A program made the translations under genes and the position numbers. This document shows, one piece after another, positions 1 through 64,000 of a stretch of 64,000 bases of DNA. Every line of letters begins with the position of its first letter. The stretch's first letter is position 1. Origin of the DNA: Lytechinus variegatus (taxonomy: Eukaryota; Echinodermata; Echinoidea; Temnopleuroida; Toxopneustidae); NCBI RefSeq assembly GCF_018143015.1, contig NC_054740.1:69775356-69839355 (forward strand), given 5' to 3'. A model generated the notes under the pieces. The model made no database searches. It worked only from the letters and a program-made list of their open reading frames with translations, and was not told where the DNA came from.

Positions 1-140
1 ATCCCTTAACAAGTATTGGCGTGTGAAACCCTACCCTTAACAAGTATTGGAAACAAAACGATACTCTTGGCAAATATTCCCTGAAATGAACCCCTAAACA
101 AGTACAGGAATGTTTTATCGTTACAGGTCCTTCGGTCGTC
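1..140 (+). repeat. Dispersed repeat, left copy of a direct pair
   Basis: The segment carries the phrase cccttaacaagtattgg twice within 50 bp. It recurs almost unchanged at 2512-2635 with a gap of about 12 bases. No reading frame is present. The two copies enclose 2.4 kb of transposon-derived sequence. This is probably a fragment of a larger dispersed repeat that continues to the left of the window; the family is not recognised. Confidence 0.75.
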
Positions 141-544
141 GGCTTTACCTTATTTGGTTTAGTACGACCCCACCTTCTACACCTCGCGCAAATCGGACTC
201 TAAACACGAAGTGTTGGGGCCCAAAAAGGACATCCTCTATAAAACATTTTAATTTTGTTTTATCATCCCCGCAAATTCGACCCTAAACACGTAATTTTCC
301 TACCGAAATAGAAACCCTTTTTATTATTTGTGTCTTTTGACACCCTTATCACGTTATAATATACGTACGTAGTGCCCTATCGTGAAAAAGACAGTTTTTA
401 CGTGTTTCTTTGTCGCGCATGGTATCCACTCGTCAATGTGAGTGGCCGGGTGCACAACTCATTGATATGCAAATGTGTCCATCATCACTCACGATTTCTC
501 TTGTTTGTTTTTTTTAATTCGGTGTGAATTATGTAATTTTTTTT

Positions 545-1860
545 TCATATTTGACAATAATGACCAACTTGACTGAATCACAAAATCTCAAAACAATGGT
601 AATTTACGTTCAGGGAGGAATAAAATTTTGTATTACATGGAGAAAATTGAAATATTTCATATAATAATGAAAATAAAAGGGAAATAGTGAGTGGATGAGG
701 TAAGTGGCGTACCGTGGGTAACGGCATGGAGGGGGTCACCAGCAAAATTTTAAGTCAAAAGGCTTAGATAGCGACCAAATATAAGGACAGTGCCATTAAA
801 CGTATATGTATCTCACTAATCACATAATGCTAGCGCGAGGGGCGAGCTGTTTTTTTTTTAATTTAGACCTAAAAAGGGACATAATAAGCAGATTTTAAGA
901 ATACATATCTAATAATGATAGTCATCTAATGCGAGTGCCAAGCGCTTGCTGATTTTGTTAGAATAATATACATCTAAACACATGAAGCACTTGTAGTCAT
1001 TATAATCATGACTATCATACGCATCTCACTAATCAAATATTGCGAGCGCGAAGCGCGAGCTGAAAATTTAGGAAATTCAGATCTGAAGAGGGGCATTCTA
1101 AGGCCTGCTTGTGGGAATTCACGAAGATCATGCGTATTTCACTGACCAAATTATGCAAGCGCGAAGTGCAAGCTGAAAATTGTTGATATGCAGATCAGAA
1201 AAAGGGATATTTAAGGACTGATTTTAGGAATTCGTGAAGAACAGACATATCTCACCAATCCACGAATGCGACGTAAGCAGGAAATGGTTTATAGTAAGAC
1301 CTTGAAATGGGGCAATCACTTTAATTAGTCATGAAAAGGAACCATATACATAAAACAATAATTTAAAGTGCGAGGAAATATTGACATGAAACGGAAGGTT
1401 TTGAGAGCACCAGGAACAATGAAGACATAGGCCCTGCGCAAATTATGTTTTATAAAGTTTTGATTTTTTTAATGTAATATAACAATATGTTATGGTAACA
1501 TAATTATAATATAAAGTAACAATATAATTAATCATTTTTTCCCAACTACGTTTCTTTTCCTTCCTCCCTCTTTTTTCTCGTTTTCCCGTTTTTTGTTTTT
1601 ATGTTTTTGGCCAGCCGATGGGGGGGGGGCACGTGCCCCCCATGCCCCCTCCCCGTATTTACGCCACTGGATGAGGTCATCAGTCCCCTCATTTGCATAC
1701 CGACCAGGATGTGCATAAAATGTTAGGCATATTAGCGAATTTTATAATGTCACAACTTTATTATTTTACATCCGATTTCGGTAATACTTTCAGTGTTATG
1801 CTTGTTAGATATTTCCCCTATTATTCAAATCAACTTTTTGATTTGATGGGGTGGACTACG
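545..1860. mobile_element. Palindromic MITE split by a hAT insertion
   Basis: The two halves (about 545-701 and 1670-1860) match the inner and terminal parts of the palindromic element at 11415-12012. Shared stretches include a terminal block around ttattttacatccgattt and an inner block reading aaatagtgagtgg. The halves are separated by a complete hAT-like element, so the MITE is the older insertion. It is non-coding. Other relatives lie at 51576-51984 and 58746-58985. Confidence 0.75.
702..1669 (+). mobile_element. Non-autonomous hAT-like transposon with perfect 8-bp TSD
   Basis: The ends are aagtggcgtacc and, inverted, ttacgccactg, a CAGTGGCGTA-type terminus usual for hAT elements. The 8-bp duplication gatgaggt flanks it exactly (694-701 and 1670-1677). 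Inside are subterminal G-rich and C-rich blocks and several copies of a motif of the type gcgagcgcgaagcgcgagctga, spaced roughly 110 bp. There is no transposase frame, so it must have been moved by an enzyme encoded elsewhere. The copy at 62052-63082 is the same family in the opposite orientation. Confidence 0.85.
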
Positions 1861-2034
1861 GTGGATGCATAAACAGGCCAACATTCATAAAACGGAAAGT
1901 GGCATGAGTCCCGGCATGAGACGAATTATCATAGCACTCTGAAAAAGAATGTGTTGGAATTGGAATTTAACGAGAGATATGTCAACTATTAACAGAGCAG
2001 CATGGATTAATAATTCATGGTCATTGAAAAGGGT

Positions 2035-2450
2035 AAAATAACTACAGGGACCGGGACAGTGGACCCGAGGGGGGAGGGGGGCTAAGAGCTTCAGCAGCCT
2101 CGACCCCCTCCCCCCAACTTTTTTTTTCCAAACGTGCCCCGGCCGAACCATGTTTGTGTTCAAGGACGTAAAAATGACCAAACATTCTGATTGTGATCAT
2201 TGTGATTTTTTTTGGGGGGGGCATGATCAGTTCGCTTTAATTGTCTTAGACCCCCCCCCCTCCCATTCCTCCGTCTTTCAAAACCGTTCCGCTGCCCCTG
2301 CACAATGGCGGAAGCTATGGGGGGTCGACCTAAAATTTGGGATTGACAAGCAAAAAAAAAGGTTATCAACCAGCATTTTAGGGGGAACCGCCGCGGCCGC
2401 CTACATCTATATCCCGGGGGGGCCACTTCCATTCAGAAGTGGATACCATG
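2035..2450. repeat. G/C-tract repeat fragments
   Basis: Several runs of G or C of 7-10 bases alternate with short unique pieces. They resemble the subterminal blocks of the hAT-like elements in this window. Open frames of 60-117 codons here run through homopolymers and look non-coding. No clear ends or duplications were found. Confidence 0.4.
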
Positions 2451-2511
2451 CGCGACCATGGGGTCTCGAAAAGCACCCTAAACACGTAATTTCCATATTC
2501 TGAAAATGCAC

Positions 2512-2635
2512 CCCTTAACAAGTATTGGCGTGTGAAACCCTACCCTTAACAAGTATTGGAAACAAAACGACACTCTTGGCAAATATTCCCTGAAATGAAC
2601 CCCTAAACAGGAATGTACGGGTCCTTCGGTCGTAT
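2512..2635 (+). repeat. Dispersed repeat, right copy of a direct pair
   Basis: Near-identical repeat of positions 3-140, including both cccttaacaagtattgg phrases and the block ending in ccttcggtcg. About 12 bases present in the left copy are missing. Confidence 0.75.
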
Positions 2636-2745
2636 GTCCCTGCATGCATTCGGGGGGGGGGGGGGGCGTTCACGAAATTGATTGTCGGACTTTATCCGGT
2701 CCCATTTTTATACGGGGTGACTGGTGGGACCGTGGGAACGAAATA

Positions 2746-2938
2746 ATAGCTGCGCTAGCTAGGCGCTAGGCCACGCCGCCCCGGCCCGGCGCCGCGCCGA
2801 CGCGCGCGGCGATATCTATGACAGATATCGGTGTACGTGTTGACGTTGGAGTGTTGATGACAGAGACTGTGTCTGCGCGTCTGTGAGGGAGAGTTAGCCC
2901 AGGTCGAACTTTTACCGGTTTTTGCATTTTGTGCGTAG
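2746..2938 (+). promoter_or_regulatory. CpG-dense patch, possible promoter and first exon
   Basis: About 70 bases (2746-2815) hold roughly 14 CpG dinucleotides in an otherwise AT-rich, CpG-poor region. It is followed by GTAG|gtatgt, an acceptable splice donor after 2938. This could be a transcription start with a non-coding first exon. No coding exon can be tied to it, and MPV17, the next gene on this strand, starts 9.7 kb away. Confidence 0.3.
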
Positions 2939-3099
2939 GTATGTGGTACTTAAGTACTAGTAATATTAATATACGATTTCAACAACAAACTCATTAAACG
3001 ATGGTACCGTTTTTACTGGAGTGTATCATTGAGAATGTTTTTACTTTAAATTGTCCTGGCGCTAGCTTTCCATTTGTGCCGCTAAATACAGCTACACTA

Positions 3100-4560
3100 C
3101 AGTCCCGTATGTTTTTTTTGATGTAGGCCTAGTTCTAGTAGTAGTAGGCCTACTCTACTCACTCATTCAATGAACAAGGACAATATAACCTTGTTCTCAG
3201 TTATATCTCCATGTGTGACAAAATAAAGGTGGCAATGTTTGGCTTATTTTCTCTTTATCTTTGGGGCAAATGCTTGATTTTTTTACACCGACAGTTTCCA
3301 TTAGACCTGTTAATTCTAGACCAAAAGCTTCGGCCGATCGGTCTCTGTTTTGTTGGTTGTTCAGCTGAACTTCGTTGGCTTCACTCACCAAATACAGAGA
3401 CCGAAGTTCTAGCGCGATCTGTACAGGGGACTCAATGGCCATATGTTTATGTACTTAAGATCGGATAAAACGGGGAAGTGAATTTGCGCGACAGCCGGCA
3501 GCCGAGGTAAGTCACTGTTTTTGTTCCTTTATTCTTTAACTTCATTTCTCTCCGTATTTTGGCAATTGATGCCAAGAGGGAATATCAATTTGCACTCTGG
3601 TCACTATAATTTTCGAAATTTTTATTCATTAAAGACAAAAATTGAAAAGCCCCGACGGGGGGATTTTGCATTGCAAGTCCCCTAAATGGTGGCTGCACGA
3701 TAGCGAGCCGTCTGTGTACGAGGAGAAATAAAAAAAAATGTTAAAAAACTCCTCGAAACAGACGGCTGCCAGCTGTCTATGTTAATTCATACTGCTTGGC
3801 TCTTATCTAAATTTGATTCTTAGACTTTATATCATTTTTTCTTAATTAAAAATAGAGATCAAAGAAAATTTTCTTGCCATATTACTTTCCACCAATAGAG
3901 GGCGTACACAAAAATATGCCAAAAATTCAAGTTTTTGAGCGCTCTGGTGAATAAAAAAATTATTCCCAAGTTACTAATGAAAAATAAATTGCAACTGTAT
4001 GGAAATTAGTAATTTTGGTCACAAAAGTGATATTTTAATGATTTTTTAAAGTGTGTCTTCTGTACAACATTGGCATACCATAGTCCTACCTGTAGATTCA
4101 CCACAGGCAGGGTGGTAGCAGTGAACAAGTGACTCTACTGTAGCCGCACCATTCCACTCTAGGCGACACCGCAATACTTAACCGTGTTAAGAAACTGGGA
4201 CTCCACTCACGCACATTTGGGCCGCCCTAGCTTAGAACTAAGCTTTGTTTCACGAAAAATTGAATATTCTTATAATTCAATAAATGTTACTAATTACATT
4301 AGTACTGTTAAATCGGTACTCACCGGTTCTTTTCTTGAATTTTCTGGCAATTTCCCACGCTTCTGGCTACAATTCAGCGATAAATTCTGTCGCCATAGAC
4401 AGCTATACATGCAACTTTATTTATAAATGGAGCGCCCCTTACGAGAGTCGCTAATGCCGCGGAAAAATTGTTAGGCATTTTGGCCTGTGGTCAAGGCGTT
4501 CTTCTGTTCTATTTTTTTTTATAGGTATGAGATCGAAATCACAGCGACTATTCACACTGT
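3100..4560. other. Stretch without a recognised gene
   Basis: Open frames here are short and have no familiar protein. Two things stand out. A GC-richer segment ends in CCGAG|gtaagt (donor after 3506), a good splice-donor match. A short inverted repeat, agccgtctgt near 3695 against acagacggct near 3760, encloses about 55 bp. Neither can be linked to a transcript. Confidence 0.4.
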
Positions 4561-4589
4561 TCCATAATGATTCCGAAAGGAGGTGCAAC

Positions 4590-4900
4590 ACCCCCCACCC
4601 ACATGGGCGCAAATCCCAGGGGGACACTTTCCCCTAACCCAAAATAGTAGGGGGCACATCAAATGTCCCCCTACTATTTTTGTTCTTTTATATATGATGG
4701 AAAGAAATAGGCCTACATCATTTAAATCGAAATAAAACATGTATTTTGGACGAGACGACCTTCTTTTGGGGGTGATAAACCTTCTTTTTTGTTTGTTAGT
4801 TTGTTTTTGTTGTTTTTTTGCCTGTTTTCCAGCCCCTGGTCCCCTACCTTAGATTTCTGCCCTTGCCTCCCACTACTCTTGATATTGTTTGCGAATCTGT
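4590..4900. mobile_element. hAT-like MITE with G-rich ends
   Basis: It starts in gggcgcaaatccc-type sequence followed by ccccctactattttt, and ends with tagatttctgccc. It is closely related to 45118-45386, which has the same ccctactattttt and gcttgtcaaa-type internal blocks. It is non-coding. The termini are imperfect and no duplication was identified. Confidence 0.5.
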
Positions 4901-5399
4901 TTTGTAAATTAAAGGGGAATTTCACCCTGATAAAAAGATGATGAAAATATGAGAAAAATCATTTCAAAATATCAATGAAGGTGTTATTTGACAAAAAATG
5001 GAGTTGATAGAATTTAGAATGCTTGATTTATTGTGACGTCTATAACGAGCAGTTGCTCTATCCTAAATATAAAATGCCCAAATTTCCCATTTTTAATGGT
5101 CCGTAACGACCCACTTTTTTTCTTTTTGATAACAAGTATGAAGTTATCTATTGATATACTAAATGTACCATAAAAATCATCATGTATTTCTTGACATTTC
5201 ATTTACTTTTTTACCATAATAATAGCTGCTTGCAAAGGCCTACGCCGTCACAAAAAAATCTACCTTTTAAAAAAAAATTGGGGGATGGATTTTCCTCGAA
5301 CGCATACCAATTTTTTATTTTTTTTCTGCTATTTTCATAATAAACTTTAAATGAATTCAACTTTGCACTACTTAATTTTTTCAAAGACAAAATAACAAA

Positions 5400-5485
5400 A
5401 TTACATCTCGTCATCATCATCATCACCACTATCATTATCATCACCACAACCATCATCATCACCAAGATAATTTTCATCATCATTG
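5400..5485 (+). repeat. CAT/ATG trinucleotide microsatellite
   Basis: Degenerate (cat)n with interspersed cac and att units. The long minus-strand frame across it (5211-5546, rich in Met and Val) is a by-product of the repeat and not a gene. Confidence 0.8.
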
Positions 5486-5828
5486 CCATCATCATCTTTC
5501 TTTTTTTTCCTTTATTTTTTCCCCATCCCTTCTTTTTTTCTTCCAATATTCCTTCTTTTTTTTAGAGCGGCACACTGCCACGCTCCCTCACTGATTATCC
5601 GCCTCTATATGCTTGGTGTTGTATAAATTGGCGGATACCTCATAAAATGAAATAAAAGAGAAAATAAGGAAAGGGAAAAAGTAAGAAGAAAAAGAAGATG
5701 AGGAGAAGAAAAAAAGAAAGCCAAACAAATGAGACAAAACAATGTCAAAATTTCGTAATAAAGTCTTCTACGTCAGTTTAATAATGATGTTTTCATTGAA
5801 ATGAGAACAAAAAAGAATTGAAACCATA

Positions 5829-6061
5829 GGCGGCGGAAGCGGGGGGGGGGGGGGGGACGTGTCCCCCCCCCTAAATTTGAGGAGGGGGGGACGGTCCCCC
5901 CCTAAATTTGTTGTTGATGACTTTTTTTTTTTTTTTTTTGCTTGTCAATTTATTTTCCTACGTCCCCCCTAAAATGTTTGGGTTGAGAGCCTTTTTTTTT
6001 TTTTTGCTTGTCAAAATTTTTTGGGTTGTCCCCTCCTAAAATTTAGGGCTTCCGCCGCCAA
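5829..6061. mobile_element. Short hAT-like MITE, TIR ggcggcggaagc
   Basis: Inverted ends ggcggcggaagc and gcttccgccgcc enclose about 230 bp containing three near-copies of a cccctaaattt block, G/C tracts and two T tracts. It is non-coding. A convincing target-site duplication was not found. Confidence 0.65.
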
Positions 6062-6258
6062 TGATTGAAACAATGAGGTAAAAAGGACTACATCATAGTG
6101 TAAAGAAATAGAGGGAAGCTCCGAGACAATAAAAAGGTTGAAAAAGAAAAAATATGAAAACACAAAGCTCTCACAACATGAGCATAATAACAAATTGGGA
6201 ATAAGCGAGGACAAGTAGCTGAGGGACCCCCCCCCCCCCAACTCTCTCTCTATCTGTC

Positions 6259-7241
6259 TGTGACGAAGTAGTCCTCACAGTTAAATTATATTCTCTCTAC
6301 ATGATAGGTGTGTGTACCTAAGATTAAAGTAGGCATGTGAAAGTCCTAATAGTATATATAGTAACCCATTTCACATGCCAGGATTTACGTTCATATGGCT
6401 TCAAGTCTTAAGGCCATGGCTCAAAATAGGCCAGGGTCTTTTCTACTACTGCAGGAGTCTTTGTCCTTGATACAAACGTCAAGGGAGGGATAAACAATCA
6501 TTACCCCTGTCTGGAAAAACACAGTTTATGTAAGAAAGTAATAAACTGTGATTGGTCAGGAAGAGTTTCTCTTTACAAAACTTTAGTTCATTTCCAGACA
6601 CTTATGTAAGATAGCCCTATAGTATCATTGGCCAAAAGTGGTTATTCTTTGTAACTCATTGTATCCATCTTCAGACAAGGAACAACTTAACTTATGTAAG
6701 GAACTCCTATGATGTGATTGGTCCAAAGAAGTTTCGTTATGTATTTCTTTAAAGACGCCTCCCGATGCTTATGTAAGGTGGTCCTGTTAGATGATTGGTT
6801 CCAAGTAGTTTCTTTATGTATCCCTTTATACCCACCCCAAGATAAGGAATAATATAACTTATATAAGTCAGTCCTGGGTCTTGATTGGCTAGAGTAGTTT
6901 ATGTAATTTCGGACAAGGAGAAACATAGGGTAGAGAATTCTCTATGTATTGCTTTATATATTTTTATGTAACAGTGGGTTATATTTATGTAACGGTACGT
7001 TATAAATAGTGGAAGGAAAGTGACTTTTAGTCAGAAGATAGTATAGCTACGAAAGAGAGGGAGACGTATGTCTCAGAGCTGGTATTTTATTGCGCTTGTG
7101 TTGAAATATATACACATGTGTGTTGAAGATTCATCTTGAAGTCTTGAACCTGTAATAAAATCAACTTCTTCTCGCAAGCTTTTAGTCACGGGTATTTCTT
7201 TGCGTCAAGGCGAGAATATACTTCAGCTTGGTTTCGTGACA
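6259..7241 (+). mobile_element. Candidate solo LTR (retroelement fossil)
   Basis: About 980 bp begin with tgtgacgaa and end with ttcgtgaca, the TG...CA terminal form of LTRs with a short inverted match. A TATA box (tataaata, 7001-7008) is followed about 150 bp later by a poly(A) signal (aataaa, about 7154), the U3-R-U5 order. The U3 part holds about five tandem units of 75-95 bp, each with cttatgtaag followed by an attgg box. No internal coding region or second LTR lies next to it, so it looks like a solo remnant. The family could be Gypsy-like, but this is inferred. No clear duplication of flanking bases was seen. Confidence 0.55.
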
Positions 7242-8365
7242 CCATCTATCCGACTCGATTATATAAGAGAAGAATTTACTAATCAAAATATTACGAGCAA
7301 AAAGCACGAGCTGATATTTTTTTATAAATATTCAAAACTGATAGAGACGCAATCAAATTATTCGATTGCGACAAAATTGATGATCTGAGAATTTAGTGTT
7401 TTTAGGAATTCATTAAAAGCATAAAGTTGTATCTCAACATTAAAATATGGCAGGCGCAACGCATGAGCTAAAGCTTTATAGGCCTACACCGATAAAAAAT
7501 TGGACATTTTAAGTATTTTTGGTAATCATGAAAAAGATTGATATTTCATGAAAGAAAGCTCAAATCCCGAGGAGGAATATTTTTATGAATTGACTTTAAA
7601 AAAACTGTGGTAAGCCCCTTTTAATATTTGATTATAAGTCGAATAAAACATTATGAAAGATTTGTGCCTAAATGAGACAGAAAATCGTGTACGATTCTTG
7701 AACGCACACACAGGTCACAGAGTGACCCTGAGTGCAAACAGCTGACTGTGTTACAACTTAGGGGTGATACATTTTCACAATAGGGGTGATCAAACTCACT
7801 GGAGAGACTTTAATTCACTTATAACAAAGAAATGTGTACTACAGTACTCCTGTTGAATGCTCTGATGAAAATTATATGAGTTTCACATTCATTTGAACGA
7901 GAGGACAAGATTATTGTATATATCGAGTGCAATGAAATCAATAAAAAAAAAGATTGTCACTAAAAAAATGAAGGTAATTTTGACCCACGTAAATTTGGCG
8001 AGCCCCCCCCCCCCAAAAAAAAAGGGAAAAAAGTTTTTAACAAGCAAAAAAAGGCTAAAAAGAGAAAGAAGAAACAAGAATATGAACGAAATATCCCCAT
8101 TACAAATAATGCTGTGATCATCATAAGGGAGGGGTCACATAACTAGTATGAACAACGTATTTAATTCCAAAATATTTACTATAAATCTCAATAGGGGGAT
8201 CGGGCAGAAATGCTCACCCCCACCCCCCGATCTGCCACTGATTCCAATCAATAATGACAATTATCTGCAATATTGATACTTTGAAATCAAGATACTGAAG
8301 ATTGATACGCTTTACATAAATTATGAACGTCTGACAAAAAGATAATCTACCGATCACCTGACCGA
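7242..8365. other. Intergenic stretch with degraded repeat pieces
   Basis: Contains eroded copies of the gcgcgaagcgcgagctga-type unit seen inside the hAT elements (near 7290 and 7450), and poly-C/poly-A runs near 8005 and 8215. No coding exon was recognised. Confidence 0.4.
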
Positions 8366-8369
8366 TCAG

Positions 8370-8457
8370 CTGACCAGTTCGCGTATCACTTCGGAGTTGA
8401 TCACTCGTCGCAGCTGTGTGGAACGCTCACCGAAAATCAACAAAAAGGGCCTGAAAT
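8370..8457 (+). promoter_or_regulatory. Candidate non-coding first exon upstream of MPV17
   Basis: A less AT-rich segment ends in CTGAAAT|gtaagt, a near-consensus splice donor (GT at 8458-8459). The MPV17 start codon at 12617 directly follows tatcag, a possible acceptor. A spliced 5' UTR joining 8457 to 12617 is therefore plausible. No ATG-led frame crosses the donor. This is inference from splice signals only; the 5' boundary is a guess. Confidence 0.3.
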
Positions 8458-9071
8458 GTAAGTTTAATAGTAATTCATTTTAATTTCAACTCATTTTTTT
8501 AAGTATTAAATGTCTTCCCACCAAATGAAAGTCATATCGCATAACTCCAATTTGTATTAAGGCGTACATTTACCAAAGTCTTGGGTTTGAAATCAGAACT
8601 GAATTGTCTAACCCATAATTTGGGTAATGTCGCCTATGAGGTCCATACATGTTAATGTTTGGACCTCATTGGTACTAGGTGTGCACCATTCCACATTTCT
8701 GTCCCACTCGCTTGTCGGAAGAGTTAGATAGATCTACTGTTGTAAAAATAAATATTTCTATTTTATTTATTCCATGGGATAACTAACACATCCATGACAA
8801 CAGGCTGCTTTTTTTATCACCAATTCTTGTTATTCTGTTTTTAACCGTATGAAATGGTGGTCCCAAACTAAGCTAAGGCCCAAGTCTAGCCAGCAGAGGC
8901 TTCGATCCTGGGGAGGGGGCAGGGGGGCGGTCACCCCACCAATGAAAATATTGGGGGGCAAACCTATCGTTTTGCCCCCCCCCCCATAATTCCACATGTG
9001 CAAAAAATAAAATAATATTGTAATGTTACACAGAAATCAGCAAGCGAGATTGAGATACACAACTAGTTTTT

Positions 9072-10150
9072 GTCTCACCTGCGAAGCAAAGTGAGACTAT
9101 AGTCGCCGCTTTTCCGACGGCGGCGTCAACATCAAATCTTAACCTGAGGTTAAAGTTTTGAAATGACGTCATAACTTAGAAAGTAAATGGACCTGGTTAA
9201 TAAAACTTGGCCATAAGGTTAATCAAGTATTACTGAACATCCTATTAGAGTTTCATGTCACATGACCAAGGTCAAAGGTCATTTAGGGTCAATAAACTTA
9301 GACCATGTTGGAGGAATCAACATCGAAATCTTAACCCGAGGTTAAGTTTTTGAAATGTCATCATAACTTAGAAAATATATGGACCTAGTTCATGAAACTT
9401 GGACATAAGGTTAATCAAGTATCACTGAACATCCTACATGAGGTTCACATCACATGACCAAGGTCAAAGGTCATTTAGGGTCAATGAACTTTGGCCAAAT
9501 TGGGGATATCTGTTGATTTCCCCTCATAACTTTGAAAGTTTATGGATCTGATTCATGAAACTTGGACATAATAGTAATCAAGCATCACTGAAAATTTTGT
9601 GCAAGTTTGAGGTCTCATGATTAAGGTCAAAGGTCATTTAGGGTCAATGAACTTTGGCCGAATCGGGGGTATCTGTTGAATTACCATCATAACTTTGAAA
9701 GTTTATTGGTCTAGTTCATTAAACTTGGACATTAGAGTAATCAAGTATCACTGAACATCCTGTGCGCGTTTCAGGTCACATGGCCAAGGTCAAAGGTCAA
9801 TGAACTTTGGCCGAATTGGGTGTATCTGTTGAATTACCATCATAACTTTGAAAGTTTATGGATCTGATTCATGAAACTTGTACATAAGAGTAATCAAGTA
9901 TCACTGAACATCCTGTTCGAGTTTCAGGTCACATGATCAAGGTCAAAGGTCATGTAAGGTCAATGAACTTTGGCCATGTTGGGGTTTTTTGTTGAATAAC
10001 CATCATATCTCTGTAAGTTTATTGGTCTAGTTCATAAAAAGTGGACATAAGAGTAACCATGTATCACTGAACATCTTGTGCGAGTTAGAGTAGTATTCAA
10101 AGTCAGCACTGCTGCTATATTGAACCGCGTGATGCAGGTGAGACGGCCAG
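9072..10150. mobile_element. Element with gtctcacctgc ends and internal 163-bp tandem array
   Basis: The ends are inverted (gtctcacctgc at 9072, gcaggtgagac at 10134-10144). The inside is about five tandem units of 160-185 bp, each with the phrase ggtcaaaggtcatttagggt, a Met/Leu-free stretch and cataactttgaaagttta. There is no coding frame. This looks like a non-autonomous DNA element carrying a minisatellite. A shortened relative is at 26232-26620. Confidence 0.65.
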
Positions 10151-10169
10151 AGGCATTCCACTTGTTTAT

Positions 10170-10720
10170 TTAAAGTCTTGCTCAAAATTTCCGCTTTTCA
10201 GACTGGGATAGCTAGATCTATACAAAAGTCAAATTTTCAGCTCACGCTTTGCGCTCGCATCATTTCTGTAGCAAAAACCCTTAATTTTCATAATTAAATG
10301 AATAATATCCTGTTTTCAGTTCTAAACCTCAAAAGAACTCCCGCTTCGATTGGCAATAATCTTTTTTGATGGATATATACCGTATCTTGTTCTTTATTAA
10401 AAACATCCATTAAACTCAATTTTTTCAGATCGAAATGTTAAATTTTTCAGCTCGAGCTTCACGCTCGCATATAATGAAACGCATCTTAATAATTGGTACC
10501 AAAAATGCTTAGAATATCAAGTTTTCAGATCAGAATATAAAGAAATTTCAGCTCGCTCTCGGCACTCACATTATTTGTGTAGTGAGATATGTTTCCGCCT
10601 CATGAGTGACTTCAAACAGTCCTAAACAGGCACCTTTTTTCCTGTTATCAGGTTAGTATACTGAAAATTTTCAGCTTGCGCTTTAGCTTTAGCATTAATT
10701 TGTTGGTGTGATATGTGTCT
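10170..10720 (+). repeat. Array of tcagctcgcgcttcgc-type units
   Basis: Four or five degenerate units of about 110 bp each contain ttcagctcgcgcttcgcgctc-like words followed by att, then a tail like tagtgagatatg. They match the inside of the hAT elements at 702-1669 (reverse) and 62052-63082. Their hAT termini are missing here, so this is probably an eroded copy. Confidence 0.6.
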
Positions 10721-10864
10721 TTATCTCATGAGTCAAATATATATACATGTATATATATGTGTGTGAGTTTGTTTTTTGTGATCGAGTGCCATTGGCGGGG
10801 CCATTGGAATCTGAAAAATGGATTGACACCCCTGCTAGCCAGGCAGCTACTTGAGAGGAAACAT

Positions 10865-11185
10865 CAGGCAAGTCTCTTCCATCTTGTCATGATATTTTCA
10901 TCATTTTTTTTATGAAATCTTGTTTAAAAATAAAATCTCTGGCGCAGAAATGTAGGAAATGAAGTTGCATCCCATGTACATGACTTAGGGCTTGATCTTT
11001 CAGAAGGAAAGTAGAAATCTCGGGGGCAAAAGTTTAAGGTTTTGGCGGCCTACACGCACATGAATGGATAGGAATACCTGGCTTCATTGAGAGTAAGCCT
11101 ACGTCAGTAAATGATTTTTACTCTCAAGAAGCCGCCTGGCTAAGTCTGCGCACCCATCATGCGTCCTCAAGACTAGGGTTAAATA
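10865..11185 (+). repeat. Dispersed element, copy with an empty Harbinger site
   Basis: Aligns with 33296-33499 plus 34254-34330. Shared words include ggcaagtctcttcc, aaataaaatc, tagaaatctcgggggcaaaa and cctggcttc. The 33-kb copy is interrupted by 754 bp exactly where this copy reads acctggcttc (11076-11085). Non-coding. Confidence 0.7.
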
Positions 11186-11414
11186 AGATTTAACATGAAT
11201 TTCTTTTCATTTCACAAAATATTTAATTTATCAATGTTCCTTATATTATTATGAGTAAGTGTACCAAATATCTCAACAATTTGAGAGAAATAAAGGATTT
11301 TCTTGGAAAAAACTTTAGGCAGTCATTTTCAGATTGAAAAAAAAATTGTATGATGGGGGGTCGGGTGCACTTTATATTTTGAATTGCATTCTTTTTTGTC
11401 TTTGGATTACACTG

Positions 11415-12012
11415 AAAGGACAAGTCCACCCCAACAAAAACTTGATTTGAATAAAAAGAGAAAAATTCAACAAGCATAACACTGAAAATTTCATCAAAAT
11501 CTGATGTAAAATTAAAAAAGAAAGTTAAATTTTAAAGTTTCGCTTCATTTCACAAAACAGTATGAATGAGCCAGTTACATCCAAATGAGAGAGTTGATGA
11601 TGCCACTCACTATTTTTTTTTTTTTATTGTTTGAAATATGAAATATTTTGATTTTCTCGTCATTGTCATGTGAAATCAAGTTTCATTCCTCCCTGAACAC
11701 GTGGAATTCCATTATTTTAACATTTTGTGCTTCAGGCAAGGAGGTCCTAATCATCAAATTCATAAAAATTGAAATATTGTTTAATTCAAACAATAAAAAA
11801 CAAAAATAGTGAGTGAGTTACATCATCGACTCTCTCATTTGGATGTAACTGGCTCGTTCAGATCGCTATTTTGTTAAAAATAAGCGAAACTTTGAAATGT
11901 CATAACTTTCTTATTTTACATCCGATTTTGATGAAATTTTCAGCATTATGTTTGTCTGATTTTTCTCTATTGATTCATATCAACGTTTTTTTTTAGATGG
12001 ACTTGACCTTTA
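11415..12012. mobile_element. Palindromic MITE, complete copy
   Basis: About 600 bp whose two halves are reverse complements: aaaggacaagtcca at the left, tggacttgaccttt at the right, and matching internal blocks such as agtgagtgagtta against the left-half actcactattt. The arms are about 250 bp, so this is a foldback element with no coding capacity. Other copies or pieces are at 545-1860, 51576-51984 and 58746-58985. Confidence 0.8.
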
Positions 12013-12616
12013 AAAATATGAATTAAAAAGTTGTAATCATCTTCTATTTTGTTCTCTATAATATTTTATAAAATTTTGCATTAAAATTTGATGAAACTTT
12101 GCTTGTAAATTTTTCAAAATAAATTTTTCTAAATCTAAAATTGATCGTCTGGACACAAAACCTGTCCGGACACACAACAACTGGGTATACCCCATGTCTG
12201 GACACCCATTCACTTTGCACACGATTCGGGTATTTTGATGAGAAAGGCTGCATTCATTTTGAGGCCGTCACATGAAATGCCCCAAATTCATTATTTTTCC
12301 ACCATTTTTGATCAGACTTTTTAATGAATATGTATCTATGTGTTGCATGTGTAAAGTTTGTGTTTGTTGCGTATCTTTTACTAGAATTGGCAGATACGCA
12401 TGTGCGCAAACAAGGGGGACTGCGGAGACTTTGGGAACTTGCCGTACAGTCAGAGACAAACTATTAAATTTGTTATACAACTAAAAGTAACTTTACAGTC
12501 GTTTCAGTCCCTAATATCATTATCTATTCTCTAATTCTATCTTTAGATTTGCTGAAGCTTGGCATCCTGGTGTAGTTTTGCTCAATTTTCTAGACTTAAT
12601 AGTCAATAGGTATCAG

Positions 12617-15600
12617 ATGGCGGCAGTATGGAGAGCATATCTAGGAGTACTTCATAAGTATCCCTTTCGGACGCAAGCAGTAACATCAGGTGAATCAGCT
12701 CGTCAGTCTGACGTCTGTTTTATTATTCACTTTTCTATGACATAAACTCTATATCTAGAGTAAAAAATATCTCAAGATACTTCTGCATTAATTGCACTTT
12801 GAACTTTGAACAAGTTGGAAACTACACTTGATAGGATCATGTTTGCCATGCTCTTAACTTGTGTACAGTGTTGAACTTTATTATGTATAGACTATAGTTC
12901 ATGTCCAAATAATGATACAAAAATTAGCTGCATACAGTTCAGAACAAAGATAAACTTTTGATCGACAAATATGTGCAACCCCAAAACCTGAGTAAATAAT
13001 CATGTTCGTACTGGACTTTGGTTACGACTTTTTTTTTCATCATAAGATACCTTGTTGTGGGCGTAAAGTTTTACCTACAAGACTTGTTTGCCCTATGTTT
13101 TGTTTTTATTTCATGTTGTATACAATTTATCTGGAGTTGATTCTTTGTGTGAGGTCAGCATCCTTTGTTGTAGGCATTCATTCATATTCCAATCAATTCA
13201 AATCAATTAAATTTGCTACCATATCAATGTTGTTCAGGAATGATACCCAGTTGAATAGGGCATTCTCTAGTCTACCTACATGGGTATCATATTTCCACAA
13301 CATACAGCCTAAGAGTAAGAGTTTTCTGTGTTTTTTTTTATTATGTTTGGATTTTTAGGTGTCCTATTTTTCACCTCGGACTGTATATCACAGCAGGCAG
13401 TTGAAAGGATAGGATGGAAAGATCACGACAAAGCAAGGACTATGAGGCAAACTCTTTTTGGCTTGTGCTTTGCTGTAAGTAACAACGTGATTAGACTCAT
13501 GGACTAAGAGGCAGTAATTTAGGTTACTTCACATTTTTCCACACAGAGGAAAAATTTCAGTATTTCAACTGTTTAGTTACATGTAGACTAAAATCAAGTC
13601 GCACATTTTTTTTGTAGGGATATGATATGCCTGTAGCTGCAGGTCAATGATTGGTTCCTGAAGCATTTTATTCACAAGAAAATTATGTGCGCCCTAAAAA
13701 TTTAGCTGACGCCTGAGGGAGGTGTCATGTGTTCTATTTTCCTGGGCCAAAATCTCAGGACCAATGAAACAAGTTTGTTTATTTAACTCTTAACAAAATT
13801 GATTTTATTCAAGAGTTGATGTGTATACTAGGTGTCCCAGAAAAGGTGCAACATTGCAGTTTATTACTTTGCCTTCAGGAAAAGAACTTCGATGTATTTC
13901 TTGACTTAACCACATTCAATGATCCTAATGACATTTTAAAGAAGATACTATGACTAATGATTAAAATCAAATATTTTGAAGACAATACAACTGATGAAGA
14001 TTTATAAAACAAAATATTATTCCAAAAGGACATTATTACCCCAGCTTTAATCTGAGTTGCAACTTCAAGTGCATTATTAAGGAAATAATCCTGCTGGGTA
14101 CTCATTCACCTCACCCGAGTTGAGTGCAGCACATTGTGGATCAATTTCTTGCTGAAGGAAAATATGCCATGGTTGGGACTCCACATGCCATGGCTGGGTT
14201 TCAAACCTACAACTTTCTATTTAAAGGACAACCACCGGATGATGATGTGCCCACAAAATTCCACCATTCAATTTTTCCCAGTGGGAACAATTATAATGCT
14301 ACATAAGATTCAAGGCATTGAAACAATCATAAACATGTATATTTTAACTTCAGGGTCCAGCTTTGTTTGCTTGGTATAAAACTCTAAACAGACTGTTTCC
14401 AGGTTCTGGAAAATTTACACCATTATGGAAGGTGATAACTGATCAGGTAAGTCAACTTCCATCTCCTACATGTATATTTGTTTCCATGTAAATAAAATTC
14501 ATTCTCTTGACATGAACGTTGTGTTTTATAATATACACTGATAACTTGAAATAAACATATTTCTAGAACATGTAGATTCTGTATGGAATTTTGAAAAGAA
14601 AGTACGTCAAACTAACTTTTGCTGGTTTTGTGTATAGTGCATTGAGTCAAAATTCAAATTGTGTAGAGTTGAAAAAAAGTTAAGAGTCGAAATTGCCAAT
14701 GATTCACATTTATTTGGTGTAATGGAATACCCTTTTCCTGTAATTTAAAAACCAAACGTGAGGAGTTGCAGTAAAGAATATTTTGGTAGTCCTTTAGATT
14801 AAAGTTACTTTACATGTATATATTAAACAGATCTAAAGCTAGTACATTCTGATATACATGTGTACAATTGCTGTGAAATATGAATGTATCTTGAAGCCAG
14901 TTATGGAGAAATTCTCAAACACAGACAAGCACTTGTGGGTATGTGTATTGATTCATGCTTTGTAAATGACCAGGGTTGGCAGATTAAAAACACTTTGATT
15001 GAAATCATGATTTATATATTCTATTCCAAAGAGTCCACTTATCCATTAAATAAACTATTATATTTTTTATGTTGTTATTCTATCATAAGTTGTTGATTTT
15101 TTTTCTATTTTACAGACTCTATTTGGACCAAACTTTCTCATGATTTATTTCTCAACTGTTGCGTTAACAACGGGGAAGAAGCTTGAAGAACTCCCTGCCA
15201 TCTTAAAAAGGGTCAGTGTACTTTTCAAGTTTCATACTGATAAAGTAATGAATTTCATATAATTTGATATCCCTTTAAATCTAAATGAGAGAAGTTGCAG
15301 CCAACAAAGATTTCATGAAAAGTCTTTTATAGAATGAAGGTTATTTGTCACCATATCATGATAGGTCTAGATCTGGTTTATTTTAATACAATCATGTACT
15401 CTAAGCCTCAAAATGACCAAACTAAGAATCAACAACACAGATAAGCACATGTGGGACAGTGCAATATTATTTTGCGAGGGAAAAGACCTGTGGAAAAGAC
15501 CCATCAGCTTGCTGGAATGCCATGATTATCTTGTCAACTATCAACAATTACACATTTAGTATAAGAAGCATTTGGTGTATAGTATTTCTTATCACTTTGC

Positions 15601-18600
15601 ATGCCATTTCATTGGCTTGTGTTCAAGATAATTTTCAGATCACTGCCACAACTGGCATTTTATTTAACAGAAAAAAAATAATGAAGGACAATCTTTATAT
15701 ATTTCGTCAGGAGTGTTAGTAATGACATATGATATTTTCATTTGTCTATTGGCTAACAGAAGTCAAATTATCTGACATGGGTGTAAATATATGATGTTAT
15801 GCTATTCAATAGGGAGGGGGGGGGGGGGGTGACACTTGTAATAGTTCATCCCCCCCCCACACACACAGCAATAGTGATTGGCATTTTGGGGGAAGAGAAG
15901 AGAAATTATGCCAAAATTTCATATTTTGGAAGGGATTTAATTTTTTTTCATGTATCAGATCAATACTTTCATTCCAATCACTACATTTTTGCCATATTAC
16001 ATTCTTCAATCAAATGGAAGCATTGTGGTGTTTCTTAATTGGGGTGGGAAATGCATTTATTTTAGATCATCATTCAGTTTCTAATACCCAGAGGTTATCA
16101 GGTCTAGTTGCCATGATATAGGAAGGGGGTGTACTTAGTTGGCTTTACACATTTTTGGTACCGGTAGTGTATAGCTGTTTCCACAATTTGGGGATTTCTA
16201 TTTAATTGGTAAAATCATCTTACAAAATAATTGATACATTATTTTTCAAATCCTTTTGATTTTAATATTTTCTTGCAGGATGTACCAAGCACCTTTATGA
16301 GGGGACTCATGGTATGTATTTTATATATAAAAGCAGATTATTAGCTCATCCAGCCTGAAGGGCAAGATGAGCTTATGCCATGGCGTGGCGTCTGTCGTCC
16401 GTCCACAATTTAAAAAGGCTACTACTTCGCCATTTCAATTCTGTTTGCTTTATATTATAGCACTAGGTGGGGGATTCAAAACTTCTACACAGAATTTTGA
16501 AATTTATTAAATATGCTAATTTATGCGCATTTTTCAAAATTCACAGAAAATGCTTCTTCTTTATTGGTTAACCGATTTTGAATTTTTGCTTCCATCTGGT
16601 AGAGCTTTATGAGGTTCACCAAATTTCTACACAGAATTTTGAAATTTTGACCAGAACAATTTTTATGCTAATTTATGCATATTTTTAAAAATTCACATGA
16701 AATGCTTCTTTATTTATTGACCAATTTTGATTTTTTTTCTTCCATCTGGTAGAACTTCATGAGGCCCACCAAACTTCTACACAGAATTTTGAAAATTTTC
16801 AGTAGAAAATTATGCTAATTTATGCGAAATGTTATTCATAAATCACAGAAAATTCCTCTTTTTTGTTGACAGAATTTGATTTTTTTTCTTCCATCTGGTA
16901 GAGCTGCATGAGGTTCACCAAACTTGTACACAAAATTTTGAAATTTTGTCTGGAAAATTATTTATTCTAATTTATTAAAAATTTATTCATAAATCACGAC
17001 AAATTGGTTTTTTTTCTTCATTTGTGGATCAATTTCAGTTTTGTTTGCCTTATATGATAGTTTTAGGTGGTGATAAAAAATTTCAACATATAATTTTGAA
17101 ACTCATTGAATCTGCTATTTATTCATATATTTTCAAAACTCACAAAAATTGCTTACTTATTTCAGTTATTTGTTGATTGATTTTGGTTATTGTTGTTCCA
17201 TCTGAGAGCTTCATTATGATTAGGTTCACCAAGGTTCTACACAGAGTTAAGAAACTTTGACTAGATAATTATTGATACTTAATTCATATGAAATTTATTC
17301 ATAGATCACAAAAAATGCTTCTATGTCATTTCTTCATCAATTTCAATTCTATATCCTCAATTTATGTCACCAATATAATTCACTACAGTGTCAACTGGGC
17401 TGAAATTAAAATTGTGTTAAATTTTGTTGCGAGATGCCGGATGAGCTCCACATCATTGATGTGCTAGTTATTATTTGGTATAATGTCCCAAGTTACCTGT
17501 AGGTTTACCATGCATCATATTATGATGCATGATGAAGAGAAGTAGTTCATGACTAAGCAAGTATTGGGATTAAGCTGTAGCAGTAAAGTCTCCTCGATTC
17601 ATGCATGATTGGGATTAGAAAGGCTCATCTATTCTTTGGCCAAGGATTGAGGGATTAAGCTACATGTATATGTACTGAACTGTTGAAATATAAGTGGCGA
17701 GGCATTATCATTTTCTCTGTGTTAAAGAAAACATACCAGCTAAATTCAATTGAAATTTACAGGTTGGAAAAAGGTTGACTGTTGAATATTCATACAAAGT
17801 TACCTCTTTTTCAAAATGTGATGGTACTACAGTCAAATTCGAGTCAATTTTAGATACATGTAACTACACATTTATGTACAGTACTTGCACTTACCAATCC
17901 ATATAGTAGTACATTTTTTTATTATCAATGTGTTATATGATGATACCATGTAGACTTGCTAAACTTTCAGTACAAACTATCAAAATATTACTGCTCTCAT
18001 TTCATTGAAAAGAAATGTTGGTGCCACATGAAAACTGGAATTTAAAGAAAGCAGGAATTAGTTAAATGTTTTTTTCATTGAAAACTGAGAGTACAGGTTA
18101 CTACACAGTCACAATAAAATGGTCCAGTTTTTGGTTGGTTTAATGCTTTTGCCCAGTTTACCCTAGAAAAGATTACCATGGGACTACATTTGACTCTTTC
18201 GGCTGATTTACATATTTTTTTTTATAACTCTTTCACATCTCTTTTCTCTCATGCAGATCTGGCCAGCAGTACAACTAGTCAACTTTTATTATGTTCCTCT
18301 TCTCCACAGGTATTTAAAAAGATTTGGAATTTTTTACATCCAAATCTGTTGGATCTTATGTCAAATTTGGGGTACTTGCGTAATGCTGCTAAAAACGGGA
18401 CTTAAATTCATCCTAGGCCAACTACTGATTGGCAGGCAATGTTCCGTTCACTGGCCTTGAATTATTTTGGGCCCTTTTTTATTTTCCCCATTTGTGCGGT
18501 AATATAAAAATGTGCCCTTTTGAGAAGTGGCTTTGCCCTGAAAAATTTTCGAAATTTAAGGCCTGTAAATATTTAGTCCTTTTTCTTTAAAAATCTGTTT

Positions 18601-19470
18601 CATTGGAGATATTATGTTATATTTTTATGTTTTTCTATTCCCATAATGTCTGGATATTTTCTAATGTACAGTACCGGGGTATATTTTTTTTCTCTCTTGA
18701 AATGTGTGTTTATATATTTTTACTACCAGTGGGCGGCTCTTGTAAAATTTAAAATGGATTTCCAGTGGATAAGAAAAAAATATTATTTGATTTGAAATTA
18801 GATTGAATCTCACAGCTACCTGTTTACATCAAGGACAAGATATCCAAATATACTCAAATTAGGTTTGGAATAGCATGTAATTCATGATCATGCATATGTA
18901 CTGCTACCCATAGGAACAGCCCCTAATTGACAGTATTCATTCGGATCACATGACCATTCTAACACAAGTTCCAACTTGTGTATACTTGTAATCCAACATT
19001 ATACAATCCCCGTTTTATCTAAAGCACCTTGCATACCATACAGATAGCTGTGCTATGTTTTTTTTTTTTTTTACACACTATGGTTTGTGCTGAAAAGTAT
19101 CAGAAACGTATGTTGGACAGGTTTGGGTAATGTTTCAAGTTTGAAGTTAATTTACCAAAAAAATCAAATAAATACAAACAAATTATGAAATACAAAAAAG
19201 GAAAGGTTTCGACCCCTAGAAAGCAATACTTGTGAATTAGGGCCCAACATACATGTATGTAACACAAAGTAATGTAATACATTTCATAGTTTTAAAAGGG
19301 GATAAAGAGTTAAGGTCTACATCTAGACAAAACATTAACCATGATTCTCTTTTTCTCCATTTTTCATTTGCAGAGTTATGGTTGTCAATGTGGTTTCAAT
19401 GATGTGGAATACCTATTTAAGCTGGAAAGCGAATGCCAAGAGAAGTATAGAAATGACACCAACCTCTTAA
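12617..19470 (+). CDS. MPV17: Mpv17-like mitochondrial inner membrane protein
   Basis: Seven coding exons: 12617-12689, 13359-13474, 14354-14446, 15116-15211, 16279-16311, 18257-18309 and 19374-19470. All introns are GT-AG and the phases join cleanly into 186 codons plus stop. The product starts MAAVWRAYLGVLHKYP, close to vertebrate MPV17 (MALWRAYQ...HPW). The family signature is plain: GPALFAWYKTLNR near residues 64-76, IWPAVQLVNFYYVPL near 138-152, and VVSMMWNTYLSWKA near 161-174. Family members are about 176 aa with four hydrophobic helices. MPV17 sits in the inner mitochondrial membrane, forms a channel in vitro and is needed for mtDNA maintenance; MPV17-like paralogues go to peroxisomes or mitochondria. 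The C terminus is slightly longer than in vertebrates. Intron 5 carries a minisatellite element and intron 2 an antisense SINE. The ATG sits in an agatggcgg context and directly after a possible acceptor, so an upstream 5' UTR exon is possible. Confidence 0.95.
14030..14222 (-). mobile_element. tRNA-derived SINE fragment, antisense in MPV17 intron 2
   Basis: Reading the minus strand gives ggtttgaaacc (B-box like, 14197-14207), then agcaagaaattgatccaca, tgctgcactcaac and ggtgaggtgaatg, the same body as the SINEs at 20407 and 47443. The A-box end is poorly kept. It lies within intron 2 (13475-14353), in reverse to the gene. Confidence 0.7.
16343..17475 (+). mobile_element. Element with agctcatcc ends and internal 150-bp tandem array
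   Basis: Inverted ends: agctcatccagc at 16343 and gccggatgagct near the right end. After a head that includes gtctgtcgtccgtcc come five or six units of about 150 bp. Each has ttctacacagaattttgaaa, a gctaatttatg word, and ttccatctggtagagcttca. It lies wholly within MPV17 intron 5 and has no coding frame. The second copy (23657-25396) has about nine units, so the array changes length between copies. Confidence 0.75.
17476..18256 (+). other. Remainder of MPV17 intron 5
   Basis: AT-rich intron sequence without recognisable repeats or exons. It ends in a pyrimidine-rich tract and the acceptor ctctcatgcag before the exon at 18257. Confidence 0.6.
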
Positions 19471-21360
19471 ACCATAGACCTATCTGCACCTACTCTAATG
19501 CTGCATGGTGATGAAATACAATATAAATGTACTACCAATGTGTACTGATATATGACATGATTCCAAGGTTGAGGATGGTAAGGAACCTTGACAAAATCCA
19601 GAACCTCGTTTTTCCGGCAGGAATGCTGCAGGTGGATTCTCGTTGCAAATCTTCACTTATCATTTTACATTTCATGATAGACAATAATAGAACATGCTGG
19701 AAAGCTGCAATGGAAAGATGTATTGAATTTTAATTACATTATTCCTGCTAATGATGCAGCACAGAATTTCAATTAAAGTGATTGATTAACATTGGTTTGA
19801 CTTAAAAAAAAACTGAGCTAGAAGGTCACACTTGTCACCTGTGTCTGTGATATGTTACAAAAATAGAGCCCAGAAAAAATTGCGTTCGAAAATAATTATT
19901 TAGTGCTTCCAAAAATTGAAATATAAAGTGACCGGAAACACCATCTTAATTTCATCCCATACACTTATGTGTACTATTTAGGCGTCTATAAGACACCTAT
20001 TTACAAAATGGGGGTTTGCCTTGTAGTTTTAGCTTTTCATTCTCAATAATGGTTGTTTTCAGGGTTTATTAGTTCTAATACATGCACTTGTACACATGTT
20101 TCATCTTGGTTTGAGAATTTTTTAAATCGGCTGCTCACAAAGTTAAACAATACCTTTAATTGCCTGTCCCTGCACTCAGATTTTGGATTTGGAAAGGGTA
20201 GTCGTGTGGTGCCCCAAAATCTGAAACCATATCCTTAAGAATTATACATTTGTCATATTCATTCATAAAGAGAGTTATCACTTTTTTTGTCATGTATTGT
20301 ACAATGTGACCATACACAAATTGATAGTATTTTAGGTGTACTATGTGACTTTTTTCTTTTTTTACGTAAATATTTTATATCATTTTATAAGTTTCCTGAA
20401 TTGTTGTCATTGTGGGTGCATTGTGGTCTATTGGTTCTGACTTTCGCCTTTCAAACAGAGGGTCGTGGGTTCGAATCCTAGCCATGGATTCAGCAAGAAA
20501 TTTATCCACACTGCTGCAATCGACCCAGGTGAGGTGAATGGGTACCCGGCAGGATGAATTCCTTGAATGCACGAGCGCTGAAAGGCAGCTCGAGCCAAAG
20601 CCGAGGTTACAATAATAATAAAAAATTGGAATAGATTGTTTCTAGATAGATGGCGCTATACAAATGCCTATTATTATTGATTCTTCATGTAAATGGCAAT
20701 TTTGATATTTTTATTATCATCTCTGTTGAAATATATGTTACTATTTATGACATTATGTACAAGTAAATCATCATGAGCAACAGAGAAAATAATGCACTGG
20801 GCAATTGCACCCCAAAATACTGGAGCCCTGGAAACTCCCCATTGACATGTAAAGCTTTTCCAATGTTCTAGATTTGGGTAGTAGTTTCTGCAAAGTAGTT
20901 CATTAGTACCAGAAAATCAAAGAAGAAAAAAAATGCATGATGAGCAATTAATTAAAAGAGGTAAAAGGGGGGTGATTAAAGTCCCATGTTCATGTATGTA
21001 GTAACGGAAAGCTAAATTTAAATGATTTTATAAACATACAGCATTGGATATTTTTGTACAAGAACATTCCTTGTATAATACAAAATCAGCAAATATGCAA
21101 ATTTTAGGCTTACAATTTATGTGTACATGAAATGTAGTGAGTGATGTGTGTGAAATGAGTTTTTGTACTACTATTCACTGGTAAATGTTATGTACATGTA
21201 TATAAGTTTATTCTGATCACATGATGCGAATATTTTACATGACTTGTATGCATGTATGGTTTTATGAAGATATGGTGTTTACATTGTAAATTCATATTTG
21301 TATATCATCTCTTGTATTACTCATATCATCATTAAAGATTTTATTAATGGTTTTTATTTC
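19471..21360 (+). other. Probable MPV17 3' UTR
   Basis: Begins after the MPV17 stop. An attaaa hexamer at 21331-21336 is followed by T-rich sequence, a fair poly(A) site. If used, the 3' UTR is about 1.9 kb and contains a sense-orientation SINE at 20407-20685. Other poly(A)-like hexamers exist downstream (about 22812 and 23205), so the end is uncertain. Confidence 0.4.
20407..20685 (+). mobile_element. tRNA-derived SINE
   Basis: Has an internal Pol III promoter: A-box-like tggtctattgg (20424-20434) and B box ggttcgaatcc (20468-20478). These lie in a tRNA-like head followed by a conserved body (agcaagaaatttatccaca, ggtgaggtgaatgggtac) and a tail with atggcgctatacaaatg and att repeats. It is the best-kept SINE in the window. 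It lies in the likely 3' UTR of MPV17, in the same direction as the gene. Confidence 0.8.
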
Positions 21361-22500
21361 AAACACGTTTTATTTTCAAATGTGCAATGAACAGAATATT
21401 TTTGATATTTATTAATATGTATCATACTAAAATGCCTTCTTAACAATGTTTCTAATAATTTGTTAGGGTACTACAAAGCTGCAATAGTTATCAAATATTA
21501 AAAAAATATAATGAGAAATGCTTTTGCTTGGTAATCATGAATTTTACCCAACTTATTAAATTTTGGCAGAAACAGGCATCATTTCTCAATTTACTGCACA
21601 GGGTAATTACAGCAGATATGCTATTTTTTAGGCTTTGTATTATACATCACATGCAGGACTTAACCCCATTTTAACTGAGCAGACCTCAGCCACTGAGATC
21701 TGAAGACTGGAGTAAAATTTTCAAAAAAAAAATACAGATTTTATTTCTCTTAAATTGATTTAAATAACTGGTGAGACATTCTTCTTGTTCATGTACTGAT
21801 CATTCTGCTCAGTGTTATACATGTGTACATGTACCTATAATAAATAAGAAATGTGATATTTTAGGTTTTGGGAAATTATTTTATGATATACATTTTTTAA
21901 AAAATCTTGCCTTATTCTCCTTATCCTAGTCTTTATTTACACTGAAGTATTCATCAATCACAGCTATGGAAAATGATGGGTTTTTTCTTCTTGCTTGAAA
22001 TGTGTTTCATAGCATCTAAAGCCATGATTGTGTGTTGTCTCAAAACTTAATATCATCATTTATCTATAGACAGCAAGACAGCAACCTTTATCTCAATTTT
22101 TTGTTATGTCTTGAGGATACGAGTCAGTTATGTTAAATGTCTGAAAAAAGGAAGAAAAAAGTCCATGATATATGGCAAGAGACTGCTACTCCACCTCACA
22201 CAATGGTGACTAGTATACAGTCTATTACTGATCTGTGCTTGAATGCAAGGGGATTAATAGCAGAACAATCAAACTGCCGGTCGATTGGCTAGAAGATAAA
22301 TTTAGCTTGATTCAGAAGTTGATTGCCCTTGTGATTTCAACATCCAAATTTTCAAGCTAACAAATGCTGTCATGTTTTCTCTCATTCACAGAGATGCCTT
22401 TTAGGCTTGATGATAATAAGTGTAGTATGACCCTTTTCCTCCATGAAAAAGGTGTTTTCTCTGACCAATAATTATTTTGAAAAAGTCGAATTCAGACTCG
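21361..22500. other. Intergenic stretch, nothing recognised
   Basis: AT-rich sequence with many acatgta words. No coding exon, RNA gene or clear transposon ends were seen. Confidence 0.5.
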
Positions 22501-22507
22501 AGTCTGA

Positions 22508-22670
22508 ATTTCATAAACATTTTTGGCGGACAAATTGTCAGACCTGACAACTTTTCCTTGATTTTGATTGGTTGAGAAGCAACATTACTCTGGTAACATT
22601 CAGATGAATCAGGATTTGTCAGATAAAACGTCTGATAAGTCCTTTCATGAAATGCTCCCCGGGTGCCTGT
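22508..22670 (+). mobile_element. MITE of the ttgtcagatctgaca family
   Basis: Relative of 44053-44219, 44396-44575 and 57095-57400. Shared blocks are gacaaattgtcag, gattttgattggttgag, a central ctggtaacatt-type word, tttgtcagataaaacg and gtcctttcatgaaa. It has partly inverted halves and is non-coding. Confidence 0.6.
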
Positions 22671-23656
22671 TTCATACAGGACTTAGGTTTATGGGAACTT
22701 ATGGTAATGGGGCTCAGCAGCTGACCAGAATCAAGGTTTCCATGGTCTGGCAAAATTACCATCACCAGTCAATGTGAAAATTGGTCTTTGTGTTTTAAAT
22801 TAATGTGTTGAAAATAAAGTGTGAAACTACAAGTAGATCTGATTATAGGATCTGTATAAATTCTTGCTACAAAAAAAGCAAATACATGTAAATCATGTTT
22901 TATTAGGGCAAGGAAAAAAGTCAACCAGCGAAATGAACTTGTTATAACTAGGGTATGTTATTATGTGGTTATTATTAACAAATTTCTTCAGCTTCCCATA
23001 CCTCACACTGCCATGTATTCCACTTTTTATGCATAACAAATGTCTCCATTTTATGTCTGTGAACGAGAATCGTTTTTAAGCCAAGGTATGATCCTTCATA
23101 ATTCATTTGTACAGGGTCACATGAATTTAACATTGGGAGAATGGATGCCAGTTTTACATGGAATATTGATATTGTGATGAATGATTTCTTCTACATGTGT
23201 ATGAAAATAAATACATTTTCATACTTATTTTAGTGTTCTCTCTTGTCATTATTTTTACTTATGGGCAATTCCATGAAATGATTGACCTTTGTATACATGT
23301 ATTTATGTCTAACCCCATTTCTCCATTTTAACCTTAGTTCACACCATGACAGTTGAGGGCATTACAGCTTTTTATATCCTGTATTCATGTTGAAGCCCTT
23401 TGTCAGCCCAATATACATGTATTTAGGCTTAATTCAAACTACCAAATACATATTTTGTTATTCACTGTAATTAGATGAACTAGAAAACTGAAAAATCATT
23501 TCAGGATGTTTCCTCATACATGATGGTCAGACATACATTCGAAATTGCCCTAAGACATTTTTTGCAAATAATATTAGATGGATTGTGACTGGAATCCTCT
23601 GTCATGTACAAAATGTTATATATCTTCACATTGGTCAGATTAGGTTCTGAGGTACT

Positions 23657-25396
23657 ATCAAATAAGGGCAAGATGAGCTTATGTCGTGGCATGGCATCCG
23701 TCGTCCGTCCATAATTTCAAAATGCTACTACTTCGCCATTTCAAGTCCGATTTCAATTCTGTTTGCTTTATATGATAGCATTAGGTGGGGGATTCAAAAC
23801 TTCTACACAGAATTTTGAAATTCATTAAATATGCTAATTTATGTGCATTTTTCAAAATTCACAAACTTAAATGCTTCTTTATTTGTTCACCGATTTTGAA
23901 TTTTTTGCTTCCATCTGATAGACCTTCATGAGATGAGGTTCACCAAACTTCTACACAGAATTTTGACATTTTGACCAGAACAATTTTTATGCTAATTTAT
24001 GTAAAATTTATGCATATTTTTAAAAATTCTCATAAAATGCTTCTTTATTTGTTGACCGATTTTGTTTTTTTTTTATTCCATCTGGTAGAGCTTCATGAGA
24101 TTCACCAATCTAGTACACAAAATTTTGAAATTTTGACTAGAACAATTTTTATGCTAATTTATGCAAAATTGATTTATGCATATTTTGAAAAATTCACATT
24201 AAATGCTTCTTTATTTGTTGACCGATTTTTATTTTTTTCTTCCATCTGGTAGAGCTTCATGAGGTTCATCAATCTCCTACAGAATTTGGAAATTTTGACT
24301 AGAACAATTTTCATGCTAATTTATGCAAAGTTAATTTATGCATATGTTTAAAAATTCACATAAAATGCTTCTTCTGTATTTGTTGACCGATTTTGATTTT
24401 TTTTCTTCCATCTGTAGAGCTTCATGAGGTTCACCAAACTTCTACACAGAATTTTGCAATTTTTTCAGTACAAAATTACTTACGCTAATTTATGCGAAAT
24501 TTATTCAGAAATCACAGAATATACCTCTTCTTTATTTGACAGATTTTGATATTTTTTCTTTCATCTGGTAGAACTTCATGAGGCCCATCAAACTTCTACA
24601 CAGAATTGAAATTTTCGGTAGAAAATTGTGTATGCCAATTTATGCGAAATGTATTCATAAATCACAGAAAATGCCTCTTTATTTGTTGACAGATTTTGAT
24701 TTTTTTCCATCTGGTAGACCTTCATGAGGCCCATCAAACTTCTACACAGAATTTTGAAATTTTCGGTAGAAAATTACGTATGCCAATTCATGCGAAATGT
24801 ATTCATAAATCACAGAAAATGCCTCTTCTTTATTTGTTGACAGATTTTGATTTTTTTTTTTAGGTTCTCCAAACTTGTACACAAAATTTTTAAATTTTGT
24901 CTGGAAAATTATTCTAGTTTATGCAAAAGTTATTCATAAATCACAAAAAAAAATGTTTTTTCTTCATTTGTTGATCAGTTTCAATTTTGTCTGCTTTATA
25001 TGATAGCTCGAGGTGGTGATACAAGATTTCAAAATAGAATTTTGAAACTCATTAAATATGCTAATTTATTCATATATTTTCAAAACTCACAAAAATTACC
25101 TATTTATTTATTGATTGATTTTGGTTCTTTTTGTTCCATTTGAGAGCTACATTACATGTAGGTTCACCAAGGTTCTACACAGAGTTAAGAAACTGACTAG
25201 ATTATCATAACTTAATTTATATGAAATTTCTTCATAGATCACAAAAATTGCTGTGTCATATCTTCATCAATTTCAATTTTATATCAATTTATGTCACCAA
25301 TATAATTCACTAGAGTGTCAACTGGGCTGAAATTAAAATTGTGTTAATTTTTTTGGGAGATGCCGGATGAGCTCCACATCATTGATGTGCTAGTTT
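23657..25396 (+). mobile_element. Second copy of the agctcatcc element, longer array
   Basis: Starts in the head (gggcaagatgagctta, then gtccgtcc) and ends in gccggatgagct plus ccacatcattgatgtgctag, exactly as the copy at 16343-17475. It holds about nine 150-bp units against five or six there. The extreme left end is not visible. No coding frame. Confidence 0.75.
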
Positions 25397-25399
25397 AAA

Positions 25400-26230
25400 G
25401 CTTCATACAGTGTGGCTTATGCCCAGTCAGGGGCCAGAAAAATTTATGTTTTAACCCTAAAATGGCCAGGGGGGGGTTGAATTAACCCCCCGGCAACATT
25501 TTCTGCGATCATTCTGCCGCACGAAATTTTTTGACAGCACCACTCATACAGTTTATACTTCTGAGTCTCGCGCATCTTTTGAGACCAAATTTACGACCCC
25601 CGGGTATGCGGTTCCGAAATTATGCAACATTTTGTAAGTGCTTGTCAGACCAAAAATTGTTCCAAAACATGATTTTGTGTACAAAGTCAATGCAAATTGA
25701 GTTTTCTCATCTTATTCATAAAGATATGATTATTTTTACTTTAAACAGCTGAAATCAATTGAATTTAGCATAATTATGCTTCAAAAAGTTTGTTCAATAA
25801 TTCTGGTGAAAAAACAAAAGGTTGAAAAACATAAGATATTGATTTCCAAAACAATTTTTTTTCAATTGCGATTGTTAAGAATGCTACAAAGAATATTTTT
25901 ATTAAAAATTAGCATTCTAAGAGCTTTATTTAGTGAAATAAAGCAAAAAGTATGATTTATGCATAAATAAGCATAATTTATTCATATTAAAATCTTCATT
26001 TTGGAAAATTTTATCATACAGCCTTGTAGATTACATCGCACACTGCCAGCGTGCAAATTTTTGTGGCGCTCTCGCGATCGGCCGCCAAGATCTCAGGGGG
26101 AGGGGTCCCACCCTCCCGAACAGCCAAAAAAGCCCGGCCTAGTTAGGGTTAAGACAACTCGAGAATTTATAATGCAAGTACCTAAATAGTAATACAGGAT
26201 TAACTGGTAGAAATCAAGTTGCGTTTTATT
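25400..26230. other. Intergenic stretch, nothing recognised
   Basis: Contains short G- and C-runs (25465-25490, 26095-26115) like those of the small hAT-type MITEs, but no clear ends. No exon was recognised. Confidence 0.4.
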
Positions 26231-26231
26231 T

Positions 26232-26620
26232 TTTGTCTCGCCTACTGGAGGTGAAGGCGAGACTTGGGGATCCAAATGTCATCCGTCACAAACCTTATGA
26301 CATATATCTCCGCAACTGTAAGTCACTTTTCAACCAAACTTGGATGGTAGATGGACTAGGGGGACCTGTGTGTTATGCTGCAGTCTGAGGTCACATGGTA
26401 AAGTCAAAAGTCATTTTTAGGTCAACGTTAAAGTTTACATGCAAGACTCTTATGACACATACATGTAACTCTGCAACACTAAGTCACTTTTCGACCAAAC
26501 TTGGGTTGTAGGTGTTCTTAGGAGACCTGCATGTTATCGTGTTCGGAGGTCACGTGGTATGGTCAAAGTTCATTTTGAGGTCAAAATTTAAAGTTTTTGG
26601 GCAAGACTCTTGAGACAAGT
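26232..26620. mobile_element. Truncated relative of the gtctcacctgc element
   Basis: Starts gtctcgcctactggagg and has two units of about 175 bp with aagtcacttttcaaccaaac and gaggtcacatggta words. The layout matches 9072-10150, but the sequence is diverged and the right end is not recognisable. Confidence 0.5.
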
Positions 26621-26789
26621 GTTATTCCATCCAAGTCATTTCACAATGAAGTTTTGATACAATTCTGTTGCGTGCCTTCGCAAATTACAATATTTCTGGT
26701 TATTATTTTCATAATTGGGCGAGACACAAAATCGCTTATGCTTCGTTTTTCAGATGGAAACTCTTTCTGCAATGGGCACCTGTAAAACA

Positions 26790-27000
26790 ACAATGATAAT
26801 AAGAAAAATAATAACAATAATAATATTAGAAGATAGCATTTATAGTGCACCAAATCCACTTGGCAGATTACCCAAAGCACATTAAATAGGAGAGAAAAGG
26901 ATACATACAGATGCATTGAAAGTCAGGGGTAATTGACAATTGGTAGGAAGCATTTAATAGATGCGCCAAACATTGTAAAACCGTAACGTTTTTTCAAGAC
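26790..27000 (-). repeat. Probable SINE or LINE tail fragment
   Basis: An aataat run is followed by agcatttatagtgcaccaaa, a word type seen at the tails of short retroelements with att repeats. It is too short and too degraded to name a family. Confidence 0.3.
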
Positions 27001-27962
27001 AACCATGACTGATTACTACACATCGTTTGATGTGCATCAGCATGTCATAAGTGCTGGACTGGGACACACGGCTGAATCAGCTCGCTCATTTTGTGTAACC
27101 CCTGGCATGTCGCATAAATACATGTAGGTCAAATTTTCTGATAATCCATAAATCTTGATTAGTCCAACTACATTTATTTGACTGTTTACCCTGGCGAACA
27201 AAATAAATGGGAAACAGGATACTCATCCCATGCCTAATATTTGTATAAATCTCACTTTTGAAGAAAACAAATGAAAAAAAAACAGCATAAGTGAATATAA
27301 TAATGTGGCTGTGATGGTATACAGTAATTTTATTTAATATATACCATTTGTACAGTGAATTTATATCAAGCATTACTTGACGGCAATCATAAATGTTCAA
27401 TTAGCTTGTACAAGGTAATGAAAAAGTTCAGAGAAAATTACATAAACTTTTATATATCATTTTGCAACTGTAAAATGACACCCCCTCCCATTAAAATTTT
27501 GCCGGATAATAGCACACAAGCAATCTGTATTTTCTGGATAATAAATGAAAAGACTTGAAAGAAGCTTACCTTCACCAGGCCTCCACATAATATTCACAGT
27601 AATGCAAGGTGCTGTAATATGCCAAAAAATTTGAGGGGGGCAAAATATGGTGTATGGGGCAAAATTTGACCATTTCAAAACAAGTCTAATTATTTGACAG
27701 AGTATTCCAGGATAAAAATACACAACCTTTTCCCTTTCCCTTTTCTTTCCATGGCCACCATGCACCCCCCCCCCCCCATCTGCATGTCAGTGATAAGGTG
27801 TACTTTAAGTTTTGTATTGATTCCAAATAATATCAAATAAATTATCATACATACTGCATGTATTCCCATTGAGCAAATCATGTGGTCTCACTAATACATT
27901 GGTAACAAGAAAAAGAAACCAAGCTACATGTGAAAAGAACTACATGTATGATCGAGGATGAA

Positions 27963-27968
27963 TTTAAT
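27963..27968 (-). terminator. Possible MRPS14 poly(A) signal
   Basis: tttaat on the plus strand reads attaaa on the minus strand, 170 bases past the MRPS14 stop. No canonical aataaa is closer. This is a weak call based on position. Confidence 0.25.
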
Positions 27969-28137
27969 ATCTCCTTGTCCATAGATACATTTTTCCATTT
28001 CTCAGCAGAGAGACTTCGATTTTAAACCACCTCAACAATCTGCCTTGAATGCTTCATGTTGTCCATACAAATCAAGGAAATGATTATGATAAGGCTTCCA
28101 ATCCTGTCAATTCATAGTCCATCATCTAGTAATCTGT

Positions 28138-31100
28138 CTACCAAGTAGATCTCTGAGCGCCTGACATGTTCCCTATATCAGCAATGGATCTCCACACAAT
28201 ACGACTGAGTCTCCATTTCTTGAGGACAGATCTTGGTCTTGAAGTGATGGCACATCGGTCACGTATCCTAACGTGACAACTGTCTCGAGGGAAACTAGCT
28301 ATCTCTTGATCTGCAACTTCCTGCAAAGAGAGCATTGATAAAATGGTTATGATCAATTAAAAAAAGAACATAGTTGTATGATTGCAATATTAATCATGAT
28401 TTAAAGCACAACTGATTCTATCATGAACATAATTTGGGGAAGATACAATCTTTGATATTGCCTTTCCATTTCACTGTATGTAATCAACTTGTATTAATAA
28501 TAATACTGATGTCATATTTTACCCAGGGTAGCCACTTCAGTTCCCAAACTATTCTATCAGCAGGCCCTGCTTAACATGATTATGTTATTATCATGTATTC
28601 ATGTCAAGATTAACTGCATTATATTATCATACTCCAAGGATGTTATACTTACATGTATTCATTTGCCAAGGTTTATGTCCAGTCTAAGGTACATGATGCA
28701 AATATCAAGGAAAATACAAAAACTACAATATGAGTAAAAATATTGGAAAATTTTCATTTTAACTTCTACATGTATTTGTATTTTCCTTTTGAACATTTTT
28801 GAGCGATTTAATGTAGAATTGAAATGCATAATCTTTACGTGGAAATGAGTGTGATACTAGCACTCAATAATAATAAATCACACAAAAACAAAAAGTAATG
28901 GTAAAATAGACTTACCCGTATCTCATCAGGAAGAATGGTGTTCTTGCGAATACAGTTGATCCGTAGTCTGTCCCTATGATGTTCTTTAACAAGTCGTCTT
29001 CTTTTCACATCTCTAATCATCTTCCAATCAGCATAGTATGACCTGGTCAACATGGCACCCACAGCATTCAAAGGGTTACTGCACTGTAATTTCATTGAGA
29101 AAAGCATAAAAACTTAGCAAAAATGTCATCAAATCTGATATTCAAAATGGCAATTATTTCTGTATATTGGGTTCCTAAATACAAAATAGGTCTAATAGTT
29201 AGATTTTGATGAACCAGTAATCATTACATCAAAACATTTGTAAAGGTAAACGTAACGTAAACATAGCTCAGGCTTACTATTGCTGTAGGTTCGGCCAGAA
29301 TTATTGTATATTAATCGTGTACATGTAAGTTGACCTTAAGTAGATCAAAGAAAATAGCACAAAGAAACTGACAATTATCACAAAATTTGCTACCTTTTCC
29401 TACTTTTCTGTTTAGTTTATTTCTTCTTTCTACTTATTTTCAAATTTCTCTTTCCCTTTCTTCTTCCATTTCTTATTTCCTTTTATTTTTCTTTTTGCTT
29501 TTCATTTGTTTCTTTCTGTTTGTGTCTTTGTTGAACTTTCTTTCTTTTTTCCTTTCTCTTTCCTTCTTTCTTTTTCTAATTTTGTTTCTTTGCTTTTCTT
29601 CTGATGAATTATTAAGTTGCTTGGACTCTTAGAATGCAATGCAACTTGATCGTCCATTTAGAACAAGACATCGTTTAGAATAGCAAAATAAAAATTATAA
29701 TTGTAATAATAACTAGAGATGCTCGGCAGGTCACGCAGCCGAGCACATGCATCCCCCGAACCTACCGCGTCATCCGTCATTGCGATATATAGAGCTCACA
29801 CAGATATTTGACAAATAAATACAATTGTCATGGCGAAAATGACCCTGCCCACATATTGCCTGTGGGTACCAAATTTGATGACAATAATATGACGTAGCAG
29901 CATGACTCTGCAGAACCTAAAATATTGTCCAGCATCACCTGTTGGGGAATAAAATTATAGAGTAATCTGCATATATTTTATAAATGGGCAGGTCCAAGCT
30001 ATTGTCCCCTCTGAAGCCAAAATTAAATCTTTGCCCAAATCTAACATTTTGTAGGTCATTTTAAAGCTTACACTCTGAAGTTTTTCATCCTATATTTTTT
30101 TCTTCTGAAAACATATACTTAATGAAGGTCACAAATTTCAGAAATCATTAATTAGCGTGATGTACGGGGACATAACATTTTTTAATCTGCAGATAATGCA
30201 AATCATATATTATACAAATATACCAGGCTTTGAGTAAGTATAGCGGGAATTATTTTCAGAGGTTGGACTGGAATTACTATTTTAGTAATTTGGCCAGTAC
30301 AACCGAGGATAAATAATTCCCTATATACTTTCGAAATAAAGGCCTGGTATATTTGTTTTATATCCTACATTTAATAAGGCATATAGAACAGTAGTCTACC
30401 TACTCTTGTACAAGAAGATCATCTTTTCTTAGCACGCTGCGCAGACTGATCTACTTTTCCTGAAACCACGTGCTCAGCGGAATGCAGATTTGTGCCTGCG
30501 CCGTCCCTTCACGGGACTTGCCTGGTAGATTCAACTCGTTGACCGGTGCGCCCGAGAGATTGCATGATCTGTGTCAATGATCTGTGACGTCAATGATGGA
30601 ATAGTCGACTATTCCATCATTGACGGCACGGAATAGCACATTTTCTTCGGTGGGCGTTTTATTTTTGGACATCATCGCAAAATAGTGGGAATATTCTTGG
30701 TCACATGATGCCATTTTCTCATGCCATGATCTGCTTAATCATATATATTTGAATTCCCAATTTCTATTGCAAGTTTATTTAAAGATGCCCCTTTCATTAC
30801 TGTTCAACACCGAGGTGTTAATTTTTTACTATGTTATATTTCTCCAATTTTGCAGTGGTATTTTTTTCTAATACATCTCAAGACTATCTAATTAATTATT
30901 TTGGCACCCTTTTCAGTATTCCCTTTTGTAACGTGCAATATTTTGTGAAAGAGTATTTATATATTTTTTTTTATGTCTTGGGAGCGGCATGTGTGGGGGC
31001 TCATGCCTTCGGGCAACAGTGATGTATTTCGCTTTTGTGCCCCCTGACCCACATGCCGTTCCCGCATTTCTTTGCATGTTAATGTACTGTAAATTTCATT

Positions 31101-34100
31101 CTAATGTAATGTGTATGTACTTTTTATATTGGTCAAATAAATAATAATTTAAACCAATTAGCATACAGGATTTAATTCATGTAGGATATAATTGAAAATA
31201 TTTCTGTTGGGACTTGTAGTGCTAAGTTCACGCAAACATTTGAGAAAAAAAAATGATTTTGAAAATTGATTAAGTTAATTATCTGGTATCCAACAGGCAG
31301 CGTCCCGTACGTCACAATTTAGCATATTTTTTTATTCTAATTAAGGAAAAGTTGAACAGTTTTCTTCACTCTTTGGAGAGTTCTATTTATATTACTATAT
31401 ATCCAAAAATTCAAGCAAATTTACTGAATTAATTTCATGTTTAATTATATCAGCTAATTAAGCTTTGTGACATACGGGACAAATGTGTGACGTACGGGAC
31501 ACACTATACTTTATACATAGGATTTCTATGTAATTTTAATTAGGTTTATTTTTCAATTAGGAGCAAAGATAAAGTAAATTGAGATAAATGATTTTATATC
31601 AGTGGTTGAATATTGATAAAAGGCTGATAATAAAGTCATGATTTGTAATAAATAACAAGGGTACATATATTAGCATATATGTTAACATGTGTTATTAATT
31701 AAATATTTCATAATTATTAGGTCATAAAGTTTTTTTTATGTTTTGTTTAATCATATACTATAATAGAAATATATATCAATCATGATAATCTATGTAAAAC
31801 TTAGTTAATTATAAATTTTGATAAAATTTCACTTTCCCCATTCGTTTAAAACATGAAATTATTTGCAAGACATCTTTTATAATATTTAAAAGGTCGTAAA
31901 ATGTTTGCTATGTTTTGTTTCAGTGTATGGTATTAAAGAAATTTATATCAATCATGATAATCCATGTAAAACTTAACTTACTTTGGTTTACATCAAGTTT
32001 CATCATAAATTTTGATGAAATTTCATTTTCCCCATTCGTTTTATACATGGACAAATGTCCCGTACATCACATGTCCCGCACGTCACAGCATGGATGTTTA
32101 TATTTTGAGCTATTACATAACAATGAGTTCTATGATTTCATTCATGGCTAATGAAACTTTATAAGATACAAGATGAAAACATGATGAGAGATTTCCAGCT
32201 TATTCCAATTCAAAGAGTTTTAATGACAAACTTTTTTTCAAAAAAATCAGCTTTTGTCTGGTCCCGTACGTCACAGCGCATATTAATTAAAACATTACAT
32301 CGTTAATGGAATTTTAGATCACCAATTTTTCTACTGAATAAAGAGGGCACAACTGGCCGTCCAAAATCCATAAAAGATTCTCTGTTGTGCATTTATTTTT
32401 TATGTTACACAACTTTAAAGTCTCTAAATATCCCGTACGTCACAAGTCAAATAGCTTAGACCTGCCCAAACCTAACCCTAAGACCCCCCACCAAAAATGA
32501 TAGGCATCTTCGCTTCACATTCTAATGTTGCTTCTGTGTGCTAACTGTTATGACAAACAGGAAAAAAAGCAGAAGTTACAATGTCTCTGCCCACGCCAAA
32601 ATCGATAGGCAGCTTCGCTATACCACACTGAACCTTCATGCCACATTTGAAGATGATCGGACAAGAAATGCAGCTGGTAGAGCGCTTACAAGGACATCTC
32701 TGCTATTTCCACATAAACTCTTGTTACCATGGCAACGATGTCTCCGCCCAAACCAAAATCAATAGGCGGTTTTGCTCTACCATTTTACCATAATGGACCT
32801 TCATGCCACATTTGAAGATGATCGGAGAAGAAATGCAGCTGGTAGAACACTCACAAGGACATCTCTGCTATTTTCACAAAAACTTGTTACCATGGCAACG
32901 ATGTCTCTGCACACGCCAAAATCGATAGGCGGCTTCGCTATACCGCCGATGCAGAAATGCAGCTGAAATAGCGCTAACATGGAAATCTCTGCGGCGGACA
33001 CAGATGCGGCGCGACGAGGCCAAATCCATAGTTTCCTCCGCTCTGTTCGGGGGATACAATTAATCAAATATAATGATACCAGATATTTGACTAATTTCCG
33101 ACATTTCTACGCTATTGATTTTATTTTTAGACAAGAATTCATCAAAAAAATGAGAAAAATATCATGAAAAGACGGAAGAGACTTGCCCGATGTTTACGCT
33201 GCCATCTTGTTTCTATTGTTCTTCACCCATGATACAGACACTCGCGTAACTTTGGGGAAGAACAATAGGAAACAAGATGGCGGTGTAAACATCGGGCAAG
33301 TCTCTTCCGTCTTTACATGATATTTTTCTCATTTTTTTTATGAATTCTTGTCTAAAAATAAAATCCACAGCGTAGAAATGTCGGAAATGAAGTTGTTATC
33401 ACATGATTTAGGGCTAGATCTTTTACAAAGTAGAAATCTCGGGGGCAAAAGTTTCAGGTTTTATGGTGGTACACACAAATGTATAGAAAGGAAGACCTGG
33501 GGTGGTATTCTGTAACTCTGTCATAACTTTTGTCATAAATTTTGTCATTTCTCTCCGAGATGTGACACCGCTATGATTGTCACAAATCGGTATTCTGAAC
33601 ATTGTCTTTTCCCTGTCATATCTCTCAAAGTTCCCGCCCATCTTTTCGGAAGCAATCCAATCAAAATCATCGTTAGTTCCCAGTGGGAGCCCTTCTAGCC
33701 AATAGGAATGCCCCGTGACAGGTAGGGGGTATTCCCAATTCTGTTGGTGGCATCGCGCAACTACGCGAATATTGATGCGCTTAATTACAAAGAGAGACAG
33801 GGAGCTGTGAAGGATTTTAGAGGAGAAGTAGAAAAATAAGGAAAACAGAGAAAAAAAAGAGAAATTGATATGTAGGGCCTAACTAATTGTAGCATGAAAA
33901 AATAATTTTAAAAATTGTCGTGGATGATGAGTGAAACTAATACCACAATCTAATCTAAATGATATCGTTATATGCTTGACATTCAGTCGGCAGGGTATCG
34001 GGATATTTGGTACTAAAAGATATGACAAAATTTATGACTGCTACCCCCTGTCATAACTTTTGTCATATCTTTTGCTTGTATAAAAAGATTACGCGCATTA

Positions 34101-36739
34101 AAGCCGCGTATTTTTGGTGCGCGCCAAAGAGATAAGACAAAATTTATGACAATTTTTGTGACAAAAGTTATGACATCCACCAGAATACCGATTTTGTCAT
34201 ATCTCTGAGATAAGATAAAATATGGAGATAAGACAATGTTCAGAATACCGCCCCTGGCTTCGTATTAGAGTAACCTTACATTAGTAAATCTCTAGAAGCC
34301 TCCTGCCTAGTCTTGAGGACGCAATGATGATTTTTTTAGAGATGTCATATACTTCTTCATCATTGACGTCTTGACACTCTCTCCATAGTGTCTTCAGCGA
34401 AGGACCAAAACAAACATGGATTCCCCAAAAAAATCCATCTTTTTAAACCGAACTCACTAGAATTTTGTTAATTTTGTTAATTCTTACACCTTCCTACGCC
34501 TAATGCGTAGGAAGGTTTTAAATATTACTTTTAAAAATGTAAAAAAATGAAGATTTCTTACCTAACTGATGCCGCGTAGACCCCTCGTTCCACATGTAAA
34601 CAACGGAAATACAATAGCGTCAACCCTTGAACCGCTTATGTATGATGTACTTCCGGAAAGCAATGCCGTATTAACGAACAATATAGAGATAAAAAATCTT
34701 ATTTAACAAATATTAAAATTTATTTTGTGATCATAAATAATTTATATCATATATATAAATTATTTATGATCACAAAATAAATTTTAATATTTGTTAAATA
34801 AGATTTTTATATAAATTATTTATTTATTATTTAACAAATATTAAAATTTATTTTGTGATCATAAATAATTTATATATATGATATAAATTATTTATGATCA
34901 CAAAATAAATTTTAATATTTGTTAAATAAGATTTTTTATCTCTAAATTGTTCGTTAAGACGGCATTGCTTTCCGGAAGTACGTCATACATAAGCGGTTCA
35001 AGGGTCGACGCTATTGTATTTCCGTTGTTTACATGTGGAACGAGGGGTCTACGCGGCATCAGTTAGGTAAGAAATCTTCATTTTTTTACATTTTTTAAAG
35101 TAATATTTAAAACCTTCCTACGCATTAGGCGTAGGAAGGTGTAAGAATTAATAAAATTAACAAAATTCTAGTGAGTTCGGTTTAAAAAGATGGATTTTGG
35201 GGGGGAATCCATCTTTGTTTTGGTCCTTCGCTGAAGACACTATGGAGAGAGTGTCAAGACGTCAATGATGAAGAAGTATATGACATCTCTAAAAAAATCA
35301 TCAGTGAGTCCTCAAGACTACTCCTGCCTGGCTAGTCGGCACTTGACAGGTGAATGAACTTTCTTAGATTTCTTGTGTGGAGAAATCTTTGAAAACCGAG
35401 ACAGTCCCTGTAAACTGGGACGATCCCAATTATCTGACCAGCACCTCTATTCCCATACATCATAACCTTGTTCATAGAATGAGTGCTCTATTCCTAACAT
35501 TAAGAGTAAGCCTACCGACTGTCCACTCACACATTGTACGAGGTTAGTATGTACTAACCTCGTACAATAGACCGTGTTTGACCCTGGATTTCGAAGTAGT
35601 CGGCAAACATCGCTTCATTGCTGAAGTAATATTTGCCGAAGCTCCTTCTCGCTACGCACCGGGGCTCTTGCCGGTAAGTAGCAATAATTTGTTGAATATG
35701 AAAATAATAATAAAATAATAATCCGATAAAAAAAGCACATTTTGCTTACCTCGGCCTCGAAAGTGACTTCGCTTGTCTCTTCCACGGAAATACAAGGAAG
35801 CCCGTTGGTGGCGCTAATAATTTCACAACCTTGATTCAGCTCCTCGGTAATTTTATAACTGTATCTAAATTCTTTGAATGCACAATCCTCATGATTAATT
35901 TACTAATTATGGGCACCAATTAATGAAATGCCTTCAAAAAACATAATGATTATTATTGGTGATGATAACACTCATTTGCATTAATTTAAAAAGATGACTG
36001 ATAAAAAAAAATGAAAATAATATACGTGCCTGGAAAGAAACCAGCAGTACAAGCTTTGACGAACGTCAATAATACGTATACGGTATACCAAAGTCTATAC
36101 AATGAAAAGATTGGACACTTCACGGACTTTGCGTAATGCCTTGCGTCGATATGCGTGTAAAATAGTGTAGGTGCCTATTCTTTCCCTTGTCGTGTCTTTG
36201 ATATGAATATAAATCGCGCGCCCTCTTCAGGAGAAAATTGATATCAACGCTGACTGATTTCTACCTCCGTAAAATCTTCACTAAAGATCAAGAAAATATA
36301 CATATTTTTAGAAAGAAACTTCAAGGAGAAGTCACGGAAGGATCTAAATGATTCGGTAAGTGTCATAGCAGGATGTGGAATATTTATTTATACATAATAT
36401 TTTATGTGGGCAAAAGCCCACTGTATTTTGGAAGTGTAGTTGTGTGTCGCGTGCGTATGACTGATAATCCTTCGCTCGCGAGACGATATGAACCCATGGG
36501 TGCCGACTGTCATGACTGTGACTGTGTATGGCCAACACAAAATCGAATGACGTGGGACCGAACTACTTCACTAGGCTAAGAAGTAACGTTTTAAACTAAG
36601 TTTTAATTATTGCATTTATTTCCTTAAAAATTAACTAAAACTATTGATTCGTACTTACCGAGTGTGAATTAGATAAAATATGAAATCTACATAGTGTACC
36701 CCGCAATGAATTTGAGCAGATTCTCAGGACACTTTCCAT
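28138..36739 (-). CDS. MRPS14: Small mitoribosomal subunit protein uS14m
   Basis: Three coding exons on the minus strand: 36739-36659 (27 codons), 29083-28916 (56 codons) and 28320-28138 (60 codons plus stop). All join in phase 0 with GT-AG sites. The 143-aa product matches vertebrate MRPS14: [15 protein letters not shown] (about 43-57), [15 protein letters not shown] (about 68-82), then [18 protein letters not shown] and [11 protein letters not shown], ending GAQRSTW. These are the rRNA-binding blocks of S14; the zinc cysteines of some bacterial S14 are absent, as usual for the mitochondrial form. Exon 1 encodes [20 protein letters not shown], rich in Arg and Ser with one acidic residue, as expected of a matrix-targeting presequence. 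An upstream in-frame ATG at 36793 would add 18 residues including acidic ones. The start at 36739 has the better context (aaaatgg). Intron 1 is 7.6 kb and full of palindromes. Confidence 0.93.
29395..29640 (+). repeat. Pyrimidine-rich tract in MRPS14 intron 1
   Basis: About 240 bases are mostly ttct and tttc on the plus strand, ending in a ttcttctgatg. The Leu/Phe/Ser-rich open frame through it is a composition effect. Confidence 0.65.
30213..30357. mobile_element. MITE with acaaatataccaggc ends
   Basis: Left end acaaatataccaggcttt and right end aaggcctggtatatttgt are inverted. The inner parts (gcgggaattattttc against ataattccctatatac) also pair, giving a foldback element of about 145 bp. 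Non-coding. Confidence 0.6.
30588..30625. repeat. Perfect 38-bp palindrome
   Basis: Two 19-base arms without a spacer, centred on gtcgac. Each arm contains gtcaatgatggaatag. It overlaps a tgacgtca-like CRE word at its left edge. Confidence 0.9.
31200..32460. repeat. AT-rich segment with repeated cccgtacgtcac motif
   Basis: The 12-mer cccgtacgtcac or a one-base variant occurs at 31304, 32059, 32075, 32263 and 32432. It occurs inverted (gtgacgtacggg) at 31467 and 31487. About 190-bp units with atttatatcaatcatgataat and ttccccattcgttt are repeated between 31730 and 32050. No open frame. Lies in MRPS14 intron 1; family not recognised. Confidence 0.7.
32575..32990 (+). repeat. Tandem repeat of about 158 bp, 2.5 units
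   Basis: Units begin with atgtctctgcccacgcc and caaaatcgataggc, and contain catttgaagatgatcgga and gaaatgcagctggtag. Starts near 32579, 32739 and 32899. Short frames through it repeat the same peptide, but there is no start, stop or splice pattern that suggests a gene. Confidence 0.75.
33095..33388. repeat. Inverted repeat, arms about 130 bp
   Basis: The left arm (about 33095-33228) and right arm (about 33259-33388) are reverse complements with few mismatches and a loop of about 30 bases. The right arm contains aagatggcgg (33274-33283), a YY1-type word common at housekeeping starts. The right-arm sequence also continues into the dispersed element shared with 10865-11185. Confidence 0.85.
33500..34253. 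mobile_element. Harbinger-like MITE, 754 bp, CTG duplication
   Basis: Inverted ends gggtggtattctg and cagaataccgccc, with CTG on both sides (33497-33499, 34254-34256). The interior has recurring tgacaaaatttatgac words in both directions. The host repeat exists uninterrupted at 10865-11185, where the site reads acctggctt, so both ends are fixed by an empty site. A 3-bp duplication and G-rich ends suit PIF/Harbinger; a 5-bp reading (cctgg) is also possible. Confidence 0.8.
34308..35320. repeat. 1-kb near-perfect palindrome with nested palindromes
   Basis: tagtcttgaggac at the left pairs with gtcctcaagacta at the right, and the pairing continues to a centre near 34814, giving arms of about 500 bp. 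In stretches I compared, mismatches were a few per cent. The central 240 bp are two smaller AT-rich palindromes (about 34695-34812 and 34830-34935) around tgtgatcataaataattta words. Each arm also holds an outward-facing cassette: ccggaagt, an ATG-led frame of 11 codons (35033-35066 on +, 34595-34562 on -) and a gtaag donor. A second small hairpin, ccttcctacgc/gcgtaggaagg, lies in each arm. It sits in MRPS14 intron 1. Confidence 0.9.
35533..35568. repeat. 36-bp palindrome
   Basis: attgtacgaggttagta and tactaacctcgtacaat pair across a two-base centre. A splice-branch-like tactaac word lies in it. Located 200 bp beyond the 1-kb palindrome. Confidence 0.85.
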
Positions 36740-36793
36740 TTTCGTAATCACCACTTCTGGAAGTTCGTCGTAAGTGGCGCTAATGATGTTCAT

Positions 36794-36890
36794 GCAGAGT
36801 TATCAATAGACAGAGTGGCGACACGCGCACTGAAAACATGATACGCGCGGTCAAAGGTCAGCCATGGGAGGCTGATTAGTTCCCTCTGCG
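36794..36890 (-). promoter_or_regulatory. MRPS14 upstream region, sequence shared with 43.2 kb
   Basis: Directly upstream of the longer MRPS14 start. On the minus strand it reads agagggaactaat ... cgccactctgtctattgata. The same two blocks in the same order are on the plus strand at 43232-43316 with a diverged middle (about 85 against 94 bp). No TATA box is evident. The promoter role is assumed from position only. Confidence 0.4.
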
Positions 36891-36899
36891 CACATGCAA

Positions 36900-38430
36900 T
36901 GATTTGGCAATCATCACTATTTTTATTCCCGTTTTTATTATTTCTGTTTTTATTATTCCTTTAATTGATTTTCGGCAAACTAGCCTAGGTCCGGAAGAAA
37001 TCATAATCGAGCTAGTCTAAAAGTAATTTCTCCTCTTTGATTTAGGACTTGATGATGGATCCCCTTTAACATTTTGGTTTAATTGTCTGGCAATATTTAT
37101 TAAAGCTCCATTCCGTTTTTTTTATAATTATTTGAAGAATTATACAAGTTTGATTCACTCAATTTATAAATAAAAAATGGACAACAAAAAATAGGCAAGA
37201 ATATGGGAATACAAAAAATTAACAAGGTGATGCCGAAGACATAATGGAGTGGAAAATTTGAGGGAGGGGGCAGGGCAGTTTTCTACTTCTGAAACACTAC
37301 ACTGAAATTTGTAATCACAGCTCCGGTATCGTTCGGGGATAATAAACATAAATGATCACACAAAATAGGAAAAGCATATATTTTGACGATATATGTTTTT
37401 TATTTAAACTTAGAATATAATATAGTCCCCTGAAAATGTGGGTTATATAATTATTATTTGCGCTGATTTAGGGGTCGGGCCCATACAGGTGGCAACTCCT
37501 AGCTACAATATTTTCACTGACTGTCAATCAATTAAAAATAGGAGCATTGTACTCATATCGAATTTCATGTGTTAAAATGAACTCGAATAATTTCGACAGT
37601 ATGAATATTAGAATTTAATCAAGATGTCAAAGGCTTTGTAATCGGATCGGCCTGCAAACTTGTCTTTTTTTATGTCACTTAAAAATTAACAATTTATCTT
37701 TCTGTTTTGTATAACGAAAAGGGGAGTCTTAGGTATGAATTATTTCTTAATTTAGTGTTGTTTTCTTTATATTATTATCATTATTATGACTATCATCATT
37801 GTCACTATAAATAATTATCATTTAAATCATTATTTTTATTATGATCATCATTATCATCAGGACGGCGAACATACTTTCTCTTTTCTTTTTTAACTAAAAA
37901 AGTTGAGGCGGTTTTTGCCCCCCCCCTCCTGGCGATGCCCTTGATAAGCACTATCATCTTTTTAATAGGGGGGGGGGCAAAGGATCTAAGCGTTATATAA
38001 ACTTTTTTATCAAACGAAAAATTGGGGGTATAATGAAAGTGCCAATACCCATACAATCGTACAAATTTCCTTCTATTTTCTCTTTTTTGTTTGAACTATT
38101 TAAAAAAAATGTAGAGGGTGATCGCCTTTCAACCCGTTGCGCCTGATCATCATTATCATAATATCTTGTACATATCTGAAGAAATGTGATTTATAGTTGT
38201 TTCCATCTTAACTTTCATCAGCGGCCGCAATGTCATTATTCTAAGTGAAATGATGTAGGCTTACTCTGAAATGATCATCTATTTAAATGCTGATTATTTT
38301 CCTCTTATTTTCGGAACTTTTCGATCTTCTTGGTAAAAACAATTTCACTTGATTTTAAATTTGCGGATTGACAATAATTGTCACATTAAAAAAAATATTT
38401 ACCTCCATTTCCCCCTCATTGGTTTAATCT
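36900..38430. other. Intergenic stretch upstream of MRPS14
   Basis: AT-rich. Contains a cat/att microsatellite (about 37770-37860) and a short G/C-run pair (ccccccctcctgg near 37920, taggggggggggc near 37968) that resembles a small hAT-type MITE. No exon recognised. Confidence 0.45.
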
Positions 38431-38815
38431 GACAATTATCCTGGCAAATGGTGGAAATTGTCAATAATCTTTTTTTCTCTTGTTATTCATCTCTTCCTCA
38501 CCCTTTATCACTGTTTTGTTCCAGATCCTGTTTGATGTTGCCTGCTCCATATCTTAATCCCTCTTGGCTTGAGGTCTTTCTTTGGCCTTACTCACACCTA
38601 CTCCCCTTTGTGTCTACCTACTCCTTTTCTTTCTTCCCCTTCATTAACCTGATTGGTCATCTCTTCTCACTAATGCCCCTTTTGTCTCCTTGTCTCTAGT
38701 GTTGTTGTTGGATGTTTGTGGTCTATTTCATGGTTGTTCCACTTTATATGTTTGTCATTTTGCCTCCGACGAAGATTCTGCTAGGATCGAAAGCTTAGGC
38801 CCCTTTTGACTCTCT
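38430..38815 (+). repeat. Possible Penelope-like element 3' end
   Basis: A pyrimidine-rich block ends in ccgacgaagattctgctagg followed by atcgaaagctta, a word pattern (gaagat...ctg..aggatcgaaa) often found near the 3' ends of Penelope-like retroelements. No reverse transcriptase frame is present. The assignment rests on this motif only. Confidence 0.3.
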
Positions 38816-39279
38816 AATAATCTTTTAGTTGTAAATGTACATGTTTATCAGTACTACCCCTCCCTTTATCACTCTCTTTGCCTCTCTCATCTCCGGGTCT
38901 CTCTCTCTCTCCCTCTCAATCTCTCTTTCATTCTCCGATGTATACCTTCTAAACTTTTATAAAGACGCCTGTCATGCATGTTTAAGATGGAGAGCCTATA
39001 GCTATAGCAAGATCAAGGACAAATATTGAAAATGAGGGAGAAAACAACCAGACTGCTAAGTGGATCTCATTGGCGGAGCAAAAAAAAGGGGAGAGAAGAA
39101 AAAAGAAGGAAAAGGGAAAAGAGAGGAATGAGGGGGGGGGCGAGTGAATAAAATAATGTGAGTGGAAGAGGTAAAAAATACCCCAAAAACTATCGTTCAT
39201 ATCACATTATATTGCATGTTGATGTTTGTGATACATATCTTGTTCAATATGCTGATACGGAGCTTAAAATTTCAAGTTT

Positions 39280-40420
39280 TTAAAATTATAATACAAAACA
39301 TATTTCAGCTCGGACATCGAGCTTTCATTATTTTCTTTGATTTAAAATTTGATTTCTGGGAAATCAATGAAAAATTGAAGTCATCTCTTTGATACTTACT
39401 CCAAAAATGTATTTAAAACAACAAGAGCTTAAATCATACTGTATAGTTTAATTGATTTACATAAAATTGCATAATTGGTAGGAAAAACTTTACAAACGAT
39501 TTAAAACGTTTTAAGAATTTTTTTATAAAAACCGTTTTTTATTACAACCCTTGATGAATTGTTAATAAAATATTAACTCATGCATCCTATTCATAATCAC
39601 AAAAGTGCTTTATAAGTCAAGTTTTCAAGCCTTGACATCAACAAATTTCGCACTCTCATTGGGCTTATTAATCAATAAATAAACAATAAAATTTTCGAGA
39701 ATTCTTGATAATTCAATAATTTTTTTATAATGGAATATTGACACATTTCATTTGGCGTTTAGGAAGAGAAATAGAAAGATGACCATTTTCATATGATGAC
39801 AAAATGTCCTTAGAATGTCCCAGTCCTAGGTTAAAATAATTCAAGAAATATCAGCTCTCGCTTCATTTTCGCATCATCTGTTACATGCATTCCATATCGA
39901 CTTTACAATTTTAATTTTCAGTGCTTGTAATAGAGCTTCAATGAACATTTTTCAGATCAGAATATCAAAATTTTTAATGTAGGAAGATACCTATATAATT
40001 ACCCATCTTCATGGTTTACAAAACATGAATAGAGTCCCGTTTTTAGGTCTACATGTAAGTCTCAATTTTTTTCCGCTCGCATTGTTTAATTATTCTGTTC
40101 ATGACTACAAAATTTGAATTTCCTTGTTTAGGTCGGAATGTCAAAAATTTTCAGCACGCGCTTCTCGCTTGCATTATTTGATTGATCTAATATGTATCGT
40201 CGTCATGGCTAACTGCAAACAGTCCCTAACAGGTCCCTTTTCGATCAGGCCAGAACGAATATTAAAAAATTACTATTTATTCATGAATTATTTAGCTACA
40301 TACGCATTTTGTTCAGGATCACAAATTACCCCAAAATGTTCATTTTTCAGGAAAATCTATATGAAACTTTTGAAAATTTTAGATTGAGCTTCGTGCTCGC
40401 AATAGTTTAAATAGGGCCTT
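39280..40420 (+). repeat. Degenerate array of ttcagctcgcgcttcgc-type units
   Basis: Units with tttcagctcg, cttctcgcttgcattattt and gcttcgtgctcgcaat words recur at roughly 110-bp spacing, as in the hAT elements of this window. They are strongly eroded and no hAT ends are visible. Confidence 0.5.
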
Positions 40421-40429
40421 TGTATATTC

Positions 40430-41970
40430 ATGTTGTTTTGTAAGAATGAAGTGACTGACTAACCCTTCAAAGAAACAAACAAAATTTAACTTTGAGCAGT
40501 CGATTGGGGAAAATGTTGGTGAAAAAATTCTGCCCCACCCCATTCCCCCTCTTGGCAAAAGCTGGATCCACTCCTGATAAACTGATACTTTTTTAAAAGA
40601 GAAACAATAAGATATCATAGGTGATTTCCATGTAAGAAATATATTTCTCTATGCACGATAAGATGGATTCAAACAATACTTTGTTTGTAATCTTGCGTTA
40701 TGTCACTCAATCCTTCACATCCAATAAAGCTCATAAAAACTTTTAAATTGCGCATGCATATCCTATATATACATCGAGAATGACAATAAGAATGAAATAA
40801 ATCTCAATCGGAAAATCATATCTTGGTAAAAAAAAATAATGTGAACAATTTTTTATTTTCCCTTTACATAATCACATGCATTAGATTAAAAAAACAGGCT
40901 GTTGAATCAATTTTAATTAAACTAGATTTTTTTAATAATGAATTTCAAATTTGAATAACAGACACTTCTTCTTCTCCTTGTTGTTCTTCCTCTGCTTTTA
41001 TCGGAGATCAGCATCAAAATGCAGTATGTCGTAATCCATCCATCCATCAGGTACATTGCATTTGAAGGTTACATAATCAAATCATTGAGGACAGGAGATA
41101 CGTTTCATCTGAATCTTATATAAAAATAGCATAATATGAAAAAGCATTTTGATATAAGATAAAAAAGATGGGTATACATGGAAATATAAATGTACATCCT
41201 AACACAAGGATAATGAGGGATTTTATTGAAAATGTAGTACAATAGTCCCAATGACATGATGCATTTGTAAACAAAAAAGAGGAAATACCCTAACAATACA
41301 TTTATGAAAATAAAAAACCAATTATACATAAAACTTATATCAATATATGTTGTTCATTCTTTCCAAATTGCACAATTATAAGGGGGAATGAATATATATT
41401 TTACTTTCAATTTTGCATTATTTCCTGATTGTGTTAACTTTCATTCCCTGATAAACTATTTTTAAAACATCATTAGCTGAGATGTTTATTAGATTATGAC
41501 TTACCAAAAACCACCTTTGAAATGAGTAAACTCTGTTCAGCTAGTTGTTTCCAAAGTTGATGCTTAAAACTTGTAGTCACTGAGGTCATTACCTTAATTG
41601 CATGATCTTTGAAAACACATGCAATTATGATAACAAAATTAGTGATCAAGTACAGTTACCAGCAGGTAATCCATAATGAAGATGTGAGGTGCTAAAATGT
41701 GGCTACTCATTAGACCTGTGCCATTTCCATCATCAATCTATGCAAGCATTGTTGTCACAGTCATATTAAGGTCAAAGCACATGTTAACACATTTTGAATA
41801 CTACACGGACATACACTAGGAGTGAATAAAATTACAGTACTGTCAGGAGGCCCTGAACTTCTAACTAGATGAACGATCCCCATAAAACATACATAGCTGG
41901 GTTACATGCAGCAATAAATATGCAGTCACTGATAAATATATTATTATTATTTCAATTTATGCTCTATATT
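40430..41970. other. Intergenic stretch, nothing recognised
   Basis: AT-rich, no convincing exon. A pyrimidine-rich word at 40965-41000 followed by an open frame to a gt at 41050 was considered as an exon and not accepted. Confidence 0.4.
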
Positions 41971-41974
41971 ATAC

Positions 41975-42105
41975 TGTTTTTCTGTTTTAGGAAGTAAGAA
42001 TGCCCTATAAAATTGTACTTGATTTGCATTGCTTTATATTACTTTGTATTATGTTTTGAATGGAAATGAAATAAAAGAATTGAAATTGAAAAAATTGAAA
42101 ATATA
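41975..42105 (+). mobile_element. LINE 3' end fragment
   Basis: Ends in atggaaatgaaataaaagaa followed by ttgaaattgaaaaaattgaa, the gaattgaa-repeat tail usual for RTE- or I-like non-LTR retrotransposons of invertebrates. No upstream coding part is present, so it is a severely 5'-truncated copy. Confidence 0.55.
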
Positions 42106-42109
42106 TTTG

Positions 42110-43650
42110 TACAAGTATGATGTAGATCTGGCACCATTACTGCTATTGAGGACATAGACCAAAGCACTCTGTGTCATCATTCCTTCTGTTTGTATTAACT
42201 AGAATGTAGATTGATTCACCTGCTGTCTTGAGAGGTAGATCTAAGCTCTTTTATTAGATTTTAGCCTCTTAATATCGATTAATTAGAATCAATCTTGGCC
42301 TAGACTAGGTCTACATCTACTGAAGATATTCACCAACATTAGACCCTAGTCCAGATTGAGTAAATAGACTTGAGTACTGTCTGCAGTTCAGTTGTTAGAT
42401 TACAATTTTAATCTAACTTGAGCACTGCATGCAGTGCTCAAGTCTTATTACTAACCTGACTACTTAGGCCTAACGTTAGATCTGTTTTCTATAAAAAAAT
42501 CTAATTCTAAAATTGTTAACACATTTGCCTTATAAAATATAACAAAAACAGGGTCTACAGTATAATATAGGGATACTTTCCTCTCTGAAGAGATATTTCC
42601 ATCTACATATTAGTAGATTTAAGATTAAGACTCACAACTTAGAACTAGGCTAGACTAAAGTCTAAAGTTAAAAAGTGCCTTCACCCTTTGGTGGCGCCAT
42701 CCCTGCAATTAACCGCCTACGGCCTATAGGGTGGGCTAAGGTTTCCGCCGCCGAAAGCTCCGGCGGCACAGGTCCTTATCTTTGGCTAGGGTCTTATGAA
42801 GGGTAGTCCCATATGCTAAATTCTATGAACTGTTTTTGGTAGAAATTAAATCAATTTCCCCCAAAATAACATGAAATAATTTGTTAAAAGATCATTCAAC
42901 CTTGACAATCACAGTAAAACACTATTTTCAACACGTTGAGGTAATTTGTGCAAAACATGATTACACAAAAATTGAAAAAATGCAATTTTTCTCTCTAACC
43001 AAACACTTTATTCGACATTATTTTGGAAGCCGATTTATGCAAAATAACACGAGATGTATCTCCAAAAAGGCAACTTTATTTCTTAAAATACTCACATTGG
43101 CGTCTAGAAAATATATCCACGAGTGGAAAGTAACGAGGTATTTAATCACTAAATGTGAGAAAACGTGTAGTTTATTGATATTTCCGGGGGTATGCACCCA
43201 GCAGAAGATCACAAGCGCAGAAAATATGCCAGAGGGAACTAATTGGGGCTCCATGAAATATCGGACCAATCAGAACACACTTCCGGTTTCGCCACTCTGT
43301 CTATTGATAACTCTGGGTATATCTATGTGGATGCAAGAATAAGTGCGCGCGTCATACGTAAATAAAATTGCCCTTGCTTCTATAGTTCATTTGAATATAT
43401 TTAAATTCATAACTGGGGATGAAATCATAAAGTTATATATTTAACTCTATGGATGAAATCAGCTTCGATGGCAACCACGTAAAAAATGAGGCTAAACGAG
43501 CAGGGTATCGGTATCAGAGAAATCCCGGGGAGAAATCTAAAAAAAATGTTTGGCTTATCCTAAACTAATCCCAATCATGCATGCATCAAAATAACCAAGG
43601 GCAAAATAATATGAAGCTGTAGAAGCAACTCATCGCTAAAGAGAAAGTTT
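42110..43650. other. Stretch without an accepted gene
   Basis: Holds the longest single open frame outside the genes (about 42881-43342, 153 codons). It has no familiar domain, no ATG at its start and average AT-rich composition, so it is not called. The last part (43232-43316) matches the MRPS14 upstream region. A perfect 22-bp palindrome-like word, gagcactgcatgcagtgctc, lies near 42420. Confidence 0.45.
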
Positions 43651-43655
43651 TACAT

Positions 43656-44029
43656 CCCTTTCATAAACCTATCCTCCAATTAGCCGCCTAAGAGTAATGC
43701 GGATAATTCAATAAAATTGCGTTCATAACTCCGAAAATAATCTGCACTATTTTTACGAGCGCCAGTCCTGAAAAAGGAGGATAATCGTCATGGCAACCAC
43801 ACACACCCCCTCCGATGCGGTTGCGTTGGAAAAGGGTGACCTTGTGACCGCTCCATGGCAATTATTCGCATTACTTTCGAAATGCGTTCATAAACTCAAC
43901 ATCTGGTCCCGATGCTGCTATTATGCGGATAATTGCAGCATCAAATAATGCGGATAACTCTGGTCCTCCTCCGATTTTACGACCAAATTATGCTGCTATT
44001 ATAGCCGCATAATTGGGTTTATGAAAGGG
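43656..44029. mobile_element. MITE with ccctttcataaacc ends
   Basis: ccctttcataaacc at the left and gggtttatgaaaggg at the right are inverted. Inside are atgcggataa words on both strands (aagagtaatgcggataatt, gctattatagccgcataat). About 375 bp, non-coding. The family may be Harbinger-like; not fixed. Confidence 0.7.
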
Positions 44030-44052
44030 GTATTAGTTACAGAGTGATTGAC

Positions 44053-44219
44053 TCCAGGGGAGTGTTTCATCAACATTTTCATCCGACAAGTTGTCAGATC
44101 TGACAGCTTTCTCTGATGTTGATTGGCTGAGGGGTACTGTTACTATGGTTACTGTCGGATAAAATGGGACTTGTCAGATAAAACGCCCGACAAGTCCTTT
44201 TACGAACCCCCCCCCCCCT
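44053..44219 (+). mobile_element. MITE, cagggg ends, ttgtcagatctgaca family
   Basis: ccagggg at the left and cccctgg at the right, with paired blocks ccgacaagttgtcag and tgtcagataaaacgcccgac. A gttgattggctgagg word sits in the middle. No matching 8-bp duplication was seen, although the ends look hAT-like. Confidence 0.65.
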
Positions 44220-44395
44220 GGAAGTCTTCCTACTTCTGTAAACTCGGCATTCACTTCAGACTCTTTCAAAACTAGACTGGACAAATACTGGTCCTCCATA
44301 CACCACATTCTTTCATAAATGTCCACCCTCCACACACGTTAGTCAGCTATAGTTGTTTTAACCAGTAAAAGTAATCTCGAAGGAATGATCGGAAG

Positions 44396-44575
44396 CACCT
44401 GGGGACATTGTTTTATGAAAGTTGTCAGCACTGACAAGTTGTCTTTCTCCGACAGTTACCTAGTAACAGTCAGAGGCCAGTGCCTTTCAGCCAATCAAAA
44501 CCAAGGATTTCACTGAAATTGTCAGCACTGACAATTTAGTCAGTGTTGGCAACTTTCATGAAATACCCACCAGGT
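44396..44575. mobile_element. MITE, related family, second copy
   Basis: acctggggac at the left and ccaccaggt at the right, with gaaagttgtcagcactgac and gttggcaactttcatgaaa inverted. A cagccaatcaaaaccaagga word matches the reverse complement of the neighbour at 44053. Confidence 0.6.
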
Positions 44576-44929
44576 GGGTATTTCATGAAACTGAAAGGGT
44601 CTTTGGTAGAAGCGCTCTATCATGTGTAGAACGCGATATCTGTTTCACGAAGCCAATTTAGGGGGGTAGAAAGAATTAGAAAGACATGCAGCTCCAGACA
44701 TTATGCATGATGTTCTTTGCCCACCGCCTGCCACCGTCGGCATCTGCATTCATAGAAAAAAATGCATTTACCGCAAGCCACCATATAGGGCGGTGTGAAT
44801 GCAGGAATAAATTAATGGGTAATTTTAGCCTAAAAATGTTCTCGTAATTTAATGGGGATTATTGTGATCGAGGCGGTTTGAAACCACCTACTGGTAAAGT
44901 AAACGAAATGTGCACAAATTGCCGATTCT

Positions 44930-45056
44930 GCATCGGCTCGCGGTTCAGAACCTACTACTTGGTGCAAATTGCCGGTTCTGAACCGCGAGCCGATGCAAGT
45001 TACTCGCGTTTACACGCTATGAAAAAGCCGATGCTGCATCGGCTCGCGGTTCAGAA
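44930..45056. repeat. Perfect 23-bp hairpin plus a third direct copy
   Basis: gcatcggctcgcggttcaga (44930-44949, arm to 44952) is exactly reverse-complemented at 44974-44996 across a 21-base loop. A third copy in direct orientation lies at 45036-45056. Caaattgccg words are also repeated beside the arms. GC-rich in an AT-rich region. It may be part of a foldback MITE or be transcribed as a hairpin; no Pol III box or coding frame was found. Confidence 0.85.
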
Positions 45057-45117
45057 AGTGAGCAGTAAACATCAATCAGAAAGTAAGTCATGTTTAAAAT
45101 AGGTCTAAAAACTAAAT

Positions 45118-45386
45118 GGGGGATGGGCAGAAATCCAAGGGGGACAGGGGGACGTGTCCCCCCTACTCAAAATAGTAGGAGGGACACACTATCAAATGTC
45201 CCCCTACTATTTTTGGTCGAAATGAAACATATATTTTGGGACGAGATGACTTTTTTTTGCTTGTCAAATTTAAAATTCATTTTCGTCGAAATGACTTCAA
45301 ATTTTCGATGATAACCATTTTTTTTGCTTGTCAAATTTTCCAGCCCCTTGTCCCCTTTACCCTTTGGGAGAGATTTCCGCCCCTGA
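45118..45386. mobile_element. hAT-like MITE, gggcagaaatcc / gatttccgcccc ends
   Basis: Inverted ends gggcagaaatcc and gatttccgcccc. Next to the left end is an inverted pair, cctactcaaaatagtagg, followed by ccccctactattttt, then T tracts and gcttgtcaaattt twice. Related to 4590-4900. Non-coding. Confidence 0.6.
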
Positions 45387-46463
45387 ATAGAGGTTCAAAC
45401 TTCTGAAGATTTTCATGGCGAAGAAGATCTGAGCCGTCACGGTATTCACTTGGGCATATTATGTTTGTCAGGAAAAGGACTTCCCAAACTCTACATTCCG
45501 ACCCGCGTTTCGACAAGTGTGTTCTTGGCAGTTTTCAAAAGATGGATCAATATCAGCAGACATGGGAAAGTCTCAAAAACTATAAAAATAGAATTGAGTT
45601 TTACCTGTTTCATGATAATTGCCAATAAACCGACTGTTTATGAAAATCTTCATGAAAATCTGAAATATGAAAATCTTCATCTTCTGTAATTTAGAATTTG
45701 CGCCCTCTCCAGGTAATATATATTTTTCTAAACTTATTTTTCTAAACCTGGTCACGTCTTTCGGATGGTGGCGTTAAAGGTCGGTCCCAGACGTAAATAA
45801 TCATATCTAATTGATACACGTCCGACAAAACTCAAATACACACACACACACACTTAAATCAATTCCTTTGCACATTTTCTCTTTTTCACTAAATCTTAGA
45901 AATAACTGATTGCATATCGAAAATTTTGAATTTTAATCCTATTCTTAAAAGTCCCACTCTCCATATGCATACTTGAAAATTGGTTCAAATTATTTAATTC
46001 TACAGTTTACCCCAAAACATCAGATATTTAAATAATAAACTTCTGCACTTGTGTTGTATGATTATTCTTTTACCATTGCATATTTATTTTGCTTCACTCC
46101 TTAAGTCTCTCTGAAATCAATTGGGTTTCAGGCAGATTTGACGCCATCATGTTATGACACTAGGTCCATGATAGAGACGGAAAATATAGTTTTCTCAAAC
46201 TCTGCGTCTTTATGTATTTGGAGCCATTTCCGATGGACGAATTTTATGCAATGAATACATGGAAATTCCGCACGGGGGGGGGGGAGCGGAGCATTTTTAA
46301 GGGGGCTGAATATTAAACAAAATTACGATTAGATTATCATTTCACGTCTTACAAAGTTTTCTGAAAAAAGGGTTATGATTTTTTTTTTCATGTCTGTTAA
46401 AAAAGAAAGAAGCGAACTTGCAAAGACCAAGTATATTTCGGCGAAATTTTGTTCCTCGATAAG

Positions 46464-48123
46464 TTAGACGGGAGTTGTTGTTTTTACAACAAAAGTTTCC
46501 GGTTGCGTACGAGCGATCATTCCTAGCGGTTGTTGTGGATAGTGTACAGATGTAGCAGTTACTACAGGCGTTGCCGACGAGTTGCCCGTGTCATCACCGT
46601 GACAGCAACACCCCTGGCAACATTTCAATCCTCTGCAGCAATACACCGAAGCAACGATAGCGACGATGCCTTCGATGAGGAGAAGGACAGCGCCGACGGC
46701 GTGGAGGATGATGGCGACGTCGAAAGTATCCAAGTAGCAGAATGTATAGAAGCAGACTGACTCGTAGGAGAACACGCCCGCCGCCAAGCCCTCAGTGACC
46801 ACGCCCCCAAACCCGCTGACGGAGGACAAAACTGACATGACAAGATATGCAATGATGACGCAGTTGCGTCGGGATTTCGTCGTGATTCCGATTATACCCG
46901 AAGGAATGACGGAGAAGAATCCGATGCCAATTGGTAAACCTTCGTTCGGGTAGCCCATGTGACCGTAAACGTAGGTGAGAACGTTGACGACGACGATGAC
47001 GATACCGAGAATAAGCTGGATGATGCCGGTAGTACGACCTTTAGAAAGAAAAAGGCAAGAGAACAATCGTGGTCGTACAAGGAATCGTTATTGGCCCAAA
47101 TTCTCAAAGGGTGGCTAACTTATCCCGGCCTAGGTTAGCCGATCGAGCTTCGAGAAATGCAAAATTTAGCCCGGTTGGCCAAAACGCGATTTAGCCCATG
47201 GGCTAACAATAAGTTAGCCACCCTTCGAGAAATCGGGCTATTATGGCTACTTATATAGAGACAATCAGTGGCGTAAATAAGTCAAAAATTTCGAGGGGCT
47301 CTTAATGGCACGCGTGGCCACATTTCTATAAAGTCATGAGAGAGCGAAGCAGGCATTTAAAAAAAATTGACCTTTTTAGAATAAATATCTAATGTTGTAT
47401 TAGAATTCGATCTCATATTCAGGAAACAACATCTTATATAATGGTGGAGGTGTCGTGGTCTAGTGGTTAACACCCTCGTCTTTCAATCTGAAGGACGTGG
47501 GTTTGATTCCAAGCCATGAAATATACCCACTGTGCTGCACTCAACCCAGGTGAGGTGAATGGGTACCGGCAGGAAGTAATTCCTCAAAAAGCTGTGCGCA
47601 CCGGAATTGGTAGGTCAGCTTAGCTGGGGTAATATAGGAGCGCCTTTTTATAATGACCCTAAGCCCCCCCCCCCCACCATTTTCATGTCAGTGGTTTAAT
47701 CTACAAGTTTCTGATATTCACATATCTTACGACAGAAAATGTGACGTTATTATGACCGACAGAGCAGATGTGGTTAGTCAACGGCATATCGTTAAACGAA
47801 AGTCGAAATTGTGACGTATGCAGTCATTAATGATCTTAATTGCAACTCAATCTACAAGCCCCATTATGTTGTATTTTTTTGATAATAATGTTCTACTATA
47901 TAGGCCTACTATCTTCAAACAAAATTTGAACATGATTGAATTATTGAAACCCCGTTGCCATGGTTACCATATACTGGATCAGCTCACCTGCTCTGATGTT
48001 GTATGTTTCTGAGTATCCACTACAACATCCTTGATGTGGTTGAGGTTGCACATAGATATATTGTTGAGTTGCTTGTTGTGGTTGTGTTGGATTTGGTACT
48101 TGTAGTGCTGGCTGCTGCTGCAT
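46464..48123 (-). CDS. MS4A/CD20-like four-helix membrane protein
   Basis: Two coding exons on the minus strand, 48123-47988 and 47038-46464, joined by a phase-1 GT-AG intron, give 236 aa. Residues 1-45 are a Gln/Pro-rich cytoplasmic tail (MQQQPALQVPNPTQPQQATQ). Four hydrophobic helices follow: about 50-70, 81-98, 104-130 and 152-178. The opening RTTGIIQLILGIV and the short GYPNEGLPIGIGFF loop before helix 2 are the hallmarks of the CD20-like (MS4A/TMEM176) family. Helix 4 ends in a Cys-rich patch (CCRGLKCCQGCCC, about 179-191) that could be palmitoylated. The tail is Thr/Val/Pro-rich and ends KTTTPV. Vertebrate members split helices over several exons; here one exon carries all four. Family roles include calcium signalling and chemosensation, but the role here is unknown. 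A MITE sits 50 bp from the acceptor, and a SINE is in the intron. Confidence 0.88.
47091..47241. mobile_element. MITE with gggtggctaactta ends, TTA duplication
   Basis: ttctcaaagggtggctaact at the left is inverted at the right as agttagccacccttcgagaa, with tta on both outer sides. The centre has paired ttagccc words. A length of about 150 bp and a 3-bp TTA site suit a Harbinger-type MITE. It lies in the intron of the MS4A-like gene, about 50 bp from the acceptor. Confidence 0.7.
47443..47632 (+). mobile_element. tRNA-derived SINE, antisense to the MS4A-like gene
   Basis: Head ggtggaggtgtcgtggtcta, A-box-like tggtctagtgg (47456-47466) and B box ggtttgattcc (47510-47520). The body holds tgctgcactcaacccaggtg and tgggtaccggcagg. 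It shows the tRNA-like part better than the other copies. Confidence 0.8.
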
Positions 48124-48129
48124 CTTTAT

Positions 48130-49110
48130 TTTCTATTATTTTTTTCACATTGAAAATATGATAACCTAGACTAGATCTACTATCCTATGGTTTTTGTAAG
48201 TTGAATTTACTTTTCTTCCTGATAAATTTACGACTATAAGCCTATATCAATACTGGAATATGGGCCTATTATAGACCTACATTGGTATTCTGTTTTGTCA
48301 AAATAACGTTGTCAACATCATCGATCCTTAGCGCAGCGTGTGATTTCAGAAACATGACGTCACAATGAGTTTACGACTGAAGCAGTACGCATGCGTTTTG
48401 CCAGCTGCCGATAAAATGACGCAATACGTCACGATAAGCCGAATATTTTGTCAAAGTTCCCGTAGCATCGCGATAAGTTTGACTTAACTCTATTTGATAA
48501 GTTATGTATCGTCAAGGAAACCTGGTGATGACCACAATAATGTCATCATTGTTATTTCAGGGGAACAGGAAAATTAATACACGCATTTCACTCACTTAGG
48601 CCTATCTCGAGCTAACAATTTTTGTTTATATTCAGACCATGATTTCAGACCTAATTTTCGCAATCATGATAAGTATCCGTTTCCCCACAGTAAATGAATG
48701 ATGCGACACGCGAGCTGCCATTCATTCAAACTTTTTTGCTCACAATAGCTGGCCACTGCATTCAATTGGTTTGTGCCTGTTTATGTGAATTTTATCTTAT
48801 CTAGTGTTATTATTATGTAACTGTCACGTTTGTAATTGACCAATGATTTCGAAGTATTTCGTTTGTTTTTATCATTATTGTGAACTTTTAATCATTTTTA
48901 TTATAAATAGTTCACGTTCAATTTTTTTTATTCAAAACCCAAAGCATCACATTATAATCAAAATAGGTATACATACAACGTAAATGAGTACATAAACATA
49001 TATCAATTAGATTACAGCATAGACGAATTGGTTTTAGGACCCCTTTAAAAGCAAAGCTTGTCTCGTGAGGTCTATGTCAAATTCTTTTGGATGAGCAATT
49101 CTTAAGAACA
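48130..49110. other. Upstream region of the MS4A-like gene
   Basis: No exon recognised. Around 48340-48480 the sequence is richer in CpG (acatgacgtcacaatg, gatgcgcaatacgtcac-type words, CRE-like tgacgtca at 48355), which could be the promoter region of the minus-strand gene. This is a positional guess. Confidence 0.3.
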
Positions 49111-49119
49111 TCATCCATT

Positions 49120-50690
49120 TTGGGTTAACTTTGAATCTCTATACCCAAAAATCGAGCATATGGACCCATTTGCATATTTGGAATATTCAGGTGCTAGAAT
49201 ATCTATAAATCATCATACTTTGCACATATACGTGCAAAGTATGATGAAAATGACATGGATTTTCAATGTTTGGGAGCAGGACTAAGGAACCATTTGTATT
49301 TTAGTCATTTTGGACGGTAATAGACTTGCCCGTTTTAGGCGCATTATAGACTGTTTCAAGCCAACTCGCAACACTTTGGACACTGATAGTTTAAAAAATA
49401 GCACACGGACCCCATATTTCTAATATTTTAACGTCATCAGAATATATTCTTCTGCAAATATAGAGATTATGATGAAAATGACATGGATTTTGAATGTTTG
49501 GGAGCAGAACTACGGAACCATTCGAATTTTAGACATTTTGGACGGTATTATCAGCATGATCAGACTTTTACTTGTTTTCGGCGCATTTTTGGGTGGTTTC
49601 AAGCCAACTCGCAACAGTTTAGACACTGATAGTTTAAAACTGAGCACTTGGATCCCATGTTTTTAATATTGTAACGTCATCAGAATAGATTCCTCCGCAA
49701 ATCTAGAGAGTATGATGAAAATGACATGGATTTTGAATGTTTGGGAGCAGAACTAAAGAACCATTCGAATTTTAGACATTTTGGACGGTATTATCAGGAT
49801 GATCAGACTTTTACTTGTTTTCGGTGCATTTTTGGGTGGTTTCAAGCCAACTCGCAACAGTTTAGACACTGATAGTTTAAAACTGAGCACTTGGATCCCA
49901 TGTTTTTAATATTGTAACGTCATCAGAATAGATTCCTCCGCAAATCTAGAGAGTATGATGAAAATGACATGGATTTTGAATGTTTGGGAGCAGAACTAAA
50001 GAACCATTCGTATTTTAGAAATTTTAGACGGTATTATTAGACTTTTGCATGTTTTCGGTGCATTTTAGACTGTTTCAAGCCAACTTACAACATTTTAGAC
50101 ACTGATAGATTAAAAACGAGCACATGGACCCAATGTTTTTAATATTGTAACGTCATTAGAATGTATTTCTCTGCAAATCTAGAGAGTATGATGGAAATGA
50201 CATGGATTTTGAATGTTTGGGAGCGAAATATGAAACCATTTGCATTTCAGACGGTATTATCAGACTTTTTGCTTGTTTTCGGCGCACTATAGGTGGATTT
50301 CAATATTTTCAAGCCAACTCGCAACACTTTAGTCACCAATAGTTTAACAAACAAGCACATGGACCCCATATTTTTAATATTTTGATGCCTTTAGAATATA
50401 TTCCTATACAAATCTAGAGAGTATGATGAAAATGACATGGATTTTGTATGTTTGGGGGCAAAACTAAGGAAGCATTCGCATTTTGGACGGCATTATTAGA
50501 CTTTTGCACGTTTTCGGCGCATTTTGGGCGTTTTCATGCCAACTCACATCAATTTGGACACTCATAGTTAAAAAAACGAGCACATGGACCCCATATTTTT
50601 AACTTCCCTACATCTTTGATATGCATTCCTCTACAATTTAGCCGAATTTGATGAAAATGACATGGATTTAGAAAAAAGTGCAGCTTCCAA
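49120..50690 (+). repeat. Satellite-like tandem array, about 240-bp unit
   Basis: Six to seven head-to-tail units each contain atgatgaaaatgacatggat, then atgtttgggagcag, ttttggacgg, ttttcggcgcatttt, tcaagccaactcgcaac and gacactgatagttt. The unit word starts near 49243, 49469, 49713, 49957, 50191, 50426 and 50650. The central units (49470-49960) are nearly identical and the outer ones are diverged. Open frames (such as 49469-49666) only reflect the unit. Confidence 0.9.
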
Positions 50691-51575
50691 AATACTTTTT
50701 TAATTTTTGAGTAGATTCACGTCTTTGAAGATTTGTTTTTTTTCCGAGTTTTTGCACCATTCTTGCCAAATGAGGGCGCTGCTGACTTCAAATAGATATA
50801 GTTTTACCAATCAAAAGACTTTCTCTTACTTTTGTATACACTTTGTTATATATCTTGAAAATTTGATGAAGTTTGATGCGGTATCCACCGAGTAACGATG
50901 ATTTAAACTCATTTAGTGAATTCGTGAGGTCTAAGAGAGGCATAATTCCCTTGATTGCGCAAGATTGCATATCATTCAAATACGACGACTTTGAAGACCC
51001 GTAGAAAAAAATAAGCACTTGAACCTATATTATTGTTTGCATTTTCATGATGCATAGATACCAAAGTAACTCTCTGCAAAATTTGGTGAAAATGACATAG
51101 ACTTCATTTTAACTGTGGAACGTCCTTAAGAAGCAAAAATTGCCTTCGTGAAACGGAAAGCGCTGATTTGTTGCCAATCTTCCTCTCTCGAAAGAATGGT
51201 CCTTGGACGTTCCTACGTATCGCTTATCTCGTCATGAAACAGGCCCAGTCGTTCCTTGCGCTCTTCTAAGAAATGCCAGGCATTCACGGGGAAAAATCCA
51301 ACAGAACAGATGATTAATTTTACACAGACAGCTGGTCACACCCAGTGGTCAAATCGGTACAGTTGGTAACAAGAAAGGTAAAACTGTAATTATTCAAACC
51401 AAGTCAATCCCTTCTTCAATAATTATGATCTATAATCATCAATGGCTTTGAAAAGAAATATCCGACTGTTATTATTTTCTGTTTTGATATACCAGTAAGA
51501 CAATAAACCAGATGCGGGTGACCTGTGCTGTCTCCAGGAGAAGAAAAAATAATGCTACAAAGGGCCTATTGGCTT
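50691..51575. other. Stretch between satellite and MITE
   Basis: The first part (to about 51120) keeps faint satellite words (ggtgaaaatgacatagac at 51084). The remainder is AT-rich with no exon recognised. Confidence 0.4.
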
Positions 51576-51984
51576 AAAAAACAAGTCCACCCAAACAAAA
51601 AGTTGATTTGAATAAAAAGAGAAAAACCAAACAAGCATAACGTTGAAAATTTCATCAAAATCGGATGTAAAATGTCGAAAGTTATGGCATTTTAAAGTTT
51701 CGCTTAATTTCACAAAACAGTTAATGCATATCCTGGCTGGTATGCAAACGAGGAGACTATGACATCATCCACTCACTATTTCTTTTGTATTTTATTATAT
51801 GAAATATTAAAATTTTCTCCTCAATGTCAAGTGATACAAGGATTAATTCCACACTGAACATGTATAATTAGCATTGTTTAATACTATTTGGTTCAGTCAA
51901 GTTGTTTCTTCTTGTCAAATCTATATAAAAAAGAAATATTGTATATTCAAACTATAAAAAACAAAAGAAATAGTAGTGACTCAC
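51576..51984 (+). mobile_element. Palindromic MITE copy, right end lost
   Basis: Begins acaagtccacccaaacaaaa and matches the left half and middle of 11415-12012 (gaataaaaagagaaaaa, aaagtttcgctt, tatgacatcatccactcac). It stops near gtgactcac at 51983 where the second arm would continue. Confidence 0.7.
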
Positions 51985-52127
51985 CTAGTTGTGCATATTG
52001 AGCGCCTTTGATTCCATTGAAACTTGAATCAACTCTTTTTTCAGGAGGGGCCACGCTCGTGTGTACTTTAATAGAGGTATGGGGCAAGATCGACCAAGAC
52101 AACCCATAAGGCCTTCCATCTTTTTCT
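51985..52127 (-). CDS. Possible internal exon, protein unknown
   Basis: On the minus strand ttattttag precedes an open 143-base segment that ends CTAG|gtgagt, a near-consensus donor. It encodes about 47 residues including GRPYGLSWSILPHTSIKVHT and RVDSSFNGIKGAQYAQL, a composition that looks protein-like. The donor is formed at the edge of the truncated MITE at 51576-51984. No neighbouring exon could be joined, so this may be a chance open frame. If real, it belongs to a minus-strand gene not otherwise visible. Confidence 0.25.
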
Positions 52128-52139
52128 CTAAAATAAGCA

Positions 52140-53320
52140 TAGTCCAAGGGATATTTCTTCTTCTTTCTTCCTTTCCACAAGTCCATTCTCTCCCCCCCCC
52201 CTCTCTCTCTCATTTTTATAAATATTTTTCCTCTACAAATGCTCACTGATGGTAAAACTAAAATAACTTGTTCGATACACACAAGCATCATAATTTCTTT
52301 TTACACAGAAATTGGTCAATAAGTCTAGTGTAGTCCACACTTCGACTAGATATTTTGACTTCGACAAAATCTTATGGACAGGTAAAGAAATTACGCATTT
52401 TTTGTTGTTAGATATCAAACTTTCTACCTTATTCTTCCTTTTACCTTCTTTATATCACTCTAAATCCTTTTCTACTTCTTTTCCCCATCCTTTTTTTCAT
52501 TTTTCTATTTTCTTCTTCTTCACTAACCTTCTTCTTCCCCCTTCTTTCTTTTCTCTTGTCAAAGTGAAAATCTCATCAAAATATTTTTTGTTCATTTTTA
52601 TCTTAATTTATTACAGCAGGCAATATTAATATGAACTACAAATCATGCAAATCTTTTCTTTACTTTTTTTATTCAACCTATTTCAAAATAAATTCCTATT
52701 ATCTGTACTATTGTGGACATTAACGATCTGACGGTATGCAAAATATACACAGAATATGTATACAATATATACAAATAGACCAGGTATTTCCAAACAGTTA
52801 TCTATAATGTCTCATCCCCTTCCCTCACTGTTACCGGCATTGCGGACGTATGCAAAATATACACGACTATACAATAATTATACACAAAACCGAATATCCT
52901 CATAACATCTATGAACATTCTTCACCCCTACTCACTCTCGACTGGTGATAATTGTGATAAAAACTTGATATATCACTTTTGGTATTTAAAGTACCAAGAA
53001 CAGATTTTGAAGTACAATAAATATTACAGAATAACATCGACATGGAATTGCATAGGAAACGTCAATGTTCTCCTTTATATAATTTTTTTTGGGGGGGGGG
53101 GGGGGTAAAAAAATCCATTTCACTTCACATTTTCAACAATAAAATTACTAAGCAATTTCAGTAATGTCTCTGAATTTTCAATGCAAAGACACTTTTAAGA
53201 CAAAGTTATTTCTGTGGCCTTGGATCTCGGTTACACTGGCGCACAGATGGGGGAGGGGTCGACACCAGTGCTATACGCCATGCCCCCCCCCAAAAAAAAA
53301 AAAAGTTTGGCTCATTATGC
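52140..53320. other. Intergenic stretch, nothing recognised
   Basis: Contains pyrimidine-rich runs (52150-52215 and 52430-52560), a poly-G run (53088-53105) and a poly-C/poly-A junction (53283-53305). No exon recognised. Confidence 0.45.
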
Positions 53321-53324
53321 AGTG

Positions 53325-53520
53325 ACACGACATTTGCTCCTGCGACTTTTGCTCCGGGCTTTATTTCGTCTAAGTTAACTATTGAAAGGGTTATGGTTAG
53401 GGCTGCAAAAGCGTGTTAGTTTAGGTTTAGGGTTATGTTTAGAGTAGGTTATAGCAGTAAATCCTGGACCGAAATTAGTTATTCGAATAGTATGAGGAAC
53501 TTAAAGCGGAACTGGATAAA
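53325..53520. repeat. Dispersed repeat with gcgacttttgctccgg words
   Basis: cgacatttgctcctgcgact and ttttgctccgggct are followed by gggttatggttagggctg and tttaggtttagggttatg, which resemble but are not telomeric (ttaggg)n. It looks like one end of a dispersed DNA element; the opposite end was not found. Confidence 0.4.
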
Positions 53521-54662
53521 ATGTCAACGAATCTGTAAGACCGCTCCTACCTTCTGAAAAACGCTGAAAATCCAATGATAAAGTGAGAATTACCCACTAA
53601 ATAAGCCAGTATTTTCCACCTAGATAAATGATTTGATCGCTTTTGTTATTTTCTTATACATGCTCAAGAATTCAACTGCTCGCATACTTCAAAGATCGTC
53701 ATCCATGAGTGTCTGATCATGTAGCCTTATTAGCCACAAGAATGCAACAAAAACAACATTTTCAACTACCACTTACAACGACAACAGCAACTGGCCTAAA
53801 AAACAACATATTTGTGTTTTACCTTTTATAAATATCAAATGATTATCATGTATCTTTAACCAAAACAAATATTTCTAAGGACCTCTAGGAAGATCACAGA
53901 GCCATTATATCAATGGCTCTGAATAGAGTGATCCATTCGTATATTTCATGTGCATGTTTATATGTTCATATTTGATACCATATCTTGTGCGACGTACTTT
54001 ATTGTGATTTTTATACGGTAAATAAAAACCAAACCAAAGGTATGCATATACGTTAATGGTGGACGGAGTGTTAGAGTTCCATGGGTTAAGTTCCCATTTA
54101 AGAGTGTTTCTTCATAAGAAATCTTCAATCATGGTTTTTACTATGACATATTTTGCCATCATTTTCATATCTGAAGACTGAACACTCTAAAAACAGCTAT
54201 GTAAAGAAAGCGGCAGGTTGCAATGGTTGCTTACGTGACTTCAGCAACTGCATTTGCGAAGGCCCCTGGGAACGATTTTTAACACGGGGTATAATACTGG
54301 TTTAATTTTGTTCATGATAAATTTAGCGAGCAAAAAAAGGTTTTTACAACAAAATCATTTTAACTTTGGTTACATTTCTCCTATTTATCACACCAGATTT
54401 CTAGGGAGTGCTGCCTATGGATAATAACACACGCATCACCCCTGGTAAATTTTGGAGGTGCTTCAGCACTCCCGCTTCCCGCTGCTAACTTCACCCCTTA
54501 AGCAACCTGACATTTTTACACAAACTTTTGTTCAAGAATGAAGTTTCAGGAAGGATGACGACGACGACCACATATTGTTTTACCCGTTGTCTTCCAGAAA
54601 TGACAGCGCGCTTTCGAAGAATTTCCTCTGCTTATTGAGATCTTGTAATACTGGCAAAATAC

Positions 54663-55615
54663 CATGGGGTTCTCAAACTACGGCCCGCGGAGCTTGTTTA
54701 AATCACAATATGAAACATTGCTCAACATAATTACAATGTGTTTCCATATAGCCCTAACCGTAATAAAAGTAATGACAGGCAAATTAAATTGACTTTTAGT
54801 GGAGTCTTTTCTGTCTGTTCGATCTACTTTCTTATTAGATGAACAGCGCTGTTCTCGTGCACCATGCTTGGATCTACATACAAGTGTATCTTCCACTTAG
54901 AACATTTTAAAGAACTAACTCATGCCGAAGTACCGTGACAGAGGCCGTGGAACGGTTTTCAAAGTGGGGGGAGGCTAGCCATGCAAAAAATCACAGTCAT
55001 ATGGTAATTTTTACATATTTGTACATGGTTTTGGAAAAAAAAATTGTGAGGGGGGGGGTGAATCAACCGCCCGCTTTCGCGACCCCTGCTTGACCAGTGA
55101 ACATTTGCACCAGTGCATGCCTTCGTCTGGCAATTACACCTTTTGTGCCAAGGTTCAAGCAACTTTTTGCTGACACTGTCACTTTTCCCATATTGAATGC
55201 GACTAGGAGACTGACATCCTTGTTAGAGTCTACAACTGCTCTATTATTCATTCTACTTTGACTACAAAAAATATTGATACTTCAAGAAATTATTGTCTCC
55301 CCATACCAGGTATGTATATGTACAATCTAGATTCATTTTAACAAAGTACTACACTTTTGTTATAATTGATATTGACTCTCGCGGTGTTTTGAAATCTTTT
55401 CTGATTTTGCCTGCGTTCCATATGAAACTGTTATAAATTTGTTGGATTAAATGCTCCCAAAATAAGGGCCAGATTGCACAAGAGAGCATCTAGGACGACC
55501 CCGACTGCAAGGGTCATTTCGCTTCGCGCACATTTTTCTTTTACGTGTCCACTTTACCCTGGCCCTTTCAGGTTTACTCATCTGGCCCTTCAAAGACAAA
55601 GTTTGAGAACCCCTG
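54663..55615. mobile_element. hAT-type element, ggggttctcaaact ends
   Basis: ggggttctcaaacta at the left and gtttgagaacccctg at the right are inverted and match the classical hAT/Charlie terminus. Gcccgcgg and ctggccctt words are subterminal. Inside, a smaller G-rich unit (about 54947-55087, ggttttcaaagtggggg against cgctttcgcgacccctg) may be a nested insertion. No transposase was recognised. No matching 8-bp duplication was seen. Confidence 0.65.
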
Positions 55616-55721
55616 CCCTAGCTAATCTACGTCAACACCACGTCGGTCGTTCTTATCTAGAGTCCGAACCTTCTTGAGGGCGGGCTTGAGGATTGACAAA
55701 GATGGCCTCAGATTAAATGTT

Positions 55722-57491
55722 TTACAGAGAAAGAACCCTTCGGAGTTGATTCTTCTTGAAAAGCTGGACCTCTTCTCTGATGATTGTCTCCGAGCGTCCA
55801 CCGGGCTGTTGCTCCAGTGTCAACGAGGGCCTCTCCATCTCACCCGCGTCTCGGCTAAGACTTCTTAGAACAGCCTGCATGGTTTCAGGAGGAACAAACA
55901 CAGTGGGTATGTTGGGTAATTGCCTGGACTGCACCCGGCGGATGGTGTCGAACCCACGGGGTGGGGGAGGCACGTCGTAGTAATACCCATCATCTGAATG
56001 TACCCTCTGAAATAAAGATTGTGTCAAGAAATCAGCGACGAGGATCTCCCCCTTCTAAGGTTTTTATTTTTTAAACAGATACAATTCAAAATGAGGAGAA
56101 AAAGATCGGAAGAGATGAGGAAAAACGCATGAAAGAATACAAGAGAATTTAAAAGAGAGAGTTCCGTGTCCTATATTGCATTACCCCTATTATTTAGTTG
56201 AGAAAAAAAGTTATATCTCTTTGGGCTCTCTTGCCCTCGAGCTAGCCGCGCCCCTGATAAACATATCACTGTTTAACCAAGTGAAATTCGAAAGTAGACC
56301 CTCATTGATTTTAAGAACTTGTAGAAGCACTTTATTATAGTGTCTAAAATCGAAGATACAGTTTATATTCGAAATAACCTGTGTTTTCAAATAGCCGCTA
56401 TGAAATAGTTTTCAATGTTTTCTTATTTGAAAATATACATCTACAAAATAATAATGCACGATGTTTAAGAAAAAAATGCCGAATTTATGGACATGGCAAT
56501 AGAAAGGTGATATCACAGTCATGATATTACGAAAGAGTAAATATACTCAATAGCTTTACAGTATTTGTTGTATCACCAAACCAGAAAGAAATTCCATATT
56601 TACTCACTAAAATAATTAACTTATTGGAGGGTTCAACCAATTTAAAAGGCGTAATTTATTACAATCCTTATGCTAAATGCAAAATAGCTAAACACACTCC
56701 TCCTCTTTGGGGTTAACTGTACATCTGGAGTAAACCGTGCATCTTTTTCTTTAACATTTTCACTCCAAATTAGGTAACATTTCACTTTCCAAAGAAGCAA
56801 ATCTCACTCAAAAATGAGTGAGAATGTCTCACTCCGATCGACCGAGAAGTATGATCAGGGTACAGATCCACTCTTTTGCATTTACATGATTTAGGGAGTA
56901 AAGCTCCCTCACTCGATTACTGTGTAGAACGAGGCAAACTACCACAAGCTAAGGCAATGTATTGTCCTAAAAGAGAACTCAACCTCCTGATTGGCCGAAA
57001 CTATTTTTATCTCATATGCAAACAACCACTGGAATTATGACACATTGCGACCCGACGTACATACTAACATTCTTACGATACCATGGCAACACGAGAGTGT
57101 TTCATGAAAGGATTTGTCGGAAATTTTATCCCACAAGCCTAATTTCACGAGGACCCCCTCGGAAGACCAGCAGCACCATGATTGATGCTGATGAGTAGGG
57201 CCATCCTCCCGTTTTCATTTGTCAATTCACATCAACTAGATTCACATGTATCATTTTATAGGTATTGTTACTTGCTTTTAACGGAAATAAATTCATTTCA
57301 ATTCAATCCGACAGTTACCACAGTAGCAGCGCTTCTCAGCCAATCAAAATCAAGGAATTCTTTTCAGATATGACAACTCGTCGGACAAAAATGGTGAAGA
57401 AATCTTACCCTTCTTCTTGGTTGCAATGCGTTTGGTATAGCAGTTGGCATTGCACTGACTACCGGTATCGAGTCGTATGTGTTCTCTACGC
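55722..57491 (-). CDS. 3' end of an unknown gene, tyrosine-motif tail
   Basis: Two exons on the minus strand: 57491-57409 (phase-2 start, 27 whole codons) and 56006-55722 (94 codons plus stop). They join in phase 0 with good sites (atcacag acceptor, AGG|gtaaga donor, tttatttcag acceptor). The 121 visible residues are hydrophilic. They carry ENTYDSIP (about 3-10), DGYYYDVPPPP (about 32-42), IPTVFVPPETM (about 60-70) and an acidic-basic end (REEVQLFKKNQLRR). YxxIP and YYDVPPP look like SH2/SH3-binding tail motifs of signalling receptors or adaptors, but this is inference and I do not recognise the protein. Upstream exons should lie beyond 57491; none was found before the window end, which is crowded with transposons. 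The donor at 57409 is within about 10 bp of a MITE. Confidence 0.6.
57095..57400 (-). mobile_element. MITE of the ttgtcagatctgaca family, split by a LINE tail
   Basis: The right part (57309-57400) and left part (57095-57160) read, on the minus strand, like 44053-44219: ttgtccgacgagttgtca, gattttgattggctgagaag, gtaactgtcgg, ggataaaatttccgac and cctttcatgaaacac. Between them is sequence ending in aataaattcatttcaattca, a LINE-type tail. Confidence 0.6.
57190..57308 (+). mobile_element. LINE 3' end fragment inside a MITE
   Basis: Ends in ggaaataaattcatttcaat tcaat, the same attcaat/gaattgaa tail type as 42041-42100. It interrupts the MITE at 57095-57400, so it is the younger insertion. Confidence 0.5.
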
Positions 57492-58044
57492 CTGTGATAG
57501 ATGAAATAAAATGTAAAATGCTTTAAATACTTTTGCTGATTTCACATTATTAGTAACTGAAGTTAAATGCTGGAGGTGACGGAAATGTTTACCCCCCCCC
57601 TCCTCTTAATTGGAAAACATTGATGTTTAGTTTCAGATGTAAAGTCTATGACGGATTCTAAGCTTCTTTGAAATATAATATCATTTCGTAAAGACGAACA
57701 TTTTGGGGAAACATTATCATCATCAACGTGAAAAAGCACATTAAGGCTGCAATATCAGGATGATCATTTATAGAGGGTAGTGGGTATATAGAACAAGACA
57801 GAGAGAGGCAGAAAGACAATGTAATACTTTTGATAATCATTGAATTGAGTTGATTTTTTTTAATTCATTACTTTTTTCATGTTCTTCATTTCACACTAGT
57901 CACAGGTTACAAAATGACATTCACATGAATAAAAAAGCACTATATATCTTTCATTATGACATTTCAATGCTTTTGGATCAGATAGGCTTCATGATGCGTT
58001 GAACACAATGTCTTTGTAGATATAATATACACACTTAAAATCTT

Positions 58045-58207
58045 GGGCAACATACTGTCCACTGTGTTGGGTAATTTATGTTGGTAAAAAATATGCATAT
58101 TCAAGATAATCAATATCATATTGAGCAAATTTATTACCCAATTATTAGTTTTTATTACCCAATTTGGACATATTTTTACCAATAGTTGTGTGGACAGTAT
58201 GTTGCCC
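58045..58207. mobile_element. Foldback MITE, gggcaacatactgtccac ends
   Basis: gggcaacatactgtccac (58045-58062) is perfectly inverted at 58190-58207, and inner words (tgggtaatt, ttggtaaaaaatatg) also pair. About 163 bp, non-coding. Confidence 0.8.
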
Positions 58208-58745
58208 AGTGATGGTTAAAAATTTCAGGCCCTTTTTTGCCCAACCTTTTTAAGAGCGTATCGCATCCTGATAAGGTAATATCATATTCTGACTAAACTA
58301 ATTTTTATATATCCCAGTCCTGCACCCTGTTAAGTTTTCTAGGTTATTACGAGCAGATCTAAAAATAGTCCCTGTATCAAACCCTTGGCAAATTTTAAAG
58401 AACTTATTTACCATCTTCAATATCCCCAATATCACACAAAAAATAAAATAAATAAAACGATTAGCGGTAAGCACTAAGATAATTCTTTACAAGCACCTCG
58501 TCAAATACTAAATCATTATTATTGCCAATCATTATACAATACATTATAGACAAAAGGGAAGAGGGGTGAGATATTCAATTAACGTCAAAGAAATAGTTGC
58601 ATAACTTCAAGTCCATATTCTTCACAATAACCACCTAAAAAATTAGATTGATGATTTCATAAAGTCCACTTCACGCTCATTATGAATTGCATTCACGTGA
58701 ATACAACGTGGAACATTGTCACATCTCTCCTTGAGGGTACTTGTT

Positions 58746-58985
58746 TAAAGGGCAAGTCCACCCCAACAAAAACTTGATTTGAATAAAAAGAGAAAAATCA
58801 ACAAGCATAACACTGAAAATCTCACCAAAATATGATGTAAAATAAGAAAGTTATGGCATTTTAAAGTTTCGCTTCATTTCACAAAACAGTTATATGCAAA
58901 TCTCGGTCCGTATGCAAATGAAGAACTGATGACGTTTCAGCGCAGAATGAAACTCTCATTATTTCCACCATAATATTTTAGCAAA
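58746..58985 (+). mobile_element. Palindromic MITE, left-half copy
   Basis: aaagggcaagtccaccccaa and aacttgatttgaataaaaag match 11415-12012. The copy breaks off after gaagaactgatgacgtt, before the palindrome centre. Confidence 0.7.
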
Positions 58986-58989
58986 ATAG

Positions 58990-60090
58990 ATACATAGATT
59001 TCACATTTCAAAATCATCATGCGAAGCGCAATTCAGATTACATATATAATAAACAAACCCATTCAATTCAGTGTATTTATTCACCCTTACAAAAAGTTTG
59101 TTGTAAAAATATCCCCCCCAAAAAAATAAATAAATAAATAACACCTAATAATAATATTTATTTATTTATTTATTTCATTTCCAGGCAAGAAAACATGACA
59201 GCAATAGAAACATTAAAGAAATTTAAAATTGAGCACCAGCCAATGCCTGCGGATCACCTAAAAGAATTGAAAATTCTGTCGAGAGGTTCTCCACATTGGC
59301 TGGTCTCTACATAGAATAACACAAAATAGCAATAAATAATAATAATAATAATAGTAATGATAATGAAATAAATAAATAAGTAAATAAACAATATTAGTGA
59401 AGGTTTGAGAAAATTCTATCAAAGATTAAGAAAGAACATAATCAGAATTTTAAGTTTTTGATTTCATTTGATTTTATGCGAGTCAGCTTACTCTAATTGT
59501 TTCGGCCCCAAACGTCCCTTCTTTTAACATATCATTATATGTTCTTGTTCCTTTTGGTGTGGGGGGGGGCAAGTATGCTTGTGCTCCTCTTTACCCTGTC
59601 GATCCCTTTCTTCGTCATTTTCTCCTTATATTTCCTATTTTTGTAACTACTTGAAAGACGACCTAGAAGTAATCAATTAAATTACAGGGATAATATATAG
59701 ACTTTCATGGGTAATTAATCCATATTTATGCTTCTTTTTCTTCCCTTTTCCTCTCATTACTTTCTTCTTCTTTCATTTAATCTTTTGAATAAGTTGGGCA
59801 CTACTTAAAACATACAGTCATGGGAGGGGGACCTTATCCTGAACTACAGTGTATAGGGGTAATATATATTTTTTTTTATTACAAATGAATATATGCTCTT
59901 CTTTCTCCTTTTTTCTTTTTAATAGTCTTTTTCTTCTCTTATCGTCTGTTTGATAATTTTATGTTCTGATCAATACCTCAAAATCAGTAGTCATGGGGCG
60001 GCGGTGGTCGCCCCCTTCCCCACCTAGTCTGCAATCACAGACTCATATTTGACACTTTAACCAATTATACCATGTCTAGAGTGAAGACTA
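58990..60090. other. Intergenic or intronic stretch, low complexity
   Basis: aat/att microsatellites near 59110-59180 and 59335-59390 enclose a 150-bp piece with accagccaatgcctgc and an inverted-like cattggctggt, possibly a small SINE. Pyrimidine-rich runs follow (59720-59780, 59890-59940). No exon recognised. Confidence 0.4.
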
Positions 60091-61269
60091 TACAGTGCGT
60101 ATCAAAAAAAAAACGGGACAGATTTGAAAAGTCTATATAATTTTTGTTTCAAATAATGATGTCTATATTTTGGTGTTAATAGATGCTCTAAGGTCTTATC
60201 TTTGAAATGCAATTTTAAAAAATAAATTTTATTCATGCTTGAGCGAACATGGGTCGTTTTTGTTGGGGGGTCAAAAAGAGGCTTGCGCCAGAATTGCAGA
60301 ATATGTGTAACACAATGATCAGACTTCTTGCTAATCAGGATACTTCCTCTTGACCTTTTCATTATCTGTGCCACAAGTTTCGAATTATGCTGTCAAATTT
60401 CATTTACAAAGTTATTCATTTAATTGAATTATTTTGTTTTTTCATTTAAACTTCTCTTACCTTTTAATTTTCCTTCATAAGTAACTGAGAAAAAGAAGAT
60501 TTTTTTGTCAACCCAAGCAAGAAGATTTGAATTATTAATTGGGAAAACTTGTGATTATTCAAATCGTTTTATTATGTGAAACAAATAATGTTATGAACCT
60601 TTAAAAGACATGAATCTAATTTTCAAGGGGTCAGTAATTCAGGGTGACCAGACGTCCCGTATTTCCCGGGATTGTCCCGTATTTTGCTTCTTTGTCCCGG
60701 CGTCCCGACAAACCCTTCCCGGGACGCCTATTTGTCCCGTATTTCAGAATATTGAACAAAATGTATTTAAAAGTGACGAGTTTTCATCAAAATAACCAAC
60801 AGATGACGAAGCAGAGACAACAATAAAATCGATTTGCAAGTTCTACGGTGATTTTCTTGCTAACCCAATACATCGTAAACTATAACTGGCCTCCTGCCAT
60901 TGTGTGGCAGGCTACTAGCTAGGCATGTAGGATCTGAGCAGATTCTCTCCACCAAACATGCCAAAATAATCACAAAATCGGCGGGAAATTTGTATGACTA
61001 TATTATGGGTTCTCAGATTACTGTTTTGGAGATGAAATCTCGGAGGAACAATTAAGTTATTGAGTTTTCATAACTAGATCTAGTTGTTTCAGCTTTCGTT
61101 TTGAGTCTTGTTGTGTATGATGCCGCGATGTTTCATCTAATTTTTAAGTAAACAAAATCACTTTGAAATTTTATTCATTTCTAAAACATTATTTTTAATT
61201 CTAAAATTATATTTGAAAAACACAAAATATCATTATGATTTTTGTTAGATGATTGGATTTTTTTGCTTG

Positions 61270-62040
61270 AAGTTTGAACTTTTTTCCTCTTTCTTTCTTT
61301 CTTTTCTATCCTTCTTTCTTCATCCTTCTATCCTTCCTGCTTGCCCGTTTTTTGTTCCATCTATCTTTATTTCCTATTTGTCTTTCCTGATCCTTTCTCT
61401 CTCTGTTCATTTTTCTTTCTTTCCCCCTTTTTTTACCCGTCTTCTTTATCAAATTTCCCTTTTTATATTCTTTCTTTCTTAAAACTTTTTTTCTCCCCCT
61501 CTCTACCTCTCCTTTTTCTTTAAATTCTTTCTCTTCTTCCATTATGTTTTCATTCCCTCCTCACATAAATTCTTTCTCCCTCTCTTTCCTCCTTTCTTTC
61601 ATTCTTCATTTTACTTTTCCTTCTAATTCTTTCCCTTATTCTTTATCTCCCTCCCTCTCTTAATTCATTCCTTCCTTCCCTCCTCCCTTCTTTCTCTGTT
61701 TGCTTCTTTCTTTCAAAGAATGAAGGAAACATTTTTCTTTCCTTCATTCTTTCTTTCCTCCTCATTTTTCTTACTTTTTTTCTTTCTCTCCTTTATGTTG
61801 TCTTTCACACATTGTATCCTTCTTCCATTCTTTTCTTTTTCTTTCTTTCTGTATTCAATTCAAAGAATGACGGTAACATTTTTCGCTCTTTTATTCTTTC
61901 TTTTATTCTTTTTTCATTTTTCCTTCATTTTCCCCTTAATTTTTTCTTTCTTTCTTCTCAATTCATCTCTTTTCTTTCGTCTTTTCTTTCTCTCCTTCAT
62001 TCTTTCGTTCACCCACCCTTCCAATGCTTTATAATTTTTC
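61270..62040 (+). repeat. 770-bp pyrimidine-rich tract
   Basis: Almost unbroken C and T on the plus strand, built from ttct, tttc and ttcc units with an embedded near-duplicate (caaagaatga...aacatttttc near 61715 and 61860). Phe/Ser/Leu-rich open frames on + and Lys/Glu/Arg-rich ones on - are composition effects. Such tracts can form H-DNA. Confidence 0.85.
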
Positions 62041-62051
62041 ACAGGTGTAAC

Positions 62052-63082
62052 CAGTGGCGTAACTACGGGGGCATGGGGGGCACGTGCCCCCCCCCCTCAA
62101 TCGGCTGGCCCCCCCCAAAAAAAACGGGGGAAAAAGAGAAATAGAGGGAGAAAGTGAGAGAAACGTAGTGGGAAGGAAAAATTATTGTTAATTATGTTAT
62201 ATTATATTATAATTATGTTATATTACATGAAAATAAAAAAAGATATCATAACTTTATGAAACATAATTTGCTCAGGGCCTATGTCTTCATTGTTCCTGAT
62301 GCTCGCATTGTCTGTTTAACGAGATATATAATCCTGTTGTACTAAAACCTCCCGTTTTCAAGTCAATATACACCAAATATATTTCCTCGCACTTCGAATT
62401 ATTATTGTTTTATGCAGTGACATATCATTTTAAGGTCTTAATATTAAACATTTCACGTCCGCGCTTACGTTCGCATTAGTGGATTGGTGAGATATGTCCA
62501 CTCTTCATGAATTCCTAAAACCAGTCCCTAAAATGTCCCTTTTTCTGATCTGAATATAAAAAATTTCAGCTTGCGCTCGCATCATTTGGTTAGTGAAATA
62601 GGCATGGACTACATGAATTCCTACAAACAAGCCTTAGAATGCCCCTCTTAAGGTGTGAATTTCCTAATTTTTAACTCGCGCTTCGCGCTCGCAATATTTG
62701 ATTAGTGAGAAGTGCATGTTAATCATGATTACAATGACTACAGGTGCTTTATGTGTTTGGATGCATATAATTCTAAAAAAAAATCAGCAAGCGCTTGGTA
62801 CTCGCATTAGATAACTATGGTGAGATATGTATACTCTTAATAGATTCCTACAATATAGTCCTTAAAGTGTCCGTTTGGGGTCAATATATACAAAAATTTC
62901 AGCTCGCGCTTCGCGCTCGCATTATGTGATCAGTAACATACACATTCGTTTAATGACACTGTCCTTAAAATGTCTCTATAGGTCAGTATACCTAGCAACT
63001 GAGCGCGCTTCGCGCGCTCACTAGGTGAATAAAAATTTTTGCTGGTGCCCCCCCCAATGCCGTGACTCACGGTACGCCACTG
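62052..63082 (-). mobile_element. hAT-like element, third nesting level
   Basis: cagtggcgtaactacggggg at the left and ggtacgccactg at the right. Flanks ggtgtaac (62044-62051) and ggtgtaaa (63083-63090) agree at seven of eight bases. It is the same family as 702-1669, reversed. The inside has four to five units with ttcagctcgcgcttcgcgct and a gtgagatatg word. No coding frame. Confidence 0.85.
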
Positions 63083-63171
63083 GGTGTAAAACTGTGTAGC
63101 CTTCTTTGTTGATCTTTTTTGTCGATTGTCCCGTATTTCATTTTGTGAAATCTGGTCACCCTGCAGTAATT

Positions 63172-63721
63172 CCTTGACCAAGTTTAATTGCTTGACAGGA
63201 AACACAGGAAGGGATTCATGTTTTCAATGACAGTGGTGTATTGAGTCAATTTTGAGGGAGCTAGATATGGCAGATCGGGTAAAATGTATTGAAAAGTTGT
63301 GAGTGAGCGAAGTGAGCACGCAAATATTCCCAACTTTTAAAATACAATATCAAATTTTGTGATAGATTTTGACATAATATTCAGAAAATGATATCATATT
63401 TTACTTTCTATCTTTCCTTATTTCCTGTCCACTTTTTTCTTGGTCATGATTTTTTTTTAATTGAGGGGGGGGGGAGAGCAACCCGAGCGCCCGCCCATCT
63501 GTGTGGCTTTGTTCAAAAGGCACCATAACCTTTGTAGCACATAATGAAAAGATTTGAAAAAAAATCCATGCCCTCCCATAATTCGGTTGAAAAAAAATAA
63601 TTTTAGCTTGAAGAAGTAATATTCAAAGCTAACAGAGAGCATATTAAAAAGAAATAACAGAATAATTCAAGCAAATAAATAGATCTGAAAATGAATTTTG
63701 ACCGCACGATTTGAAAATTAT
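63172..63721. other. Right interior of the mariner-like element
   Basis: Between the inner hAT duplication and the right inverted end. Contains a poly-G block with cgcccgcccat (63465-63500) and a gtgagtgagcgaagtgagca word. No transposase frame. Confidence 0.5.
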
Positions 63722-64000
63722 GGCAAAGATAATGAAAAGGTTAAGAGGAAGTCTGATAATTACTAAGAAGTCCGAACATCATATTACTCATATTCTGCAA
63801 TTCTGGCGCAAGCCTCTTTTTGAACCCCCCAACAAAAACGTCCCGTGTTCGCTCAAGCATGAACGAAACTAATTTTTTTTATAGCATTTGAAAGACAAGA
63901 CCTTAGAGCACCTATTAACACCAAACTATAGACAGAATAATTTGAAACAAAAATTTTATAGACTTTTCAAATCTGTCCCGTTTTTTTTTTATACGCACTG

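Follow-up and report, generated by a model that had tools for sequence, protein, structure and literature searches.

The palindrome at 34308-35320 of the window (the whole stretch of Lytechinus variegatus DNA analysed, 64,000 nucleotides) is one copy of an abundant family of non-coding DNA transposons with a foldback-like architecture. Taken as a whole, it is probably a non-autonomous, near-perfect palindromic transposon that is moved in trans by Mutator/Foldback-type machinery and carries a conserved outward unit. The near-perfect palindrome of about 1 kb reported in the preliminary description holds: the two arms (34308-34801 and 34827-35320) are 494 nt each, 98% complementary with 12 differences between them, and separated by a gap of 25 nt. 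The transposon begins and finishes exactly where the palindrome does: TAGTCTTGAGGA opens it at 34308 and the reverse complement, TCCTCAAGACTA, closes it at 35320, both being family-wide ends, and ctcctgcc flanks the palindrome on both sides as an 8-bp target-site duplication (Table 1). Such a duplication would be left by a palindromic transposon that inserted at this site. Direct duplication of its 110-bp inner palindrome makes this copy longer than is usual. This duplicated AT-rich centre is the sole Tandem Repeats Finder report inside the element, and no stop-to-stop frame of 55 aa or more lies within it. Beside the palindrome, a second inverted-repeat element occupies window 33519-34250 (33588-33611 against 34227-34250, 96%) and contains several TGTCATAA-type units.

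Table 1. Positions in the window of the palindromic transposon copy, its parts and the MRPS14 exons
Feature	Position	Strand	Remark
Left target-site duplication ctcctgcc, 8 bp	34300..34307	.	identical to 35321-35328
Whole palindromic transposon copy, 1013 bp	34308..35320	.	family-shared ends TAGTCTTGAGGA / TCCTCAAGACTA
Left terminal inverted repeat, outer 30 bp	34308..34337	+	among least divergent blocks, young arms
Left-arm hairpin, 29 nt	34488..34516	-	old vs young consensus: 0/32 sites differ
Left cassette, outward	34557..34656	-	ETS-like 34656-34649, decayed CRE-like site, ATG 34595, donor GTAAG 34561
Inner palindrome, first copy, 56-nt arms, 5-nt gap	34692..34808	.	
Inner palindrome, second copy	34827..34929	.	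direct duplication of centre
Right cassette, outward	34972..35071	+	ETS-like 34972-34979, CRE-like 34979-34985, ATG 35033, donor GTAAG 35067-35071
Right-arm hairpin, 29 nt	35112..35140	+	old vs young consensus: 0/32 sites differ
AATAAA just outside right hairpin	35150..35155	+	sequence read; left arm of window copy: AACAAA
Right terminal inverted repeat, conserved outer 30 bp	35291..35320	-	
Right target-site duplication ctcctgcc	35321..35328	.	
MRPS14 coding exon	28917..29083	-	tblastn, human protein query; acceptor/donor read
MRPS14 last coding exon	28141..28320	-	tblastn, human protein query; acceptor/donor read

The family is found throughout the same genome (869.6 Mb, 33 contigs). A search with the left arm gives at least 95 matched stretches (40 of 1007 candidates scored), with matches on contigs 1-19. 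With up to 3 mismatches allowed, there are 451 occurrences of a 30-mer from the cassette and 788 of the terminal 30-mer, against 0 for the reversed-pattern control of each. Family copies begin with TAGTCTTGAGGA and finish in its reverse complement; the end-to-end distance is 874-899 bp in 28 of the 47 end pairs examined. Long terminal inverted repeats make up most of the element, and relatives share the same architecture.

Target-site duplications accompany most copies. Among the 46 end pairs having both flanks (the row L061 lacks its left flank and is left out), 28 show a duplication of 9 bp with at most one mismatch, four an exact 8-bp duplication (the window copy included) and one a duplication of 10 bp with one mismatch. 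The background is low: no 9-bp match was seen in 423 shifted comparisons. L009, L010 and L012, which are among the 28, represent one nested insertion that was copied along with the DNA around it, so they do not count as independent. The remaining 13 pairs have no duplication in the frames examined; three of these join ends of different elements (L005, L064 and L078) and two are chimeric elements (L055 and L071). Many genomic sites, short target-site duplications and no coding capacity together characterise a miniature palindromic DNA transposon. The foldback-like palindromic family is real, but ordinary in kind; titles and abstract openings in the literature searched, a partial coverage, mention no comparable palindromic element from sea urchins.

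Assembly of near-perfect palindromes is difficult, and 21 of the first 78 loci carry a single cassette, as might be expected if the structure were an assembly artefact (a hairpin read or an unresolved inverted duplication). Against this, the palindrome recurs across many sites, and most of these have a short target duplication of their own; an artefact is scarcely credible.

The two arms of an element have evolved together. In 31 elements with both arms (L078 left out), mate arms are 98.5% identical on average versus 95.8% between elements, and at 65 diagnostic columns mates agree at 0.92 versus 0.74 under random pairing. The mate is the best match for only 11 of the 62 arms, since an arm frequently has an even closer counterpart in a sister copy. 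Subfamily markers are mostly present in both arms of one element; the clear chimeras L055 and L071 have arm agreements of 0.43 and 0.74. From mate likeness and paired markers we infer that symmetry has been renewed during the history of the family. Either conversion between the arms or repeated re-mirroring of one of them would maintain their likeness. With subfamily markers paired in this way, it is a good family for studying how long palindromes keep their symmetry.

Duplication lengths place the family near the Mutator-like elements (MULEs), for which 8-10 bp, mostly 9 bp, is characteristic. The hAT and P superfamilies were set aside: hAT elements duplicate 8 bp of target and P elements 7-8 bp, and here 9-bp duplications are found in 28/46 pairs and 8-bp ones in 4. 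Classical Foldback elements have short tandem repeats inside their arms. In this element Tandem Repeats Finder reports no tandem repeat besides the duplicated AT-rich centre, and it is therefore called foldback-like and not filed as a classical Foldback. Composite arms with tandem repeats are mentioned in one source (PMC3169594).

A Mutator/Foldback-type transposase would move the family in trans, since the ends and the mostly 9-bp duplications fit. A partner sharing the family ends was not identified among one MULE locus of 31, one 5.6-kb end pair and four break-point patterns. The 31 are the genomic matches of a MULE-domain family search, and in the locus read (L079, G000:C3:36710000-36715500) the 21-bp family end is absent at up to 4 mismatches. 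The 5.6-kb end pair looks like a full element interrupted by an insertion; the 4.9 kb examined has no frame longer than 116 aa. The four patterns, each joining an end or arm to foreign sequence, occur at 1, 2, 5 and 154 places; by their letters most of these, among the matches listed, resemble decayed or length-shifted family copies, and at least C1:5452518, C5:9404684, C3:63203650 and C4:16791432 run into foreign sequence. L079 itself holds an open 494-aa frame with a MULE transposase domain, and the same score and frame length recur at C5:45207371 and C15:28645679, which suggests a recently active Mutator-like element with other ends.

The closest known systems each share part of this design. 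Tm1, a Mutator/Foldback family of root-knot nematodes, has inverted-repeat ends, mostly 9-bp duplications (8-10 bp in 45/53) and mostly non-autonomous members, and one of its classes carries a transcribed stretch with a hairpin motif, a further likeness. Its ends, in contrast, are tandem repeats of 13-15 bp with asymmetric outer motifs, whereas those of the window family are symmetric and free of such repeats, and it has a transposase-encoding copy, with none identified for the window family (PMC3169594). Tetris resembles the window family in the great length of its inverted repeats, in duplications of 8-9 bp around complete copies, in lacking conserved frames and in that no autonomous copy has been found; its arms have up to three domains with a middle domain of variable size, unlike the nearly gapless palindrome described here. 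Galileo (P superfamily) also has two-arm-only copies, solo arms and chimeras of two subfamilies, but its duplications are mostly 7 bp (7-8) and its transposase is known (PMC3573991, PMC4168063). Muta1 and other mosquito Mutator-like families match in their duplications of 8 or 9 bp, their slight sequence preference and their hundreds of non-autonomous derivatives; they differ in a known active transposase and, in most, sub-terminal tandem repeats (PMC5225508). Animal Pack-TIRs share the idea of a transposon with host sequence forming chimeric transcripts (PMC8277862); for the window family, two junction patterns found no clear parental host copy.

Each arm of the window copy carries an outward cassette, as first described: an ETS-like site, an ATG, 11 codons and GTAAG, in that order. 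In the right arm ccggaagt overlaps tacgtca (34972-34985), and in the left arm the CRE-like site has one base changed. The exact motif set, chosen post hoc, appears in 4 of 20,000 Markov-shuffled arms, and relaxed motifs in 1,955 of 20,000. The order and rarity of these motifs are what would be expected of a host promoter and first exon that had been captured a single time and then mirrored, which is how the cassettes were initially read. This origin is now very improbable. The arm is repeated hundreds of times, the cassette unit is also present in relatives about 24% diverged, and roughly half of the older arms lack the ATG. A single-copy source gene, proposed as a check, did not emerge: at up to 3 mismatches the cassette core stands beside non-element letters upstream at 0 places, and the exon end with its donor beside non-element letters downstream at 2, one of which can be read as a family copy that has lost one base. 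Neither junction pattern shows a clear copy outside the family (a source more than 3 bases off or with other break-points would escape both).

The relation to MRPS14 is looser than first proposed. Two coding exons were found on the minus strand (Table 1). The first exon did not turn up, which leaves the element, some 5.2 kb upstream, either in intron 1, as had been assumed, or in intergenic DNA. The left cassette does face towards MRPS14. Fusion at the protein level is rejected, which counts further against a host exon: joined to the exon at 29083 through either of two possible acceptors, the 11-codon frame runs into a stop 2-3 codons later. Any influence on MRPS14 is unproven and would act via a promoter, an untranslated leader or antisense/dsRNA. 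Outward transcription from the arms is plausible, and dsRNA from arm-to-arm read-through is structurally possible. Elsewhere in the window, a 207-aa frame on the minus strand (46464-47087) has a weak CD20-like match (E 8.6e-4; 19.8 bits against a Pfam cut-off of 27.9), and long tandem arrays lie at 49238-50602, 9359-10086 and 23836-24858, with units of ~243, 163 and 148-162 bp.

Conservation across the family gives a different view of the cassette. One comparison uses the 66 young arms that whole-arm similarity had brought up and leaves out 26 more, of 92 in all, that came from exact-cassette-match loci. Of the 113 non-CpG sites in alignment columns 241-375, 2 have a variant common to 4 or more arms, versus 34 of the 240 that lie in columns 31-180, 213-240 and 376-443 (Fisher p ~1e-4, linked sites being treated as independent). 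Low-frequency changes differ little between the same regions (38 in 113 versus 108 in 240 sites, p 0.13).

Older relatives extend the comparison. The second element of L078 is a more divergent relative, 76% alike; together with 12 loci hand-picked from 67 matches it gives 19 arms and an older consensus, in which L081 and L082 are apparently duplicates, as are L083 and L084. The old and young consensuses differ at 4/30 outer columns (1-30), 41/150 in columns 31-180, 0/32 in the perfect hairpin (181-212; p ~5e-4), 9/28 in 213-240, 2/12 in 241-252, 7/39 in the donor and exon (253-291), 2/46 in 292-337, 0/15 in the ETS/CRE columns (338-352), 6/23 in 353-375 and 10/68 in 376-443. A 61-bp block at 292-352 (ETS/CRE plus the following 46 bp) has 2/61 differences versus 75/320 elsewhere (p ~9e-5), although it joins two adjacent low blocks post hoc and the Fisher tests treat linked sites as independent. 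It is tied for the least-changed 61-bp window, the median window having 11 changes. In L078 alone the cassette is not clearly distinct (identity 0.76-0.89 versus 0.78-0.79 for the centre).

Individual motifs are kept unevenly in the 19 older arms. The ETS core is CCGGAAGT in 3 and CCGGATGT in 7; the ETS letters are exact in 3 and tacgtca in 9. The donor (GTAAG in 14, GT in 16) is kept about as well as its surroundings, and the ATG is in place in 9, with ATT in 8. Of the 92 young arms, 76 have AATAAA directly outside the hairpin, and of the 19 older arms 11 do; the anchor could not be placed in 1 young and 4 older arms. Going outward, an arm presents the promoter-like block, then the donor-like site, the hairpin and AATAAA. 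Selection on the 61-bp block during the family's spread is the simplest reading of these numbers, and the outward unit appears constrained, an unexpected feature absent from the preliminary description. Of the promoter-like cassettes proposed there, the promoter-like part has gained ground with the kept ETS/CRE block, hairpin and AATAAA, and the host-exon origin has become very improbable; of the counter-scenario named there, a high-copy transposon without transcription starts, the high copy number is what the genome holds (451 and 788 occurrences).

What the outward unit does can be read in two ways. It may be the element's own short transcription unit and not a host exon, a reading that we hold tentatively, somewhat short of an even chance; the ETS/CRE-like block, donor-like site, hairpin and AATAAA would then be kept for the element's own spread. 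In the same transposon, the 61-bp block and hairpin could alternatively be internal transposase binding sites or transposition enhancers, with ETS/CRE, donor and AATAAA coincidental and untranscribed, a possibility to which we give a substantial minority share of belief. Conservation of the blocks within each arm, in young subfamilies as well as older ones, an ATG that is not conserved and ETS/CRE letters that vary in older arms are all as transposase sites would allow, and the long inverted repeats of Galileo hold several transposase binding sites (PMC3688188). The block is, however, promoter-like in one orientation and followed by the hairpin and AATAAA, and tiny palindromes without it carry target duplications. 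Letters alone would not separate a promoter from a transposase site, and transposase binding is a serious rival. An snRNA- or spliced-leader-like RNA gene (donor, U-run, terminal hairpin) was also considered and dropped for want of support: an Rfam search gives 11 matches up to E 10, every one under its gathering score, and the alignment fold of the 19 older arms and the young consensus has the hairpin plus several short stems (-11.5 kcal/mol in total, covariation term -0.35).

Shortened copies bear on the same question. Sixteen loci were hand-picked among the 100 terminal-30-mer matches listed: 12 single ends without a listed partner, 2 pairs below 100 bp and 2 of 762 bp. Eight are tiny palindromes of 73-119 bp with both ends. 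Five are of asymmetric type: four measure 762, 762, 768 and 542 bp, and the fifth, L097, shows no second end within its stretch. L099 and L108 have a partial second arm, and L106 has the outer 30 bp alone. The tiny palindromes carry 9-bp duplications that are perfect in five (L095, L096, L100, L102 and L105: 73-114 bp, with family ends and each its own centre), have one mismatch in two (L103 and L104, whose flanks match each other) and are missing in one. They have either moved without the cassette or shrunk symmetrically after insertion. The cassette may therefore be dispensable for movement, since cassette-less palindromes carry these duplications, possibly as products of later deletion.

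Other loci show family copies in company. A larger non-coding repeat carries a nested one-cassette copy that is copied along with it (L009, L010, L011, L012, L017, L019, L020, L026 and L027), with up to ~3 kb common to these loci at 88-99% identity. The flank of the window palindrome, gtaaccttacattagtaaat...ctctagaagcc, read by eye, resembles the repeat around the nested copy in L017. In L072 a 356-aa frame, resembling a reverse transcriptase in its motif, begins at the right end of the element (from 2239).

The family matters most for what its arms may do. If the promoter works, near-identical promoters would lie at hundreds of places in one animal genome, mostly paired and divergent. They would be a natural supply of new gene starts, of antisense RNA and of hairpin dsRNA, and the family would exemplify selection that acts on a non-coding transposon beyond its ends. 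If the block is instead a transposase site, it would point to deep internal recognition in a palindromic element. The strongest version, unlikely but worth stating, is that the lineage has kept a complete outward transcription unit in each arm through ~15-30% divergence and carried a divergent promoter pair to hundreds of sites. If true, the pair would perhaps keep element sites open in the germ line, and host genes would gain ready-made alternative starts on both strands.
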